NCBI RefSeq assembly: GCF_000689395.1
Contig: NZ_HG966617.1
Location: 1,126,753 to 1,190,752 of the forward strand
Source: Candidatus Phaeomarinobacter ectocarpi
GTDB taxonomy: Bacteria > Pseudomonadota > Alphaproteobacteria > CGMCC-115125
Direction of reading: 5' to 3'
DNA length: 64,000 nt
The translations under genes were made by a program, and so were the position numbers. Numbering within the stretch: position 1 is the stretch's first letter; every line of letters starts with the position of its first letter. This document shows, one piece after another, positions 1 to 64,000 of this stretch. Under the pieces are notes generated by a model that was given only the letters and a program-made list of their open reading frames with translations, searched no databases and had not been told where the DNA came from.

Positions 1-1
1 T

Positions 2-1516
2 CCCATCATGAACCAGCCACAAACGATCCGCACAAGAATCAATCAGATGCTGGTCATGACTGATGAGAATGACTGCACCTGAATATTCGTTGATGGCGTT
101 GACCAACTGGTCGCGGCCTTCCATGTCCAGATGGTTGGTTGGTTCGTCGAGCACCAGCATGTGTGGTTTATCGAAAGTCGCAATTGCAAGCAGGAGCCGT
201 GCCTTCTCGCCGCCAGACAGGTCCGCGACCTTCACGTCGGCGCGCTGACCTGAGAATCCTATGGCGCCAACCCGCGCACGTACCTGCGCATCCGTGACTT
301 CGCCAAACTTCTCCATGCGTTGGCGCATGTTCTGATATGGCGTAAGGCCGTCGGCCAGTTCATCCACCTGATGCTGCGCAAAGTACCCGATGCGCAGACG
401 TGGCGAGCGCCGCAATGTGCCGCTTGCCTGTTTCAGCCGGGAGGTTACCAGCTTGGCGAATGTGGACTTGCCATTGCCGTTGGCACCCAACAGGGCAATG
501 CGGTCGTCCTGGTCAATGCGTAGCGTCATGTTGCTGAGCACTGGCGGGTTGTCGCTATAGCCGACAGCCGCATTTTCCATGGTGATAATAGGCGGCGGCA
601 GCAGATCTTCGGGACCCTGCAAGCTGATGCGCGCTGAGTGTTCGTCTGCAAGGATTGTTGGCAGGTCCAATTTAGACAGGGCCTTGAGGCGACTTTGGGC
701 CTGACGTGCCTTGGAAGCCTTGGCGCGGAACCGCTCAACGAACGCCGTCATATGCTTGCGCTTGTCATCGAGCTTCTTGCGAAGAGCAAGATCATGCGCC
801 GCCTGCTCGGACTTCAGCCTTTGAAACCGCTCGAAGTTGCCTGGATAGTAGGACAGCCGTCGGTGCTCGAGATGCAGAATGCCGCTTGCCACCTGGTCCA
901 GCAGATCGCGGTCATGGCTCACGATCAGGAGAGTACGTGGATACTTCCGCAGGTAGTCCACAAGCCAGATGGTGCCCTCAAGGTCCAAATAGTTGGTTGG
1001 TTCATCCAGCAGCAGCAGGTCGGGCGTCGTAAAAAGCAACGCCGCAAGCGCGACGCGCATGCGCCAGCCACCGGAAAAGTCGCGGGTCGGCCGGGCCTGA
1101 TCCACCTCGTTGAAGCCAAGTCCAGCCAGGATTGAGGCCGCACGGGCAGGGGCGCTGTGAGCATCGATGTCGGCAAGTCGCGTATGAACTTCAGCAATGC
1201 GATTGGGATCGGTGACTGTTTCCGCCTCAGCCAGCAGTTCCAGCCGTTCCGTATCCGCTTCCAGTACGGTTTCCAGAAGGCTCTTGTCGGTAGCTGGTGC
1301 TTCTTGTTCGACCCCGCCAATGCGCCAGTTCTTGGGAACTGAAATTGAGCCAGCATCCGGCGGCAGATCGCCATTTATGAGGCCGAAAAGCGTGGATTTG
1401 CCCGCGCCGTTGCGACCAACAACACCCACATGCTTGCCCTCCGGCACGCCGGCGGTCGCGTTTTCCATCAAGACCCGATCGCCAATGCGGTAGGTTAGTT
1501 CGTTGATTTGCAGCAT
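2..1516 (-). CDS. ABC-F family ATP-binding protein (3' end beyond window)
   Basis: Start codon ATG at 1516; 505 codons are visible and the frame runs off the left edge, so the C-terminus is missing. Two ABC cassettes are joined by a basic linker and there are no membrane segments, which is the ABC-F layout (Uup/YheS/EttA type). Cassette 1 has Walker [10 protein letters not shown] at residues 34-42, signature [12 protein letters not shown] near 147 and Walker [13 protein letters not shown] near 167. Cassette 2 has [18 protein letters not shown] and [11 protein letters not shown]. Known ABC-F proteins act on ribosomes or in stress and antibiotic tolerance. The subfamily (YheS-like is likely) is inference. 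It is divergent from ndk. Confidence 0.93.
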
Positions 1517-1783
1517 GGCGACGACATTTGCCCAAGCAGGGCCCTTGCAGTGTGACTTTTGGGTGCTTGCAGGAGTGCAACAGCGGCGGCTATAACCCGC
1601 CCGAATTTGCGGCTCTTAAGGCGGCAATCCCCGAGATCATATTTCCCAGAAAGACGGTACTTCTAAGCGTCCTCCAGCAGATGTCCACCGCCCGTTTTGC
1701 ATTGATGCAATGCGGTGGCCGGGATTTTTGCCAGTGACAGCAGGAATGCTACCGCGACATGCCAACCTGAAAGGCACATTCTC

Positions 1784-2206
1784 ATGGCTCTTGAGCGCAC
1801 TTTTTCTATCGTTAAGCCCGACGCAACCAAGCGTAACATCACCGGTAAGGTCATTGACCGGCTGGAAACAGCAGGCCTGCGCGTCATCGCGTCCAAGCGG
1901 CTGCAACTAACCAAGGAAAAGGCTGAAGGCTTCTACGCTGTCCACAAAGAGCGTCCTTTCTTCAACGATCTTGTGGCTTTCATGACGTCAGGTCCTGTCA
2001 TTGTTCAGGTGCTTGAAGGCGAAAACGCCATCGCAAAGAATCGTGAAATCATGGGTGCAACAAACCCGGCGGAAGCCGCGCCAGGCACAATCCGCGCGGA
2101 CTTTGCTGAAAGCATTGAAGCCAATTCCGTACACGGTTCAGATGCTCCTGAAACAGCTGCTGAAGAGATCAAGTACTTCTTTTCAGACGACGAAATTGTT
2201 GGCTAA
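1784..2206 (+). CDS. ndk: Nucleoside-diphosphate kinase
   Basis: The 140-residue product is exactly the usual bacterial Ndk length when the start [14 protein letters not shown] is used; the frame is open further upstream but the extra residues do not belong to the family. The enzyme moves the gamma phosphate from ATP to NDPs through a phosphohistidine. That residue is His117, in the motif [15 protein letters not shown]. The [11 protein letters not shown] segment before it is also typical. It is a monocistronic gene, divergent from the ABC-F gene and convergent with purN. A terminator hairpin follows it inside the end of purN. Confidence 0.97.
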
Positions 2207-2225
2207 TCGCTGACTTGCAGACGCC

Positions 2226-2879
2226 TTATGGCTGAGGCGAAAAGAGGGGCGGGCACGCTGTGTCCGCCCTTTTTGCATCCAGGCTACGCACCACCTTGCC
2301 GTCGACAAGCTTCACGCTGCCTGAAGCAATCAGTTTGACCGCCGTGGGATACAGCACATGTTCGGCCTCCAGGATGCGCGCCGAAAGCGTTTCTGCTGTG
2401 TCATCCGTCAGGACCGGCACAGCCGCCTGTGCGATGATTGGGCCACTGTCCAGCGCCGGAATGATGTAGTGGACGGTGCACCCTGAAATCGTGGCTCCGG
2501 CATCAATGGCTTGTTGCTGGACGCGAATGCCCTTGAAGGAAGGCAGCAGGGATGGATGGATATTGACCATTCGACCTTCCCACCGTGCGGCAAACTCATC
2601 GGTCAGAATACGCATGAAGCCAGCATGGCATACGAGATCGACGTCAGCCTCATTCAACGCTGCTTCCAGCGCAGCATCAAAGGCAGCGCGGGAGGCATAA
2701 CTTTTATGATCAATGGCCTGCGTAGCGATACCGGCATTTGCGGCAGTCCGCAGACCCGAAGCATCCGGTCGATTGGAGATGACCTTGACGATCTCAGCCG
2801 GGTAGTCCGGGGCGGAGGCGGCTTCTATCAGCCGTTCCATATTGCTCCCGCGGCCGGAAATCAGAATAGCGATCTTCAT
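2226..2879 (-). CDS. purN: Phosphoribosylglycinamide formyltransferase (GART)
   Basis: 217 residues. It transfers formyl from 10-formyl-THF to GAR in the third step of purine synthesis. Visible motifs are the glycine-rich phosphate loop ISGRGSNME (8-15) and the catalytic triad Asn106, His108 ([13 protein letters not shown]) and Asp144 (PALDSGPI), the same numbers as in the E. coli enzyme. The start ATG overlaps the purM stop by 4 nt, so the two genes are translationally coupled in a purM-purN operon. The C-terminal tail is slightly longer than usual and its codons carry the ndk terminator in antisense. Confidence 0.97.
2247..2274 (+). terminator. Rho-independent terminator of ndk, inside the purN 3' end
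   Basis: GGGCGG at 2247-2252 pairs with CCGCCC at 2264-2269. The stem extends inward by four pairs (one G-U) and is followed by five T residues at 2270-2274 on the + strand. The hairpin lies about 40 nt after the ndk stop and overlaps codons of the C-terminus of purN on the opposite strand. Confidence 0.7.
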
Positions 2880-3919
2880 GCGGACGTGATCACCCCGATC
2901 TGGCGGGTCGGAACGCCCAGCTCATTCAGGCTGGCGGTGACAGCTTCCGCGTCATCTCCAGGAGACACGACAGCAATCATGCCGATGCCGCAGTTGAAGG
3001 TTCGGCGCATTTCAGCATCCGCCATACCACCCAGTTTTTGAAGCCAGTCAAAAACCGGCGGTATATCCCAGGCGGTGTAGTCGACCTCCGCGGCCAGATT
3101 GTCCGGCAGCACCCGAGGAATGTTTTCACTGAAGCCGCCGCCGGTAATGTGCGCCAGCGCCTTGATGTGTCCCGCCTTGATGCTGGGAAGTAGTTGGGTG
3201 ACGTACAACCTGGTTGGTGTCAGCAGTGCGTTCCCCAGCGTGGCGGCATCGGTCTCAAAGGGCGCGGGTGACTCAAGCTTTTCCCCCGCGTCAGCAATGA
3301 GCCGCCGCACAAGTGAGAAGCCGTTGGAGTGAAGACCGCTGGAACTCATGCCCAGAATGATGTCTCCGGGCACCATGTCGTTGCGAGGCAAAAGCGAACC
3401 ACGCTCAGCGGCACCAACAGAAAATCCGGCGAGATCAAAATCATCGCCCTGATACATGCCCGGCATCTCAGCAGTTTCTCCACCGATTAGGGCGCAGCCG
3501 GAGAGGCGGCAGCCTTCCGCTATGCCCGACACAACCTTCGCGGCTGACTCAACATCCAGATGTCCGGTTGCAAAATAGTCGAGAAAGAAGAGCGGCTCTG
3601 CACCCTGAACAATCAGATCATTGACGCACATGGCTACAAGGTCGATGCCAACCGTATCCAGAATGCCGGTATCGATCGCAAGGCGTAGCTTGGTGCCGAC
3701 GCCGTCATTGGCTGCCACCAGAATGGGATCTGTGAAGCCGGCTGCTTTCAGGTCAAAAAGACCACCAAATCCGCCAAGGTCGCTATCTGCGCCTGGGCGC
3801 CGGGTCGCTTTGGCCATTGGGGCAATCAGCCGCACCAGCGCGTTGCCTGCGTCAATATCCACGCCTGCATCGGCATAGGTAATGCCATTGCGTTTCGCGC
3901 CCTGCGCTGGATCCGCCAT
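2876..3919 (-). CDS. purM: Phosphoribosylformylglycinamidine cyclo-ligase (AIRS)
   Basis: 347 residues, normal PurM length. It closes the imidazole ring of AIR from FGAM and ATP (step five of purine synthesis). Family hallmarks are the N-terminal [15 protein letters not shown], the ATP-binding and dimer motif [20 protein letters not shown] and the C-terminal [15 protein letters not shown]. It is the first gene of the purMN operon and is divergent from the DUF2066 operon. Confidence 0.97.
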
Positions 3920-4143
3920 CTCGTCCTCGTGCGATAAAAGTCAGTTTTTGGCCGCATTCCGCTGGCTGTATGCCCTGAGTCTTGCTCCCAGGCCAGCGAG
4001 CGCCTAAACGAGCCCAAAGCCCTCAAGAATGCAAGCCCGACCGGAATGATGAATGTGGGCCATTTGACGGGCAGAAATGATATAGTTGCTGCGCCCTTAT
4101 GGGGTGAAATGAGTTCAAGATGCAGTCCTGTAAGGTAGGAGAG

Positions 4144-5448
4144 ATGAGTTTGGCACAAGCTGCGACGCGCGCGTTGGATGAGGCTGTACGCCCATTTGGC
4201 CTCCCGCAATTGGTATTTGCAGCTGTGCTCATCGGGCTGGCAGGCATGGTGTCCAATGCCGCATGGGCACAGGCATCTTCTGACATCTATGCGGTGACGG
4301 GCGTGTCGGTTGACGCGACGGGCGCTGATGCTGCCCAGGCGCGTGAAAAAGCATTGACGCAAGGTCGTATCAAAGCCGCTGATGAAGTGCTGCGCAGGTT
4401 TACTTTGTACTCAGATTGGCCACGGCTTCCCGAGTTGACGGCGGCAGATGGCGAATTGCTTGTGACGGGCATTGGCATCGCCAATGAGCGAGCATCCGGC
4501 ACGCGATATCTTGGTGACGTAACCGCGCGGCTCAATCCGCAGCAGGTGCGCCGCTTCCTCCGCCAATCCGGTGTCCGGTTCACAGAAAATCAGGCGGCGC
4601 CGAGCCTGCTTCTTCCCGTGCTGGACACGCCTGGCGTGCGGGTGCTGTTTGATGAGCCCAATCCATGGCGTGCTGCTTGGGAATCCATCGGACTGTCCAA
4701 CTCCCTTGTGCCCATCCGCCTGGCACTTGGTGACCTACAGGATTTTTCCGCCATCGATGCCGGGGGAGCAATCGGGGCGGACTGGGCGGCGCTTGAACAA
4801 ATTGCCAGCCGATATGGTGTAGAGCAGGTGCTGGTGGCTCACGCACGCGGTGGAGACGGCAACCAGCTTGAGGTCACCCTTTATCGGGTAACGCCTCGCG
4901 GTGTGGATGAAACGCGACGAACTTTTCAGGGCGAAACAATTGAAGCTGCGTCACTTGCCGGTGCCGAAGGCATACGCAATTCCCTTATTGCCAGTTGGAA
5001 AACGCAAAACGCGGTTGCATTCGGCCTTGAACAAACGGTGGCCGTATCGGTTGAGTTTGCATCGCTTGCGGAATGGACTGCCATTCGGCAGCGCCTAAAC
5101 TCAGCGTCCATTGTTCAAAGTGTGGACGTCGTCGCTGTTTCGCCTCGCGGGGCTCAGGTCAATTTGCGGGTGTCGGGTCCAATGCCCGCGCTGAGGTCTA
5201 ACCTTGCCCAGCGCCAGTTGCGCCTTCTGGATGAGGGGGGTGTCTGGACACTGGCATTTTCGTCAGCCGCAGCGGCCCCGGCGCCTATCTTGAACGACGC
5301 CGAGGAGGCGGTGGAAGCAACCCCTGTTGCCGATCCCACGAGAACCGCACCTGCTGGCACATCTTCCGCGCCCTCCCGTGGGTTGCCGGAAGATGAGGCG
5401 ATTGCGGACCGCCTGACCCGCCAGAATGCAAGTTCTCCAAACCGGTGA
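4144..5448 (+). CDS. DUF2066 domain-containing exported protein
   Basis: 434 residues from the chosen ATG, which has GGTAGGAGAG in front; an ATG 24 nt upstream is possible. The N-terminus has a hydrophobic segment ending ...NAAWAQA that looks like a cleavable signal peptide. The segment after it (DIYAVTGVSVDATGADAAQA...) is the start of DUF2066, a family of unknown function usually placed before the phosphatidyltransferase/permease/hda genes in alphaproteobacteria, as here. The tail is rich in Ala and Pro. Its stop overlaps the next start (GTGA), so it opens a four-gene operon. The role is unknown; location in the envelope is inferred from the signal. Confidence 0.85.
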   Translation: MSLAQAATRALDEAVRPFGLPQLVFAAVLIGLAGMVSNAAWAQASSDIYAVTGVSVDATGADAAQAREKALTQGRIKAADEVLRRFTLYSDWPRLPELTAADGELLVTGIGIANERASGTRYLGDVTARLNPQQVRRFLRQSGVRFTENQAAPSLLLPVLDTPGVRVLFDEPNPWRAAWESIGLSNSLVPIRLALGDLQDFSAIDAGGAIGADWAALEQIASRYGVEQVLVAHARGGDGNQLEVTLYRVTPRGVDETRRTFQGETIEAASLAGAEGIRNSLIASWKTQNAVAFGLEQTVAVSVEFASLAEWTAIRQRLNSASIVQSVDVVAVSPRGAQVNLRVSGPMPALRSNLAQRQLRLLDEGGVWTLAFSSAAAAPAPILNDAEEAVEATPVADPTRTAPAGTSSAPSRGLPEDEAIADRLTRQNASSPNR

Positions 5449-6050
5449 GCTTTGTTCCAAATCTCATAACGCTGGGACGGCTAATTCTTGTCCCTGTGAT
5501 TATCTACCTGATTGGCAATCAGGCGTTTGAAGCAGCCTTCTGGGTTTTTGTAGCGGCCGGCATCTCTGATGGCGTCGACGGCTTCATTGCCAAGCGTTTT
5601 GGCTACACAACCGCCCTTGGAGCGTATCTGGACCCGGTGGCCGACAAAGCGCTGCTGGTTTCAATCTTTGTATCGCTGGGTCTGCAGGATCTCATTCCCA
5701 ACTGGCTTGTCATCCTTGTTGTCAGTCGTGATGTCCTGATCGTCGGCGCGGTCTTGATCTCCTGGCTCATTGGCTTTGTCGTCACAATGCGCCCGTTGAT
5801 GGTGAGCAAGATCAACACAACGGCACAAATTGCATACGCAGCTGCTGTGCTGGCTGTCCTGGGGTTCCAATTTGAATCGACCTTCGGCGCCGCCCTCGTG
5901 TTGGCTGCATATCTGACAGGACTGACGACAGTAATTTCGGGTGCGAGCTATCTTGTTGACTGGGTGCGCGATGTGAGCGCATGGGAGACGGACACCACCA
6001 CCACCACCGAACCTCAGGATCGGAAGGAAACCCCAAGTGACCATCGGTAG
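5445..6050 (+). CDS. CDP-alcohol phosphatidyltransferase family protein
   Basis: 201 residues, GTG start overlapping the upstream stop. It is a multi-pass membrane enzyme that moves a phosphatidyl group from CDP-diacylglycerol to an alcohol. The signature D-x2-D-G-x2-A-R-x8-G-x3-D-x3-D is present as DGVDGFIAKRFG...GAYLDPVAD, with Lys where the consensus has Arg. The four Asp residues that bind metal are kept. PgsA (phosphatidylglycerophosphate synthase) or a cardiolipin synthase of this family is possible; the substrate cannot be fixed from sequence. The Thr-rich hydrophilic C-terminus overlaps the permease start. Confidence 0.9.
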   Translation: MSFVPNLITLGRLILVPVIIYLIGNQAFEAAFWVFVAAGISDGVDGFIAKRFGYTTALGAYLDPVADKALLVSIFVSLGLQDLIPNWLVILVVSRDVLIVGAVLISWLIGFVVTMRPLMVSKINTTAQIAYAAAVLAVLGFQFESTFGAALVLAAYLTGLTTVISGASYLVDWVRDVSAWETDTTTTTEPQDRKETPSDHR

Positions 6051-7104
6051 GCAGGCGCTCATCTGGGCCGTTGTTGCGATTGTATTTGGGCTGGTGCTGC
6101 ACCTGCTGAGCAGCATCATGCTGCCCTTCGTGGCTGGCATGGCCATTGCCTATTTTCTGGACCCTGCAGCGGATCGGCTGGAGGACATGGGCCTGAGCCG
6201 CATGGCGGCCACCAGCGTGATATCAGTCGTCGGCTTGCTGATTTTCATTCTGGTTTTGGTGCTCGTGTTGCCTGTGTTGCAGGACCAGATCATCAAGTTC
6301 ATTGAACGCGCTCCTGGCTATGTCGACCAACTGCGCCAGCTGTTTGACAGAGTGATGGATGGTCGTATTGCGGAATTCATTGCCGGTTTCGATACGGATG
6401 CGCGTGCGGCTTTCACCGACATCGCCAAATCCGCCTTCGGTTGGGCAGGGCAGGTGTTCCAGCGCGCGATTAGCGGTGGTCTGGCATTCGTCAGCTTCAT
6501 GTCCTTGGTCTTCGTGACCCCGGTGGTCGCATTTTATCTGTTGCTCGACTGGGATCGGATGGTTGAGCAGATGGACAGCTGGTTGCCTCGCGACCATGCG
6601 GGCACAGTGCGTCGCCTCGTTGGCGAGATGGACGGGATGCTGTCAGGCTTTGTGCGCGGACAGGTCACGGTATGTTTTGTGCTGGGCACCTTCTACGCAA
6701 CAGCGCTTACCCTCATTGGATTGGATTTCGGACTGGTGGTCGGGCTCATTGCCGGTCTGGTCAGCTTCATTCCCTTCGTCGGGGCACTGGTGGGTTTGGT
6801 CCTTTCGGTCGGCCTGGCACTTATTCAATTCTGGCCGGACCCCCTGATGATTGGTGCAGTCGCTGCAGTCTTCTTCGTGGGACAGGCTATTGAAGGAAAC
6901 ATCCTTACGCCTTGGCTTGTGGGGTCCCGCGTCAAGTTGCACCCGGTATGGGTGATTTTTGCGCTCTTTGCATTCGGAACGCTCTTTGGCTTCGTCGGCG
7001 TGCTTCTGGCGTTGCCACTTGCCGCTCTCATCGGAGTTCTGATGCGATTTGGCATTGGCGAGTACCTCAAGAGCGACCTTTACAAGGGCAATCATCGTGA
7101 GTAA
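6037..7104 (+). CDS. AI-2E/PerM family membrane permease
   Basis: 355 residues with a GTG start preceded by GGAAGGA, overlapping the upstream gene by 14 nt. About seven to eight hydrophobic helices are seen in the UPF0118/AI-2E arrangement: a pair at the N-terminus, a hydrophilic middle (residues about 85-150), then a cluster of helices with GLIAGLVSFIPFVGALVG and a final FGFVGVLLALPLAALIGVL. Members are linked to export of autoinducer-2 or to ion antiport; the substrate here is unknown. It is the third gene of the operon that ends with hdaA. Confidence 0.9.
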   Translation: MTIGRQALIWAVVAIVFGLVLHLLSSIMLPFVAGMAIAYFLDPAADRLEDMGLSRMAATSVISVVGLLIFILVLVLVLPVLQDQIIKFIERAPGYVDQLRQLFDRVMDGRIAEFIAGFDTDARAAFTDIAKSAFGWAGQVFQRAISGGLAFVSFMSLVFVTPVVAFYLLLDWDRMVEQMDSWLPRDHAGTVRRLVGEMDGMLSGFVRGQVTVCFVLGTFYATALTLIGLDFGLVVGLIAGLVSFIPFVGALVGLVLSVGLALIQFWPDPLMIGAVAAVFFVGQAIEGNILTPWLVGSRVKLHPVWVIFALFAFGTLFGFVGVLLALPLAALIGVLMRFGIGEYLKSDLYKGNHRE

Positions 7105-7792
7105 GGCGCGGTCCGCGGCGACCGGACCTCAGATACCTCTGCCGCTTGATCACAGACCTGCGCAGGGCCGCGATGACTTTTTGGTGTCGCAGAGCAATGC
7201 CGTTGCGGTTGCGTGGGTCGACAAATGGCCCGATTGGCCTCAGCCCATCGTTGTGCTCAGCGGTCCAGAGGGAAGCGGCAAGACGCACCTTGCGGATGTA
7301 TGGAGAGCAGGGGCAGATGCTGCGTCTTGCAACGCCATGGACCTTACGCGAGAAAATGTCCCTGAGCTTCTGACAGCCGGCGGCCTTGTTGTTGAAGACA
7401 TAGAGCTGCTGCGTGACCCTGCGGCTCTCTTTCACTTGCTGAATTTCGCGCGTGAAAAGGGGGCAACCCTGATGCTCACCTGCACAACAGCACCGGGTAC
7501 GCTGCATTTTCCCCTGGCGGATTTGATGTCACGGTTGAAAGCAGCCCCGCATGTGCAACTGCTTGAGCCCGACGACATGTTGCTGATTCAGCTGATCGCC
7601 AAACTCTTTGCAGAGCGCGGCGTCCATGCAAGCCCGGACATGCTGGAGTACATTGCACACAGGATTGACCGGTCAGCTCATGCCGCCCGTTCAATTGTTG
7701 AAAAGATTGACTTTCATGCTCTGAGTCATGGCAAGCGCCTCAACATGAAGGTCATTCGCGATGTGCTGAAAGCCTCAGCCGACAAAGCGTAA
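7097..7792 (+). CDS. hdaA: DnaA-related regulatory inactivator HdaA
   Basis: 231 residues from GTG 7097, which has AAGGGC in front and starts inside the permease stop (8-nt overlap). The protein opens with the clamp-binding-like motif QIPLPL and continues with AAA+ ATPase features: Walker A GPEGSGKTH and the sensor-like segment LMLTCTTAPG. The last 70 residues resemble the lid of DnaA domain III but the DNA-binding domain IV is absent. Hda-type proteins bind the sliding clamp and promote ATP hydrolysis by DnaA after replication starts. The position after an AI-2E permease is the usual alphaproteobacterial context. Confidence 0.9.
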   Translation: MSKARSAATGPQIPLPLDHRPAQGRDDFLVSQSNAVAVAWVDKWPDWPQPIVVLSGPEGSGKTHLADVWRAGADAASCNAMDLTRENVPELLTAGGLVVEDIELLRDPAALFHLLNFAREKGATLMLTCTTAPGTLHFPLADLMSRLKAAPHVQLLEPDDMLLIQLIAKLFAERGVHASPDMLEYIAHRIDRSAHAARSIVEKIDFHALSHGKRLNMKVIRDVLKASADKA

Positions 7793-7819
7793 TTTGGGCA
7801 GTTGCCCCCAAAACTGTTA

Positions 7820-7837
7820 TTGTCATCTATCCGTCAC
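7820..7837 (+). promoter_or_regulatory. Putative Pho box (PhoB site) upstream of ppk
   Basis: The 18-mer TTGTCATCTATCCGTCAC fits the two-repeat Pho box (CTGTCAT, four A/T-rich bases, CTGTCAY) at 15 of 18 positions by eye, with the correct 11-bp repeat period. It lies 76 bp before the ppk start, where phosphate control would make sense. Found by eye only, without a score. Confidence 0.45.
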
Positions 7838-7913
7838 ACCCAAGTGCGATGGCTGCATTCAGATTGAATGATTTTGTGTTCGCCGCACCGGCTGGGATGC
7901 GGCTTGGCACGAT

Positions 7914-10139
7914 ATGGAAACAGACATGACCGCAGAAACAAATGTAACGCCCTTTGACGCCCAGCCATCCAGCGAGGGCCAGGGAACCGAATTTGCGCAT
8001 ATTGCAGCTGACTCCAATGAGCGCTTCATAAACCGTGAGCTTTCGTGGCTGGCCTTCAACGGGCGCGTTCTGGAAGAAAGCGGCAACGAGACCCATCCCT
8101 TGCTTGAGCGGTTGAGGTTTCTGTCGATCTCAGCATCCAACCTTGATGAGTTTTACATGGTGCGCGTTGCCGGACTGCACGGTCAGGTCCAGGCCGGCGT
8201 CGATACCCTCAGTCAGGAAGGTCTCACACCTGCCCAACAGCTTGAGCAGGTGAATGCGGCAGCCGGAATACTCATGCGGTCTCAACAGGACACGTGGCGC
8301 AACCTTCATGCATTGTTGAGCGACACGGGTATCAATGTGGTCGACGAGCAGGCATTGACCGTCGTGGAAAAAGACTGGTTGGAAGGTTTCTTCCTGGAAG
8401 AAGTCTTCCCCGTGCTGACCCCCCTTGCCGTCGATCCAGCTCACCCGTTCCCGTTCATTCCAAATCTGGGCATCTCCATGGCGCTCGATTTGCGACGGGA
8501 GAGCGACGGCCAGCAGTTATCCGCGCTCTTGCCTATTCCCGGCCAGATCAAACGTTTTGTAAGGCTCCCCAATTCTTCTGAAGATGGCAAAGAGGTCATC
8601 CGCTTCATCACGCTGGAAGCAGTTATACGCCTGTTCTCAAGCCGTCTTTTTCCCGGCTACGAGGTAAAAGGGTCTGGTGTGTTTCGCATCATCCGCGATA
8701 GCGACCTTGAAATAGAAGAAGAAGCAGAAGACCTGGTACGCCTCTTTGAAAGTGCGTTGAAACGCCGCCGCCGCGGCAGTGTGGTCCGCCTCAAAATCGC
8801 CAGTGATATGCCCGCACGTTTGCGCAAACTGGTGATTTCCGAATTGGAAGTAAGCCCCCGAGACGTCATCCTCGTGGATGGTCTGGTGGGGCTCGCGTCG
8901 ACGTCACAGCTGATTGTTGATGATCGACCGGACTTGAAATTCGTTCCGTACAACGCCCGCTTCCCTGAGCGCATTCGGGATCACGGCGGCGACTGTTTCG
9001 CGGCGATCCGCGAAAAGGACATTCTGGTTCATCACCCCTATGAAAGTTTCGATGTGGTGGTGCAGTTTGTCCGGCAGGCGGCCAATGACCCGGATGTCGT
9101 GGCCATCAAGCAGACTCTGTATCGAACTTCGGCTGACAGCCCCATTGTGCGCGCGCTTGTCGAGGCTGCCGAGGCTGGCAAGTCAGTGACGGCGCTTGTG
9201 GAACTTAAGGCGCGGTTTGATGAGGCCGCCAACATTAAGCTGGCGCGAGATCTGGAACGATCCGGGGTGCAGGTTGTCTATGGCTTCATTGAATTCAAAA
9301 CCCACGCCAAGATGTCCATGGTTGTTCGCCGCGAAGGCGGCGAGCTGCGCACCTATTGTCATTTTGGCACCGGCAACTACCACCCGATCACGGCGAAGAT
9401 TTACACCGACCTGTCGCTCTTCACATCAGACCCCGTGTTGGGCCGGGACGCCGCGCGCGCGTTTAACTACATCACGGGCTATGCGGAGCCTGTTGATCTG
9501 GAAAAACTCGCTTTGTCGCCGCTCCGCCTGCGCAACTTGCTCATCGAGCACATCGAAAAAGAAATTGAGCACGTAAGGGCAGGCCGCCCGGGCGCGGTCT
9601 GGGCGAAGATGAATTCGCTTGTGGATTCGTCAGTGATTGACGCGCTGTATCTCGCAAGTCAGGCCGGTGTGAAAGTTGAGTTGGTGGTACGGGGCATCTG
9701 CTGCCTGCGCCCAGGCGTGCCGGGACTGTCAGAAAATATTGCCGTCAAAAGCATTGTTGGCCGTTTTCTGGAGCACTCGCGAGTGGTGTGTTTCGGTAAC
9801 GGCGACACATTGCCCAATGCCAAGGCAAAGATTTACATCTCATCCGCTGACTGGATGCCACGCAATCTCTACCGGCGCGTTGAAACTCTTGTGCCAGTGG
9901 AAAACGCCACGGTCCATGAGCAGATTCTTGACCAGATCATGGTCGCCAATTTGGAGGACAATCTCCAAAGCTGGGATTTGATGCCGGATGGCTCCTATGT
10001 GCGTGAGGTATTGAGTGACGACAAAAAACCCTTCAATGCCCACGAATACTTCATGACAAACCCCAGCCTGTCGGGGCGTGGCAAAGCGCTTGAAGAAAGC
10101 CTGCCCAAGCAGTTTCGTTTCCGCACATCTGCCGACTGA
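7914..10139 (+). CDS. ppk: Polyphosphate kinase 1
   Basis: 741 residues (an ATG at 7926 is an alternative start). It polymerises ATP gamma phosphate into polyphosphate at the inner membrane. The four PPK1 domains can be followed: N-terminal [17 protein letters not shown], the head domain, and two PLD-like C-terminal domains. The autophosphorylated histidine is His464 in [11 protein letters not shown] and the second catalytic His is 621 in [28 protein letters not shown] is also diagnostic. The gene is followed 75 bp later by ppx, so synthesis and breakdown of polyphosphate are encoded together. A Pho-box-like site lies upstream. Confidence 0.98.
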
Positions 10140-10214
10140 ATTGGTGTATGAGTCTGGTGTCGGCTGTTGCCGGTGACAGATAACCAAGCAGCCTGTGCTG
10201 TGTGGGGGACGTAA

Positions 10215-11738
10215 ATGCCAACCGCGCTGAAACTGCGCGAGGTGCCTGACCTGAGTGAAGGGGTAGGCATCATCGACATCGGGTCGAATTCGGTGCGCCT
10301 TGTGGTGTATGCGGATCATCGCCGTACACCTATTCCCATTTTCAACGAAAAAGTATTGTGCGGACTTGGCCGTACAGTCGGCACGACTGGCCAGTTGGAC
10401 CCTGCGGGAATTGACCGCGCGCTGGCTGCTCTTGCGCGTTTTCGTGGGCTGACGCGCGCGCTGGGTATCGCCAATGTCGATGCAGTGGCGACTGCTGCGG
10501 TGCGTGAAGCGTCCAATGGGGACTACTTCATAGAACGTGCCGAGCATTTGTGTGGCACCCGAATTTCCATCCTCTCCGGCCAGGATGAAGCACGCTATGC
10601 CGCTGAAGGCGTGCTGGCCGGATTCCCGGACGCAGACGGCATTGTCGGTGATCTGGGCGGCGGCAGTCTTGAACTTGTCGACATTGCCAATGGCCGATAT
10701 GGCGAGGGTGTAACGCTGCCGGTGGGGCCCCTGCGATTGATGGACCTGTCGGGCAACGATATCGGCAAGGCCCGCAAACTGGTGACCGATGCCTTCAGCA
10801 AAATGGACTGGAAGCCGGAGAAATCAGCCAAAAACTTCTATGCGGTGGGCGGCAACTGGCGGAATCTGGCGCGGATGCACATGCATGGTGAAGATTACCC
10901 GCTGCGTATTCTACAAGCCTATTCAGTTCGCAAGAGTGAAGCCGTAGAGATTGCACGTCTTGTATCCGGCCAGAGCGCCAAATCACTGGAGCGCGTGCCG
11001 GATATTTCTCGCAAGCGTCTTGAGACGCTGCCTTATGCAGCGTTGGTGCTTGAAAAAACGCTGGAGACCATCGGCGCTTCCAAGATGGTCATCTCAGCCT
11101 ATGGCGTCCGTGAAGGCTTGCTCTATGCGCGCCTTACTGCAGAGGAGCGCAGGGTCGATCCACTATTGAGCTGGTCGAAAGGCGTCGGGCGTCGCCTGGG
11201 ACGCTTCCCGGAACATGGGGAGGAGCTAGAGCGCTTTACTGCGCCACTCTTCAAGACCGGACCTTTGATGACGGCGGACAAGGATGAGCGGCGGCTCCAT
11301 CAAGCCGCCTGCCACCTAAGCGACATGGCCTGGCGGATTCACCCGGACTATCGCTCTCAGCACGTCCTCACAGAAATCTTGCGCGCGCCGATGTCAGGCA
11401 TCGACCATGCCGGCCGCGTTTACCTCGGCCTTGCGGTCGCCAATCGATACCGCAGCGGTCTTGGCACCGGCGATCATGATCATGTGTTGGCGCTGCTGAA
11501 CGAAGATCGGACGCGTCGGGCCTCAGCTGTCGGGCTCGCCCTGCGGCTTGGGCATACGATTTCAGCAGGTGCGCCAAAACTTGTAACCGGGTTCAGGCTG
11601 AAGCCGGAGCCGGGCATGCTCACTTTGCTGGTACCGTCTGCCAAGCGGGATCTGTTGGGCGAGGCGGTGGCCAAACGCCTCTCCGCACTGGCACGCGCGC
11701 TGGGCGTTGAAGCTGACATAGAGGTATCTGACGTTTAG
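10215..11738 (+). CDS. ppx: Exopolyphosphatase, Ppx/GppA family
   Basis: 507 residues. The N-terminal ASKHA-fold phosphatase starts with GIIDIGSNSVRLVVY (phosphate loop 1) and has GDLGGGSLELVDI as loop 2, with the catalytic Glu region TAAVREASNGDYF between. The remaining ~200 residues resemble the C-terminal HD-like extension seen in longer Ppx proteins. It hydrolyses terminal phosphates of polyphosphate or pppGpp. The adjacent ppk favours polyphosphate. Confidence 0.95.
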   Translation: MPTALKLREVPDLSEGVGIIDIGSNSVRLVVYADHRRTPIPIFNEKVLCGLGRTVGTTGQLDPAGIDRALAALARFRGLTRALGIANVDAVATAAVREASNGDYFIERAEHLCGTRISILSGQDEARYAAEGVLAGFPDADGIVGDLGGGSLELVDIANGRYGEGVTLPVGPLRLMDLSGNDIGKARKLVTDAFSKMDWKPEKSAKNFYAVGGNWRNLARMHMHGEDYPLRILQAYSVRKSEAVEIARLVSGQSAKSLERVPDISRKRLETLPYAALVLEKTLETIGASKMVISAYGVREGLLYARLTAEERRVDPLLSWSKGVGRRLGRFPEHGEELERFTAPLFKTGPLMTADKDERRLHQAACHLSDMAWRIHPDYRSQHVLTEILRAPMSGIDHAGRVYLGLAVANRYRSGLGTGDHDHVLALLNEDRTRRASAVGLALRLGHTISAGAPKLVTGFRLKPEPGMLTLLVPSAKRDLLGEAVAKRLSALARALGVEADIEVSDV

Positions 11739-11749
11739 CGACCCTGACG

Positions 11750-12919
11750 TTACTCTGCGGCCTTCCGCTCGAGGCGGACCGGCTTGATCACTCGATCTTC
11801 AATCGCCAGGCACAGGCGCCCATGCTTCAAATCCAGGGCATCATTGCCGAATATCTCACGCCGCCATCCCCGCAACGCAGACACATGCGCGTTGTCATCT
11901 GCTGCAATCCGTTCGAGGTCAGCGACATTGCAGATGAGCTTTTGTGCAACGTCATGCGCCTCACACTTGTATTTGAGCAGCACCTTCAGAAGTTCGACCG
12001 TGGGGCCCAAACCCTGAGGAAGTTGTTCGGGGGCATCCGGCATCAAAACGTCACCCGATGGCTTGTTGAGCCCGTTTTGAACAGCATCGAGAAGACTTTT
12101 CGCATGACGGCTCTGGGAAAAGCCTCGAGGCACGGCGCGCAGATTGGCCAGGGCCTCAGTTGAGGTCGGCGCCTGCGTCGCTATTTCCTGTATCGCATCA
12201 TCCTTGAGAATGCGCCCGCGGGGGACGTTGCGCCCCTGGGCCTCCCTTTCACGCCATGCTGCAGCTTCCATGAGCACAGCCACGGCCTTACGGCTCCGAT
12301 TGCGCAATTTGAGACGCTTCCAGGCGTTCTCCGGCTTGACCTCATAGGTATCCGGGTCCTGAAGAATAGCCATCTCTTCTGCGACCCACTCAGCGCGGCC
12401 AGATTTCGTAATGCGCCGTCCAAGATGCTCATATACTTGGCGCAGATGGGTCACGTCGGCAGCCGCATATCGCAATTGCTTGTCGGATAACGGACGTCTG
12501 CTCCAGTCTGTGAACCGGGAAGACTTGTCCACCTGCTCGCCGGTAACGCGCTTTACGATGTTCTCGTAGCCAACAGAGTCGCCAAATCCACAGACCATGG
12601 CCGCAACCTGCGTATCAAACAGCGGATCGGGCAGTGTTTTGGCCTCATGCCAGAATATCTCAATGTCCTGACGGGCTGCATGAAACACCTTGATGACCGA
12701 TTTGTTGGCCATGAGGGCATAAAACGCGGCCATATCCAGGCCATCCGCCAGCGGATCAATAATCAATGCTTCGCCTTTTGGAGCGGCAACCTGAATAAGG
12801 CAGAGAACCGGCCAATAGGTGGAATCCCGCAGGAACTCCGTATCGACAGTCACATAGGTTTCGCTTGAAAGGGTGGCGCAGGCCGCATTGAGGGCCTCTG
12901 TGGTAGAAATAATGTCCAT
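11750..12919 (-). CDS. rnd: Ribonuclease D
   Basis: 389 residues. It is a DEDD-type 3'-5' exoribonuclease for tRNA 3' trimming. The catalytic acids are seen in [13 protein letters not shown] (Exo I), [14 protein letters not shown] (Exo II) and [18 protein letters not shown] (Exo III, DEDDy type with Tyr). An HRDC-like domain follows at about 210-290. It stands alone on the minus strand between ppx and aspS and is convergent with ppx (11-bp gap). Confidence 0.96.
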
Positions 12920-13101
12920 ATCTCAATGCTATAACTGAACCCGCGCAAATTGTCGCTAGTCCCTGTTGATAAGGCTGATTGGCGGCTGGAATCTTGACAA
13001 GACCCGCACCCCTATGCGCTTCTCCGCCGCAACCGCTCAAACCTGATTTGTTCAGGCTGGCGAGCCCTCCTGAACCCATGACTGACAAGGCTTTTACCGC
13101 C

Positions 13102-14886
13102 ATGACCCGTTACCGCTCTCATACCTGCGGCCAGCTGCGTGCCGAAGACGTAGGCAAGACTGTAAAACTGTCTGGCTGGGTCAATCGTGTGCGCGACCAT
13201 GGCGGCCTGCTGTTCGTTGATCTGCGCGATCACTATGGTCTGACACAGTGCGTGGCAGATCCTGATAGCCCGGCCTTTCCAAGCGTGGAAGAAATGCGGG
13301 CTGAATGGGTTGTAACCATCGAGGGCGAAGTCGTTGCCCGTTCGGATGAAACGGTGAATGACAAGCTGCCAACCGGCGCTGTGGAGATCCGCATCACGTC
13401 GGTGGAAGTTCAGTCGGAAGCGCAGGAACTGCCGCTGCCGGTATTCGGGGACACGGACTATCCAGAGGACACGCGTCTTCGTTACCGGTTCCTTGATCTG
13501 CGCCGCGAACGCATCCATCAGAACATTGTTTTGCGGTCACGCATCATCGCCGACCTGCGCCGGCGCATGACCGAGGCTGGATTCGGCGAGTACCAGACAC
13601 CCATCCTCACGGCATCTTCACCGGAAGGCGCGCGCGACTTTCTGGTGCCAAGCCGCATGCACCCCGGGCAGTTCTACGCCCTCCCACAGGCTCCCCAGCA
13701 GTTCAAACAGCTGATCATGGTCGCGGGCTTTGACAAATACTTCCAAATCGCCCCGTGCTTCCGCGATGAGGACGCGCGCGCAGACCGGTCGCCGGGTGAA
13801 TTCTATCAGCTCGATATCGAAATGAGTTTCGTAGAGCAGGAAGACATCTTCCAGGAAGTCGAACCCATCCTGCGCGATGTGTTCATTGAGTTCGGCAATG
13901 GGAAGTCAGTATCTGAAAAATTCGCACGCATTCCTTACGCGGAATCAATGCGAAAATATGGGTCTGACAAACCAGACCTCCGCAATCCGATTGAAATGTC
14001 TGATGCGACGGAAACCTTCCGTGATTCAGGCTTCAAGGTGTTTGCCGGACAGATTGCAGCAGATGACAAGGTGCGTGTCTGGGCAATCCCAGCACCGGGC
14101 GGCGGAAGTCGTGCGTTCTGTGACCGGATGAATTCCTGGGCGCAAAAGGAAGGTCAGCCGGGTCTTGGCTACATCTTCTTCCGTGAAGAAGAAGGCAGCA
14201 TCGTTGGCGCGGGTCCGCTTGCCAAGAACATCGGTCCCGAGCGGACAGAAGCTCTGCGTACGGAGCTTGGCCTCAACGCCGGTGACGCCGTGTTCTTTAC
14301 CTGCGGCATTCCAGGCAAGTTTGTGGATTTCGCCGGACAGGCGCGTCAGCAGCTCGGCCGCGAGCTTGAGCTCATTGACGAGAACAAATTTGAGTTCTGC
14401 TGGATTGTCGATTTTCCTATGTATGAGTTTGATGAAGCTGAACAGAGGATCGACTTCTCGCATAACCCGTTCTCTATGCCTCAGGGCGGCCTCGAAGCTC
14501 TAGAGACGAAAGACCCCCTGAAGATCAATGGCTACCAATACGACATTGTATGCAACGGCATTGAGCTGTCGTCCGGCGCCATTCGAAACCATCGGCCAGA
14601 AATCATGATGAAGGCCTTCGAGATTGCCGGCTACGGTCCCGAAGTGGTGGAAGAAAAGTTCGGCGGCATGCTGAATGCGTTCCGCTACGGCGCACCGCCG
14701 CACGGCGGCATCGCGCCGGGCATTGATCGCATCGTCATGTTGCTGGCGGGCGAAGAAAACCTGCGCGAAGTCACCATGTTCCCCATGAACCAGCAGGCCC
14801 AGGACCTGATGATGGGCGCCCCGGCTGAAGCCAGTGCACATCAGTTGCGTGAACTCAGCATTCGTTCCACAGCACCTAAAGAGTAG
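13102..14886 (+). CDS. aspS: Aspartyl-tRNA synthetase
   Basis: 594 residues from the ATG of [13 protein letters not shown], which matches the usual bacterial N-terminus and has ACAAGG upstream. Open frame continues to 12979, but those extra 41 residues are Pro-rich and atypical. Domains in order are the OB anticodon-binding fold (to ~110), the class II core with motif 2 [19 protein letters not shown], the bacterial GAD insertion, and motif 3 [14 protein letters not shown]. It charges tRNA-Asp; whether it also charges tRNA-Asn cannot be told without the rest of the genome (gatCAB or asnS). A strong terminator follows. Confidence 0.97.
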
Positions 14887-14918
14887 GCGTCCGCATTGTC
14901 CTGAGGGGCAGACAGAGA

Positions 14919-14947
14919 AAAGGGCTCCTCGCAACGAGGAGCCCTTT
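14919..14947 (+). terminator. Intrinsic terminator after aspS
   Basis: A 13-bp perfect stem runs from 14919-14931 to 14935-14947 with a CAA loop. It starts with AAA and ends with TTT, so it could work in both directions between aspS (+) and the NrdJ-like gene (-). It starts 33 nt after the aspS stop. Confidence 0.8.
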
Positions 14948-15024
14948 AGTCGTCTTGGGGTATCTTTGTTTATGCGAAAAACCGCGCTTGGGGGGCTTGG
15001 TTGCTCGCGCCTTCTTAAGGTGGG

Positions 15025-17868
15025 CTATTCCTCTCGGGGGCGGCCTGAAACGCTGGGGGGCGAAAGGGCCGGGTCACCGAAAGCTCGTGAGGGGTTCGGT
15101 ACCGGTGTGTCGGTACTGCTCCCAATTTCTTCTGAATTTTGAACATGGCCTGATCTTGTGTGGGTGCTGCGCACCAAGGGCGCTCGACCTTCTGTGGCCG
15201 CAAGACTCGCTCCACCATCGAAGTTGTCTGATGGTGCTGACTCCGCGTCCCGCAGACCTGATTGGTTCAGATACGATGAGGCCAGCATTGAAAGGGCACT
15301 GCCCAGGACATCACATCCGTCAGGTGTAGAAAGGTCTGAGAATGCCGTCTGAAATGCCTCGACGGGCACACCATGCTTCAAGCCCAATGAAATCGCAGCA
15401 TTGAGAGCTGCGTTGTCAGCCGACGGCTGAGCCGGCACCGGCAGGTCATCTGATTCAATTGAGCGCACATAGGCATTGTCGGCGATATCCGAATGCAGAT
15501 CATCCAGCGGCTCGCCAAAAAGGTCGTCTACCAGATCATCATAGTCCACAGCATCGCCAAGGGCCGCACCGTTCCGGTTGAGACGGAGTGATCTCAGCCC
15601 CATGTCTTCTGCCTGCTGATAGAGCGCGCGGATGCCGTCAACAGTTGTCTCGCGGCGAAGCTGCAGATCAAGAGCCAGACCATCCGTCAAAAACGGTTGT
15701 ACAGCCTGCGCCATCAGAAGCCGATCTGCAGGGCTGACATGGCGCGCTCCGATTTCGCCAAGCGGCTCATCGCAATCAAACACCGGCAGATGTTCGATGG
15801 GTAAGTCTCTTGATCCTTCAAGGGTCAGAGCGCCACAGCAATGGAAATTGGCGTGTTCAATATCCCAGTTCGAGAAACCCAATCCTGCCAGAATGTCTTC
15901 ATCGCTCTGCGCGCAAAAGTCCCCATCCCAGCCCAGCACGTAGGGAGTAAACACTGCCCGAATGTTGCTCGCAGTCGCTAACGCGCTTTCAGTGACTTCA
16001 ATGTCCTCGTCGGTGAATCCTCGTGAACGCAGAATGTCATAATTGACCCCAGGTGCTCCGTGCAGGGATCCGCGCCCGACCAGATGATCCAGAATGGAGT
16101 CGATCGACGCGTCGTCATGCCGAAGCGCGCGAAGGCCCAGGGGAACCGCTGGTGACACGACCTTGTAAATTGCCTCAGCGTCCAGCTCTGGAGTCAGCCG
16201 TCTGTACTTAACAAGTGTTCGGACAGGCGAGAGGGCTGCAGACTCGGCGCCCAATAAATCCATAAACACAGTGTCATTCGACACAGTCGTTAGCGCGATA
16301 TTGCGAAGCCCTGTCTCTTCCGCCTTTTCAATGGCACGGTCCAGAATGTCCCGTACCGCCTGCACTATGGCTGCCTGCTGGGGTGTGTGCGGATAAAGCG
16401 GCGGTGATGGAAGTGCGCTCCATTCACTTGGGTTCCCAAGCAAAGCGCTCTGCATCCGACGCAGAAGCGCAGCAGCTTCTTGTTGAGAGTTGTTTGCCGT
16501 GGCCGGCGCAAGTTCCGCTGCCAAACCCGCGCTTGTTGCAGCTGTAGCTGCTGTAACCAGACCGCAGATGGATGCTGCAAGGGCGCGCCCCTCGTCAGAA
16601 CCATACGCTACGCCCTGGCTCATGAGCATTGCAGCAACGTTCATGGGAGCAACCGCAATCGGCCGCAGGTCAGACGCCACACCGGCTTCATCATGCGCAA
16701 CATCCAGAGCGATCGTCAGCAGGCGGATGGAATGCACCAATCCATCGATGTCTATAGGTCGGCTAGCCCCAATTGTTTCAAGGTCCGGCATCGTGAATGC
16801 CAGCAAATCGACAGCCCCTGACGGCGTAAATCCTGCCGGAGCCGCAACGCCACTGGGTGTCAGGGCAAGCTGGTCAGCTGGCGTAAGGCTGGCGCCGCGC
16901 AACGACTTTTCAAAGCACACACCCGGCGCACCGCCTCGCAAAGCCGCGAGGGCAAGGGGTTCTGTCCACGTTTCATCACACGTGTCTGATTTGCGCACAG
17001 CATATGGCGTCTGAGTGCCCAGGAGGTCCCAGATGTCAGAGTCGTCATCCAGATGTGTGTCAGCGTCGGGCCAACTGTCGTCCCCGGCAATCCATTCATC
17101 CAGCAATCGCCGAGCCACAGCGGCAGGCAAGCCTCTCGCCCTGGCATCCGCCAGGGCAGCTTCCAGAGCACGATTCGCGCCCACGCTTGGACCGCCATCG
17201 GCCAATGCCTGCTTGATCGACTGCGTGAGGTCCGAAAGAGAGTTGCGACCAAGAGCCAGGGCCGCAGCGTCTTGCTCCCGGCGGGCATCAGAGGCAATAC
17301 GCGTCAAAAACCCGTCGCTGCTGATGCTGTCGCTTGAGGAAAACGAAACACAGGCCGGTTCATCTCCCGAACTCGTCACCGTGCTTGGCCCGTAACCATA
17401 CGCCCAGTCCCGACCGACCCGCTGCCAGGTCTCAGACGAAAGCGTGATCTTCTGCAAGACAAGCGCGGCCCGCAGTTCGTCATGGAACGCCAGGGCATCT
17501 TCTGGACCATCAAAATAGCCGGCGATCAGACCTTGCCGAGCCAGACCGCCCGCGACGCGATCAAGCGCGTTTCTCACATCAATTTCATATGTGAGGGCTG
17601 GTTCGTCTGATTTGCTGTCGCTTTCCAGCGCGCTGAACCGACGTAAGGCAGAAGGGATGTCTAGTTCGTGGAGCTGACGGCGCGCGCTGGGAACGGCCTC
17701 GTGCAGAAGAGCGTATTCACTGAATGTCGTGACGACACTTACCGGCCACGTCCCAGGCGCAAAGACCCACTTCGTATCGCCGGTCGCATCTTCAACGCGA
17801 ACGCGCCGGAAGCGCTGACCTGAGTAGGGGCCCGTTGCTGTATCGGTAAAATAGCGTCCGATCTGCAT
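15025..17868 (-). CDS. NrdJ-like pseudoenzyme (degenerate B12-dependent ribonucleotide reductase)
   Basis: 947 residues from ATG 17868, which has GGGGGCG six bases upstream. The text aligns with class II ribonucleotide reductase NrdJ over its whole length: RYFTDTATGPYSG (5-17), the GYFDGPEDALAFHDELRA helix (117-134), GVAYGSDEGRALAA (419-432), ADNAALNAAISLGLKHGVP (817-835), and the block HCCGALTLEGSRDL...EHLPVFDC (676-699). Catalytic parts are missing. The N-P-C-S-E active-site motif reads T-P-S-G-V (337-341), so the Asn, thiyl Cys and Glu are all replaced. The second redox Cys is Ser350. The PTGT loop reads SNDT (530-533), the GTGTNFS segment is deleted and there is no zinc ribbon. Cys173 (PACV) remains. 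It is unlikely to reduce nucleotides; a regulatory or structural role in the Nrd system is inference, supported by the NrdR boxes upstream. Confidence 0.85.
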   Translation of the reverse strand: MQIGRYFTDTATGPYSGQRFRRVRVEDATGDTKWVFAPGTWPVSVVTTFSEYALLHEAVPSARRQLHELDIPSALRRFSALESDSKSDEPALTYEIDVRNALDRVAGGLARQGLIAGYFDGPEDALAFHDELRAALVLQKITLSSETWQRVGRDWAYGYGPSTVTSSGDEPACVSFSSSDSISSDGFLTRIASDARREQDAAALALGRNSLSDLTQSIKQALADGGPSVGANRALEAALADARARGLPAAVARRLLDEWIAGDDSWPDADTHLDDDSDIWDLLGTQTPYAVRKSDTCDETWTEPLALAALRGGAPGVCFEKSLRGASLTPADQLALTPSGVAAPAGFTPSGAVDLLAFTMPDLETIGASRPIDIDGLVHSIRLLTIALDVAHDEAGVASDLRPIAVAPMNVAAMLMSQGVAYGSDEGRALAASICGLVTAATAATSAGLAAELAPATANNSQQEAAALLRRMQSALLGNPSEWSALPSPPLYPHTPQQAAIVQAVRDILDRAIEKAEETGLRNIALTTVSNDTVFMDLLGAESAALSPVRTLVKYRRLTPELDAEAIYKVVSPAVPLGLRALRHDDASIDSILDHLVGRGSLHGAPGVNYDILRSRGFTDEDIEVTESALATASNIRAVFTPYVLGWDGDFCAQSDEDILAGLGFSNWDIEHANFHCCGALTLEGSRDLPIEHLPVFDCDEPLGEIGARHVSPADRLLMAQAVQPFLTDGLALDLQLRRETTVDGIRALYQQAEDMGLRSLRLNRNGAALGDAVDYDDLVDDLFGEPLDDLHSDIADNAYVRSIESDDLPVPAQPSADNAALNAAISLGLKHGVPVEAFQTAFSDLSTPDGCDVLGSALSMLASSYLNQSGLRDAESAPSDNFDGGASLAATEGRAPLVRSTHTRSGHVQNSEEIGSSTDTPVPNPSRAFGDPALSPPSVSGRPREE

Positions 17869-17912
17869 GGTTCGCCCCCAAACGACCAATGGTGATCTCA
17901 AAACCCATGTGA

Positions 17913-17928
17913 CCACTATATTTTGTGG
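17913..17928. promoter_or_regulatory. NrdR box 1
   Basis: CCACTATATTTTGTGG fits the NrdR consensus acaCwAtATaTwGtgt at 13 of 16 positions, including every strongly conserved one. It lies 45 bp before the start of the NrdJ-like gene, and its minus strand holds a TATAGT that could be a -10 element. Confidence 0.75.
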
Positions 17929-17943
17929 CTACACGCACATGGT

Positions 17944-17959
17944 TAACAAAATATGGTGC
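17944..17959. promoter_or_regulatory. NrdR box 2
   Basis: Read on the minus strand this is GCACCATATTTTGTTA. It shares a 13-base arm (one mismatch) with box 1 in inverted order and keeps the conserved C, A, AT, T and G positions. Its centre is exactly 31 bp from the centre of box 1, about three helical turns, which is the usual spacing of paired NrdR boxes. Confidence 0.7.
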
Positions 17960-18180
17960 ATATATGGCCTCCCGGTCAAGACATCTATGTCGACCTGGGA
18001 ATCTTCGCCATTCACGTCAGGGAAAGAAAAATCTGAGGCGTTAAGCAGTCTTAAGGCGATTCGGGTCAGACTGCCCAGCATGTCGGCAAGAAACTGCCGC
18101 GTGGAGTGAAGCAATTTTTGGAACGCAGGCTGTGTTTAGCCACGGCGGACCAAAATGTCGTTGGGGTGAGACAGGCAAGA

Positions 18181-18783
18181 ATGCCGGGGAAAGATCTGAA
18201 ACCAGGGCTTGGCGTTCTGGCGGGCGTGGGAATTGTTGCAGTTGACGACAACGCAAACACCCGACGGCTGCTGAAAGAGTTGCTTCTTGCTTTTGGGACA
18301 CGCGACCTGAGGATTGCCGGAGACGGCGCGACCGCACTTGAGATGGTCAATGCCAAAACGCCGGACTTGATCCTGTGCGACTGGCATATGGAACCAATGG
18401 ACGGCATCGCGTTTCTCCGCCATCTACGCCATAAGGACAGCGGCGCTGCCGCTCGCACACCTGCGATCATGCTCACAGCTCACACCAAGCCTGAGGTTGT
18501 AAAGGCGTCAATGGATGCCGGTGCCAACCATTTTGTTGCAAAACCAATTGTGCCGGCAAATCTCCTCAAACGTATCCAGTGGGTGAGGGCCGACAAGCGG
18601 ATTTTCCTGCTCGAGGGTGATCACTACGTTTTGCGTGATCCTGGCGATATAGCGCCCCGCGCTGGTGCGACAGGGCAACAGGCCAAAAAGCCCTCTACAC
18701 ATGCGCCTAAACCACCTGCTCCGGCGCCATCAGCCGCTATTGCCATTGAAGACGTGGATGCAGAGGAAGTCTGGGAAATCTAG
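18181..18783 (+). CDS. Single-domain response regulator with Pro/Ala-rich tail
   Basis: 200 residues from ATG 18181; a GTG at 18106 would add 25 unrelated residues. One receiver domain fills residues ~15-135: the acidic pair in VAVDDNANTRRLL, the phospho-acceptor Asp in LILCDWHMEPMDG, the switch Thr in AIMLTAHT and the Lys of FVAKPIV. A tail of Pro, Ala and Lys ends in EDVDAEEVWEI, and there is no DNA-binding or enzymatic output domain. No histidine kinase is nearby. It is divergent from the NrdJ-like gene; a functional tie is unproven. Confidence 0.88.
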   Translation: MPGKDLKPGLGVLAGVGIVAVDDNANTRRLLKELLLAFGTRDLRIAGDGATALEMVNAKTPDLILCDWHMEPMDGIAFLRHLRHKDSGAAARTPAIMLTAHTKPEVVKASMDAGANHFVAKPIVPANLLKRIQWVRADKRIFLLEGDHYVLRDPGDIAPRAGATGQQAKKPSTHAPKPPAPAPSAAIAIEDVDAEEVWEI

Positions 18784-18941
18784 TCCAGTTCCTCCACCGT
18801 CCGTGTGGCGAAACAGCACCTTTCCAAAGGGTGGACGCTATACCGACCAGAGTGGCATATTGCGCGAAATCCTTTGGGACTCGCGGGCAATCCGCGCGGG
18901 CCCAAATGGACATCCCTAGGCTTGGTGCGAGCAGCAAACTC

Positions 18942-19325
18942 ATGATGTGGTTCAGACAAATTTTCAGCTGGTGGAACGGTCAAACGATCGGCACCCGGTT
19001 TTGGACGTTCAAGCGCGGCCAATTGGTCGGTGAAGACAGCCAGGGCAACAAATATTATTCGGATCGTAAGAACGCTAAGCGCCGTTGGGTGATTTACAAT
19101 GGTCTGGCCGAGGCATCCCGGGTGCCGCCGGAATGGCATGGATGGCTTCATCAGACGGTGGATGTTGCGCCTGCAGATACCGGATACACGCCGCGGGAAT
19201 GGGAAAAACCACATCAGCCCAATCTCACTGGTTCCCAGCAGGCCTACCGCCCTGCGGGTTCACTCATTACCGGCGCTCCCAGAGCAAAAACAGCTGGTGA
19301 CTATGAAGCTTGGAAGCCCGAGTAG
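18942..19325 (+). CDS. NADH:ubiquinone oxidoreductase subunit NDUFA12 family protein
   Basis: 127 residues from the ATG pair at 18942. The NDUFA12 (B17.2) signature is clear: TFKRGQLVGEDSQGNKYY, then RRWVIYNGLAEASRVPPEW, HGWLHQTVD and the conserved EWEKPHQPNLTGSQQAYRPAGS. In alphaproteobacteria and mitochondria this is an accessory subunit of complex I on the matrix or cytoplasmic side. It is encoded away from the nuo operon, as is usual, next to mlaD and DUF2155. Confidence 0.93.
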   Translation: MMWFRQIFSWWNGQTIGTRFWTFKRGQLVGEDSQGNKYYSDRKNAKRRWVIYNGLAEASRVPPEWHGWLHQTVDVAPADTGYTPREWEKPHQPNLTGSQQAYRPAGSLITGAPRAKTAGDYEAWKPE

Positions 19326-19405
19326 ACCCTAACTCGACACTCCGTGCGTTCAGCCGTCACCAGCAGGTAGAGGGCTGACTTAAAGAGGCAACGAAGGATC
19401 CCACG

Positions 19406-19861
19406 ATGCAGTCTTCAATTATTGAGACCCTGACCGGAGCTGCTGTTATCGCCATAGCGGCAGTTTTTCTGTTTTTTGCCTACAGCTCCACAGATGCCGG
19501 CGCGACTTCCGGATACGACCTAACCATCGATTTTGATCGGGTAGACGGCTTGGCGCGCGGTGCCGATGTTCGTCTGTCTGGCATCAAGGTCGGGTCGGTG
19601 ACGGAACAGGAGCTGGATGTCTCGACCTATGTGGCACGGGTGACCATCACAGTTGATCCTAAAGTTGCCCTTCCAGAGGATACGAGCGCAAAGATCACGT
19701 CAGAAGGCCTTCTGGGTGGCTCTTACATTTCCCTCACTCCGGGAGGCAGCGAGGATATGCTCGAGGCCGGTGACGAAATCCAGTTTGCCCAGGGTTCGGT
19801 TGATCTTATTGGTCTCGTCAGTCAGGCCGTCTTCAGCGCTGGCGGGGGCGACAGCGAGTGA
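19406..19861 (+). CDS. mlaD: MlaD-family outer membrane lipid asymmetry protein
   Basis: 151 residues. One N-terminal membrane helix (ETLTGAAVIAIAAVFLFFAY) is followed by a single MCE domain (~35-115) containing FDRVDGLARGADVRLSGIKVG and SEGLLGGSYISLTPGG. MlaD forms the periplasmic hexamer of the MlaFEDB lipid transporter. The other mla genes are not in the window. The stop overlaps the start of the DUF2155 gene (GTGA). Confidence 0.92.
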   Translation: MQSSIIETLTGAAVIAIAAVFLFFAYSSTDAGATSGYDLTIDFDRVDGLARGADVRLSGIKVGSVTEQELDVSTYVARVTITVDPKVALPEDTSAKITSEGLLGGSYISLTPGGSEDMLEAGDEIQFAQGSVDLIGLVSQAVFSAGGGDSE

Positions 19862-20352
19862 GTTTGCTTGGAAGCATTGGGCATAGGGGCATGACATCGG
19901 GTCTTCATGTCATGGGCACTGCTCTGCTCATTGCCGGATTATCGGCCCACGCTATTGCCCAAGAGGCTGAAAGCGAGACTGTCACTGAAGAAACCGTGGC
20001 TGAAGTCGAGCGTGTGCCTGACACAGCAAACTTGATGGGTCTCAACAAGATCACGGCACGCACTCATCCAATGCGCGTGAAGCTGGATACACCACTACGA
20101 TTTGGGACATTGGGCATCGTGGTGCGTGCATGTGAGAAGGCCCGGCCGGAAGACCCACCTAAAACAATCGCTTTTCTGGAAGTGCGTGAGTACCCGGTCA
20201 ACGAAGAGATCACGACTGAGCCTGAGCCCATTTTCAGTGGGTGGATGCTGGCATCGTCCCCCGGACTGAACGCCCTGGAGCACCCGGTCTACGATGTGTG
20301 GCTGACTGACTGCACTATTTCATCCGCGGCAGCACCTGCATCAAGCGAATAG
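19858..20352 (+). CDS. DUF2155 domain-containing exported protein
   Basis: 164 residues from a GTG that overlaps the mlaD stop and has GGGGGCG in front; ATG 19891 is an alternative. There is a signal-peptide-like segment ending AHAIAQEA. The DUF2155 core has the pattern [27 protein letters not shown], a single early Cys, [30 protein letters not shown] and a second Cys, which could form a disulfide. Function is unknown. The last 64 bp overlap aat in convergent orientation. Confidence 0.88.
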
Positions 20353-20963
20353 AAATCTGACGGTAGGGTAATCGCTTCTGCAAGTCGCCGACGATACTCG
20401 TCCCGGGGAATCTCCAACGCACCAAACTGAGCCAGGTGGTCGGTCACAAACTGAGTATCCAGCAACTTGAAACCACCTCGCCTCAGCCGTGCGACGAGGT
20501 ACGTGAGTGCAATTTTGCTGGCATCAGTTTCGCGCGAAAACATGCTCTCGCCAAAATACGCCGCACCAAGTGATACGCCGTAGAGGCCGCCGACGAGCTG
20601 CTGGCCCTTCCAGCACTCCACGGAATGGGCATAGCCGCGTTCATGTAGCTCACAATACAGATCAACAATGCGGTCATTTATCCAGGTGCCGGAGCGGCCG
20701 GGTGCCGGCAAGGCACAGGCTTCCATCACGGCCCGAAACGCAGTGTCGATGGTGACGTTGAACGGGGACTTGCGAACCGTCGATCGCAGCTTGCGAGGCA
20801 GCTTAAATCCGTCGAGTGGAATGATCCCACGCTCTTGTGGGTCAACCCAATAAAGCGACGGATCATCGCGAGATTCGCCCATCGGAAAAACGCCATAGGC
20901 GTAGGCGCGCAGCAATATATCTGCGGTTATCTCGCCGTCAGTATCCGTATCATCATCGATCAT
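20289..20963 (-). CDS. aat: Leucyl/phenylalanyl-tRNA--protein transferase
   Basis: 224 residues. It adds Leu or Phe to N-terminal Arg/Lys of proteins, marking them for ClpAP in the N-degron pathway. Motifs seen are [60 protein letters not shown] and the closing [14 protein letters not shown]. It is the last gene of the aroQ-accB-accC-aat run, 14 bp after accC. Its 3' end overlaps the DUF2155 gene on the other strand by 64 bp. Confidence 0.96.
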
Positions 20964-20977
20964 AGGCGTTCAGAGCG

Positions 20978-22318
20978 CTATTTCAGGCCCAGGAACCGTT
21001 CCAGCCAATGGATGTCATAATTGCCGGTCTGGATGTCTTCTTCTTCAAGAAGGCGACCAAAAAGTGGAATGGTGGTGTTGACGCCACCGACCACAAATTC
21101 ACGAAGGGAGCGGCGCAGGCGCGCCAGACATTCTTCGCGATCGGACCCGTACACAATCAACTTGCCAATCATGCTGTCGTAGTAGGGCGGAATTTTGTAG
21201 CCAGAGTAAACAGCTGAATCGATGCGTACCCCGAGCCCTCCGGGCGGATGAAAATCCGTGATGGTGCCTGGCGATGGCGTGAAGGTTTCGGGATGCTCTG
21301 CATTGATACGGCATTCGATGGCGTGGCCCTTCATGACCACATCTTCCTGCGTAAAGCTGAGCGGCAATCCGGCAGCAACACGAAGTTGTTCGCGCAACAG
21401 GTCAAAGCCAGTGACCATCTCTGTTACCGGGTGTTCGACCTGAAGACGCGTGTTCATTTCGATGAAAAAGAACTCGCCATTCTCGTAGAGGAACTCAATG
21501 GTCCCGGCCCCGATATATCCCAGTCCGCGAACTGCATCGGCAACAATCTTGCCGATCTTGTCCCGCTCTTCCTGCGTGATGGCTGGAGAAGGGGACTCCT
21601 CAAGCACCTTTTGGTGACGACGCTGCAATGAGCAGTCGCGCTCACCTAGGTGAACCGCGTTTCCGTGCTTGTCGCCAAAGACCTGAATTTCGATGTGGCG
21701 TGGCTTGCCCAGATAACGCTCCATGTAGAGCGCATCATCCCCAAATGCTGCTTTGGATTCCGCTCGTGCGGTCGAAACCGCGTTATCAAGCTCACCGCGA
21801 TTGAGAGCGACCTTCATGCCGCGTCCGCCGCCGCCAGCTGCCGCCTTGATGAGGACGGGATAGCCGATGTCTTCAGCAACTTTTGCTGCCGCTGCAGCGT
21901 CTGTCAGGGCACCATCAGATCCGGGCACAACGGGAATGCCGAGCTTCTTCACAGTCTGCTTGGCGGCAATCTTGTCGCCCATCACTCGGATGTGCTCTGC
22001 CGTTGGACCAATGAACGTGATGCCGTGCTCTTCGACGATCGACACGAAATTAGCGTTCTCTGACAAAAAGCCATACCCGGGATGGATCGCATCCGCGCCG
22101 GTAATCTCAGCTGCTGAGATGATCGCTGGAATGTTCAAATAGCTTTCCGACGCTGGCGCCGGGCCGATGCACACACTCTCGTCTGCCAGGCGCACATGCA
22201 TGGCATCAGCGTCGGCGGTGGAGTGGACCGCAACCGTCGCAATGCCCAGCTCAGTGCAAGCCCGCTGAATGCGCAGGGCAATCTCGCCGCGATTGGCAAT
22301 CAGAACTTTCTTAAACAT
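20978..22318 (-). CDS. accC: Acetyl-CoA carboxylase, biotin carboxylase subunit
   Basis: 446 residues, the standard AccC length. It carboxylates the biotin of AccB with ATP and bicarbonate. The biotin carboxylase N-domain starts [17 protein letters not shown]. The ATP-grasp has the glycine loop [13 protein letters not shown], then [27 protein letters not shown] and the catalytic Arg region. It follows accB by 39 bp and leads into aat. Confidence 0.98.
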
Positions 22319-22357
22319 GTCAGCGTTCCCGTTCCCGCCTGTGCCTTTGCAGGCTTC

Positions 22358-22840
22358 TTATTCGATAACAATCAGAACTTCGCCGAATTCAACCGGCTGG
22401 GCATCCTGAACGAGAATCTGTTTCACCGTGCCGCTCTTGGGAGCCGGGATCGGGTTCATGGTTTTCATAGCTTCGACGATAAGAAGCGTGTCGCCCTGCG
22501 AGACCGTTGCGCCTTCCTTGACGAATGCAGCAGCGCCCGGCTCCGGCGACACGTACACCGTACCTACCATCGGCGAAGCGACGGCACCTGGATGATTGGA
22601 AAGATCAGCTGAAGCAGGAGCAGCTTCAGCCGGGGCCGAACTGGCCGCTGGAGCTGGCGCAGCAGCACCGGGTGGTGGTGCATAGGAGACCGTCCCACCT
22701 CCGGCGCCACGGGCCACGCGAATCTTGAACTCTTCGGTTTCAACTTCGATTTCGTTCAGCTCGGTCTCTTTGAGAAGGTCCGCGAGTTCACGGATCATTT
22801 CTTTATTGACCGGGCCACTGCCCGAATTTGAATCGCTCAT
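22358..22840 (-). CDS. accB: Acetyl-CoA carboxylase biotin carboxyl carrier protein
   Basis: 160 residues from ATG 22840, which has CGGAG seven bases upstream. The frame is open further upstream, but that part overlaps aroQ and looks non-coding. Layout: N-terminal helix pair, an Ala/Pro-rich mobile linker (~65-90), then the biotinyl domain with the target lysine in VEAMKTMN. The usual AMKMMN reads AMKTMN here. The product is biotinylated by BirA and works with AccC. Confidence 0.96.
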
Positions 22841-22904
22841 CAAGATCTCCGTATCGGCGAGGTGCGCGTTGCCACGCAGCTTTGAAAAGTGTGGCGCGGG
22901 TGTC

Positions 22905-23354
22905 CTAGGTGTCGGACACGCCGCAGATGTCAGCAAGTGCGTCGAGCGCCAATTCATATCCTTTGCCAGCAAGGCCACAGATCACGCCGGCAGCGACGTC
23001 TGAGATAAAGGAATGCTGGCGGAACTCTTCGCGGGAATAGGGATTCGAAAGATGGACTTCGATAACAGGTTTTTCGCACGCAAGCACGGCGTCTCTTATG
23101 GCGACCGAGGTATGGGTGTACCCGGCAGCATTGAGAACAACACCTGACGCAGCGTCACGTGCTTCCTGCAGCCAGCTCACAAGGTCGCCCTCATGGTTTG
23201 ATTGGCGAAAATCGATCTCAAGTCCAAGAGCAGCAGCCTTCGTCGCGCAGCGTTTTTTCACGTCCGCCAGCGTATCAGCGCCGTAGATCTCGGGCTCACG
23301 CTGCCCCAACATGTTGAGATTGGGGCCGTTGAGGACAAAAATCGTCGCCTTCAT
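22905..23354 (-). CDS. aroQ: Type II 3-dehydroquinate dehydratase
   Basis: 149 residues. It is a dodecameric dehydratase of the shikimate pathway (3-dehydroquinate to 3-dehydroshikimate). Motifs are the N-terminal [19 protein letters not shown] with the flexible-loop Arg/Tyr, [31 protein letters not shown] and the catalytic-His region [15 protein letters not shown]. It precedes accB and accC, a common alphaproteobacterial arrangement. Confidence 0.97.
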
Positions 23355-23604
23355 CGCTCGCGCAACCTCTTTACTTGTTGGATCGCAGCAGACCGCAGGA
23401 GCGGGTGAGCGACGGGTGGGCCAGAAAACCTACGAAATGCGGGCAATTTCAGGCAGTTAGGACGTTACTTCTTATACTTGAGAGGCGGCTCACCGCAAAG
23501 CTCTGCCTTTGAAGCAGTCAGTTGCATTGAATTGAGGCGCTATCCTGTCTGCAAGAGCTTGCGAAGCCGTTGAAAAGCAGCCCTACGCACACCATTATCC
23601 GGCC

Positions 23605-23865
23605 ATGACGTCAGATTCTACACAGTCGATAGCGGCCAACCCCGTTTCCGATACGACGGACACGGGAATTGTAACCGTGAATGGAGAAGCGCGGGATGTT
23701 GCTCCAGGCACAAGCGTTCAGGGATTGCTTTTGCTGCTTGGTCTTGAACCAACAAAAATCGCTGTGGAAAGAAATCTCGAGATCGTGCCGAAGTCGCAAT
23801 ACGAGGCCACTATTTTGTGTGATGGCGATCGCATTGAGATTGTGCAGTTTGTCGGTGGCGGATAA
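23605..23865 (+). CDS. thiS: Sulfur carrier protein ThiS
   Basis: 86 residues with about 20 more at the N-terminus than usual; the core begins GIVTVNGEARDVAPG. It is a ubiquitin-like fold ending in the Gly-Gly tail (VQFVGGG) that is adenylated and then made into a thiocarboxylate to donate sulfur for the thiazole of thiamine. thiG follows 43 bp downstream. No thiF, thiO or thiE is beside it. Confidence 0.9.
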   Translation: MTSDSTQSIAANPVSDTTDTGIVTVNGEARDVAPGTSVQGLLLLLGLEPTKIAVERNLEIVPKSQYEATILCDGDRIEIVQFVGGG

Positions 23866-23908
23866 GCCTGTGTCAGATACCAACGTCAACTGAGAGACCC
23901 AGCCGACT

Positions 23909-24733
23909 ATGTCCAACGCAACGGCATCACCAAACACTGCGGCATCCGAAACGACGTCCCCGCCGGACACCCCGCTGGTGATCGCGGGCAAGGAATACTC
24001 GTCGCGCCTGATTATCGGGACGGGCAAGTACGCGTCGTATCAGCAAAATGCCGATGCAGCAGAAGCTTCGGGCGCAGAAATCGTCACAGTCGCTATTCGG
24101 CGGGTGAACCTGACAGATCCCACACAGCCCCGGCTTGCGGATTTTGTTGATCCTGCACGCTACACCTATCTCCCCAACACGGCCGGGTGTTTTACCGGCG
24201 AAGATGCCGTGCGCACATTGCGTCTTGCACGCGAGGCAGGGGGCTGGAAGCTTGTGAAGCTGGAAGTGCTGGGGGACCAGAAAACGCTTTATCCAGACAT
24301 GCGTGAAACCCTTCGGTCAGCTGAACTGCTTATCTCAGAGGGCTTTGATGTAATGGTCTATTGCAGCGATGACCCGATCATGGCCCGTGAGCTCGAACAG
24401 ATGGGGTGCTGCGCCATCATGCCTTTGGGCGCACCCATAGGGTCCGGACTTGGCATTCAAAACCCGGTCAACATCCGCCTGATCAAGGAGCAGGCAAACG
24501 TGCCGGTGCTTGTTGATGCAGGTGTCGGAACTGCATCGGATGCCGCAGTTGCGATGGAATTGGGTTGCGATGGCGTGCTGATGAATACCGCCATTGCAGA
24601 AGCACGTGATCCCATCCGGATGGCCCGTGCGATGAAGCACGCGGTTGAGGCGGGCCGCGACGCGTACCTGGCCGGCAGAATGCCGAAGAAGCGGTATGCA
24701 GATCCAAGCTCGCCGCTTGCCGGTTTGATCTAA
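23909..24733 (+). CDS. thiG: Thiazole synthase
   Basis: 274 residues. ThiG is a TIM barrel that makes thiazole phosphate from deoxyxylulose phosphate, dehydroglycine and ThiS thiocarboxylate. The N-terminal ~30 residues are a low-complexity Thr/Ser/Pro extension before [19 protein letters not shown]. The catalytic Lys lies in [18 protein letters not shown], with phosphate-loop motifs [23 protein letters not shown] and [10 protein letters not shown]. It is convergent with the DsbA-like gene; the two stops overlap by 4 nt. Confidence 0.97.
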
Positions 24734-25527
24734 CCAGCTTCGGCCGCAGCGTCGCGAATGGCTTGTATGCGAGCCTCAATGACATCAAGTGGCGCCGCAC
24801 CCGGGACCAGTTCATCGCCGATGACGATGGCGGGCGTACCGCGAACGCCGATCTCGCGTGCAAGTGTTCGATTGTCGTCGATGATCCTATCGACCCGCTC
24901 ACTCTCCATGGCACTGGAGAGCTTGTCGACATCAAGGCCCTGAGCTTCAGCAACTTCCATTACCTTGTCACGGTCAAGGGTGCCTTCGACGCCAAGAAGT
25001 GCGAAGTGAAAGGCGAGATAGTTGCCTTGTGGAATGGCGGCGATGGCTGCACGTGACGCAATCGTGGAGTTGGGACCCAGGATGGGAAATTCCTTCAGAA
25101 CCAAGCGCACATCGTCATGGCGTTTGATGAGTTCAGCCATGTCATCACCGGTCTGTTTACAGTAGGGGCAGCGGTAATCGAAAAACTCCACGACGGTTAT
25201 CGCGCCGTCTGGATTGCCCGCAACAAACGAATAGCCATCACGCTCAAGTGCGTCACGATTGGCTTCTATTGCAACGCGTTGCTGAACAGCTTCTGCCTGG
25301 CTCTCATACGCATCGAGCGCTTCCATGACCTCCAGCATCAACTGCGGATTGGCAATCAGGTAATCACGAATGACGTCGCCAATTGCTTCTTTCTGGACAT
25401 CGCTAAAGACGTCCTCTGCAGCCTCTTGCGCCGATGTTGAAGTCGCCCCAACGGCAAACATCATTGCAAAAGCAGCACAGAAAGCGCGCAGGCATTGCCC
25501 AGAGGTCGTCATCCATGTGGTGGTCAT
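24730..25527 (-). CDS. DsbA-family thiol-disulfide oxidoreductase
   Basis: 265 residues from ATG 25527 (AGGA eight bases upstream). A signal-peptide-like N-terminus is followed by a short helical region ([20 protein letters not shown]) and a DsbA/thioredoxin fold with the redox motif CPYC in [16 protein letters not shown] and the cis-Pro loop [15 protein letters not shown]. The CPYC and N-terminal helix layout resembles ScsC/Com1-type periplasmic disulfide proteins. It lies just downstream of the M48 metalloprotease gene on the same strand (43-bp gap). Confidence 0.93.
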
Positions 25528-25570
25528 CTGGAATTCCTGTAACGGGGAAATTTTGGCTTGGAGCAAGTTG

Positions 25571-26947
25571 CTAAATGTCGGGGTTTTCGATCCGGGAAAT
25601 GTCATCGGCTCGCTGCCAAGCGGGACTTCCCACAGGCAGTCCCCGCTTCGCACGCGAGGCCCATTGCTTTGCATCAGGCAGTCTGCCCGACGCGACATTT
25701 TGCTCAGCTGTCGCAAGAGCTGCCATCGGCTGGTTGCCCTCATCAGCATATGCCTGAGCAAGAATGCGGAAAGCGGTGGGATAATCTCGCTCTATCTGCG
25801 TTGCCCGTTCGAGAATTTCACGCGCCTTGGTAACGTTCGCCTTGTCGCCGGTTCCCACGAGTGCCTGACCTAAGCCGACCATCAAGAGAGGTTGGTTGGG
25901 AAGCAAACGATCTGCAGCCGCATATGCTTCTGCAGCTTCCGCGGAGCGCCCGGATTCAAACAGAGCCTGGCCTTTGAACTCCTGGAAGTAGGCGTTGTCT
26001 GGATAGTCGGCAATCAGTGCATCAATCTCAGCAATTGCGCGGTCCGTGTTTGGAATTTTGTAGTGAGCAATGGCGCGGGCATATCGTGCGGGGGCACTTT
26101 GGTCACTTTCAGGGTAGCGGCGGAACGTGACCTGCGGACGGTCAATGAAGCCGTGCAGTTTGGCCTTCACCATATCCAGCATGCGCTGCCACTCTTCAGG
26201 GTCTTTGACATCCCGGAATGGCGACTTGTCGACACGGTTTTGCAGCGCTGCGATGCGTTCGCGTGACAGGGGGTGTGTGCGGACATAGGGATCCTGAGAA
26301 CGCTCCGAGAGCGCTTCTTGATCCGCAAGCTTGTCGAAGAAGCTCACCAGCCCTTCGCCGCTCTGGCCAGTGCGTTCCAGAAAATCGAGGGCGGCCTGGT
26401 CAGCAGAGGCCTCCTGAGTTCGTGTGTAAGCCAGAAAGCCGCGCTGGGCCACGGTCTGGCCACCGGTAATGAGCGCAAGTCCTACATCTCCGGCACCGGC
26501 AACGATCGCCCCGATGCCAAGCAGATATCCGACGATGGCCGGCGCCGCAGCGTTCTCGAAAGCCTCACGCCGGCCACTGAGATGCCCGCCGGTTATGTGG
26601 CCGGTTTCATGAGCCATAACGCCCAGCACTTCATTTGGTGTTTCGGCTTGTTGAAGCGTCCCGGTGTGCATGAAGACGTTTTGTCCGCCGGTCACAAACG
26701 CGTTGATCGAGGACGCATTGATCAAATAGGTGTTCACAGCTCGCGGGTTGAGGCCGGCTGATATGAAAATGGGTTCTGAAATGACCCGGATGAACCGCTC
26801 TGTTTCAGCATCGCGAATCAGAGATATCGCAAATGCCTGCTGAGTCGGCAGAACAAGGGCCAACATCACGCAAATTGACTGAAGGAAGAGCTTTCCTGTC
26901 AGTGCGCGCTTGGGTGTCAGGTTCTGTGAGCGTGTTGCTGTTGACAT
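25571..26947 (-). CDS. M48-family metalloprotease with TPR tail (BepA-like)
   Basis: 458 residues from ATG 26947. A signal-peptide-like segment is followed by a peptidase M48 domain whose zinc motif is HETGH in LGVMAHETGHITGGH. The second half holds tetratricopeptide-like repeats (AEAYAAADRLLPNQPLLMVGLGQAL and following). E. coli BepA of the same layout clears misfolded LptD and BAM substrates in the periplasm; a matching role here is inference. The paired DsbA-like protein could act on the same outer-membrane substrates. Confidence 0.93.
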   Translation of the reverse strand: MSTATRSQNLTPKRALTGKLFLQSICVMLALVLPTQQAFAISLIRDAETERFIRVISEPIFISAGLNPRAVNTYLINASSINAFVTGGQNVFMHTGTLQQAETPNEVLGVMAHETGHITGGHLSGRREAFENAAAPAIVGYLLGIGAIVAGAGDVGLALITGGQTVAQRGFLAYTRTQEASADQAALDFLERTGQSGEGLVSFFDKLADQEALSERSQDPYVRTHPLSRERIAALQNRVDKSPFRDVKDPEEWQRMLDMVKAKLHGFIDRPQVTFRRYPESDQSAPARYARAIAHYKIPNTDRAIAEIDALIADYPDNAYFQEFKGQALFESGRSAEAAEAYAAADRLLPNQPLLMVGLGQALVGTGDKANVTKAREILERATQIERDYPTAFRILAQAYADEGNQPMAALATAEQNVASGRLPDAKQWASRAKRGLPVGSPAWQRADDISRIENPDI

Positions 26948-27155
26948 ATATTTCCGCTTGGCCCCTCTGTTCAGCGTGAACAAATCCGCTACAAAGCTCT
27001 TATTCGCAGTTGAGAACACCGCTGTGAACAAGAGCAAAGGTTAAACTCGCCCTTGGTTAAGTCGCGGCAGGGCCGGTTGCCTGCTTGCATCTCACGGTAG
27101 GCAGGGCGAAATTGCCCGTCAATCTAACGAAAGCGAACCTCGCGTGGAGTTGAAC

Positions 27156-28628
27156 GTGATTCCAGAAATAATCCGTTGGCATGGCCGTAAAAAGGCAGTT
27201 GGTGCTCAATTCAGGCGTTCCGCAGCCCTTCTGACCAAGGTCATCATGGCTGGGAGCATTCTGGCAGCCTGTTCATCTGGTGGTGAAGAAGGCGGCCTGG
27301 CAACGGCGGAGTTCAAGGGAAGTGCCCAGAACAACACCGGGCTACAGCTCCTCGATGGGCCGGACAACTCCGTTTTCGTGGGTGCAATCGCCTCCGACGA
27401 GCCCCGCGCGTCGCTTGCGGCCCGCACCGTACTTGAAAACGGCGGCACAGCCGTTGATGCCATTACGGCGCTCTATTTCAATCTCGCAGTTACCATGCCT
27501 CACGAAGCAGGGCTGGGCGGCGGCGGGATCTGTCTTGTTCATGACCCTGAAGCGCGCGAAGTCACCAGTTACAACTTCCTGCCGCGTCGTTCTCGCGCAG
27601 GCGGTCCGGTAGCTGTTCCAGGCAATGTCCGCGGCTTTGCGTTGATGCATGCTGTTCATGGGACATCACCCTGGTCCAGCCTCGTTGCCCCGGCAGAGGT
27701 GTTGGCAGCCAAAGGACATGAAGTTTCCCGGGCGCTGGCCAATGAGATTGGTCCCCTCGCACCCGCTATTCGTTCGCTTCCACAATTGGCCGAAGTTTAC
27801 CTTGGTCCCAATGGACGTGGGCTTCAGCAAGGCGATGTGCTGGTGCAAAAAGGTCTTGCCGCAGCGCTGGGGCGTGCACGCGCGAGTGGTCCAAGCGGCA
27901 TCTACAGTGGTGAAATAGCAACCGCCTTTGCACAGGAAGCAACGCGTCTTGGCAGTGCCATCACGCTTGAGGAGTTGCGCGCATACCGTCCATCAACACA
28001 GCCTGCGCAGATCTTCAAAATCGGAGATCAGACCCTTTCTATCCCGGCCGCAGACACTGGCGCAGGCACCTATATGGCATCAATCTGGCCAGCCGCGCAG
28101 AGCCTGAATGGGGCGGACCTGATGCGTGCCGCTCAATCTGAGCTGGCGCGGGCAGGGGCTGAGACGAACTTGCCTGGTTCATTTGGATCGACCGGATTTG
28201 TTGTCGCGACCGCCGGTGGCGATGCTGCGGCATGTGCCGTTACAATGAATGGTCCATTTGGAACAGGGCGGATGGTCCCCGGCACCGGGATTATTCCTGC
28301 ACGTGCGCCTGACGCCCCCGGCTTCGGCCTTGCCGGAGCATTTCTCGCACCGGCGCTTGTTACCAATGATTTCAATGGCACCTTCTTCTTTGCAGGGTCT
28401 TCAGCCGGCGGTCCGCAGGCCTCCGCCTCTGTGCTGGAAGCGGCAAATGCCCTTGTAAGCACCTCAACCACCCTTGAAGCCGTGCATCGGTCATCGGTGA
28501 GCAACGCGCAAAGTCTGCTGAATGTGGTCGCGTGTCCCGGCGGTGCGCCTCGGGAGGGTGCAAGCTGCGTATTTGGCGCGGACCCGAAGGGTGCAGGGCT
28601 TGGTGTTCTTGGTTTCCCGCCGCTTTAG
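27156..28628 (+). CDS. Gamma-glutamyltransferase-like lipoprotein, altered active site
   Basis: 490 residues from GTG 27156 (GGAG six bases upstream); the frame also allows GTG 27144. The lipobox LAAC in MAGSILAACSSGG suggests an outer-membrane lipoprotein. The Ntn-hydrolase family of gamma-glutamyltransferase is recognised from ENGGTAVDAITALYFNLAV, AGLGGGGICLVHD and the later GPFGTGRMV. At the processing site the usual TTHYS is STGFV, so the nucleophile Thr is Ser (349 from GTG 27144), while the active-site Asn 20 residues later is kept (369). The Ser pair of the oxyanion region reads AFLAP. The enzyme may not self-process or may have another activity. Confidence 0.8.
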   Translation: MIPEIIRWHGRKKAVGAQFRRSAALLTKVIMAGSILAACSSGGEEGGLATAEFKGSAQNNTGLQLLDGPDNSVFVGAIASDEPRASLAARTVLENGGTAVDAITALYFNLAVTMPHEAGLGGGGICLVHDPEAREVTSYNFLPRRSRAGGPVAVPGNVRGFALMHAVHGTSPWSSLVAPAEVLAAKGHEVSRALANEIGPLAPAIRSLPQLAEVYLGPNGRGLQQGDVLVQKGLAAALGRARASGPSGIYSGEIATAFAQEATRLGSAITLEELRAYRPSTQPAQIFKIGDQTLSIPAADTGAGTYMASIWPAAQSLNGADLMRAAQSELARAGAETNLPGSFGSTGFVVATAGGDAAACAVTMNGPFGTGRMVPGTGIIPARAPDAPGFGLAGAFLAPALVTNDFNGTFFFAGSSAGGPQASASVLEAANALVSTSTTLEAVHRSSVSNAQSLLNVVACPGGAPREGASCVFGADPKGAGLGVLGFPPL

Positions 28629-28637
28629 CCGCATCAC

Positions 28638-29792
28638 ATGACGCTTTCAAATCGCGGTCAGGTCGACCCGTTCATTGTGATGGACGTAATGCGCGCTGCA
28701 AACCAGCGCGAGGCTGATGGCCATGATGTGGTCCATATGGAAGTTGGCCAGCCTGGAACGCCGGCGCCACAGCTGGCATTGAACGCGGCATCTCGGGCAC
28801 TGCATGCTCACAGGTTGGGCTATGCCGAGGCGCTGGGCTTGCCGGCGTTGCGCGCGCGCATCGCGCGTCACTATGAAGAAGCCTACGGCACAACCGTTTC
28901 TGCTGATCAGGTTATCGTGACGTCTGGAAGCTCAGGTGGGTTCCAGCTGGCATTTCTTGCAGCCTTTGATGCCGGTGCCAGAATTGCTCTGGCAATGCCC
29001 GCTTATCCTGCCTATCGTAACATCATCAAGGCAATGGATCTGGAAATGGTGCCGGTCCGAACCGGCGCAGGCTCTGGCTACCAGATGACGGCAGAGGCTC
29101 TCGATGAGGCTGCACGTACAACACGGCTAGACGGCGTCTTGATAGCAAGCCCTGCAAATCCTACAGGGGCGATGATCGAGCCAGGCGAGCTTGCAGCCAT
29201 AGGAAAAGTGGCGCGCCAGCATGGCCTCACGCTTATCAGTGATGAAATCTATCATCGCCTGACCTACGGGACCGTGCCGGAAGCAACAGCGCTTGCGTCC
29301 AACCCTGATGCCATCGTCATCAACAGCTTCTCAAAATACTATTCCATGACCGGGTGGCGCATCGGCTGGATGATTGCACCGCACGAAATGGTTCGACCGA
29401 TTGAGAGGCTGGCTCAAAACCTCTTCATCTCGGTGCCAACTCTTAGCCAGATCGCGGCTGTCGAGGCGTTTGAGGCAACACAAGAATTGGAATCCAATTT
29501 TGCGGTCTACCGGGCCAACCGGGACGTCCTGATGAAGGGCTTGCCGACTGCGGGCTTCACAAATCTGGCACCATCAGATGGTGCGTTTTACATCTATGCT
29601 GATGTGAGCGATCTGACCCGGGACAGTGAAGAACTGTGTCGTCGCATTCTTGAAGAAGCCGACATTGCTGTCACTCCGGGTACAGACTTTGATCCAGAAG
29701 CAGGCAAGACGACCCTGCGTTTTTCATTCGCAGGGCCGACGAGCCATATGATTGAAGCCGTCAAACGGCTCAAAGCCATGAAGCTGAGCTGA
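28638..29792 (+). CDS. PLP-dependent class I/II aminotransferase
   Basis: 384 residues, 9 bp after the gamma-glutamyltransferase-like gene. Fold-type I aminotransferase: MEVGQPGTPAPQ at the N-terminus, SGGFQLAFLA near 95, the pyridine-ring motif ANPTGAMIEP, SDEIYHRLTYG, and the PLP-binding lysine in INSFSKYYSMTGWRIGW. The C-terminal Arg that binds substrate carboxylate is in TTLRFSFAG. The specific amino acid is not evident. It is convergent with rne with a 27-bp gap. Confidence 0.94.
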   Translation: MTLSNRGQVDPFIVMDVMRAANQREADGHDVVHMEVGQPGTPAPQLALNAASRALHAHRLGYAEALGLPALRARIARHYEEAYGTTVSADQVIVTSGSSGGFQLAFLAAFDAGARIALAMPAYPAYRNIIKAMDLEMVPVRTGAGSGYQMTAEALDEAARTTRLDGVLIASPANPTGAMIEPGELAAIGKVARQHGLTLISDEIYHRLTYGTVPEATALASNPDAIVINSFSKYYSMTGWRIGWMIAPHEMVRPIERLAQNLFISVPTLSQIAAVEAFEATQELESNFAVYRANRDVLMKGLPTAGFTNLAPSDGAFYIYADVSDLTRDSEELCRRILEEADIAVTPGTDFDPEAGKTTLRFSFAGPTSHMIEAVKRLKAMKLS

Positions 29793-29819
29793 GTAAGCAA
29801 AGCTCCTGAGACGTCTGAG

Positions 29820-32648
29820 CTAGCTGGAGAGCCGGCGCTGCCACCACCCACGCTTGGTTGGTTCAGCAGGTGTTTCCGACGTTTCCACTTCCACCGATGC
29901 TTTTGTTGAAGCGGCAGACGCTGCTGCTGTATCTGCAACAGCCTGCTCTGCTTCATTGTCAGTCTCGCTGGCAGGACTGGTGGTGGACTCAGCTGGTGTC
30001 TGCGACTGATCCACGACCATCGGCTCTGACGCGCTTGTCGAGTAGGCTACCAATACTGGCGCTTCCTCATCGCCATCGGACGTGGAGTTGTTGGTGTCAA
30101 CGTCAGAATCAGATGCTTTGGCTGTCGTCTCAACGTCACCGTTGGTTCCTTCTGAATTGCCTTCATCATCCGCATCAGCTGTCCTGCGATGGCGCCTGCC
30201 ACCTCGGCGACCACGGCGGCGGCGCTTGCGCGGCTTGCCATCTTCATCAAGTTCAGGCGTCTCGCCGTCACCATCTTCAGAACCAGATGCTTCTGTTGCT
30301 GCGGCCTCAGAAGTGTCGCCATCTTCGGCAGCGTTGTTTTCTGCGGAACCAGATTCTGACTTGCGACCACGACGCCTGCGCCGCCGCCGCTTGGGTTTGT
30401 CTTCTCCATCCCCATCCGCATCTTCGCCACTGCTGTTCTCGGTATTGGCTGATGCATCAGCTTCTTCTTCGCTGCGAGCGGCAGCTTCAGCCTTGGCATC
30501 CAGCGCTGCGTCTTCCTCGTCGTCGAATGCGCTTTCCATGCTCAATGCATCAGTGTCCATGGACACATCTGGCGTGCGGTCGTCAGTACGCTTGATGGAA
30601 TAATCAGGAGAGATCAAGGAGGCGTCCGCAACCATGTAAACCGAGACACGACCGCGACGTTCTATGTCCAGCAAAGTGGTGCGTTTCTGATTGAGAATGA
30701 ACACCGCAATGTCCATCGGGACATTCACATCGAGTGCCTTTGCCCGACCCTTGAGCGCTTCAGCCTCGACCGCACGCAATACCTGAAGGGCAGCAGATTC
30801 CGTCGACCGGATCATGCCTGTTCCCTGACAGTGTGGGCAGGTGTCAGTCGACCCCTCCAATACGCCGGAGCGCATGCGCTGGCGCGACATTTCAAGAAGG
30901 CCGAATGATGAAATTCGACCGACCTGGATGCGGGCGCGATCCTGCTTCAGGCTGTCTTTAAGTTTGCGTTCAACGGCGCGATTGTTGCGCGGCTCATCCA
31001 TATCGATGAAGTCAATGACGACAAGGCCGGCCATATCACGAAGCCGGAGCTGGCGAGCAATCTCTTCAGCGGCTTCCAGGTTCGTGGAAACTGCAGTCGC
31101 CTCGATATTGTGTTCTTTGGTGGATTTGCCGGAGTTCACATCAATAGAAACAAGCGCTTCCGTTGGATTGATGACGATATAGCCACCTGATTTAAGCGTA
31201 ACGGTCGGCTCAAGCAGAGCGTCAAGCTCGCTTTGCACACCGTGGCGCTGCAACAGCGGCTCGCTATCCTTGTAGCGTTTCACGTTCTTCGCATGGCTCG
31301 GCATGAGCATGCGCATGAAATCCTTGGCTTCCTTGTACGCCTTGTCGCCATCAACAATGATCTCGTCGATGTCCTTGGAATACTGGTCGCGGATGGACCG
31401 CTTGATCAGATCGCCTTCTTCGTAAATCAGGCAGGGCGCAGAAGACTTGAGCGTCAGGTCCCGAATGTTCTCCCACAGACGCAGCAGGTAGTCGAAATCA
31501 CGCTTGATCTCGACCTTTGTGCGATTTGCCCCGGCGGTGCGGACGATAAGGCCCATGCCGGTTGCCACGTCCATCTCATTCATTGCTTCTTTGAGGCGCC
31601 GACGATCGGACGTGTTTGTAATTTTCCGTGAGATGCCGCCACCGCGCGCAGTGTTCGGCATCAGGACGCAATAGCGGCCGGCGAGTGACAAATAGGTTGT
31701 GAGAGCAGCGCCCTTGTTGCCGCGCTCTTCTTTCACGACCTGAACCAGCATGATCTGGCGGCGCTTTATGACTTCCTGAATTTTGTAGTGACGCGAGCGG
31801 CTGCGGCGGCTTGGACGACGATCGCCGCTTCGGCCGTTGCGACCGCGCGAGGAGCCGCGACCGCCATTCCGGTTTCCGTTGCGGCCACGCCCGCGTCCAC
31901 GACCGCGATTGTCAGACTTCTTTTCGTCATCATCGCCAGAGGCTGTAACTGTCTCATCGTCATCGCTGGACGCTTCAGAGTCTTCGTCGCTCTGGTCGTC
32001 GCCTTCGTCATCATCATCGCTTGAGTCGATGTCGTCGTCATCGTCTGAGGATGTAACTTCTTCAGCGCTGTCTTCGTCGTTGATCTCTTCGATGTTGGTC
32101 TCTGGCAGATCGCCATCATCGTCAATGGCGTCTTCATCATCGGACACATCTTCGCTGATGGACTCGGTCGATGCGGCCTCAGCTGCTATCGCAGGCGTAG
32201 CAGCCTCATCGTCAGAGGCGTCGTCATTGCCGTCTCCGCTCTCATCATCTGCTTCAAACGCATGAGCGCCGATGTCATAGGCATCATCGCTCTCGTCTGA
32301 GGCAGCGTCGGCGTCGCTGTCGTCATCTTCATCGTAATTGTCATCATCCTCGTCAAATTCCTCTGCGGCTTCTTCAGCCAGCAACTTTTCGCGGTCCGCG
32401 ACAGGAATTTGATAGTAGTCAGGATGGATTTCGCTGAACGCAAGAAAGCCGTGCCTGTTGCCGCCATACTCAATGAAGGCAGCCTGCAGCGACGGTTCAA
32501 CGCGTGTAACTTTAGCGAGATAGATATTGCCCCTTAAGGGACGTTTGGCCTCGGATTCAAAGTCGAAGTTCTCGACACGGTTTCCCGAGACGATGGCCAC
32601 GCGGGTTTCTTCCCGGTGGGCCGCGTCTATCAGCATTTTCTTGCCCAT
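29820..32648 (-). CDS. rne: Ribonuclease E/G with large S1-domain insert
   Basis: 942 residues starting MGKKMLIDAAHREETRV, the usual alphaproteobacterial N-terminus. It is the endonuclease that starts mRNA decay and rRNA processing and scaffolds the degradosome. The S1 domain is split by a ~195-residue insert (about 91-285) that is first Asp/Glu/Ser-rich and then Arg/Gly-rich. After it come the 5' sensor, the DNase I-like catalytic core with Asp residues in EALVSIDVNSG and AGLVVIDFIDM, and the zinc link CPHCQGTG. The C-terminal third is disordered, acidic, with RRRRR clusters typical of RNA and partner-binding segments. It is divergent from the amidase gene across a long leader. Confidence 0.96.
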   Translation of the reverse strand: MGKKMLIDAAHREETRVAIVSGNRVENFDFESEAKRPLRGNIYLAKVTRVEPSLQAAFIEYGGNRHGFLAFSEIHPDYYQIPVADREKLLAEEAAEEFDEDDDNYDEDDDSDADAASDESDDAYDIGAHAFEADDESGDGNDDASDDEAATPAIAAEAASTESISEDVSDDEDAIDDDGDLPETNIEEINDEDSAEEVTSSDDDDDIDSSDDDDEGDDQSDEDSEASSDDDETVTASGDDDEKKSDNRGRGRGRGRNGNRNGGRGSSRGRNGRSGDRRPSRRSRSRHYKIQEVIKRRQIMLVQVVKEERGNKGAALTTYLSLAGRYCVLMPNTARGGGISRKITNTSDRRRLKEAMNEMDVATGMGLIVRTAGANRTKVEIKRDFDYLLRLWENIRDLTLKSSAPCLIYEEGDLIKRSIRDQYSKDIDEIIVDGDKAYKEAKDFMRMLMPSHAKNVKRYKDSEPLLQRHGVQSELDALLEPTVTLKSGGYIVINPTEALVSIDVNSGKSTKEHNIEATAVSTNLEAAEEIARQLRLRDMAGLVVIDFIDMDEPRNNRAVERKLKDSLKQDRARIQVGRISSFGLLEMSRQRMRSGVLEGSTDTCPHCQGTGMIRSTESAALQVLRAVEAEALKGRAKALDVNVPMDIAVFILNQKRTTLLDIERRGRVSVYMVADASLISPDYSIKRTDDRTPDVSMDTDALSMESAFDDEEDAALDAKAEAAARSEEEADASANTENSSGEDADGDGEDKPKRRRRRRRGRKSESGSAENNAAEDGDTSEAAATEASGSEDGDGETPELDEDGKPRKRRRRGRRGGRRHRRTADADDEGNSEGTNGDVETTAKASDSDVDTNNSTSDGDEEAPVLVAYSTSASEPMVVDQSQTPAESTTSPASETDNEAEQAVADTAAASAASTKASVEVETSETPAEPTKRGWWQRRLSS

Positions 32649-33379
32649 GGGCAGGTTCTCCAGGCGCGCCGGCGCTGGCCGGGCCTACATCACCTGTAAA
32701 CAGGCGGTGAGGTGTCCGGGCGGGCATCTCTGCCGCGCGGCGCGCAATAAGGGATAAGGGAATGCCGTTTCGCGTCCATGCGCTTGATGGCGCATGCCCG
32801 AATAGCGCCCGCAAAGCCGCGGTTCGCCTGGCGGCGAATTTGCGTGCTGTGCTGGGTCGAGAAACGGTCATTGGTTCAGTTTTCAAGGTGGGCGTCGACC
32901 GGCTGTATTGACGGTTGGGCCCAAGCGGTTGTCTCGATCTCAGACGTCGCCATCGATTTGAGGGTGGCGTGCCTGATACGGTCAAAATTCATTCGTTCAG
33001 ATGATCGCCTATCCGGCCAACGAGCCGGTCCCCAACGAGTCACCTGAAAAAGACGTGCTTTCATGAGAGATTTCGCGGATTTCAGCGGTTTTTCGCCCCT
33101 GACTGCGCGCGTGTCAGTCATTTGCACGGCTTAAGTTGTAGCCGGGCCGTCCCGTGACATGCAAGCGGCACGATACACATGTGCCAATCCTGCCGAAAAA
33201 CGGCTCAAGAGTGAGCCTGCGGGTGAGATGGTTTATGAGCGGTTAATCCTTTGCCACTTATTATTCGGGGTCAATGTGCGGCTGAGCCCTGATTTTGGCG
33301 AATTCTAGCCGTTTAGTACTCGCTCCCGATGTTGGTGCATTATCCGACAGCGGTTTCAAATGCCCGGAAATCTGCCGCA
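32649..33379. other. 731-bp region between rne and the amidase gene
   Basis: No protein family is recognisable in the short open frames here (32778-33047 +, 32876-33127 -). It probably holds both divergent promoters and the long rne leader, since rne mRNAs usually carry a long 5' UTR for autoregulation. A small hairpin GGCTC/GAGCC lies at 33202-33217 without a T-run. The rne ribosome-binding site reads TGGAGA on the minus strand seven bases before its ATG. Confidence 0.45.
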
Positions 33380-34645
33380 ATGCCGATCTCACATTTCTTT
33401 TCCAGAAATCCCGCTCAGGTGGTCAAGCGCTTGCTGAGCGCCGTCGCAATCGTTTGCGGCCTGCTGGGTGCAAATCTGGTGCTCCCTGCAAATGCGCAGG
33501 ATGTGGCGCCGTCCGTGATAGACGTGCGCCTAGGCAAAAGCGGCGAGACGACCCGGTTTGTACTGGAGTTGAGCGGAAAAGTGGAGGCAAAGGCTTTCAC
33601 TCTGGCCGACCCTCACCGCCTCATTATTGACCTTCCCGCACTTGACTGGGAATTGGCATCGGACTTCGTCCCTTCAGGCCGTGGAATGGTCAGCTCGTTC
33701 CGCTACGGACTGTTCCGCCCCGGCAACGCTCGCGTTGTGATTGATCTCTCGGGGCCGGCAAAAATCTCGCGCTCCTTCGTGCTGCCACCAGACCCTGCCA
33801 ACAATAAGAACTGGCGCATTGTGTTCGATCTTGTCAGCACACCGGATGCCTCATTCAGGGCCGCCGCAGGCTGGCCGGATGCAGCGCCCGCAACGCCAGC
33901 GATCACCAAACCGACACCAGACGTGCCAAGTGCCAAACCCGCTACCAATGCCCGAAAGATCGTGGTTATTGATGCGGGCCACGGAGGTGTCGATCCCGGC
34001 GCACTGGGCGGCCGTGGAACGCGCGAGAAAAACGTCACACTGGCTTTTGCCAAAACCTTGGGCGAAGCCTTGAGGGCTACAGGCCGGTATGAGGTTCACC
34101 TGACGCGGGACACAGATATCTTCATTGAGCTCAGAGAGAGGGTAGCGATCGCGCGCCGCCACAATGCCGACCTCTTCATTTCCGTTCATGCGGACTCGAT
34201 TGAACGTCGGGATGTCCGCGGCGCCTCGGTCTATACCCTGTCAGAAAAGGCGTCTGACGCTGAAGCAGCGCGGCTGGCCCGCAAGGAAAACGAAGCTGAC
34301 GTTATCGCAGGTGTGAATCTCGGAGGGGATAGCGACGAGGTGCGAGACATCCTTATTGACCTTGCGCAGCGCGAAACCAAGAACCTGTCAGTTCGATTTG
34401 CGCAGACCGTCATCCCTAAAATGTCTGAAGTCACCAAAATCTTGCGCAACACCCACAGATTTGCCGGTTTCAGGGTGTTGAAAGCGCCGGATGTGCCATC
34501 TGTCCTCATTGAATTGGGCTTCTTGACCAATTCGGATGACGAACTGAGCCTAACATCTTCAAGCTGGCGAAAGAAGACATCGCAGGCAATTGCGCGGGGG
34601 GTAGATGCCTACTTTGCCGAGCGTTTGGCGGAGGCCAGCCAATAG
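33380..34645 (+). CDS. N-acetylmuramoyl-L-alanine amidase (AMIN + Amidase_3)
   Basis: 421 residues from ATG 33380, which gives a clean signal peptide ending ANAQD; an in-frame ATG at 33329 is also open. An AMIN domain (targeting to the septum) is followed by a Pro-rich linker and a zinc amidase_3 domain: VVIDAGHGGVDPGALGGRG (first zinc His), VAIARRHNADLFISVHAD (second His) and the catalytic Glu in VLIELGFLTNSDDE. It is an AmiC-type periplasmic enzyme that splits septal peptidoglycan. It sits before PBP1A, a conserved alphaproteobacterial pairing. Confidence 0.96.
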   Translation: MPISHFFSRNPAQVVKRLLSAVAIVCGLLGANLVLPANAQDVAPSVIDVRLGKSGETTRFVLELSGKVEAKAFTLADPHRLIIDLPALDWELASDFVPSGRGMVSSFRYGLFRPGNARVVIDLSGPAKISRSFVLPPDPANNKNWRIVFDLVSTPDASFRAAAGWPDAAPATPAITKPTPDVPSAKPATNARKIVVIDAGHGGVDPGALGGRGTREKNVTLAFAKTLGEALRATGRYEVHLTRDTDIFIELRERVAIARRHNADLFISVHADSIERRDVRGASVYTLSEKASDAEAARLARKENEADVIAGVNLGGDSDEVRDILIDLAQRETKNLSVRFAQTVIPKMSEVTKILRNTHRFAGFRVLKAPDVPSVLIELGFLTNSDDELSLTSSSWRKKTSQAIARGVDAYFAERLAEASQ

Positions 34646-34880
34646 TTGATCTGCGGAAAATAAACGCTTCATTCCTGCGGCCAAATAGCGGTCGTGATTG
34701 GAAAAATGGGTCATGGGCATGCCATAATTCACCACTAGATGGGATTACTCTTGAAGATGTGCGTGGGCTCAGCGATAGACATATCCAGGCTCTATTTTTG
34801 CCCACCTTCAACAGCATATTTGCGCGCGCAGGGCTTGGGACTTCAAGCGACTTCATACGACCGGGGATGTATCTGACCAG

Positions 34881-37373
34881 ATGATGAGAATTCTTGCTTA
34901 CCTGGGGGTTGCAGGTGTCGTGCTCGTAGCGGGCGTGGCATTGGGCGTGGCATTCCTGCTGTGGAGTTTCTCGCAGGACCTGCCGCCACATGACCAACTG
35001 GCCCACTACGAGCCACCGGTAATGACGCGCGCCCATGCAGGCGACGGCTCCCTTATTGCTGAATTCGCCCGTGAGCGGCGGTTGTATGTTCCAATCACAG
35101 CCATTCCCAAAGACCTGATCAACGCCTTCCTCTCCGCGGAAGACAAAAACTTCTTTGATCACGAAGGCGTCGATATCTTCGGTGTCCTGCGCGCAACCGT
35201 TTCCAATGTTGCCAACTATGTGAACAACCGTCGTTTGGAAGGCGCTTCTACGATCACCCAACAGGTTGCCAAGAACTTCTTGCTGACCAATGAAGTGTCG
35301 TTCGAGCGGAAGATCAAAGAAGCCCTTCTGGCCCGACGGATCGAGACTGCCTACTCCAAGGAGCGTATTCTTGAGCTCTACCTCAATGAAATTTATCTCG
35401 GCTTGGGGTCCTATGGTGTCGCTGCAGCAGCGCTCAACTATTTCGGCAAGTCGCTTGATGAATTGACTCTTGGCGAGATGGCGTACCTCGCAGCCCTGCC
35501 CAAGGCACCGAACAACTATCATCCTTTCCGGCAGCGCGAGCGGGCGGTTGCCCGGCGCAACTGGGTGCTCTCCCGGATGACGGAGAATGAGTGGATTACA
35601 CCGTTCGAAGCGTCAGTTGCCCGGGCTGAGCCATTCAACATCACGCCCCGTCCGTCAGGCGCGCAGATCGTCGAAACTCAGTTTTTCGTCGAGGAAGTAC
35701 GTCGTCGTGCCATCAGCATGTATGACGAAGAAAAGATCTACGATGGCGGACTGTCCGTTCGCACGACGCTGGATACAAACCTTCAGGCCATCATTCGGTC
35801 AGCCCTTCGTGAAACGCTGGTCGCCTACGATCAGCGCCATGGGTGGCGCGGTGCCTTTGCGAGCATGGACGCGGCCACAGATTGGACTGCGGATTGGCCA
35901 AAAGCGCTCGTCGGTATGGACACCGCGCGCGACCTCGCACCATGGCGTCTTGCGGTGGTCCTGGACGTCACAGCGGAAGGCGCTGAGATTGGTCTGCGCC
36001 CCGACGTAGACGAAGCAGGCCGCATGGTTGATCCAGGCGAAACAGGGTACATTCCGCTTTCCGAGGTTACGTGGGCCCGGGCATCCACCAACAACAGGAA
36101 AACGGGACCTGAGATCACTGATGCCACGCAGGTGCTCAATCGCGGTGACGTAATTTGGGTTACTCCCACTGTCGCCGAAGATGGGTCATCCGGCCAGGCG
36201 CAGTTCGCGCTGCGACAGATTCCAGAAGTAAACGGCGCGGTCGTTGCGATTGATCCGCACACGGGCCGCGTCCTCGCTCTGGTCGGCGGCTTCAGCTACC
36301 AGCTTTCAGAGTTCAACCGAGCAACGCAGGCCGTTCGCCAACCAGGGTCCTCGTTCAAGCCATTTGTGTATGCAGCGGCGCTCGACAATGGCTACACGCC
36401 ATCCAGTCTTGTTCTCGACGCACCCTTCGTTATTGAGCAGGGGCCGGGTCTTGCTCTTTGGAAACCGGAAAACTACTCGCGCACATTCTACGGACCGTCG
36501 ACACTTCGCCTGGGACTTGAAAAGTCACGCAATGTCATGACCGTGCGGCTGGCGCAGGCCGTTGGAATGGAAAAGGTCAGCGAATATGCACGTCGCTTTG
36601 GCATCATGGACGACATGATGCCCGTGCTTTCCATGTCATTGGGCGCCGGCGAAACGACTTTGCTCAAGCTGACAAACGCCTACGGGATGTTAGTCAATGG
36701 CGGCAAGAAGATTGAACCTGTTCTGATTGACCGAATCCAGGATCGCTACGGCCGCACCATTTATCGCCATGATGTTCGCGAATGTCTTGGGTGTGCAGCC
36801 AATGAATGGGCAGGTCAGGCGTCTCCAAGTATCTCAGACACACGAGAGCGGGTTATTGATCCGCGTACGGCATACCAGGTGGTGTCAATGCTTCGCGGCG
36901 TTGTCCAGCGCGGTACCGGACGAACCATTGCCTCTATTGGCAAACCCTTGGCAGGCAAGACCGGAACTACAAACCGGGAGCAGGATGCGTGGTTTGTCGG
37001 ATTTTCACCTGATCTGGCACTCGGTGTGTTCGTTGGCTTTGATGAGCCCAAACCTATGGGACGCGGTGAAACAGGCGGTGGTCTTGCAGCTCCCGTGTTC
37101 CGCGATGTAATGCGCGAAGCTCTTGCTGACAAACCAGCCATTCCATTCCGCATTCCGCCTGGGGTCACACTTGTGCGCGTCAACGGGAAATCTGGACTGA
37201 TTGCGCGGCCTGGCAGTGACGGGGCCATTCTTGAAGCGTTCAAGGCTGGAACGGAGCCTCGCGCGCCATCACAGGTATTGCGCGGTACAACAACCGACAC
37301 ATTTGCATCAGGCAACAACACGCCACCGCCGCCGGTTCCCACATTGGGAACTGGCACAGGCGGGCTTTACTGA
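34881..37373 (+). CDS. mrcA: Penicillin-binding protein 1A
   Basis: 830 residues, class A PBP. One N-terminal membrane anchor (5-30). The glycosyltransferase domain has Glu87 in AEDKNFFDHEG, then GASTITQQVAKNFLL and RKIKEALLARRIE. A ~130-residue OB-like insertion of the PBP1A type follows. The transpeptidase has Ser490 of the SxxK motif in PGSSFKPFVY, the SRN motif in KSRNVMTVRLA, and KTGTT. The C-terminal tail is low-complexity. It polymerises and cross-links peptidoglycan. The ATG is doubled at 34881 and 34884. Confidence 0.97.
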   Translation: MMRILAYLGVAGVVLVAGVALGVAFLLWSFSQDLPPHDQLAHYEPPVMTRAHAGDGSLIAEFARERRLYVPITAIPKDLINAFLSAEDKNFFDHEGVDIFGVLRATVSNVANYVNNRRLEGASTITQQVAKNFLLTNEVSFERKIKEALLARRIETAYSKERILELYLNEIYLGLGSYGVAAAALNYFGKSLDELTLGEMAYLAALPKAPNNYHPFRQRERAVARRNWVLSRMTENEWITPFEASVARAEPFNITPRPSGAQIVETQFFVEEVRRRAISMYDEEKIYDGGLSVRTTLDTNLQAIIRSALRETLVAYDQRHGWRGAFASMDAATDWTADWPKALVGMDTARDLAPWRLAVVLDVTAEGAEIGLRPDVDEAGRMVDPGETGYIPLSEVTWARASTNNRKTGPEITDATQVLNRGDVIWVTPTVAEDGSSGQAQFALRQIPEVNGAVVAIDPHTGRVLALVGGFSYQLSEFNRATQAVRQPGSSFKPFVYAAALDNGYTPSSLVLDAPFVIEQGPGLALWKPENYSRTFYGPSTLRLGLEKSRNVMTVRLAQAVGMEKVSEYARRFGIMDDMMPVLSMSLGAGETTLLKLTNAYGMLVNGGKKIEPVLIDRIQDRYGRTIYRHDVRECLGCAANEWAGQASPSISDTRERVIDPRTAYQVVSMLRGVVQRGTGRTIASIGKPLAGKTGTTNREQDAWFVGFSPDLALGVFVGFDEPKPMGRGETGGGLAAPVFRDVMREALADKPAIPFRIPPGVTLVRVNGKSGLIARPGSDGAILEAFKAGTEPRAPSQVLRGTTTDTFASGNNTPPPPVPTLGTGTGGLY

Positions 37374-37423
37374 CCGGCCTTCCGGGCCTAGGTTCCGCGC
37401 TTCACATTTACGTCTGACGAGCA

Positions 37424-37470
37424 GGCGGCATCTGCCTACCAATGAAGTAGGCAGATCGGGGAAAGCCGCC
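37424..37470 (+). other. Long hairpin in the prfB leader
   Basis: A perfect 10-bp stem (37430-37439 with 37447-37456, loop CAATGAA) is flanked by a second arm, GGCGGC at 37424-37429 with GCCGCC at 37465-37470. The whole lies between the mrcA stop and the prfB start (37500). It lacks a T-run, so it is not a standard terminator. It could be a leader structure or an RNA-stability element. Confidence 0.5.
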
Positions 37471-37499
37471 GCCGGAAGATGGATTTCAGGAGAGTATCC

Positions 37500-38631
37500 A
37501 TGCGTGCCGAGATCCGTGATCTCGTTGACGAACTCCAGCAGTCGCTTGCGCTGCTGAGGAGGCATCTTTGACCCCGCCGAGACGGAACGGGAACTAGAGA
37601 AGCTCAACGAGCGGGCAGAAGACTCCAGCCTTTGGGACGATCCCGAAAAGGCACAGGCCGTTATGCGCGACCGCACCCGGCTTGAAACTGCCCTGAAGAA
37701 CTACCGCGACCTTGAAAGTGCATTGTCTGACAATGTGGAACTCATTGAGATGGGCGAAGCAGAAGGCGATGACGAGGTGGTCGCTGAAGCTGAGGCCAGT
37801 TTGAGGGCAGCGCGTGACGTCGCTGCGGAGCGTGAGCTGGAGACACTGCTGTCTGGAGAGGCGGACGCCAACGACACCTACCTGGAAGTCCACGCCGGTG
37901 CTGGTGGCACCGAGTCCAATGATTGGGCCCAGATGTTGCTGCGCATGTACATGCGCTGGGGCGAAGCCAAGGGCTACAAGGTAGACCTGGTTGCAGAAAC
38001 ACAGGGCGACGAAGCTGGCATCAAGTCTGCAACGCTGCAGATAAAAGGCCACAACGCATATGGCTGGCTGCGGACGGAGTCAGGCGTCCATCGCCTGGTG
38101 CGAATTTCTCCTTATGACAGTCAGGCCCGCCGTCATACGAGTTTTGCCAGCGTTTGGGTATATCCGATTGTTGATGACTCGATTGAGATCGACATCCCGG
38201 AATCTGACGTCCGCATCGATACCTATCGCGCGTCGGGCGCTGGCGGGCAGCATGTGAACACGACGGACAGCGCGGTCCGCATCACCCACAATCCAACCGG
38301 AATTGTGGTTCAGTGCCAAAATGAGCGCTCGCAACACAAGAACAAGGCAACAGCTTGGACGATGCTGAGGGCCCGCATTTACGAGGCAGAGCTGCAGCGG
38401 CGTGAAGAGGAAGCCCAGGAGCAGGCGGCCAGCAAAACCGATATCGGCTGGGGTCACCAGATACGGTCCTATGTGTTGCAGCCATATCAGCTGGTAAAGG
38501 ATCTGCGCACTGGTGTGGAGATTGGTAATCCCTCCGCCGTACTCGATGGTGGCATTGACCCGTTCCTGGCAGCCGCTCTGGCTAACAAGGTAGAAGAAAA
38601 AGAACAGGCTACAGCTGAGGTCGCGGAATAG
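37500..38631 (+). CDS. prfB: Peptide chain release factor 2 (programmed +1 frameshift)
   Basis: Two frames joined at an in-frame TGA: ATG 37500 to CTT 37566-37568, then a +1 shift past T37569 to GAC 37570. Total 376 residues (23 + 353). The start ATG has AGGAGAG in front. The visible RF2 motifs are the catalytic GGQ in [17 protein letters not shown] and the decoding loop around [25 protein letters not shown], whose SPF-like tripeptide reads SPY. RF2 reads UGA and UAA. The frameshift signal is listed separately. A strong bidirectional terminator follows. Confidence 0.95.
37557..37572 (+). promoter_or_regulatory. prfB +1 frameshift signal
   Basis: AGGAGGCATCTTTGAC: a perfect Shine-Dalgarno element (AGGAGG), a three-base spacer (CAT), a slippery CTT and an in-frame TGA followed by C. 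The spacing matches the E. coli prfB signal. Low RF2 would favour slipping by ribosomes at TGA, giving autoregulation. Confidence 0.9.
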
Positions 38632-38667
38632 CTGACTTTGAAGTCCGGCTTTCCACGCTGAAAACAA

Positions 38668-38699
38668 AAAGGCCCGCGGAGCATTCCGCGGGCCTTTTT
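38668..38699. terminator. Bidirectional terminator between prfB and bactofilin
   Basis: A 10-bp G/C stem (38671-38680 with 38685-38694, loop GCAT) is flanked by AAAAA on one side and TTTTT on the other, so it can end prfB (+) and the bactofilin operon (-). Confidence 0.85.
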
Positions 38700-38718
38700 C
38701 GTCTAATTCCTGAAATGC

Positions 38719-39315
38719 CTACTGGGCAGCTGGGCGGCGAACCACAACTGCGCCGTCCTTTACGACCACACCGCCCTTGCCTTCGTCTGACTTTGACGCC
38801 GGCGCTGTGTTGGCAGACTTGGCAGCTGGCGCTGACGGAGCCTGTTTCTCAGGCGTGGGGCGTTGTGCATCTGCAATCTTGAGAGATGCTGGTGCCTCAC
38901 TGCTTGGCGCTGATGACGGCATTTCATCACCCAGTGGGTCATCTGAATGGCGGCAATTGCCTTCAAAGAACGCACCTGTTTCAACAGCCAGAGCTTCGTG
39001 GAGGATATCGCCCTCAACGTGGCACGTGGTTGCCAGCTGCACGCGGCGGGCGCGAATGGAGCCGACAATGCGGCCGCGAACAACAATGTCGTCGGCCATC
39101 ACAGCGCCTGTAATGGTCGCGTGCTCGCCCACGGTCAGTGACTGACTGCGGACATCGCCTTCTACCGTGCCATCAATCTGGATGTCGCCGGTTGCAATGA
39201 GGTTGCCGTGGACGACGAGGTCATCCGAAATAATGGACGGTGCGGAACGTCCGCGGCGTGGCGCGGGGGCGGGGGCGGCTTTCGCCACGCTACCGCTATC
39301 CTTCTTCGAGAACAT
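38719..39315 (-). CDS. Bactofilin (polymer-forming cytoskeletal protein)
   Basis: 198 residues. A central beta-helix of repeated hydrophobic strands spans about 35-125 (DDLVVHGNLIATGDIQIDG, GDVRSQSLTVGEHATITG and so on), with an Ala/Pro-rich head and a Pro/Lys/Ala tail, the DUF583/bactofilin layout. Bactofilins self-assemble into filaments that position cell-wall enzymes. The start overlaps the M23 peptidase gene by 20 bp, so this is an operon of a wall hydrolase and its likely scaffold. Confidence 0.95.
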   Translation of the reverse strand: MFSKKDSGSVAKAAPAPAPRRGRSAPSIISDDLVVHGNLIATGDIQIDGTVEGDVRSQSLTVGEHATITGAVMADDIVVRGRIVGSIRARRVQLATTCHVEGDILHEALAVETGAFFEGNCRHSDDPLGDEMPSSAPSSEAPASLKIADAQRPTPEKQAPSAPAAKSANTAPASKSDEGKGGVVVKDGAVVVRRPAAQ

Positions 39316-40648
39316 ACTGACCTGCCTTCAAAAATTTGGCTGGATTCTGGACTTTTCCATCAACCCAGACCTCATAGTGGAGGTGCGGGCCTGTGGAGCG
39401 ACCAGATGATCCTACCTTGCCAAGAGTTTCACGAAACTCAACAACGTCGCCAACTTTGACTTTAATGCTGGCTAGATGAGCGTAGCGCGTCTTTATGCCA
39501 TTTCCATGGTCAACTTCGACGAACCGCCCATAGGCGCCACGCCAGCCCGCATAGACGACCTTACCGGCCATGGGAGCGTGCACTTTGGTGCCGTAGGGTC
39601 CGGCAAAATCAATGCCGGAGTGGAATGCAAGCTTGCGGTTGAAGGGATCAACGCGCGCGCCGAAGTTACTTGTGGTCTCAATGCCATAGATCGGTTTTGC
39701 CAGCGGCAGTTGCCGAAGGGCCTGATTGAGAACGGAAATCCGATCCAGATTGGTAGCAACCCGGAAAATCTGTCGGTCAAACCCTTCGCTGGTCTCGCCA
39801 TCCGGCAGAACCGTGTCTGCGAAGTTGATGAACGGGCCACCTTCAGCCACGGCCTCAAGGGTCATGTCTTCCGCCATCGCATCCGGGTCGAAGCCGGTCA
39901 TGCGGATGATGGACTCAATTTCTTTGATCTCCAGATCAGTTTCTTCTTCGATCCGGTTAACCAGGTGCTGCTGCACAAGATCCAGATTTTCAAGCCGGTG
40001 ATCCATGAACGCGACTTTTTCTTCATGGCGAAGACCGTCGGCTGCCTGGGCAAGGTCGGTATATGCACCGCCCTGGCCGCTGGAACTGTTCATGTTGAGA
40101 TGTGGTGGCGAAACTTGAACCCGGCTCTCACGAAAGGCGCCTTCGACCGGTGCTGGCCGAAGCATAATACGGGTCTCCCCATCAGCCTTGCGCTTGTTGG
40201 TCCCGGGCAGACCGGCAACTTTCTTGCGCATGTCATCAAGCTGGCTGCGCACTTCGCGGCTGTGGTTCAAAAGGTCTGCGAGAAGGCCGTGCTTGGCTTC
40301 CAGATCGCTTGTCTGCGACAGGAAGCGCGACTGGGCGAGGACCATCTCAGTGGACACTTCATCATAGGACGACTGCATCTCAGCAATGCGCTGCTCGTAG
40401 GCAGACTGCATGCGAATGAACTTGCGGTCTTTGGCGGCGATGATCTGGTCCTGGAAAACCACGTTCACCGACGTAAAGCCGACCCAACCCAGGAAAAAGA
40501 CCGCGCCCAAGGCAAGGACGGCCTGCGTCCACGCTGACAGGGCCATGAACTGGACCTGTCCATGGCTGCGCAAATAGAACTGGCGTTCGGTGAATACTCG
40601 GCGGAACCCCCGTACCACCGAACCCGAAAAATCGGAGTTATTTGACAC
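39296..40648 (-). CDS. M23-family metallopeptidase (membrane-anchored)
   Basis: 450 residues. One N-terminal membrane helix (35-55), a coiled-coil region (55-120), then a LytM-type M23 domain at the C-terminus: zinc ligands in FHSGIDFAGPYGTKV (HxxxD) and HLHYEVWVDG (HxH). It is a likely peptidoglycan D,D-endopeptidase or amidase activator in the periplasm. The overlap with the bactofilin gene suggests a shared role in cell shape or septation. Confidence 0.93.
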   Translation of the reverse strand: MSNNSDFSGSVVRGFRRVFTERQFYLRSHGQVQFMALSAWTQAVLALGAVFFLGWVGFTSVNVVFQDQIIAAKDRKFIRMQSAYEQRIAEMQSSYDEVSTEMVLAQSRFLSQTSDLEAKHGLLADLLNHSREVRSQLDDMRKKVAGLPGTNKRKADGETRIMLRPAPVEGAFRESRVQVSPPHLNMNSSSGQGGAYTDLAQAADGLRHEEKVAFMDHRLENLDLVQQHLVNRIEEETDLEIKEIESIIRMTGFDPDAMAEDMTLEAVAEGGPFINFADTVLPDGETSEGFDRQIFRVATNLDRISVLNQALRQLPLAKPIYGIETTSNFGARVDPFNRKLAFHSGIDFAGPYGTKVHAPMAGKVVYAGWRGAYGRFVEVDHGNGIKTRYAHLASIKVKVGDVVEFRETLGKVGSSGRSTGPHLHYEVWVDGKVQNPAKFLKAGQYVLEEG

Positions 40649-40884
40649 TTTACCCCTCTAAGCGTCTGAGCCCCCAAGAAGGGGCATAGAACCGTATTGC
40701 TTCAGCGATTTCAACCGGTTGAGGTTAAGAATCCCTAACCTAGTTAATCGAAATCAACCCAAAAGCGTTTCAAAAGCGGACAGGCGCCAGCAGCTGGACC
40801 TCGCCTTGCGAAATTTTCCCGCAGAATTCGGAGGAAAAATCACTTTCACCTACCCGAACAAGGGGACGTCAGAAACAATGCAGG

Positions 40885-41697
40885 TCATGTGCCAGCGAAC
40901 AATGCGGCCAACCCTGCTTCACGTCGTGCATCCTCATTGAATGGGCCTTTAAGCTTACCCGTGTGATAGGCATCAACCGATGCGTCAAAAAGCTCTTTTG
41001 GGTCCCGGTTGCGACGCATGGCTGCGTCAGCGAACCAGGTGACACCTGCGGACACATGTCCAATTTCGTCGTCGTAGATTGTCTGCAGGACTTTGGCGCT
41101 TTGTTGGTCGCCGGCCCGCTCCAATGCAGAGACTGTTTGAGGAGTGACGTCCAGCCCGCGGGCCTCGTGCACCAGCGGGACGATAGCCAGACGGGCCGCA
41201 AAGTCGTGAGAGGTGGCCTCAGCGGCCTGCCAGAGTCCGTCATGAGCCGGGAGGTCGCCATATGTGGCATCCAATTCGCGGAGCCGAGCTTCCAGCATCA
41301 AGAAGTGTTTGCCTTCTTCGTCGGCCACTTTCACCCAGTCATCAGCAAATGCTGTCGGCAGAGGGGTCTCCCTGTCGTTGGTAAACCGTGCAAGAAGATC
41401 GCAAGCCAGATCAATTGCATTGAGTTCAATGTGTGCAAGGGCGTGGAGGAGGGCGATGCGCCCGGCCAAACTGCCCGGTCCGCGACGTTTCATGGCGCGG
41501 GGAGCAAGCAGCTCTGGCTTGCTCGGGCGAGCCGGGCGGTCGGGCACCTCTACCTTTAAGCCGGGCCACTGCAGTTTGCCGCTGCGCCAGTCGGCAGCCA
41601 TGCGCCTGACAGCCAGCGCTTTTTCAGACGCATTGGCAGTCATCAGCACAGCAACGGCCTGGGCCGCCAGGCCGTGGTTGGGTGCCGATGCACTCAA
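40885..41697 (-). CDS. DUF455 ferritin-like domain protein
   Basis: 270 residues. The middle and C-terminal halves show a four-helix ferritin-like fold with metal-ligand patterns AHIELNAIDLACD, DEEGKHFLMLEARL, LVHEARGLDVTPQ and YDDEIGHVSAGVTWF, the DUF455 signature. Function is unknown; a di-iron centre is inferred. The start overlaps the bcp stop by 4 bp (ATGA), so bcp and this gene are coupled, which would fit a redox or iron role. Confidence 0.9.
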   Translation of the reverse strand: MSASAPNHGLAAQAVAVLMTANASEKALAVRRMAADWRSGKLQWPGLKVEVPDRPARPSKPELLAPRAMKRRGPGSLAGRIALLHALAHIELNAIDLACDLLARFTNDRETPLPTAFADDWVKVADEEGKHFLMLEARLRELDATYGDLPAHDGLWQAAEATSHDFAARLAIVPLVHEARGLDVTPQTVSALERAGDQQSAKVLQTIYDDEIGHVSAGVTWFADAAMRRNRDPKELFDASVDAYHTGKLKGPFNEDARREAGLAALFAGT

Positions 41698-42164
41698 AGC
41701 GCTTTTACAGCCTCAAGGACATCCTCCACGTGCCCTGGAACTTTCACCTTGCGCCAGACCCGGGCAATCTTGCCATTGCTGTCGATTAGAAACGTCGAGC
41801 GCTCAATGCCCATATACTTGCGGCCATACATGCTCTTTTCCACCCAGACGCCATACGCCTCTGTCACCTTGCCCTCTTCATCCGATCCAAGGGCGATCTT
41901 GAGGTCATGCTTGTCTTTGAATTTGTCATGCTTTTTCACAGGGTCTCGTGAGACCCCAAGAATAGCAGCTCCGGCTTTTTCGAACGCCTTCAAATGTTCC
42001 GTGAAACCGATTGCCTGCTTGGTGCAACCCGATGTGTCGTCCTTTGGATAGAAGTACAAAACCAGTGGCTGGCCTTTGTAGTCCTTGAGGGCGGTTTTGC
42101 CGTCGCCATCTGTCGGCATGGAAAATGCCGGGGCTTTTTTGCCTTCTACCAGTTCGCTCGCCAT
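41694..42164 (-). CDS. bcp: Thioredoxin-dependent peroxiredoxin Bcp
   Basis: 156 residues from ATG 42164, which has GGGAG in front. The active site is YPKDDTSGCTKQ: the peroxidatic Cys of the PxxxTxxC motif reads DTSGCTKQ, with no second Cys five residues later. The C-terminal part has DSNGKIARVWRKVKVPGHVEDVL. It reduces peroxides using thioredoxin. It forms an operon with the DUF455 gene and is divergent from the AsmA-like gene. Confidence 0.96.
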   Translation of the reverse strand: MASELVEGKKAPAFSMPTDGDGKTALKDYKGQPLVLYFYPKDDTSGCTKQAIGFTEHLKAFEKAGAAILGVSRDPVKKHDKFKDKHDLKIALGSDEEGKVTEAYGVWVEKSMYGRKYMGIERSTFLIDSNGKIARVWRKVKVPGHVEDVLEAVKAL

Positions 42165-42403
42165 TCTTATGTCTCCCGTAAAGTTGCTTGCCGGCCGGCG
42201 TGTGTCGGTTCGTCTGACGCGCAAAGGCCATAATTGAGCAATATGGTGCGCTCCGAGGAAATGGGCACCTCTGTACACCCTTTTGGCCACGGTTTTTGCC
42301 ATTATGGGCGTTGATTCGATAGGGCTTTCACGGAAATCGATGAAAGCCAGCTGGTCTCGCGCATATGTGAGGGGCAGCACACAGGAAACGAGATACTGAC
42401 CTT

Positions 42404-45400
42404 TTGATCCGTCCGGCTACCAAAATCGCTCTCGAAGTTGTTGCGGGGCTTTCCGCCGTCGCGTTGCTGCTTGCTGCGGCGGCTGCATGGCGGTTGTCGC
42501 AGGGCCCACTGCCGGTCAGCTTCCTGACGCCATTTGTCGAGCAGGCTGCCAACGATCAATTACCCGACAATCGCATTGATATCGAAGACATGGTCATCGC
42601 CTGGGCGGATGGGCAAGGCGCCCTGGAGCTGCAGGCGGTCAATGTCGTCATCCTTGGTGAAGAAGATCAGGAAGTTGTGTCGGTGCCGAAACTGGCAATC
42701 GACTTCAACCTGCGCGCCGCGCTTGCGGGCCGGTTGGTGCCCAAAAAACTGGTGTTTGAAGGCGCATCGCTAACGCTGGTGCGAAGTGCAGAAGGCACAA
42801 TCAGCTTCGGCCTGACCAGAAACGGTGCAGCGCTTCCCGCACCGGAGCCTGCGGTGTCGGAGGAGGGCGATGCTCTGTTGGCCACGCTTATTGAGGCCGT
42901 GGCATCCCCTGGAGACGATGCAGATGCGGGTCGACATCTGGAAGGGCTTAGCATCCGCGATGCCGCGATCACCGTATTTGATCAACGGTCAGGTGGTCTT
43001 TGGCTGGCATCCGATGTGGGACTTGAATTTCGCAATACACCAATCGGAATGGCCGGCGTCATAAATGCTCATGTTCTATCTCCAGGCGGGGAGTGGGATT
43101 TCATAGGGACTGTTCGCGCCTCGGGTCCTGATGAACCTGTGGTCATTGTGGCGAACCTCAACAACATCATGCTCCCGGATTTTGCACGGACGATGGTTGC
43201 GCTTGAACCGCTTGCAATGATCAACAGCGCCGTCTCGGGCCGGGTGACGGCGAAGCTGAACCGAGATGGCCTCTCCATTGCGGACCTTGAAGTCGATTTG
43301 AATGCCGGGCCCGGAGAACTCGTTCTGCCGATCAATGAGCCCGAGCCTTTCTATCCACCAAAGCCACTTGGCTATGACGGCAAGCCACAACCTGAAGACA
43401 TCCCGCCGCCCTACACACCTCGCCCCTGGAGTTATGAGATTGATAGTGCGCACATCAAAGGCCGGGTGACCTGGCCGGAAGGTGTTGTCGAACTGGATGA
43501 GCTTGCCGTCAAAGGCGAGGCCATCGACCTGTCGGTGGCTGGTCGCGGCGAGATAACCGTTGCCGATGCCGGCGGCATCGAAGACGTGTATTTGTCCGTC
43601 GAGACGCAGCCTGTTGCTATCAATATTCCAAACGTCACGGTTGGTATCGCGCGAGTTGATGGGCTTGAGGCGACACTGAAATATGCGCTCGGAGACGGCC
43701 GTCTCGACATTGAAAACGCGTCGATGGCACTTGGAGAAGGATATGTGTCGGTCGCTGGACAGCTCTCCGGTCTGACAGAAGGACCACTTTCTGTGGTGCT
43801 TGACGGGGAGATAGAGCAACTGCTCGTAAGTGACTTGATGCAGATGTGGCCACCCAGAGTAGGCACCGGTGCACGCGATTGGGTTGTCTCAAACATCACA
43901 GGCGGATACCTCGATCAAGGTGTCCTCAAAATCGATGCGCCCGATGGCGCGCTTGATGCTACGCCGCTTCCTGACGATGCCGTTTCTCTCAACGTGCAAT
44001 TTGCAGACTTGCAGGTGCGCTACCTGGGTGATCTCTCTCCCATTCGCTACGCGCGCGGGTCGCTGGATCTGAAGGGCAATGCGTTTGAGGCAAAGATGGT
44101 TGGGGGTGAAATTGCCCCCCCGTCGGGTGGTCTCATTCAGGTAACTGACGGAAGCTTCAGGACAGAAGACTTCCACATTCGTGGTAACGACGCTTTCATT
44201 GATGTGAAGGCGGCCGGATCCATGACCGCTATTCTTTCGCTGATTGATCAGGAACCGCTCGGCTACATAAGCCGCTTTGGCCTTGACCCGAATGAGGTGT
44301 CAGGAACGGGTACCACCCAGATCAAGGTAACGCTGCCAATGCGCAGTTTGCTGTTGTTCGAGGATGTCGGCTTTGGTGCGTCCGGACGCGCAACCCAGCT
44401 TGATATGCCGGATATCAGCCAGGGTGTGACGCTCAACGGTGGTGACATGGCCTTCACTGTGTCGAACACGCATTTGAGAGCCAATGGCACCATGGTCTTG
44501 GCGGGAACGCCAATCTCGCTGAAATGGGTTGAGGACTTCAATGCGGGCAAAAGACCAGGCAGCACGTTTGATGTCACAGGTATCTTTGACGACGCCACCC
44601 GAACTCAGCTTGGCGTCGGTATCGTCCGGAACATTCAGGGGTCTCTTCCTGTGCAGGCTGTTCTCAAGGGACGAGGCCCTGATATTGCGACAGCCGAATT
44701 TGAAGCTGACCTCGGCCCTGTAACGGTCGTGGAACCATTGATTGCATGGCGTAAAGATTCGGGCGTTCCCGCAACTCTGGCAGGCAATTACACGCAGGCC
44801 GATGACGGCAGCATAACTCTGTCGGGAATGAGCATGTCAGGTCAGGGCGTTCAACTGCAGGGCAGCGCTTTTTTCGATCCAAACGGGACCATGCAGCATG
44901 CATCCGTCTCGCGGTTGCTTCTGGCAAATGGAACCGACCTGTCCGGGGTTGCGGTTCGGTCTCCCGAGGACGGAATAGTTCGTATTGACGTGAATGGTCC
45001 CGCGTTTGATGCCCGGGATTTTCTGGATGACCTGTTTGCAGACGCACCAGCTTCTGAAGGGGACGAAGTGTCTGATGAAGTCATTTTAGCGAATGCCAAC
45101 GTGGACCGAGTTACCGCCCATGTGGGGGAAGTGCTGACTGGCGTGACAGCATCCTTGAAGATGGTTGGTTCACGTATGCAGGAACTGTCGGTGGACGGTG
45201 TATTTGAGACCGGTGGGGACCTCGACATCGAGATGAAGCCGACGACCTATGGCACCCGGAAGGTTGAAGCAACATCTCGCAATGCGGGCGCCGTGCTTCG
45301 GGGGCTGGACCTCTACGACAATATGGATGGCGGCAATGTGGATTTTTCAGCTGAGATTGACGATCGACTGGACGGCAGTCCACTGGAAGGACGCCTGACC

Positions 45401-45979
45401 GGCGACACACTGCGCATCCGAAATGCACCTATCGTGGCTGATGTTTTGACACTCGGTTCACTGACAGGCATCAGGGATACACTTCAGGGTGAGGGCATCT
45501 TGTTCACCCGGCTGGACGCACCGGTGCGGGTCAATGCGCGAGCCATCGACCTGAAAGACGCGATCCTGTCCGGACCTGCGATCGGTGCAACCATCAAGGG
45601 TCATGTGGATCGTGAGACCGATGAGATTGACCTGGGCGGCACAATCATTCCGGCATACACCGTCAACAGCTTTCTTGGGAACATTCCCGTCATTGGTGAA
45701 CTTTTCGTTGGCCGAGAAGGTGAGGGTGTTTTCGGCATCACCTACGGAATTTCAGGCAAATCCAACGATCCGGAAGTGATCGTAAATCCCGCAGCGGCCC
45801 TTCTGCCGGGCATCCTGCGCCGTATTTTTGAGATTGGCGGCAGCGCGAGCGACGACGTTCCAACGAACACGCCAACTGAACCCAATGTTTCCCCGGAAAA
45901 CAGTCAGCCCGCCGATGTAGATACAACTGCAGAAGCTGCGCCGGAAAGCAGCGCGCGCGGCGCGGGTGATGACGGCTAG
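42404..45979 (+). CDS. AsmA/YhdP-like giant envelope protein (DUF3971)
   Basis: 1191 residues from a TTG codon. No ATG or GTG lies in frame between the upstream stop (42368) and it, so TTG is the best start; AGGA is 17 bp upstream, a long spacing. One N-terminal membrane helix (10-30) is followed by a very long beta-rich chain of repeating hydrophobic strands with no enzyme motif, ending in an AsmA-like C-terminal module (FLGNIPVIGELFVGREGEGVFG). YhdP-type proteins form bridges for phospholipid transport to the outer membrane. The acidic C-terminal tail is low-complexity. It is convergent with tyrS. Confidence 0.88.
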   Translation: MIRPATKIALEVVAGLSAVALLLAAAAAWRLSQGPLPVSFLTPFVEQAANDQLPDNRIDIEDMVIAWADGQGALELQAVNVVILGEEDQEVVSVPKLAIDFNLRAALAGRLVPKKLVFEGASLTLVRSAEGTISFGLTRNGAALPAPEPAVSEEGDALLATLIEAVASPGDDADAGRHLEGLSIRDAAITVFDQRSGGLWLASDVGLEFRNTPIGMAGVINAHVLSPGGEWDFIGTVRASGPDEPVVIVANLNNIMLPDFARTMVALEPLAMINSAVSGRVTAKLNRDGLSIADLEVDLNAGPGELVLPINEPEPFYPPKPLGYDGKPQPEDIPPPYTPRPWSYEIDSAHIKGRVTWPEGVVELDELAVKGEAIDLSVAGRGEITVADAGGIEDVYLSVETQPVAINIPNVTVGIARVDGLEATLKYALGDGRLDIENASMALGEGYVSVAGQLSGLTEGPLSVVLDGEIEQLLVSDLMQMWPPRVGTGARDWVVSNITGGYLDQGVLKIDAPDGALDATPLPDDAVSLNVQFADLQVRYLGDLSPIRYARGSLDLKGNAFEAKMVGGEIAPPSGGLIQVTDGSFRTEDFHIRGNDAFIDVKAAGSMTAILSLIDQEPLGYISRFGLDPNEVSGTGTTQIKVTLPMRSLLLFEDVGFGASGRATQLDMPDISQGVTLNGGDMAFTVSNTHLRANGTMVLAGTPISLKWVEDFNAGKRPGSTFDVTGIFDDATRTQLGVGIVRNIQGSLPVQAVLKGRGPDIATAEFEADLGPVTVVEPLIAWRKDSGVPATLAGNYTQADDGSITLSGMSMSGQGVQLQGSAFFDPNGTMQHASVSRLLLANGTDLSGVAVRSPEDGIVRIDVNGPAFDARDFLDDLFADAPASEGDEVSDEVILANANVDRVTAHVGEVLTGVTASLKMVGSRMQELSVDGVFETGGDLDIEMKPTTYGTRKVEATSRNAGAVLRGLDLYDNMDGGNVDFSAEIDDRLDGSPLEGRLTGDTLRIRNAPIVADVLTLGSLTGIRDTLQGEGILFTRLDAPVRVNARAIDLKDAILSGPAIGATIKGHVDRETDEIDLGGTIIPAYTVNSFLGNIPVIGELFVGREGEGVFGITYGISGKSNDPEVIVNPAAALLPGILRRIFEIGGSASDDVPTNTPTEPNVSPENSQPADVDTTAEAAPESSARGAGDDG

Positions 45980-45983
45980 GTGA

Positions 45984-47234
45984 CTAAGCTTTCTTGATCA
46001 ATACGTGGCGCTTTTTGCCGGCGGAAAGTTTGATTGCGCCATCGCGAATATCATCTTCGCCCAGAGACCGGCGCCAGTCGCTGACCTGATCATCATTGAT
46101 GCGCACGCCGCCCCCGTGCACGAGGCGACGGGCCTCGCTGGTGGAAGCGCTCAGCTTTGCTTCGACCAAAGCTGTGAGAAGACCAAGCCCATCAGCCCAC
46201 ATATCGGCTGCTATTGCGACGGTCGGCAGGTCGGATGCGACGGAACCTTCTTCAAAGGTTTTGCGAGCTGTTTCCTCGGCAGATTCAGCGGCAGCGCGCC
46301 CGTGCGCCATAGCTGTTGCCTCGGTAGCCAGAACCTTTTTGGCATCATTGAGCTCTGCTCCTTCGAGCTTTTCGAGCCTGCCTATTTCGTCAAGAGACAG
46401 ATCCGTGAAGAGCCGTAAGAGCTTGCCGACGTCCGCATCCTCGCAATTGCGCCAGTACTGCCAGTAGTCATAGGCAGGCAGCATGTCTTCATTTAGCCAG
46501 ACCGCACCATCGGCCGTCTTGCCCATCTTGGTGCCGGACGATGTTGTGAGAAGTGGTGATGTCAGACCGATGAGCGCGGAATCATCCATGCGCCGTCCCA
46601 GGTCGATGCCATTGACGATGTTACCCCATTGATCAGACCCGCCCATTTGCAAGGTGCAGTCGTACCGCCGGTAAAGCTCCGCGAAGTCGTAGGCCTGGAT
46701 AATCATGTAGTTGAATTCCAGGAACGAAAGGTTCTGCTCACGCTCCAGTCGGGCCTTCACGCTTTCAAAAGACAACATCCGATTGACCGAGAAGTGACGC
46801 CCCACATCTCGCAGGAAATCAACATAATCAAGTCCATCCAGCCATTCACGATTGTCCACCATCAAGGCGCCGGTGGGCCCGTCATCAAAGCTGAGGAATT
46901 TCGAAAAGACCTTGCGGATGCCTTCCTTGTTTTTGGCGATCGCGTCGTCGTCCAGCAGGGGCCGCGCTGAGTCCCGGAACGACGGGTCACCAATGCGGGT
47001 AGTGCCGCCACCAATGACTACGATTGGTCGATGCCCTGCTTTTTGGAGGGCCCGGAGCATCATGATTTGGACAAGTGAGCCCGCATGCAGACTTGGAGCC
47101 GTGCAATCAAAACCGATATAGCCCGTTACCACGCCCTTGGAGAGGTTTTCTTCAAGCGCGTCGGCATCGGAGCATTGTGCAATGAAACCGCGCTCATCGA
47201 GGTGGTTCAGAAAGTCTGATTTGTAGCTCGGCAT
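45984..47234 (-). CDS. tyrS: Tyrosyl-tRNA synthetase
   Basis: 416 residues. The class I signature appears as HAGSLVQIM (HIGH motif) after [13 protein letters not shown], and the KMSKS loop as KMGKTADG. The Tyr/tRNA motif [10 protein letters not shown] is present. A C-terminal S4 domain (about 350-416) binds tRNA. It is divergent from anmK across 160 bp. Confidence 0.97.
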
Positions 47235-47394
47235 GTTCTGGTCGCTTTGATTGGAGGCGGAAGGCGTGTAGGCCTAAAGGAAATGGCGGGTGATCGATAT
47301 TGGTTCCGTGAAGGCGGGGGATTAGCATGTCGGCCTGCCAACGCAAAGCGTCCCGTGGCGAACGGCAGACCTGCCAAATGACTGGAGCCCGACA

Positions 47395-48528
47395 ATGTCT
47401 GATGCCAATCAACTCCATAAAGCCATCGGGCTCATGAGTGGCACGTCTATGGACGCCGTGGATGCTGCCATCGTGACGACCGACGGTTACTCACATGTCG
47501 AAGCCGGGCCATCCCTTGCGGTACCTTATCCCAGGGCTTTGCGGGATCGGGTGGCCGGCGAGTTGGCAGGCGCAATGGCGTTGTCTGCACCGCGTCCACT
47601 ACCTCAAAACCTGCTCGAGCTGGAGCGTGAGATTACGCTTATGCAGGCTGATGTCGTGAACCAGCTGATGAGTGAAGCCAATATGTCGGCATCAGAGTTT
47701 GATGTGATTGGCTTTCATGGTCAGACCGTCGCGCACCGGCCGGATCAGGGCTGGACGCTGCAACTTGGCGACGGATCGCTGATGGCAGCCGAAACCGGCG
47801 TCGACGTGGTGAATGACTTTCGGTCTGCAGACATGACCGCAGGAGGCGAGGGGGCGCCCCTGGCGCCGCTATATCATTTGGCCCTTGCCCATGACATGAG
47901 CGGCCATCCATTGGCCGTGTTGAATCTTGGCGGGATTGGAAATGTCACCTGGATTGGTCCGAATGACGGCCCAGATCCAGTCGCTTTCGATACAGGTCCT
48001 GCGAATGCCCTGATTGATGAATGGGCGCTAGAAAAAATAGGCGAACCATTTGATCACAATGGCGCCCTTGCCAAGGCAGGCACGGTCAACGAGGCCGTGC
48101 TGAAAACCATGCTGACCAACGCTTATTTCGACCGCAAGCCGCCAAAATCGCTTGATCGACTGGATTTTTCAGCTGAGGCAGCCGCGGAACTATCAAATGC
48201 AGATGGGGCAGCCACATTGGTGGCTTTCACCGTTGAAAGCGTTGCCCGTGCACTGGAGCACCTACCAGAGCCCCCAAAGCAATGGATTGTGGTAGGAGGC
48301 GGGCGCCGTAACCCGGTCCTGATGGGCGAACTGGCGCGTCGGCTTGGGGTGCGCGTCATCGCTGCTGAAGAAGCAGGTTGGCGCGGCGATACGCTGGAGG
48401 CTGAGGCGTTTGCTTACCTGGCCGTGCGCAATCTCAAGGGATTGCCACTATCGGTGCCCACAACCACCGGGGTTTCCAAGCCGATGACAGGCGGCACGCT
48501 ACACAAAACCAGCACGCGCGCCGCCTAG
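47395..48528 (+). CDS. anmK: Anhydro-N-acetylmuramic acid kinase
   Basis: 377 residues. ASKHA-fold kinase of peptidoglycan recycling that phosphorylates and hydrolyses 1,6-anhydro-MurNAc. Motifs: IGLMSGTSMDAVDAAIV (phosphate 1), GFHGQTVAHRP, LNLGGIGNVTWIG (phosphate 2) and VVGGGRRNPVLMGELARRL. The usual alphaproteobacterial neighbour tyrS lies divergently beside it. Confidence 0.96.
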   Translation: MSDANQLHKAIGLMSGTSMDAVDAAIVTTDGYSHVEAGPSLAVPYPRALRDRVAGELAGAMALSAPRPLPQNLLELEREITLMQADVVNQLMSEANMSASEFDVIGFHGQTVAHRPDQGWTLQLGDGSLMAAETGVDVVNDFRSADMTAGGEGAPLAPLYHLALAHDMSGHPLAVLNLGGIGNVTWIGPNDGPDPVAFDTGPANALIDEWALEKIGEPFDHNGALAKAGTVNEAVLKTMLTNAYFDRKPPKSLDRLDFSAEAAAELSNADGAATLVAFTVESVARALEHLPEPPKQWIVVGGGRRNPVLMGELARRLGVRVIAAEEAGWRGDTLEAEAFAYLAVRNLKGLPLSVPTTTGVSKPMTGGTLHKTSTRAA

Positions 48529-48555
48529 GGTCATCTTGGAGGCAGGTAATCAATC

Positions 48556-49233
48556 CTACTTGCCGTCTTTCTTCGCATCTTTCGCCTGCTGATCTTCAAC
48601 AAGGCGTCGGTCGAGATAGGTCGCTACCGTATCAAGCATTTGCTTGGAGCCAGTTTCAAAGAAGTGGTTTGCGCCTTTGATGACTTCCTGATCGATAGTG
48701 ATGCCTTTTTGTGCGCGCAGGCGCTCAACGAGTTTTTCCACATCATCAACCGGCGCCACCTGATCCTGATCACCAGACACGAAGATGCCGGATGACGGGC
48801 AGGGGGCAAGGAAGCTGAAATCATAAGAGTTGGCCGGCGGCGCAACAGAGATGAACCCGTCAATCTCCGGGCGACGCATCAACAGCTGCATGCCAATCCA
48901 GGCGCCGAACGAGAAGCCGGCGACCCAACAGGTGCGGCTGTCGACATTGTAGGTCTGGAGCCAGTCAAGAGCTGCGGCGGCATCAGACAGCTCACCAATC
49001 CCGCCGTCAAAGCCGCCTTGGCTGCGCCCGACACCACGAAAATTGAAGCGCAGCACTGAGAAACCCCGATTAGCGAACATGTAAAACAGTTCGTAGACCG
49101 TCTGATTGTTCATCGTGCCGCCGAACTGCGGATGGGGATGCAGAATCAGCGCAATTGGGGAGTTTGGCTTGCCTTGATGGTGGTAGCGGCCTTCGATACG
49201 GCCCGCAGGGCCGTTGAAAATCACGTCGGGCAT
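48556..49233 (-). CDS. Alpha/beta hydrolase
   Basis: 225 residues with the serine-hydrolase nucleophile elbow in VAGFSFGAWIG, oxyanion region LILHPHPQFGGTMNN, Asp in FVSGDQDQVAP and the catalytic His in VIKGANHFFE. This is the YdeN/YpfH-like family that acts on unknown esters. It ends in a charged Lys/Asp tail. It is divergent from iscR. Confidence 0.92.
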   Translation of the reverse strand: MPDVIFNGPAGRIEGRYHHQGKPNSPIALILHPHPQFGGTMNNQTVYELFYMFANRGFSVLRFNFRGVGRSQGGFDGGIGELSDAAAALDWLQTYNVDSRTCWVAGFSFGAWIGMQLLMRRPEIDGFISVAPPANSYDFSFLAPCPSSGIFVSGDQDQVAPVDDVEKLVERLRAQKGITIDQEVIKGANHFFETGSKQMLDTVATYLDRRLVEDQQAKDAKKDGK

Positions 49234-49301
49234 GGATGGTTTACACCGCGGGGTGGCTGATTAAACCAACCTCACAAGGTTGGTATAGAATACCCACATA
49301 C

Positions 49302-49329
49302 AAAAAATGCCCATTTTTATGGGCTTTTT
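49302..49329. terminator. Bidirectional terminator in hydrolase/iscR intergenic region
   Basis: GCCCAT (49309-49314) pairs with ATGGGC (49319-49324) around a TTTT loop. Five T residues follow on the + strand, and six on the - strand after one base. The hairpin looks like an intrinsic terminator although neither flanking gene ends here. Confidence 0.65.
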
Positions 49330-49339
49330 CCCGCATCCT

Positions 49340-49364
49340 TTTCTTGACTAAAACACTCGGGTTT
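49340..49364 (+). promoter_or_regulatory. IscR type 1 binding site with -35 element of iscR
   Basis: TTGACTAAAACACTCGGG at 49344-49361 fits the type 1 IscR consensus (YYGACTRWWWYAGTCRRS) at all positions but one; the full 25-mer matches at about 21 of 25 by eye. TTGACT doubles as a -35 box and TATTTC, 17 bp downstream (49367-49372), as a -10. An [2Fe-2S]-IscR bound here would repress the suf operon. Confidence 0.6.
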
Positions 49365-49616
49365 ATTATTTCTAGCTCACATAGCGCCAGCTTGATGCTT
49401 CTCATAGCATAAGCAGTTATGGCGATTGCAAGCATTCCGCGCGAGGTCAGCGCAGCGGCGCTTGCGGAGGGCCATGTGGGGTCATCACACGGCACTTGAA
49501 AATTGGGGGTCATTGGTAGCTCAGCTGCCGCATTGTGTTGGGCACAGATGTGGCCGGTTTGGGATACCTCATCACGGCGATAGTCAAATAATGGCTACGC
49601 TGACGGAGAAGACCTT

Positions 49617-50168
49617 ATGAAACTCAGTACCAAAGGCCGGTATGCGGTCATGGCAATGGCGGATCTGGCCCGGTTTGGCGGCAAGAAGCCAGTGTCTCTC
49701 GGCGAGATTGCAGGTCGTCAGGAAATTTCACTGTCCTATCTCGAGCAGCTGTTCGCGAAGCTTCGCAGGGCAGGCATCGTGAAAAGCGTGCGCGGTCCGG
49801 GCGGCGGCTACCATCTTGCGCGGGATCCGGAAGACATCCAGGTGTCCGACATTATCCTGTCTGTCGATGAGCCAATCAAAGCAACACGCTGCAAGGAGAG
49901 TTCCGGCGAAGGATGCCTTGGCAACGGCGCGCGTTGCATTACCCATGATCTGTGGGACGAATTGAGCCGTCAGATACACCTCTTCCTCAGTGAAGTGTCG
50001 CTGGGCGACGTAATCCATCGTCGGGTGCTTGGACGCAGTGGCATCTATGAGGACGCTGAAAGTGGCGAGGGATCACAAATCGGGTCCCAGGCATCGCCAA
50101 CGTCCTCCTCATCCCAACCGGCGCCACAAGCATCCAACTATGCTGGTGCAGTTGCAGCTGGCGAATAG
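49617..50168 (+). CDS. iscR: Rrf2-family regulator IscR
   Basis: 183 residues. A winged-helix Rrf2 domain (MKLSTKGRYAVMAMADLA...) with recognition helix around SLSYLEQLFAKLRRAGIV. Cluster ligands are Cys92, Cys100, Cys107 and His110 (RCKESSGEGC, GARCITH); E. coli IscR uses 92, 98, 104 and 107, so the loop is longer here. A Ser/Gln-rich tail closes the protein. It is the first gene of the suf operon and probably autoregulates through the site upstream. Confidence 0.96.
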   Translation: MKLSTKGRYAVMAMADLARFGGKKPVSLGEIAGRQEISLSYLEQLFAKLRRAGIVKSVRGPGGGYHLARDPEDIQVSDIILSVDEPIKATRCKESSGEGCLGNGARCITHDLWDELSRQIHLFLSEVSLGDVIHRRVLGRSGIYEDAESGEGSQIGSQASPTSSSSQPAPQASNYAGAVAAGE

Positions 50169-50220
50169 GCGACCAACACGCAGTATTTCCGTTTCAAACT
50201 AACAGGACCATTCACCACCT

Positions 50221-51423
50221 GTGGCACAGGCAACCACATATCTTGATCACAATGCGACGGCGCCACTGCGTCCCGAAGCGCGCGAGGCCATGGTCGCTGC
50301 CATGGATGCGCTGGCTGGTGGTGGTAATCCGTCGTCCGTCCATCGGGCGGGCAGGGTGGCGAAGCGTCTTGTGGAAGACGCGCGCGCAAGTGTTGCGTCC
50401 CTGGTGGCAGCTGTGCCGGATGAGGTTGTGTTCACATCCGGTGGGACGGAAGCCAACAGCCTTGCAATTACCGGGACATTGGCCTCGGGCGCCGTTGAGC
50501 GTTTGATTGTGGTGGCAACGGAACATGCAAGCGTCATAGATACGGCTGCCGCAAGCGGCGTTGACGTCAAGCAGCTTGGCGTTGATTCAGATGGTATGGC
50601 CGATATTGCTGCACTTGTTGACGACCTGCAGACAGATACGCGGCCGGCCCTTGTATGTGTAATGGCGTCAAACAACGAGACGGGTGCCGTTCAACCCGTC
50701 CTGCAGATCACCCAATGTGTCAAAGAGGCTGGTGGTCGTGTGCACGTGGACGCCGTCCAGCATGTGGGCAAATTGCCTCTGTCTCCTTTGGGTGGTGCGC
50801 ATACAATGGCAATTTCCGCCCACAAGATAGGCGGCCCGCAAGGCGTCGGTGCGTTGGTTGTGCGTGGCAAGGGACGTGTCGAGCCAATGCTTCGCGGCGG
50901 CGGGCAAGAGTTGCGCCGCCGTGCTGGCACAGAAAATGTTGTCGGAATTGCCGGCTTTGGTGCTGCTGCAGACAAAGCAGCAGAAAGTCAGGCGCAGCTT
51001 CAGGCCCTGGCCCCCTTGCGTGATGAACTGGAAGCACGCGCTCTACAAATCGCTGATGCCACAGGTCATGTGGGTGCGGTGATCTGCCCTGCGGCAGAGC
51101 GGTTGCCAAACACCAGTTGCATTGCATTTGATGGAGTGAAAGCGGAAACGCTTTTGATGGCGCTCGACCTCGGTGGGGTCTGTGTCAGTTCCGGCTCAGC
51201 GTGCTCATCGGGCAAAGTGGCGCGCAGTCATGTGCTTGAAGCCATGGGCATCAATGAAAGCCGCGCAGGTGGAGCAATCCGCGTGTCCATGGGATGGAAT
51301 ACGACCGATCAGGATGTTGAACGGTTTTGTTCCGCTCTCGAGCAGGCTTTGAAGAGAATTCGCCCCGCTGATGCGGGTCATGTTTCCAGCGAGGGCCACG
51401 CGGTCCGAACTGCAGGTGAGTAG
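50221..51423 (+). CDS. Cysteine desulfurase, NifS/IscS type (class I)
   Basis: 400 residues, GTG start. PLP enzyme that takes sulfur from cysteine: [14 protein letters not shown] at the N-terminus, PLP lysine in [18 protein letters not shown], and the catalytic Cys in [15 protein letters not shown], which sits in the longer flexible loop of class I enzymes. It is the first of two desulfurases in the suf operon; sufS, 4 kb downstream, is class II. Splitting of roles between tRNA thiolation and Fe-S assembly is possible. Confidence 0.94.
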
Positions 51424-51431
51424 GTAAGGGT

Positions 51432-52892
51432 ATGGCAGCGGTTCAAGAAACAGTGCGTGACGTCGAAGGCCTCGGCCAGGGCGACAAGTACAAATATGGT
51501 TTCTATACGGACATTGAGAGCGACAAGGCTCCCAAGGGTCTGAATGAGGACACAGTTCGGTTCATCTCGGCCAAAAAGGGCGAGCCCGAATGGATGCTTG
51601 AGTACCGCCTAGAAGCCTTCCGCCGTTGGCTGGAAATGGAAGAACCCGACTGGGCCAAGGTCAACTATCCAAAAATCGACTATCAGGACTACTACTACTA
51701 CTCCGCACCCAAGAGTCAGGGTGACGGCCCAAAGAGTCTGGATGAAGTCGATCCTGAACTCCTGCGCACCTATGAGAAGCTCGGGATTCCATTGAACGAG
51801 CAAAAGATGCTCGCGGGCGTTGCTGTTGATGCCGTGTTCGACAGTGTGTCCGTGGTTACAACATTCAAAGAGAAACTGTCTGAGGCTGGCGTGGTATTCT
51901 GCCCAATCTCAGAGGCCGTACATTCTCATCCAGAATTGGTGAAAGAGTATCTCGGCAGTGTTGTGCCCGCGACAGACAACTATTTTGCCGCTCTGAACGC
52001 CGCAGTGTTCTCTGACGGGTCGTTTGTATACATCCCCAAGGGTGTTCGCTGCCCGATGGAGCTGTCGACCTATTTCCGCATCAACGAACGCGACACGGGG
52101 CAGTTTGAGCGCACCCTGATCATCGCTGATGAAGGCTCGTATGTGAGCTACCTGGAAGGCTGCACCGCCCCCATGCGGGACGAACACCAGCTCCATGCTG
52201 CGGTGGTGGAGCTTGTCACTCACCATGATGCTGAAATCAAATACTCGACAGTGCAGAACTGGTACCCGGGCGATGAAGACGGCAAGGGTGGTATCTTCAA
52301 TTTTGTGACCAAGCGCGGAGACTGCCGCGGAGACAACTCAAAGATCTCCTGGACGCAGGTCGAAACCGGCTCCGCAGTAACCTGGAAATATCCAAGCTGC
52401 GTGTTACGTGGAGACAACTCGTCTGGCGAGTTTTACTCCATCGCCATTTCAAATGGCGCGCAGCAGGTCGACTCCGGGACCAAGATGATCCATCTGGGCA
52501 AGAACACGAAGAGCCGGATCATTTCGAAAGGTATCTCCGCGGGAAAATCGTCCAACGCCTATCGTGGCCTGGTGAGCATTTATCCGTCTGCTGAAGACGC
52601 ACGCAATTTCACTCAGTGTGACAGTCTGCTGATTGGGGACAGATGCTCGGCCCACACAGTGCCGTACATCGAAAGCCGCAACCCGACGGCCGTGCTTGAG
52701 CATGAAGCCACCACATCGAAGCTGTCGGAAGATCAGCTCTTCTACTGTCAGGCCCGCGGCCTGCCGGAAGAAGAAGCCGTCGCGCTTCTCGTCAACGGCT
52801 TCTGCCGTGAAGTGCTGCAGCAACTGCCGATGGAATTTGCCGTAGAAGCTCAAAAGCTGGTGGGTATCTCCCTTGAAGGGAGCGTCGGCTAA
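51432..52892 (+). CDS. sufB: Fe-S scaffold subunit SufB
   Basis: 486 residues. N-terminal [18 protein letters not shown], then the long beta-helix core with [22 protein letters not shown] and the [20 protein letters not shown] block. A Cys that could serve in assembly is in [14 protein letters not shown]. It forms the SufBC2D complex that builds [4Fe-4S] clusters. Its stop overlaps the next small gene by one base. Confidence 0.97.
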
Positions 52893-53041
52893 TGAACATG
52901 GGTACCTGGATTGCCATCGGCACTGGAGTTGGCGTCGCCATAGGCGTGGCAACGGATGAACTCAGCACCTGGATTGCAGTAGGGGTCGGCATCGGCGTTG
53001 CGTTGGGCGCCACCACATTTTTGCGTAATACGGATAATTAG
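52892..53041 (+). CDS. Small glycine-rich membrane protein between sufB and sufC
   Basis: 49 residues. The ATG overlaps the sufB stop (TAATG) and the TAG ends one base before the sufC ATG, so it is packed in the operon. The sequence is two near-repeats of a hydrophobic glycine-zipper helix: TWIAIGTGVGVAIGVA and TWIAVGVGIGVALGA. This predicts one hairpin of two membrane helices. The frame uses typical codons and a plausible start. No function is known; it may anchor or tune the suf machinery. It is too short for many gene finders. Confidence 0.75.
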   Translation: MNMGTWIAIGTGVGVAIGVATDELSTWIAVGVGIGVALGATTFLRNTDN

Positions 53042-53042
53042 A

Positions 53043-53792
53043 ATGCTTGAAATCAAAGACCTGCATGTTGAAGTCGGCGGCAAGGAAATCCTGAAAGGGA
53101 TCAACCTCACCCTTAATCCCGGTGAGGTGCACGCAGTCATGGGCCCCAACGGCTCTGGCAAGTCAACGCTGTCCTACACGCTGGCCGGCCGGTCCGGCTA
53201 TGAGGTGACTGGCGGCTCAATCCTTTTCAATGGCAAGGACCTGACTGAACTTGAGCCCAATGAGCGTGCCGCTGCAGGTGTGTTCCTCGCGTTTCAGTAT
53301 CCAACAGAAGTGCCCGGCGTCACCACGATGACGTTCCTTAAAACGGCTCTAAACGCTGTGCGGGTTGCGCGGGGTGAAGACGAGTTGGATGCGGTCAGGT
53401 TCCTCAAGCTGGTACGTGAGAAAGCCAAGGCCCTGAACATCACCGATGACATGCTGAAGCGTCCGCTCAATGTCGGCTTCTCCGGTGGCGAGAAGAAGCG
53501 TGCTGAGACACTGCAAATGGCTCTGCTCGAGCCGACATTTGCGGTGCTTGATGAAACAGACTCAGGCCTCGACGTCGATGCGATGCGTGTTGTCGCTGAG
53601 GGTGTAAACGCATTGCGCTCACCCGAGCGCTCCATGCTGGTGATTACTCACTATCAACGGTTGCTCGATCACATCGTCCCTGACCATGTGCACATTCTGG
53701 CAGGCGGCAAGATTGTTAAATCTGGTCCCAAGGAACTGGCGCGAGAAGTCGAAGAATCCGGTTACGCAGATATCAAGAGCGACGCGGCTTAG
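53043..53792 (+). CDS. sufC: Fe-S assembly ATPase SufC
   Basis: 249 residues from ATG 53043; an upstream in-frame start would enter the small gene before it. ABC ATPase fold: Walker A GPNGSGKST (34-42), the Q-loop FLAFQYPTEVPG, signature FSGGEKKRAETLQMALL and Walker B FAVLDETDSGLD. It drives shape changes of SufBD during cluster assembly. sufD starts 2 bp after the stop. Confidence 0.97.
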   Translation: MLEIKDLHVEVGGKEILKGINLTLNPGEVHAVMGPNGSGKSTLSYTLAGRSGYEVTGGSILFNGKDLTELEPNERAAAGVFLAFQYPTEVPGVTTMTFLKTALNAVRVARGEDELDAVRFLKLVREKAKALNITDDMLKRPLNVGFSGGEKKRAETLQMALLEPTFAVLDETDSGLDVDAMRVVAEGVNALRSPERSMLVITHYQRLLDHIVPDHVHILAGGKIVKSGPKELAREVEESGYADIKSDAA

Positions 53793-53794
53793 TC

Positions 53795-55147
53795 ATGGCG
53801 AGAGTAGCAGTTGAGCCTTTGGATATCGAAACCGGCCTAGTGGACGACCACGCGGCAGCAGCAAAGGTGCTGCCCGGCGCGGCGCACCAAGCCAGTGCCC
53901 GATCCAAAGCCATCGAGGCGTTTGCGGTTGAAGGATTGCCGAACAGGCGGCTTGAAGAATATCGCTACTTCGATCTGCGTCAGATGTTGGCCAAGGCAGG
54001 CCCACTTGCCGTCACCCCGGCAGCGTCCAGCGTTGACACCACGGACTCTGCCACGGGCCTCTTTGCTGAGTTGGACAGGCACGTCGCTGTTTTCATCAAC
54101 GGTCGATTTGATGCGGCGCGCTCCTCCTTCGATGGTTTGCCTGATGGTGTTGAGCTTTTGAGCTACTCAGAGGCTCTGAATAGTGAAGCTGCCTGGGTAT
54201 CTGAGGCGCTGGAGTCTTCCATTGCACCTCAGGATGCCGTTACCACTCTAAATGCGGCATACGCGATTGATGGCATCGTAATTCGGGTGTCGGCGGGTGT
54301 GAAAGTCCATAAGCCAATTGAGGTTCAATGGCGTGCGGTTGGCGACGTCAGTACACATTTCCACACGCGCAGCCTTGTCGTCCTCGAAGAGGGCGCGCAG
54401 CTGACATTGCTTGAAACCCGCGGCGACGATAAGCGGGCACCTGTCTTTGCCACGGGAGCCTTGCGGCTTGTAATCGGCGATGATGCATCGTTGCGCCATG
54501 CCGCCGTATATGCAGATGGCGATGATGTTGTTCGTGTTGGAAAAAAGTCGGTCACCCTTGGCAAGGCGTCAAACTACGAAACGCTTGGTCTTGCCGTTGG
54601 CACGGGGAAAGCTCGCACCGATGAGCACGTTCATTTTGCCGGTGAAAACACAAAGGCAAGTATCAATGGGCTATCCCTGCTGCGCGATAGAGCAGTGATG
54701 GACAACACTTTGTTCGTCGATCATGCGGTACCCAATTGCGAAAGCGAAGAGACCTTTCGTTCGGTCCTGGACGACGCGTCACGCGGCGTTTTTCAGGGGT
54801 CTATCCTGGTGCGTAAGGACGCCCAGAAAATTGACTCACAGATGCAGGCTCGAGCATTGCTCCTTTCCCGCAAGGCTGAAATGGATGCAAAGCCGATGTT
54901 GGAAATTTACGCCGATGACGTGATTTGTGCGCACGGGTCCGCGATCGGTGAGCCGGATCAAAACGCCATTTTCTATCTGATGAGCCGTGGTATCGATGAG
55001 AATACCGCACGCGCGTTGCTTGTGGCCGGCTTCCTGGATGATGTGGTGGATGGCTTCGACGACGGTGCGATTGCCGTTGCTCTCAAGATGCTGCTGGCGG
55101 AGCGCCTTGGCGCGCCGAAAGATACGGCACAAGGGGCATCTATATGA
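53795..55147 (+). CDS. sufD: Fe-S scaffold subunit SufD
   Basis: 450 residues. Weakly conserved N-terminus (helical, with RRLEEYRYFDLRQML), then the beta-helix shared with SufB. The C-terminus holds ARALLLSRKAEMDAKPMLEIYADDVICAHG with the conserved Cys/His (ICAHGSA) and YLMSRGIDENTARALLVAGF. The stop overlaps sufS by 4 bp. Confidence 0.95.
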   Translation: MARVAVEPLDIETGLVDDHAAAAKVLPGAAHQASARSKAIEAFAVEGLPNRRLEEYRYFDLRQMLAKAGPLAVTPAASSVDTTDSATGLFAELDRHVAVFINGRFDAARSSFDGLPDGVELLSYSEALNSEAAWVSEALESSIAPQDAVTTLNAAYAIDGIVIRVSAGVKVHKPIEVQWRAVGDVSTHFHTRSLVVLEEGAQLTLLETRGDDKRAPVFATGALRLVIGDDASLRHAAVYADGDDVVRVGKKSVTLGKASNYETLGLAVGTGKARTDEHVHFAGENTKASINGLSLLRDRAVMDNTLFVDHAVPNCESEETFRSVLDDASRGVFQGSILVRKDAQKIDSQMQARALLLSRKAEMDAKPMLEIYADDVICAHGSAIGEPDQNAIFYLMSRGIDENTARALLVAGFLDDVVDGFDDGAIAVALKMLLAERLGAPKDTAQGASI

Positions 55148-56409
55148 GCGAAGCCGCAACCATTTCCAGTCTGGCACCGCATAACGAACCGGCATTTGAC
55201 GTAGAGCGTGTGCGCGCGGATTTCCCGATCCTCTCTCGGGAGATTTACGGCAAACCACTTGTCTATTTGGACAATGCAGCCTCGGCGCAAAAGCCCGTGC
55301 AAGTGTTGGATGCCATCCGCGACGCTTATGCCAATGACTACGCCAATGTCCATCGTGGTCTGCATTATCTGGCAAATGCGTCCACGCAGGCCTTTGAAGG
55401 CGCGCGAGAAAAAGTGCGGGCGCTGCTAAATGCGCCAACAACTGATGAAATCATTTTCACCAAAGGTGGAACCGAGGCCATGAATCTTGTGGCGCAGGGG
55501 TACCTGCAGCCGATCATTCAGCCTGGTGATGAGATTGTTATCTCGATGATGGAGCACCACTCCAACATCGTGCCATGGCACTTCCTGAGGGAGCGTCAGG
55601 GGGCAGTCCTGAAATGGGTTCCTGTGCTGGATGATGGATCGCTGGATATGGCTGCTTTTGAAGCAGCCCTTGGTCCCAAAACGAAACTCGTGTCCATGAC
55701 GCACATGTCAAATGTGTTGGGCAGCGTGGTGGATGCCAAGAAAATCACTGACATGGCGCATGCCCATGGCGCCGCCGTTCTTATTGACGGGTGCCAAGGC
55801 GCTGTTCACATGGACGTGGATGTCCAGGCGATCGGGTGCGATTTTTATGTGATGACCGGACACAAGCTTTACGGTCCGACTGGCATCGGTGCGCTCTACG
55901 GCAGGGCCGAATTGCTGGCAGAGATGCAGCCTTATCAGGGCGGTGGTGAAATGATCCGTGAAGTCCACATGGATGAAATCACCTATGGGGACGCCCCGCA
56001 CAAGTTTGAAGCGGGAACACCTCCGATTGTGCAGGCGATTGGACTTGGTGCAGCAATTGACTATGTGAACGACGTTGGCCGTGCGGCGGCCCGGGCGCAC
56101 GAGGCAGATTTGATTGCCTATGCAACGGCACAGGTCCAGGACCTCAACTGGATTACAATTCACGGCACTATGCCGGGCAAAGGTGCGATCATGTCATTCT
56201 CAATGGAAGGCGCGCATCCGCATGATGTTGCAACCATCATTGACCGGTCCGGGATTGCGATCAGGGCCGGGCAGCACTGTGCTGAACCACTGATGGCCCA
56301 CCTCGGTGTGCCTGGCACTGCGCGCGCCTCGTTCGCCATGTACAATACACGTGCAGATGTTGACGCGTTTGTTGTGGCGCTCGAGAAGGCGCGGGAGTTT
56401 CTTGGGTAA
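55144..56409 (+). CDS. sufS: Cysteine desulfurase SufS (class II)
   Basis: 421 residues. Class II desulfurase with VYLDNAASAQKPVQV, PLP lysine in MTGHKLYGPTGIGALYG and the active Cys in RAGQHCAEPLMAHLG within a short loop. It supplies sulfur to SufB, usually together with SufE, which is not in the window. The next gene starts on the last base of the stop (TAATG). Confidence 0.97.
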   Translation: MSEAATISSLAPHNEPAFDVERVRADFPILSREIYGKPLVYLDNAASAQKPVQVLDAIRDAYANDYANVHRGLHYLANASTQAFEGAREKVRALLNAPTTDEIIFTKGGTEAMNLVAQGYLQPIIQPGDEIVISMMEHHSNIVPWHFLRERQGAVLKWVPVLDDGSLDMAAFEAALGPKTKLVSMTHMSNVLGSVVDAKKITDMAHAHGAAVLIDGCQGAVHMDVDVQAIGCDFYVMTGHKLYGPTGIGALYGRAELLAEMQPYQGGGEMIREVHMDEITYGDAPHKFEAGTPPIVQAIGLGAAIDYVNDVGRAAARAHEADLIAYATAQVQDLNWITIHGTMPGKGAIMSFSMEGAHPHDVATIIDRSGIAIRAGQHCAEPLMAHLGVPGTARASFAMYNTRADVDAFVVALEKAREFLG

Positions 56410-56807
56410 TGGATGAACTCATGACTGAAACACAGACAGAAGCCGTGGAACCTGCCAGCAATGAGGCGCGGGTCAATGGCTCAGCCATCCCTCAGGGTGA
56501 GCTGGACATGCTGACCGACGACCTGATCGGCGCAATCAAGACCGTCTATGATCCCGAGATCCCGGTAGACATCTATGAGCTTGGCCTGATTTACAAAATT
56601 GATGTCTCAGATGACCGGGATATTGAGGTGGACATGACACTTACGGCACCAGGCTGCCCCGTCGCAGGTGAAATGCCCCAATGGGTGAGTGACGCAATCA
56701 GTTCCGTCGATGGCGTGGGCGATGTGAAAGTGAACCTTGTTTTTGACCCTCCTTGGACGCCAGAACGGATGTCAGATGAGGCAAGAGTTGCGCTCAACAT
56801 GTTTTGA
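56409..56807 (+). CDS. SufT-like DUF59/MIP18-family protein of the suf operon
   Basis: 132 residues; ATG 56421 is an alternative start. A DUF59 domain fills residues ~35-132: DLIGAIKTVYDPEIPVDIYELGLIYKI, then LTAPGCPVAGEMPQWV with the conserved Cys, and LVFDPPWTPERMSDEAR at the end. DUF59 proteins help mature Fe-S enzymes. It stands between sufS and sufA. Confidence 0.94.
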   Translation: MDELMTETQTEAVEPASNEARVNGSAIPQGELDMLTDDLIGAIKTVYDPEIPVDIYELGLIYKIDVSDDRDIEVDMTLTAPGCPVAGEMPQWVSDAISSVDGVGDVKVNLVFDPPWTPERMSDEARVALNMF

Positions 56808-56880
56808 CCTTGGCGGAGGGCGCCTTGAAGTGACGCCCCTCGATAAGCACATGTTAGGGTGTACCGAAGAGAGTAGAGAG

Positions 56881-57258
56881 ATGGCAGGACAAGTAATAAC
56901 GCTGACAGATACAGCCGCGGAACGGATCAAGGCAATTATCGACCGATCCGATGAGCCGATTGTGGGCGTGCGTCTTGGTCTTGAGAATGCGGGCTGTGCG
57001 GGTATGGCCTACAAACTGGATTACGCCACAGAAACAGCGCCATTGGACGAAGTGGTGGAGGACAAGGGCGTCAAGATTTTGATTGATGCCAAGTCCATCC
57101 TGTTCCTGTTAGGCATGGAAATGGACTACGAAGAGACCAAGCTTCGGTCGGGCTTTGTGTTCAACAATCCCAATCAGACGGACGCTTGCGGTTGCGGTGA
57201 AAGCGTAACGCTCACTCCGGCTAAAGCGCCTGTTGCCGAAGAACGGCCCTCGACCTAG
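56881..57258 (+). CDS. sufA: A-type Fe-S carrier SufA
   Basis: 125 residues from ATG 56881; the frame is open upstream but the first half would overlap the DUF59 gene. The three ligand Cys of the A-type family are seen: NAGCAGMAYKL and DACGCGESV. The C-terminal tail is short and acidic. It passes clusters on to target proteins. Shine-Dalgarno: GAAGAGAGTAGAGAG. Confidence 0.94.
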   Translation: MAGQVITLTDTAAERIKAIIDRSDEPIVGVRLGLENAGCAGMAYKLDYATETAPLDEVVEDKGVKILIDAKSILFLLGMEMDYEETKLRSGFVFNNPNQTDACGCGESVTLTPAKAPVAEERPST

Positions 57259-57285
57259 GGCGCGCTTTGCGGCAGTTTAGCCGCC

Positions 57286-57735
57286 ATGGCCGTATCGAAC
57301 GAATACACCCAATTTCTCATTGAGATGCTGGTTCCACTGGGGCCGGTGAAGTCGCGCCGGATGTTTGGTGGATCCGGGCTCTTTGCGGACGGGTTGATGT
57401 TCGGGCTGATCGCAAATGAGATTTTATATCTGAAGGTTGATGAACAGAACCAACCAGCCTTCGAAGCAGAAGGGATGGACCCCTTCACCTATGAGACGAA
57501 GGCAGGCAAACGCGGTGTAATGTCTTACTGGCAGGCACCGGAACGGTTGTTCGATGAGCCGGATGAGTTTGTTGCGTGGGCGCGTGATGCGGTTAGCGTG
57601 GCCTTGCGTGCAGATGCAGCCAAGCCACCATCCCAGCGCAAAGGGCCCGGCGCGCCGCCCAAACAAAAGAAACCGCGGACCAAGCGCTCTGCGGTGAAAA
57701 AAAGGGCCTCAAAGAAAAAGGCGGCAGGGTCATAA
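57286..57735 (+). CDS. TfoX/Sxy N-terminal domain protein
   Basis: 149 residues. The TfoX N-terminal domain (1-100) has LGPVKSRRMFGGSGLFADGLMFGLIANEILYLKVD. The rest is a highly basic Lys/Arg/Ala tail that could bind nucleic acid. Members range from competence regulators to proteins of unknown role. It may be the last gene of the suf transcript, 27 bp after sufA. The terminator stem overlaps its stop codon. Confidence 0.85.
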   Translation: MAVSNEYTQFLIEMLVPLGPVKSRRMFGGSGLFADGLMFGLIANEILYLKVDEQNQPAFEAEGMDPFTYETKAGKRGVMSYWQAPERLFDEPDEFVAWARDAVSVALRADAAKPPSQRKGPGAPPKQKKPRTKRSAVKKRASKKKAAGS

Positions 57736-57750
57736 GACCCGCCGCCTTTT
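57718..57750. terminator. Terminator overlapping the TfoX-gene stop
   Basis: AAGGCGGC at 57718-57725 and GGGTC at 57727-57731 pair with GACCC at 57736-57740 and GCCGCCTT at 57741-57748, with one bulged A and an ATAA loop. T residues follow on the + strand, and A residues precede the stem, so it could also serve the enoyl-CoA hydratase gene from the other side. Confidence 0.8.
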
Positions 57751-57769
57751 GCTCGTGTGCTGCAAAAAT

Positions 57770-58582
57770 CTAGTTGCCCTTGAATTCGGCAGGACGCTTC
57801 TCCAGAAAAGCCTTCACGCCTTCCTTGAAGTCGTCGGTGCGGCCCGCCTCACGTTGCAGCCAGCGTTCCTTGTCGAGCTGCTCTTCGTACGTATTGTCGA
57901 AGCTATCGGCATAAGCTTCGCGGATAAGACCAAGCGTGCGTGTTGGTCCGGATGCTAAGTCCTTCGCCATCTTCATTGCTTCACCAATCAGCGCATCGTC
58001 TTCATACACCCGGTTAATGAGACCCCAGCTAAGAGCTGTATCGGCTGGAAGCTTTTCGCCGAGGAGAGAAAGTTCCTTGGCGCGCGCAACGCCAATGAGA
58101 CGCGGCAGCAGGTAGGTGGAGCCGCCATCTGGTACCAGTCCAATGCGACGGAAGGCCTGCAGGAAATACGAAGACTTTGCGGCAAGAACCATGTCCCCCA
58201 TCAGCGCAAAACTCATGCCGACCCCGGCAGCAGGACCATTCACCGCGGTGACAAAGGGCATTTTCAGTTTGCGAATTTTGCGCAGAATTGGGTGATACTT
58301 TTGCTCCAGCGCCTGGCCGGCATCTGGCTGAGCATTGGAGCGTTGCTCGCCGGGCCGTTCACCCGGGCGGCCACCAGCCAAATTGGCACCGGCGCAAAAA
58401 CCGCGGCCTTCGCCGGTCATGACGACGCAACGCACGCCATTATCCGGTGTGTCAATCCATTCCAGCGCGTCCGCAAGGCCTTCAAGCATGTCGGGTGACA
58501 CGGCATTGAGGGCCTTTGGATCATTCAGGGTAAGGATGGCAACGTCGCCATCCATATCAACTTTGACTTTATTGAATTCCAT
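57770..58582 (-). CDS. Enoyl-CoA hydratase/isomerase family protein
   Basis: 270 residues; GGGAGAG precedes the ATG. Crotonase fold with oxyanion-hole segments GRGFCAGANLAGG and PAAGVGMSFALMGD, and RRIGLVPDGGSTYLLPRLIG. A catalytic acid is seen near GLVPDGG; two Glu are not obvious. Substrate unknown (fatty acid or aromatic CoA thioester). It follows a paralogue (58619-59413) by 36 bp, in an apparent operon with it. Confidence 0.93.
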   Translation of the reverse strand: MEFNKVKVDMDGDVAILTLNDPKALNAVSPDMLEGLADALEWIDTPDNGVRCVVMTGEGRGFCAGANLAGGRPGERPGEQRSNAQPDAGQALEQKYHPILRKIRKLKMPFVTAVNGPAAGVGMSFALMGDMVLAAKSSYFLQAFRRIGLVPDGGSTYLLPRLIGVARAKELSLLGEKLPADTALSWGLINRVYEDDALIGEAMKMAKDLASGPTRTLGLIREAYADSFDNTYEEQLDKERWLQREAGRTDDFKEGVKAFLEKRPAEFKGN

Positions 58583-58618
58583 GAAGTCTCTCCCGGTTGT
58601 CGAGTTTTGTTGGCGCTG

Positions 58619-59413
58619 TTAGCGCGAGAAATTCGGAGCGCGTTTCTCCATGAATGCCGAGACGCCCTCAGTGAAATTTGGGTGGTTGCCGCGCTTGCGC
58701 TGGGTTTCTTTTTCAAGGTCGAGCTGGGCGTTGAGATCGTTGTCAAACGTCACATCAAGTACCTGCTTGATATCACCAAAGGCTTCCGTAGGACCTGCCG
58801 CCAACTTCTCAGCATAGGCCATCGCTTCAGCCATCAGTTTGTCGTCATCAACACAAGCCCAGATAAGGCCCCAGTCTGCCGCTTGTTCCGCTGAAAGTTT
58901 GTCACCGCTCATGGCAAGTGCTCTGGTGCGAGCCTGGCCGATCAGGCGTGGCATAAAGTATGTCACGCCGCAGTCGGGAACGAGAGCGAGCTTGGGGCCA
59001 AACACCTGCACAAAGCTCGCAGAACGAGCAGCGAATACAACATCGCCGGCCAGCGCGAGGCCAACTCCGCCGCCGGCTGTCATACCATTTACGGCACAGA
59101 CAACGGGCTTTGGCAGTTCCGCGAGTTCGCGGATCATCGGGTTGAAGCCGATTTCCATACTATGGGCCACACCGTCACCGATTGTTGCTGAGGCGGGAGG
59201 CGTGAAGCCCGCTGTCAGATCTGCACCTGCACAAAACCCGCGACCCGCACCAGTAATCACCAATGCGCCAATGTCTGCATCATCGCGTGTCTGTCGGATG
59301 GCAGTGCGCACCTCGTCCAGCAGTTGAGGGTTCATGCTGTTGAGCACGTCAGGGCGATTCAGCGTAACAACCGCTACGCCGGTATCGTGCTTTTCGAAGG
59401 TAATCATGTCCAT
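58619..59413 (-). CDS. Enoyl-CoA hydratase/isomerase family protein (paralogue)
   Basis: 264 residues. The same fold as the neighbour: GRGFCAGADLTAGF, GMTAGGGVGLALAGDVVFAARSASF, GPKLALVPDCGVTYFMPRLIG. The two proteins are clearly related in tandem, so probably a duplication followed by divergence. PaaG/PaaF-like beta-oxidation steps are possible. Start ATG 59413; ATG 59407 is an alternative. Confidence 0.92.
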   Translation of the reverse strand: MDMITFEKHDTGVAVVTLNRPDVLNSMNPQLLDEVRTAIRQTRDDADIGALVITGAGRGFCAGADLTAGFTPPASATIGDGVAHSMEIGFNPMIRELAELPKPVVCAVNGMTAGGGVGLALAGDVVFAARSASFVQVFGPKLALVPDCGVTYFMPRLIGQARTRALAMSGDKLSAEQAADWGLIWACVDDDKLMAEAMAYAEKLAAGPTEAFGDIKQVLDVTFDNDLNAQLDLEKETQRKRGNHPNFTEGVSAFMEKRAPNFSR

Positions 59414-59588
59414 TGCAGGCCGCCTCGCAGTATTGATTTGCGAGCGACAATACCGGCCCTGCGGTCACCGTCAAACGGCAGAATACGCCAATGCCAATAG
59501 ACACAACGGCAAGATGCATCACGCCGTTTGTGCGGGGCAGTGTTACGTAGGGGTTGGCTTGCTTTTCTGAAGGATGTGGGCCGGATGC

Positions 59589-60641
59589 CTAGCTGGCAAT
59601 CGCTTCTAGGTCAGCGTCGACTTCCCACTTCACCTGGTTGCGACCTGCATGTTTGGCAGAATAAAGACATGCATCAGCCCGCTTGATAAGGTCGGAAATG
59701 CTCTCTCCGGGTGCGAACAGGGCTGCACCAAATGACATTGTTACAGCACCCAGGTTTTCACCCGTTGATTTCTTGACCAGTTCTTTGCTCTCAATGGTGC
59801 GCCGTACTTCATCAGCAAGCTTAACGCCGGCAGTCAGATCGACATCGGGCAAAATGAGGGCAAATTCCTCGCCGCCATAGCGCGCGGGCTTGAGAGGATC
59901 TTTGACGTGGTGGCGCATGCACTGCGCAACCAGCTTGAGCACCTGGTCTCCGGTTTGATGACCATAGGTGTCGTTGAACTTCTTGAAGTGATCAATGTCA
60001 CCGAGGACAAGCGTGAAGGGCGTACCTGCTTCTGCGGCTTTTTCCATGGAAGCAGCAACGCTGTCATCGAAATTGCGACGATTGGGCAGGCCAGTCAGCT
60101 GGTCGGTCAGGGCCTCGGTGCGGATTTCTTCCATGTTCGTGCGCAGTTGTGTGACTTCCGCCTTGCTCTCGTGCAGACGTTCTTCCAGCTGCTTGCTGCG
60201 CGTTTCCATCGTGCGGGTCGCCGTGACAAGCGTTTCCATCAGCACGCGAACTTCGGCGGGAGACCGCTCTGTGTCGAGCGCTGCGCTCACATCATTCAGC
60301 GAGTCGCCATATGCACCAGTGTCCTTTGTGGCGGATTCCAACATTGCCATCACACCAGACAACTCGTCTTCCAACTTGCCGCCCATCTCCAGAATGGCGG
60401 TGTCATTGTTTGCTGGCGTCATATGCTTGGTGCGAATTTTCTCCAGGTGCTCAGCATCAAGGCTGTCACCTGCGTCATCTATTTTTTCAATCTCTCGATT
60501 GAGACTCGGGTTTGCACCGGTGGCGTGGGTGTACCAGAGCTCGTAGTTTTCCGGCGTGGGTTCAATCGCGCGCGAATCCATCTCAGAAATGGCCTTTTCA
60601 GCCAGAGCTCTTGGATCAATCATGGTGCTCGCGTCGGTCAC
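59589..60641 (-). CDS. Diguanylate cyclase (GGDEF)
   Basis: 350 residues from GTG 60641 (ATG 60623 alternative). The N-terminal ~150 residues are helical and hydrophilic with no known sensor domain. A coiled-coil region (130-180) leads into the GGDEF domain: TDQLTGLPNRRNFDDS, DIDHFKKFNDTYGHQTGD and the active-site loop GGEEF (256-260). No I-site (RxxD five residues before GGEEF) is visible. It makes c-di-GMP; no phosphodiesterase is nearby. Confidence 0.93.
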   Translation of the reverse strand: MTDASTMIDPRALAEKAISEMDSRAIEPTPENYELWYTHATGANPSLNREIEKIDDAGDSLDAEHLEKIRTKHMTPANNDTAILEMGGKLEDELSGVMAMLESATKDTGAYGDSLNDVSAALDTERSPAEVRVLMETLVTATRTMETRSKQLEERLHESKAEVTQLRTNMEEIRTEALTDQLTGLPNRRNFDDSVAASMEKAAEAGTPFTLVLGDIDHFKKFNDTYGHQTGDQVLKLVAQCMRHHVKDPLKPARYGGEEFALILPDVDLTAGVKLADEVRRTIESKELVKKSTGENLGAVTMSFGAALFAPGESISDLIKRADACLYSAKHAGRNQVKWEVDADLEAIAS

Positions 60642-61069
60642 GTGGAAACCCCCGAAAAAAACTCAGTGCCGCGCGATGTTGCGCGGCTAAATCTTCAAAC
60701 CCGGTGCGGTGCGAGCTTCTGTGCCAAATGCCAGCTCGCCCACGCACCCTTGAATGAGCGCATTCTCCAGCAAGACCGCTTAAAGCCGCGTTAAATGCTC
60801 ACCCATCCAAAAATCACGCAATGGGTGAAAAAGGTTGCGGATATACGCGAAAACGGCTGGTTCTCGCCAGTTGCTGTTTGTCGCGCTATAGTCCGCCACA
60901 TGAAGCTGACATGTGCTTGTGGCGAAAGGGTTTTTCGCGAGATGCATAGGTTGGCCCACCCTGTGATCCTGCCAAACATCAAAGTATGAAAGTTGGCAGT
61001 CTCGATCGGACGCATAAATCATCGGAGCCCCAGGTTGACGGTGCTCTGAACCAAGGTGAGGAAACACTT
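60642..61069. other. 428-bp region between diguanylate cyclase and aldehyde dehydrogenase genes
   Basis: It holds a hairpin GCCGCGC/GCGCGGC at 60668-60687 that, on the minus strand, is followed by a run of seven T (60655-60661) six bases later, just 14 bp before the cyclase start codon. The rest shows no gene that can be supported; it probably carries the two divergent promoters. Confidence 0.45.
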
Positions 61070-62533
61070 ATGAGCGTTATGGAATCAACGCCGGAAACTT
61101 CAAGCCCGGACGCTGTTTCAGACGGCATTCGCGCCATTCTGGATCGCCAGAAAAAGGCCCACATTGATGAGGGGCCCGCGAGCGTAAAGCGCCGCAAAGA
61201 CTGGATCGACCGCTCCATCGCTCTGTTGGTGGACAACAAGGACGAAATCGTAGATGCGCTGACGTCAGATTTCGGAAACCGCGCGCCAGTTGCATCATTG
61301 ATGACGGACGTCATGGGCTCTGTCGGCCCCCTCGACCACGCCAAGAAGCACATGGAAAAGTGGATGCGCCCCGAGAAGCGCAAGCTGCAGTTTCCTCTCG
61401 GCCTGCTCGGTGCAAAGGCTCACGTGGAGTATCAGGCTCTTGGCACCATCGGCATCATCAGCCCCTGGAATTTCCCGTTCAATCTGACGTTCGCACCGCT
61501 TGCCGGAGTGTTTGCGGCAGGCAATCGGGCAATGATCAAGCCATCAGAGTTTACGCCTGCGTGTTCTGAACTAATGGCCAAGATGTTCCGCGAAGCCTAC
61601 GACGAGACTGAAGTTGCCGTGATTACCGGCGGCCCTGCTGTGGGCGAAGCATTCTCCAAACAGCCATTCGATCATCTGCTGTTCACCGGTGCGGGCTCGA
61701 TTGCCAAGCACGTAATGCGTGCCGCATCAGAAAATCTGGTTCCCGTGACTCTGGAACTCGGTGGCAAGTCACCCGTCATTGTGTCCCGTGACAGTGATAT
61801 GGAAGACGTGGCCGCGCGTGTGATGACGGGCAAGACTCTCAACGCTGGTCAGATCTGCCTGGCCCCTGACTATGTGATGGTGCCGGAAGAAAAGGCGGAC
61901 GAGTTTGTGGCGGGCGCCCAGAAGGTTGTGACAAAGATGTTCCCAACCATGAAGGACAATCCTGATTACACGTCGATCATCAATGATCGCCACTATGATC
62001 GCATCACTGGCTATATCGAAGATGCAAAGGCCAAGGGTGGCGAGGTCATTGAGATAAACCCTGCCAATGAGGATTTTTCTCAGCAGCCTTACAACAAAAT
62101 TCCGCCGACCATCATCAAGAACCCAACAGAAGACATGAAAGTTCTCCAGGATGAGATCTTTGGCCCGGTTCTGCCGATGAAGACCTACAAGGACGTGTCT
62201 GAAACTCTGGAGTACGTGAACTCCAAAGACCGGCCGCTTGGTCTTTACTACTTCGGTCAGGATTCCGAAGAAGAGCGCCGGGTTCTCGATAACACCACAT
62301 CCGGTGGCGTGACCGTCAATGACGTGATCATGCACGTATCGATGGAAGATCTTCCCTTTGGTGGTGTCGGCCCGTCTGGTATGGGCTCCTACCACGGCGT
62401 TGATGGGTTCCGGACCTTCAGCCACGCCAAGGCTGTCTATCACCAGTCCAAGGCAAAAATGGTCGCTGAAATGTTCCGACCCCCCTACGACGACAAGAAG
62501 CGTAAACGCGTTCTGTCGATGATCAAAAAGTAG
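61070..62533 (+). CDS. Coniferyl-aldehyde-dehydrogenase-like aldehyde dehydrogenase
   Basis: 487 residues from ATG 61070 with AAGGTGAGG in front; the upstream extension from 60986 is unlikely. NAD(P)-dependent ALDH fold: WNFPFNL, LFTGAGSIAKHVM, the general base Glu229 in LELGGKSPVIV and the nucleophile Cys263 in NAGQICLAPDY. The short ~490-residue form and C-terminal FRPPYDDKKRKRVLSM match the coniferyl aldehyde dehydrogenase/AldB group, but the substrate is not shown. A strong terminator follows. Confidence 0.93.
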   Translation: MSVMESTPETSSPDAVSDGIRAILDRQKKAHIDEGPASVKRRKDWIDRSIALLVDNKDEIVDALTSDFGNRAPVASLMTDVMGSVGPLDHAKKHMEKWMRPEKRKLQFPLGLLGAKAHVEYQALGTIGIISPWNFPFNLTFAPLAGVFAAGNRAMIKPSEFTPACSELMAKMFREAYDETEVAVITGGPAVGEAFSKQPFDHLLFTGAGSIAKHVMRAASENLVPVTLELGGKSPVIVSRDSDMEDVAARVMTGKTLNAGQICLAPDYVMVPEEKADEFVAGAQKVVTKMFPTMKDNPDYTSIINDRHYDRITGYIEDAKAKGGEVIEINPANEDFSQQPYNKIPPTIIKNPTEDMKVLQDEIFGPVLPMKTYKDVSETLEYVNSKDRPLGLYYFGQDSEEERRVLDNTTSGGVTVNDVIMHVSMEDLPFGGVGPSGMGSYHGVDGFRTFSHAKAVYHQSKAKMVAEMFRPPYDDKKRKRVLSMIKK

Positions 62534-62555
62534 CGACTTCCGTATTTGCAAGATA

Positions 62556-62590
62556 AAAGGGCGGCCCGCTTTGGGTCGCCCTTTTTCTTT
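62556..62590 (+). terminator. Terminator after aldehyde dehydrogenase gene
   Basis: AAAGGGCG at 62556-62563 pairs with CGCCCTTT at 62577-62584. An inner GCCC/GGGT extension caps the stem with a GCTTT loop, and a T-rich run follows. It starts 22 nt after the stop. Confidence 0.8.
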
Positions 62591-62603
62591 TGGAGAGGCA
62601 AAG

Positions 62604-63113
62604 ATGGAAATAGAAACCGAACGTTTGCTGCTGCGGCAGTTTCGACAGGATGACATTGATGCCTATGCGGAAATGCTCAGTGACGAGGAGACCATGCGCT
62701 ACATCGGAGGGACGGGCGACCGCATGGACGCCTGGACTCGCATGGCTGCTGCCTTGGGACATTGGCAGTTGCGCGGATACGGCCTGTTTGCCGTTGAGGA
62801 AAAAACCTCTGGACGATTCATCGGCCGGATAGGTGCCTACAACCCGGAGGGCTGGCCTGCCATCGAACTAGGCTGGGCCCTGGTGCCCACGGCTCAGGGC
62901 AACGGCTACGCGACAGAGGCCGCACGGTCTTGCGCACTATGGATGTTCAACGAGCTAAAACTGAGCGAAATCATCAGTATCATCCACCCAGACAATTCGC
63001 CCTCCATTCGTGTGGCTGAGCGCTTGGGAGAGGGTCTGAAAACAAGATGGCGTTACAAGGAGGTGGACACCCTCGTTTACGCCATGACGCTTGCGGACCT
63101 CAATCGGACCTAA
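62604..63113 (+). CDS. GNAT-family N-acetyltransferase (copy 1)
   Basis: 169 residues from ATG 62604 (GGAGAGG upstream). RimJ/RimL-like GNAT: LLRQFRQDDIDAYAEML, the acetyl-CoA motif VPTAQGNGYATEAA, and IIHPDNSPSIRVAERLG at the end. It is a close paralogue of the next gene. Its target (protein, antibiotic or other amine) is unknown. Confidence 0.93.
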   Translation: MEIETERLLLRQFRQDDIDAYAEMLSDEETMRYIGGTGDRMDAWTRMAAALGHWQLRGYGLFAVEEKTSGRFIGRIGAYNPEGWPAIELGWALVPTAQGNGYATEAARSCALWMFNELKLSEIISIIHPDNSPSIRVAERLGEGLKTRWRYKEVDTLVYAMTLADLNRT

Positions 63114-63162
63114 ATCAGATGTCGCTGGTGACCTAATGTATTTGTGAAAGCGGAAACACTCG

Positions 63163-63672
63163 ATGCAACTCGAAACTGATCGCCTGCTGCTCAGGCAGTT
63201 CCGGGCAGATGATATTGATGCCTATGCCGAGATGGTCGCCGATGATGAAGCAATGCGCTTCGTCGGTGGTGTGGGAACCAAAGCGGATGCCTGGCGGCGC
63301 ATGGCCAAGTGGGCAGGGCAGTGGGTGCTGCGCGGCTATGGTGAGTTCGCAGTCGAAGAAAAGGTCACCGGCCGCTTTGTGGGACTATGTGGCCCTTATT
63401 ACCCAATCGATTGGCCACAGGCAGAACTCGGCTGGCAGATCGCGCGGCCAAGTTGGGGACAAGGCTATGCGCCCGAAGCAGCTCGTGCATGTGCCCGCTG
63501 GATGTTTGAAGATCTAGGGATGCCGCGCATCATCAGCATGATTGATCCGCAAAATGCCGCATCTATTCGAGTTGCTGAAAAGCTAGGTGAGAGGGTTGAC
63601 GGAAAATTCGTTAGCAAAGGCAGCGGTCTACTGATCTATGCAATGTCGCGTGACGAGTTTGTTTCCACATAG
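63163..63672 (+). CDS. GNAT-family N-acetyltransferase (copy 2)
   Basis: 169 residues, the same length as the copy 50 bp upstream, with the same start LETDRLLLRQFRADDIDAYAEM and end block PQNAASIRVAEKLG. The acetyl-CoA loop reads ARPSWGQGYAPEAA. Tandem duplication with divergence in the middle (substrate-binding) part. A terminator follows. Confidence 0.93.
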   Translation: MQLETDRLLLRQFRADDIDAYAEMVADDEAMRFVGGVGTKADAWRRMAKWAGQWVLRGYGEFAVEEKVTGRFVGLCGPYYPIDWPQAELGWQIARPSWGQGYAPEAARACARWMFEDLGMPRIISMIDPQNAASIRVAEKLGERVDGKFVSKGSGLLIYAMSRDEFVST

Positions 63673-63686
63673 GGCCTAACAAAAAA

Positions 63687-63712
63687 GAGCCCCGCAGCGG
63701 ACTGCGGGGCTC
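63687..63712. terminator. Terminator after GNAT copy 2
   Basis: An 11-bp stem GAGCCCCGCAG / CTGCGGGGCTC (loop CGGA). The A-run before it (63681-63686) would be a T-run on the minus strand and serve the DUF1329 gene; the + strand side has a weaker T content. Confidence 0.8.
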
Positions 63713-63731
63713 CTGTTTCTGCGGGGGTAAG

Positions 63732-64000
63732 CTAACGCCCAATGGTGCGAATAGTCTGAGGCGTATAGCGGTCTTCGTTCAGCTCACTAGCATAGAAGTT
63801 GATCGGCTCTTCTTCATTGATCATGCCGACAAGCACGTAACGACCATTGGTGAAGTCATAGGCGCCACCCATGCTCGCCCCACACACCGGGACATCATAG
63901 AAAACGATTGGATACTGCTCCTGGACGCGCCAGAGCTCACCGCGCGCATCATAGAGCTCTGATGAAACGATGCCCCACGTATCCTCATCCTGATAGAAGA
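63732..64000 (-). CDS. DUF1329 outer-membrane lipoprotein-sorting-like protein (C-terminal part)
   Basis: The frame enters from the right edge and ends at the TAG at 63734-63732; 89 residues are visible. DUF1329 features: YQDEDTWGIVSSELYDARGELWRV near the left part of the visible text, FYDVPVCGASMGGAYDFTNGRY in the middle and RYTPQTIRTIGR at the end. DUF1329 proteins have a LolA-like fold, sit in the envelope and are often found near RND/MMPL exporters. The N-terminal part is beyond the window. Confidence 0.8.
   Translation of the reverse strand, partial: FYQDEDTWGIVSSELYDARGELWRVQEQYPIVFYDVPVCGASMGGAYDFTNGRYVLVGMINEEEPINFYASELNEDRYTPQTIRTIGR

Follow-up and report, generated by a model that had tools for sequence, protein, structure and literature searches.

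Why should a bacterial genome keep a long open frame descended from a ribonucleotide reductase (RNR) if the encoded protein is predicted to be unable to reduce ribonucleotides? The question is raised by a gene on the minus strand of the window, by which we mean the whole 64,000-nucleotide stretch that was analyzed, from the genome of Candidatus Phaeomarinobacter ectocarpi, a marine bacterium associated with algae. Its frame runs from an ATG at 17868 to a stop codon at 15025-15027 (15025..17868, minus strand) and encodes 947 residues. An earlier note had described the product as a catalytically dead NrdJ-like protein, inferred to be a partner or controller of the genuine NrdJ or else to hold cobalamin or nucleotides. 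Computation established a loss of catalysis, the status of sole NrdJ, an origin in place, purifying selection and a conserved NrdR-type promoter. The answer that we favor, with middling confidence, is that nrdJ was converted in place into a retained, non-catalytic protein that binds a partner and so regulates or scaffolds dNTP supply.

A divergent descendant of class II NrdJ

The source genome is complete (one contig, 3,415,905 bases) and, as G000, forms our genus sample together with three further Candidatus Phaeomarinobacter genomes (G001, G002 and G003); an ortholog of the 947-residue protein is present in all four. A phmmer comparison with the R. sphaeroides NrdJ (7b9p) gave E=9.5e-64. The HMM search proposed in the earlier note recovered the NCBIfam NrdJ model PRK07562 with E=7e-83, yet the score of 279 bits lies well below the cut-off of 1737 bits for genuine NrdJ. 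Pfam matched the N-terminal class II domain (PF08471) and part of the barrel domain. The former corresponds to residues 1-160 (17389..17868, minus strand), which are modeled with a pLDDT of about 85-97 except at residues 81-90.

Structure prediction, likewise proposed in the earlier note, was done with AlphaFold2 from 56 alignment rows that included canonical NrdJ rows, and yielded a model with a pLDDT of 70 and a pTM of 0.68; a model from 12 rows was poor (pLDDT 55). In a Foldseek search the 56-row model retrieved the R. sphaeroides NrdJ (7b9p) first, with E=1e-36 and TM 0.63/0.66, an outcome that the canonical rows favor. Confidence is high for the N-terminal domain and for much of residues 346-760 but low for residues 162-195 and 767-816 and the tail. 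Residues 144-349, where the first half-barrel is expected, are essentially strand-free, containing only a two-residue bridge and single residues. The Pfam, NCBIfam, phmmer and Foldseek results together place the protein in the NrdJ family by descent, on homology and on a shared fold that the canonical rows guided, and its homology to R. sphaeroides-type class II NrdJ is far beyond chance. The NrdJ-like character claimed in the earlier note is thus borne out, on the minus strand, but its statement that the protein follows NrdJ block by block from residue 5 to 870 overstates a real homology, as most of the first half-barrel (canonical positions ~175-300 and ~385-425) is gone. Relative to the R. 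sphaeroides-type NrdJ (PRK07562; PDB 7b9p/7b9q), which is its top structural match, the N-terminal domain and the second barrel half are homologous, but the protein has 947 rather than ~1230 residues, coexists with a class I NrdAB and is without the thiyl Cys, redox pair, phosphate loop, loop 1/loop 2, dimer helices and zinc tail.

Loss of catalytic and allosteric elements

Alignment to canonical NrdJ showed that the thiyl-Cys finger-loop motif NPCSE is replaced by GVAAP at residues 340-344 (16837..16851, minus strand). The four genus copies have GVAAP, GVAAP, GEPAA and DVSAD at the NPCxE position, so that the catalytic Cys is missing from every one of them, whereas the canonical nrdJ loci checked carry NPCxE (for one of these loci the reading frame was chosen by that motif). 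V353, a Val invariant across the four copies, occupies the place of the second redox Cys, and the first (HACFIQ) falls within a deleted or unalignable segment in all of them. The APTGT phosphate-binding loop aligns to S530-N-D-T-V534 (16267..16281, minus strand) and reads SNDTV, SDDTV, SDDAD and PADED in the four copies. The GTGSNFS segment and the loop-1 region are deleted or unalignable, the substrate/loop-2 segment SGQNSNNSVRV is deleted and the C-terminal zinc ribbon with its redox cysteines is absent. The segments of the loop 1/loop 2 specificity site and of the dimer helices, the latter placed according to PMC9669993 and general knowledge, are deleted or unalignable in four of four copies, and the three orthologs share the loss of the same elements as the source copy.

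Several of these losses had been recognized in the earlier note, which rightly gave the replacement of PTGT by SNDT, the loss of a GTGTNFS-type segment, the missing zinc-ribbon tail and the retention of EHLPVFDC, intact at residues 692-699. Its alignment was displaced by one to three residues: NPCSE is indeed replaced, but by G340-V-A-A-P344 rather than by TPSGV at 337-341, and the partner redox Cys is replaced by V353 rather than by Ser350. The conclusion that catalysis is lost is unaffected by this shift. Characterized class I and class II reductases share one mechanism that needs the finger-loop Cys (PMC9669993), and since this residue is absent no ribonucleotide reduction is expected; judged by alignment, the NrdJ-derived protein would be incapable of working as a ribonucleotide reductase.

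The same losses bear on the notion that the protein serves as a sensor or store binding adenosylcobalamin or nucleotides. Descent from an adenosylcobalamin-dependent enzyme lends it some appeal, as does the report that Ca. P. ectocarpi Ec32 has a B12 importer but an insufficient set of B12 synthesis genes (PMC4110880). However, the half-barrel with loop 1 and loop 2 has gone, along with the finger loop and the phosphate loop, which makes the cobalamin or nucleotide holding suggested in the earlier note less likely, and we consider a sensor or store quite improbable.

A class I reductase and an origin at the ancestral nrdJ locus

Searches of the complete source genome and its three congeners detected no other NrdJ, which removes the partner that the earlier note had assigned to the protein. 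The class I NrdA encoded by the source genome has an intact MSNLCSE and, in its tail, CIACQ, and NrdB lies close downstream. The well-assembled genomes G001 and G002 likewise have this class I NrdA, with NrdB close downstream, and no intact nrdJ, while in the draft G003 the NrdA is interrupted by a contig end. These genes indicate that dNTPs in the genus would be supplied by class I NrdAB. The earlier note had held that its reading would fall if the gene were the only nrdJ in the genome; it is the only one, but with NrdAB at hand the protein can still be regarded as dead. A reason for the class switch might lie in the B12 auxotrophy that has been suggested for Ca. P. ectocarpi (PMC4110880).

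A C-terminally shortened class II gene is also found in the split class II RNR NrdJa/NrdJb (PMC9669993). However, NrdJa retains the catalytic barrel and is accompanied by a separate NrdJb, whereas the protein here is dead and no NrdJb/TSCPD gene scored above cut-off in the genus, and we excluded membership of this class.

The gene is flanked on one side by NDUFA12-mlaD-DUF2155-aat-accCB-aroQ-thiG-dsbA and on the other by aspS-rnd-ppx-ppk, and the same flanks surround canonical nrdJ in other families (loci L037, L038, L040, L041 and L043). In the phylogeny that the earlier note had proposed, built with canonical NrdJ, the four dead copies form a single group (SH-aLRT 100) on a very long stem, and the branching order within the group matches the aspS identities. 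The gene arose in place from the ancestral nrdJ. Profile scores across 385 alphaproteobacterial genomes exceed 1500 bits for the genus copies and are at most 305 for all others, with no dead-type copy found outside the genus in this set. A scan of genome contigs with the single protein gave no match, and an alignment-based scan recovered one copy in a Ca. Phaeomarinobacter MAG, the same as that of G003, and an ordinary distant actinobacterial NrdJ-like match. The NCBIfam family PRK06948 ('ribonucleotide reductase-like') was considered as a known dead relative and rejected, as none of 299 genomes had a member above cut-off.

Retention of the gene is not the default outcome, given that 15 of 59 relatives have an NrdA of the same kind and no NrdJ (8/59 have both). 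In relatives the switch to NrdAB was usually followed by complete loss of nrdJ; here the gene was remodeled instead. Among the sampled alphaproteobacteria the dead-reductase event is limited to one genus and took place in situ, and the relatives with NrdJ only, with both enzymes, or with NrdAB after clean loss provide natural controls.

Divergent from the dead nrdJ lies a response-regulator-like gene (18106-18783, plus strand), which is not at this place in G001 and is 65% identical in G002, where neighbors are mostly 88-100% identical.

Purifying selection and a preferentially retained region

Protein identity among the four genomes is 46-82%, as against about 70-99% for neighboring genes. 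For the two closest copies dN/dS (NG86) is 0.156 (bootstrap 0.126-0.189), falling to 0.058 (0.028-0.096) in residues 545-780, and seven neighbor genes gave values of 0.008-0.136. The protein is therefore less constrained than its neighbors, though not free of constraint. When neutral evolution was simulated to the synonymous divergence observed, none of 300 frames stayed open, with a mean of 29 stops. Evolution much faster than that of the neighbors and the very long branch might be taken as signs of a decaying pseudogene that is open by chance, but openness in four genomes at 46-82% identity, the simulated frames and the dN/dS interval speak against decay; this reading, to which we attach next to no credence, is refuted on present data. 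The gene is fast-evolving overall yet under purifying selection, as the earlier note had surmised from the intact frame.

The best-preserved region spans residues 546-725 (15694..16233, minus strand; largely within the 545-780 segment of low dN/dS) and includes CCGALTLEG and EHLPVFDC. It retains 33 of 62 canonical-invariant positions, compared with 15/91 in residues 346-545 and 8/97 in 162-345 (23/188 across 162-545). As the canonical-invariant residues concentrate there, this region appears to be a legacy of NrdJ, which suggests that a contact surface has been kept. Such a concentration of mostly old positions would also be expected if true NrdJ had from the outset served a further function besides catalysis, such as a contact of its C-terminal helical region, and if here only that function survived, with no involvement in NrdAB regulation. 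Against this, the 15 of 59 relatives with NrdAB and no nrdJ do without such a role, and new constraints are also indicated by 131 positions invariant in, and particular to, the dead clade. We regard an old second role as unlikely on balance, though it ranks next after the regulator or scaffold and deserves appreciable weight.

Promoter and predicted NrdR boxes

Upstream of the start codon we detected, on the minus strand, a pair of predicted NrdR boxes, the elements of a nucleotide-sensing switch. The start-proximal box, CCACAAAATATAGTGG (17913..17928), has 32/36 weighted matches, and the pair is conserved in three genomes. The distal box, GCACCATATTTTGTTA (17944..17959), lies over the -10; within it CCATATTTTGTTAAC is invariant in G000 and G002, and 13 bases of this invariant run are also shared by G001. 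In each of the three genomes whose sequence extends upstream, the starts of the two boxes are separated by 31 bp, leaving a 15-bp spacer that falls within the functional range of NrdR (PMC12051234), and none of 200 shuffles reached the score of the pair. They accompany a sigma-70-like promoter, TTGACC-18-CATATT (17950..17979, minus strand), for which the argument is conservation, both hexamers being invariant in three genomes, since chance alone would give one such match. The locus thus has two boxes with a spacer in the 14-17 bp range, and nrdR was found in four of four genus genomes, as in an NrdR regulon, so that NrdR probably binds the dead-nrdJ promoter.

Comparable pairs precede most canonical nrdJ genes of relatives, in which nrdJ lies at the same locus with the same promoter layout, and we therefore take NrdR control to have been inherited and kept. 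An inherited promoter says when the protein would be made and not what it does. Pairs with the 31-bp offset also precede nrdB in G000 and G002.

NrdR-like single boxes occur 5' of nrdA, about 270-530 bp upstream of its start (L045:6040-6560), with one belonging to a weak 31-bp pair; a further 31-bp NrdR-like pair is seen between nrdA and nrdB (L045:8880-8940).

Functional implications and inactive reductases elsewhere

The favored regulator or scaffold could have arisen as follows. Class I NrdAB would have taken over from an ancestral B12-dependent nrdJ in the Candidatus Phaeomarinobacter ancestor, and nrdJ, instead of being lost, would have been remodeled in place to a non-catalytic protein. 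With NrdR control persisting, this protein should be made under high dNTP demand. It may act through partner binding and not chemistry, most likely via the 546-725 surface shared with true NrdJ. We infer that cells produce this protein, that it works through contact with another protein and that this contact bears on dNTP supply. With the dimer helices and the specificity site deleted, it could not meet NrdA through the dimer contact usual in RNRs. What survives of the pseudoenzyme proposed in the earlier note is a dead, selected protein tied to nucleotide reduction by its NrdR-type promoter, while a real NrdJ falls away as its partner.

A close parallel is offered by the enzymatically inactive R1 proteins of betaherpesviruses, such as HHV-6B U28 (PMC11772975). 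These are conserved homologs of the RNR large subunit that have lost catalysis and, as the protein here may do, serve another purpose by binding proteins while another RNR supplies dNTPs; with them as the type of an RNR-derived pseudoenzyme, the protein here shares the loss of catalytic residues. However, the betaherpesvirus R1 is viral and targets host signaling, whereas the present protein is a class II descendant encoded on a bacterial chromosome behind an NrdR-type promoter. A literature search limited to open-licence papers found no bacterial class II dead reductase. The case makes it possible to test what a reductase offers beyond reduction, and whether the conserved C-terminal helical region of NrdJ has a partner.

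A conserved RNA-like element at the 3' end

The 3' end of the gene carries a conserved RNA-like element of ~170 nt (14914..15083, minus strand), which covers the last 20 codons, the stop codon and the 3' UTR with a mean column identity of 92% in four genomes. It contains two C-rich hairpin loops, CGC-CCCCCA-GCG (loop at 15054..15059, minus strand) and GC-CCCCCAA-GC (14988..14994, minus strand), both invariant in the four genomes, the former folding alike in all, and it ends in an intrinsic-terminator-like hairpin (14919..14947, minus strand) with an invariant 12-bp stem and a variable loop. Over the last 26 codons, identity at four-fold sites is 64-95%, as against 29-59% in the rest (p 0.0007-0.017). 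As synonymous sites are constrained too, the C-terminal peptide SPPSVSGR as a linear protein motif was rejected as the main cause. Folding of the gene strand exceeds that of shuffles (z=-3.9, and -2.4 to -3.4 without the terminator in four genomes), whereas the opposite strand without the terminator shows no excess (z=-0.05). One pair of the closing stem is U-A, U-G or C-G, a thin covariation seen across only four sequences. These features mark the element as a candidate 3'-end small RNA, which, if true, would be a new RNR-linked small RNA.

Rfam held no credible match to the element, and searches beyond the genus gave no homolog that has the C-rich loops. RNA-model matches in other families (L102, L103 and L107) were set aside, as they rest mainly on the terminator hairpin and are without the C-rich loops; L102 and L103 sit at the ends of unrelated genes. 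Hairpins exposing C-rich loops are also seen in Rhizobiales sRNAs of the SmelA075/SmelA099 type, which have CCUCCUCCC anti-Shine-Dalgarno loops (PMC3927594). However, the loops here are CCCCCA and CCCCCAA and the element overlaps a gene 3' end, and we did not assign it to the CCUCCUCCC-loop sRNAs.

It is conceivable that the locus is kept mainly for this RNA, the NrdR-controlled transcript being the source of a C-rich-loop small RNA from its 3' end and the protein being secondary. The conserved element over the stop codon, its invariant loops and terminator, the paired changes in its closing stem and the constraint on the four-fold sites would all agree with this. A 3'-end RNA nevertheless leaves protein-level selection over the remaining frame (dN/dS 0.06-0.16) unexplained, and pairing with the nrdA or nrdB leader proved no better than background (31/63 and 48/63), so that we hold this reading improbable. 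Similarly doubtful is a combined scheme, by which one NrdR-controlled locus, derived from a discarded nrdJ, gives rise to a half-barrel pseudoenzyme and also to a C-rich-loop small RNA from the 3' end, both acting without catalysis and jointly tuning the replacement class I reductase.

The segment CCATCGAGGGGGAGCAGAAGAAGTCATG of the nrdA leader could meet the C-rich loops, though its duplex test was not special; it is identical in three genomes (L045:6570-6600, L047 and L046), with divergence further upstream in G001. The nrdA leader also contains GAGGGGGAGC in three genomes.

Follow-up and report, generated by a model that had tools for sequence, protein, structure and literature searches.

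A predicted two-box NrdR operator upstream of a conserved NrdJ-derived pseudoenzyme gene in Candidatus Phaeomarinobacter ectocarpi

The locus and its predicted two-box operator

NrdR senses the supply of dNTPs in bacteria and is described as repressing the genes of ribonucleotide reductases. The window considered here, a stretch of 64,000 nucleotides from Candidatus Phaeomarinobacter ectocarpi, contains a putative NrdR operator upstream of a gene whose product resembles NrdJ, the B12-dependent class II reductase. The features of the locus are as follows.

12979 to 14886, plus strand: aspS-like gene, a convergent neighbour used for synteny
15025 to 17868, minus strand: NrdJ-derived pseudoenzyme gene, 947 aa, so named from homology, residue losses and selection, with a match in all four genomes of the order
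17913 to 17928, minus strand: putative NrdR box 1, nearer the gene, CCACAAAATATAGTGG in gene orientation, 18.6 bits alone
17929 to 17943, minus strand: spacer of 15 bp, within the 14-17 bp reported for NrdR (PMC12051234)
17944 to 17959, minus strand: putative NrdR box 2, farther from the gene, GCACCATATTTTGTTA in gene orientation, 15.3 bits
17950 to 17979, minus strand: predicted sigma-70-like promoter, TTGACC-18-CATATT, 9 of 12 matches against a shuffle mean of 0.4
18181 to 18783, plus strand: divergent response-regulator gene
18945 to 20352, plus strand: genes with NDUFA12, MlaD and DUF2155 domains, syntenic with intact nrdJ loci

Read directly, positions 17913-17928 are CCACTATATTTTGTGG and positions 17944-17959 are TAACAAAATATGGTGC. 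A preliminary description of this DNA had claimed that both 16-mers fit the NrdR consensus, with one W position lost in box 2, and that they lie 31 bp apart, as at known nrd promoters, upstream of the NrdJ-like gene. All of this is borne out: the conserved C, A, AT, T, G core of an NrdR operator, with its C...G frame, is present in both boxes, a G occupies the lost W position, the box starts are 31 bp apart with a 15-bp spacer between the boxes, and both lie 45-91 bp 5' of the ATG (17868, minus strand). The spacer falls within the 14-17 bp of the published spacing rule (alternatively 24-27 bp), according to which NrdR proteins of four species bind two boxes, and a single box is reportedly not bound by S. 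coelicolor or E. coli NrdR (PMC12051234). The dATP/ATP tetramer of NrdR is described as fitting boxes approximately three helix turns apart (PMC9110341). The operators of S. coelicolor nrdRJ and nrdAB and of E. coli nrdAB, nrdHIEF and nrdDG likewise consist of two palindromic boxes, and known NrdR boxes are 15-16 bp apart in most bacteria and often cover the RNA polymerase site (PMC9110341, PMC12051234, PMC12176259). In contrast to those operators, the top-scoring pair here, among the regions scored, precedes a gene that no longer encodes a reductase.

A promoter scan upstream of the NrdJ-like gene yielded one sigma-70-like promoter, with its -10 element inside box 2. Since box 2 overlaps this conserved -10, which is itself predicted from its consensus match, NrdR should block transcription at this site. 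The conservation could be followed within the window's order, represented by four searchable genomes of a single genus (the organism's own, G001, G002 and G003); the comparison of the operator covers the own genome, G003 and G001, with the G002 contig ending within the gene, before the promoter. Both hexamers and their 18-bp distance are preserved in these three genomes. The pair is kept in G003 (34.0 bits) and is weaker in G001 (23.5 bits): box 1 retains 15 of 16 bases in G003 and is degenerate in G001, and at box 2 the string CATATTTTGTTAAC is unchanged in all three while the flanking DNA differs. Elsewhere in the intergenic region, positions 18040-18066 include TTAA-N6-TTAA plus GAATC, read on the minus strand, a stretch kept in the own genome and G003 and partly in G001. 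These motifs resemble CtrA and CcrM sites, possibly serving the divergent response regulator.

The scores derive from a matrix seeded with a consensus and built from nrdJ promoters of other Alphaproteobacteria, no genome of the window's order being included in the training. From 27 nrdJ loci, five without upstream DNA were dropped and the six lowest-scoring of the remaining 22 were excluded, so that the best-scoring 16 of 22 promoters served for training and their own scores are circular. Matrix scores apply to selected stretches, and genome-wide claims are pattern searches. The preliminary description had made its reading depend on a score enriched over background; the window pair reaches 33.9 bits, compared with 23.0 bits for the top pair in 10,247,715 bases (10.2 Mb) of simulated sequence and 30.2 bits for the best of the 22 intact-nrdJ promoters. 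No box as good as box 1 alone occurred in the 10.2 Mb, and box 2 alone was equalled or exceeded 21 times. A plain consensus scan at up to three mismatches recovered box 1 only (two matches, its two strands) and missed box 2, and at least two consensus matches arose in 16 of 100 shuffles of the window. The significance belongs to the pair; a single-box scan is unconvincing. With zero mismatches, a pattern search for the core pair CNANATNTNG-N21-CNANATNTNG found two places in the 3.416-Mb single-contig genome, namely the window operator and a site within the 3' coding part of an rsmG/gidB-like gene adjoining a parA-like gene (both names recognised from sequence). The latter pair, at 3280036 (21.0 bits), was dropped as an NrdR target because it lies in coding sequence.

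A probable NrdJ descendant without the catalytic residues

The protein comparison drew on 26 NrdJ frames from the class, 26 of the 27 loci having given a long enough frame. These frames span 1,122-1,268 aa, compared with 947 aa here. Two Pfam domains are found above their cut-offs, the class II N-terminal domain PF08471 (30.3; cut-off 27) and part of the barrel PF02867 (43.7; cut-off 23.9), and the protein aligns with 7b9p; two intact syntenic NrdJs score 411.8 and 427.8 bits for the barrel. The NrdJ family cut-offs are missed by a wide margin (278.9 vs 1737 for NF005736 and 68.1 vs 399.95 for TIGR02504). NF005401, 'ribonucleotide reductase-like protein', is matched weakly at 31.6 bits against a cut-off of 906, and the protein is not a member.

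The NPCSE motif (N, P, C, S and E), the partner cysteine and APTGT are invariant in all 26 NrdJs and absent from all four proteins of the order, as are six C-terminal cysteines (26/26 vs 0/4). A block of approximately 110 residues that holds the first active-site cysteine is also missing. The catalytic cysteines are taken to be those generally assigned in NrdJ. Measured against class II NrdJ, the protein has neither the active-site cysteines and NPCSE, nor the C-terminal cysteine-rich redox domain, nor a score at the family cut-off. The earlier proposal that the NrdJ-like protein is a pseudoenzyme is thus upheld at the level of residues. The cysteine-rich domain is reported for most, not all, class II enzymes, and some Alphaproteobacteria are described as having two NrdJd proteins of which only one carries it (PMC5704485). 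Those species likewise possess an NrdJ relative without this domain, alongside a second, domain-bearing NrdJ (PMC5704485), whereas no intact NrdJ was found in the genome considered here.

Several features point to selection on the protein. The frame is free of stops in all four genomes, one being ended by the contig end (G002), and all four proteins share a C-terminal tail, GDPA.SPPSVSGR.RE, which is not in the NrdJs shown. Between the own genome and G003, dN/dS is 0.156 overall, 0.053 for residues 561-771 and 0.404 for residues 772-930; the pseudoenzyme evolves faster than aspS (0.008) and nrdA (0.012). Judged from its sequence, the product is a conserved, selected protein for which reductase activity by known chemistry is impossible. 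Given this selection, a present non-catalytic role is highly probable.

Matches at E <= 1e-30 occur in 156 of 241 class genomes, and among the matches listed, three genomes of the window's order score far above the rest; the other listed matches are 27-35% identical and mostly belong to frames of about 1,200 aa, with a few of 900-1,150. In a scan of named bacterial genomes the only matches were a single MAG from this group and a distant sequence from Arachnia, the latter retaining, by eye, NPCSE and the cysteine tail. An AlphaFold model built on a three-row alignment has a mean pLDDT of 31.4 and is unusable. Residues ~212-255 show a weak match, below the Pfam cut-off, to the YebC/TACO1 N-terminal domain in the own genome, G003 and G002 but not in G001, and intact NrdJs have aligned sequence at this stretch.

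Proteins with a reductase fold that were retained after catalysis was lost are exemplified by yeast Rnr4 and the herpesvirus R1 homologue M45. These derive from class I subunits, whereas the window protein is bacterial and stems from the B12-dependent class II. A search of the open-licence PMC literature, judged by title and abstract start, found no report of such a protein among the papers listed, and neither 'pseudogene' nor 'inactive' occurs in passages of PMC3019208.

Descent in place from nrdJ is indicated by gene order. In a tree, the proteins of the four genomes cluster with a support of 1.0 and are separated from the 26 NrdJs by a long branch of 1.86; as it does not place them among NrdJs, the argument for orthology is drawn from synteny. 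Two neighbourhoods were read, those of genomes G172 and G079, the second chosen for sharing the family of the first. In G172 the order is an rnd-like gene, aspS, an intact nrdJ (1,236 aa), a response regulator, NDUFA12, MlaD and DUF2155, which is the window's order with the intact nrdJ replacing the pseudoenzyme gene and one extra gene before DUF2155. G079 shares nrdJ, NDUFA12, MlaD, DUF2155, aat and biotin carboxylase with the window, all on one side of nrdJ, and aspS was not seen beside its nrdJ. The window gene thus occupies the same genomic position as an intact nrdJ, on both sides in G172 and on one side in G079. Among 27 loci searched for an aspS tail adjoining nrdJ, only that of G172 had one; the loci reach an estimated 570 bp past nrdJ, on one side only. 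Each of the two intact nrdJ promoters contains an NrdR-type pair, spaced by 15 bp, that outscores all others in its 10-kb stretch: 25.1 bits in G079 (outside the training) and 17.0 bits in G172 (in the training).

Synteny and the pairs at the intact nrdJ genes together suggest that the operator was probably inherited from nrdJ and then kept. Most likely, the window gene is an ancestral nrdJ changed in place. Alphaproteobacterial NrdJ (class II, NF005736; solved relative 7b9p) shares with it the locus in two genomes and an NrdR pair in the promoter; the N-terminal domain and part of the barrel remain recognisable in the pseudoenzyme, and the catalytic residues and cysteine-rich domain have been lost.

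This loss may be viewed against the remaining reductases. The NrdJ model, run on the window's genome, returned only NrdA and the window gene, with no NrdJ over the family cut-off. NrdA is present in all four genomes of the order, and NrdD is absent from all four; from these searches, nrdAB is the only reductase found in the genome. An NrdA like the own one occurs in 15 of 20 NrdJ-bearing genomes chosen from the matches, and since both classes are commonly carried together, a genome could tolerate losing class II catalysis. Possible B12 auxotrophy and a B12 importer are reported for Ca. P. ectocarpi (PMC4110880), which may explain why a B12-dependent activity was given up.

NrdR and its predicted regulon

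An nrdR gene, on whose presence the preliminary description had rested its proposal, is encoded in the genome (TIGR00244, 175.5 bits; cut-off 124.65), and its product has the Zn-ribbon and ATP-cone domains. The protein has D15, R17, R26-29 and R37, the numbers given for DNA contacts in Streptomyces NrdR, and Q at residue 12 where that source has R, the residues being matched by number without alignment (PMC9110341). No pair was seen in the nrdR region (best 10.4 bits in a 6-kb stretch); autoregulation by NrdR was reportedly never found in one study of Proteobacteria (PMC5343134).

The window gene had been proposed to belong to the NrdR regulon, and this gains support from NrdR-type pairs at nrdA and nrdB as well. 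A proximal pair with a 15-bp spacer lies in the nrdA promoter in all four genomes of the order, over hexamers read as -35 and -10, and a pair with a spacer of 15 or 16 bp lies at nrdB in all three genomes whose nrdB region was fetched. In the own genome they score 19.6 and 20.8 bits respectively, both below the simulated maximum of 23.0, and the first box of each is without the central AT. Similar scores are obtained at a ccrM-like gene (21.2 bits), the coding rsmG site (21.0), a trpG/deacetylase site (19.9) and an HNH gene (18.7). As candidates, the nrdA and nrdB pairs are thus carried by place and conservation, not by score, and the window pair is the highest-scoring among the regions scored.

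For nrdA there are three candidate arrangements: the proximal pair, a distal pair and a neighbour of the strong distal box at a 21-bp pitch. The distal pair has a 17-bp spacer and ends in a strong box at 426082; it scores 24.7 bits here, 24.3 in G003, 21.4 in G002 and 15.6 in G001. The proximal pair is taken as the likely operator because of its place. The distal site (G000:C1:426049-426118) lies about 500 bp 5' of nrdA, and its strong box has weaker partners upstream, at the 17-bp spacing, and downstream, at the 21-bp pitch. Variants of this strong box are present in all four genomes.

Other NrdR-like sites were encountered along the way. The trpG-like and HNH sites were discounted as targets, their second boxes being weak; the former (G000:C1:1278515-1278530) is a palindrome in the gap separating a trpG-like gene from a divergently oriented polysaccharide deacetylase gene, and G003 and G001 each have one similar palindrome. 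A pair with a 15-bp spacer (G000:C1:671971-672017) lies 5' of a ccrM-like N6/N4 methylase gene with a RAMA domain and is recovered, with a single mismatch in the core, in this genome, G002 and G003, G001 not being among the matches listed; it contains GAGTC/GACTC repeats, and methylation control is an equally good reading. Finally, CCACAATATATTGATT (G000:C1:314501-314516) is present in all four genomes and is preceded by TTAT in the own genome, which makes it resemble a DnaA box.

Interpretation and significance

Taken together, the operator is very likely a two-box site at which NrdR represses the pseudoenzyme gene in concert with nrdA and nrdB. NrdR bound at the two boxes, the second over the -10, would block transcription of the gene, and when dNTPs are low the gene would be released along with nrdA and nrdB. 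The gene, most likely a descendant of nrdJ, lost catalysis, yet the promoter and the open frame persist under purifying selection, and its product is most likely expressed and non-catalytic.

An alternative possibility is that the boxes merely persist from the promoter of the ancestral nrdJ, have no present function and stand before a gene that is heading for loss. Descent would indeed explain the presence of the boxes, given the pairs at two intact syntenic nrdJ loci, and a dN/dS of 0.156 is high next to 0.008 for aspS and 0.012 for nrdA. However, this value is far below 1, the frame is open in all four genomes (one truncated by its contig), the C-terminal tail absent from the NrdJs shown is conserved in all four, box 2 and the spacing have been retained amid turnover of the flanking DNA, and the window pair outscores every pair in the 22 intact-nrdJ promoters examined. 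A vestige of this kind is therefore considered unlikely.

Less probable still is control of the divergent response-regulator gene (18181-18783, plus strand) by the operator, instead of or besides the NrdJ-like gene. The two genes have one intergenic region in common, and the nrdJ of G172 likewise has a divergent response regulator. Nevertheless, the boxes lie 45-91 bp from the start of the NrdJ-like gene compared with about 220 bp from that of the regulator, box 2 sits on the -10 of the minus-strand promoter, and the G079 nrdJ has its 25.1-bit pair even though the first family-matched gene on the plus strand is NDUFA12 (an unscanned 127-aa frame lies between).

Chance similarity, or sites of another regulator of the DnaA or CtrA type, would agree with a single-box scan that is not significant on its own, but is made very improbable by the pair statistics, the NrdR-type spacing, the conservation and the like pairs at nrdA, nrdB and intact nrdJ promoters. 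That the protein might still function as a ribonucleotide reductase, either by itself or within a mixed complex, is hardly credible despite its alignment with 7b9p and its partial retention of the class II N-terminal domain and barrel, for none of the four proteins has the active-site cysteines, the N or E of NPCSE, APTGT or the six C-terminal cysteines, the ~110-residue block with the first active-site cysteine is gone, and another NrdJ is reported to be inactive as the active-site cysteine mutant C370A (PMC5704485).

Under the preferred reading, an NrdR-controlled pseudoenzyme with a present role, the nature of that role can be approached only tentatively. Co-regulation prompts the guess that it lies in dNTP supply, which we hold at somewhat less than even, and a structural or regulatory partner of NrdAB may be imagined. 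The fuller proposal is offered with the same reserve: in one alphaproteobacterial order, a B12-dependent reductase may have been converted in place into a non-catalytic protein that is induced through NrdR when dNTPs are low and acts on dNTP supply, conceivably through an interaction with NrdAB, a nucleotide or a cobamide.

A strong, conserved operator on a conserved, non-catalytic descendant suggests that selection preserved the protein, together with its connection to dNTP control, past the loss of catalysis. The function of a pseudoenzyme derived from a reductase can be addressed concretely at this locus, in a group with a possible B12 auxotroph (PMC4110880). Ultimately, if the proposal is true, a reductase would have been turned into a dNTP-responsive regulator.
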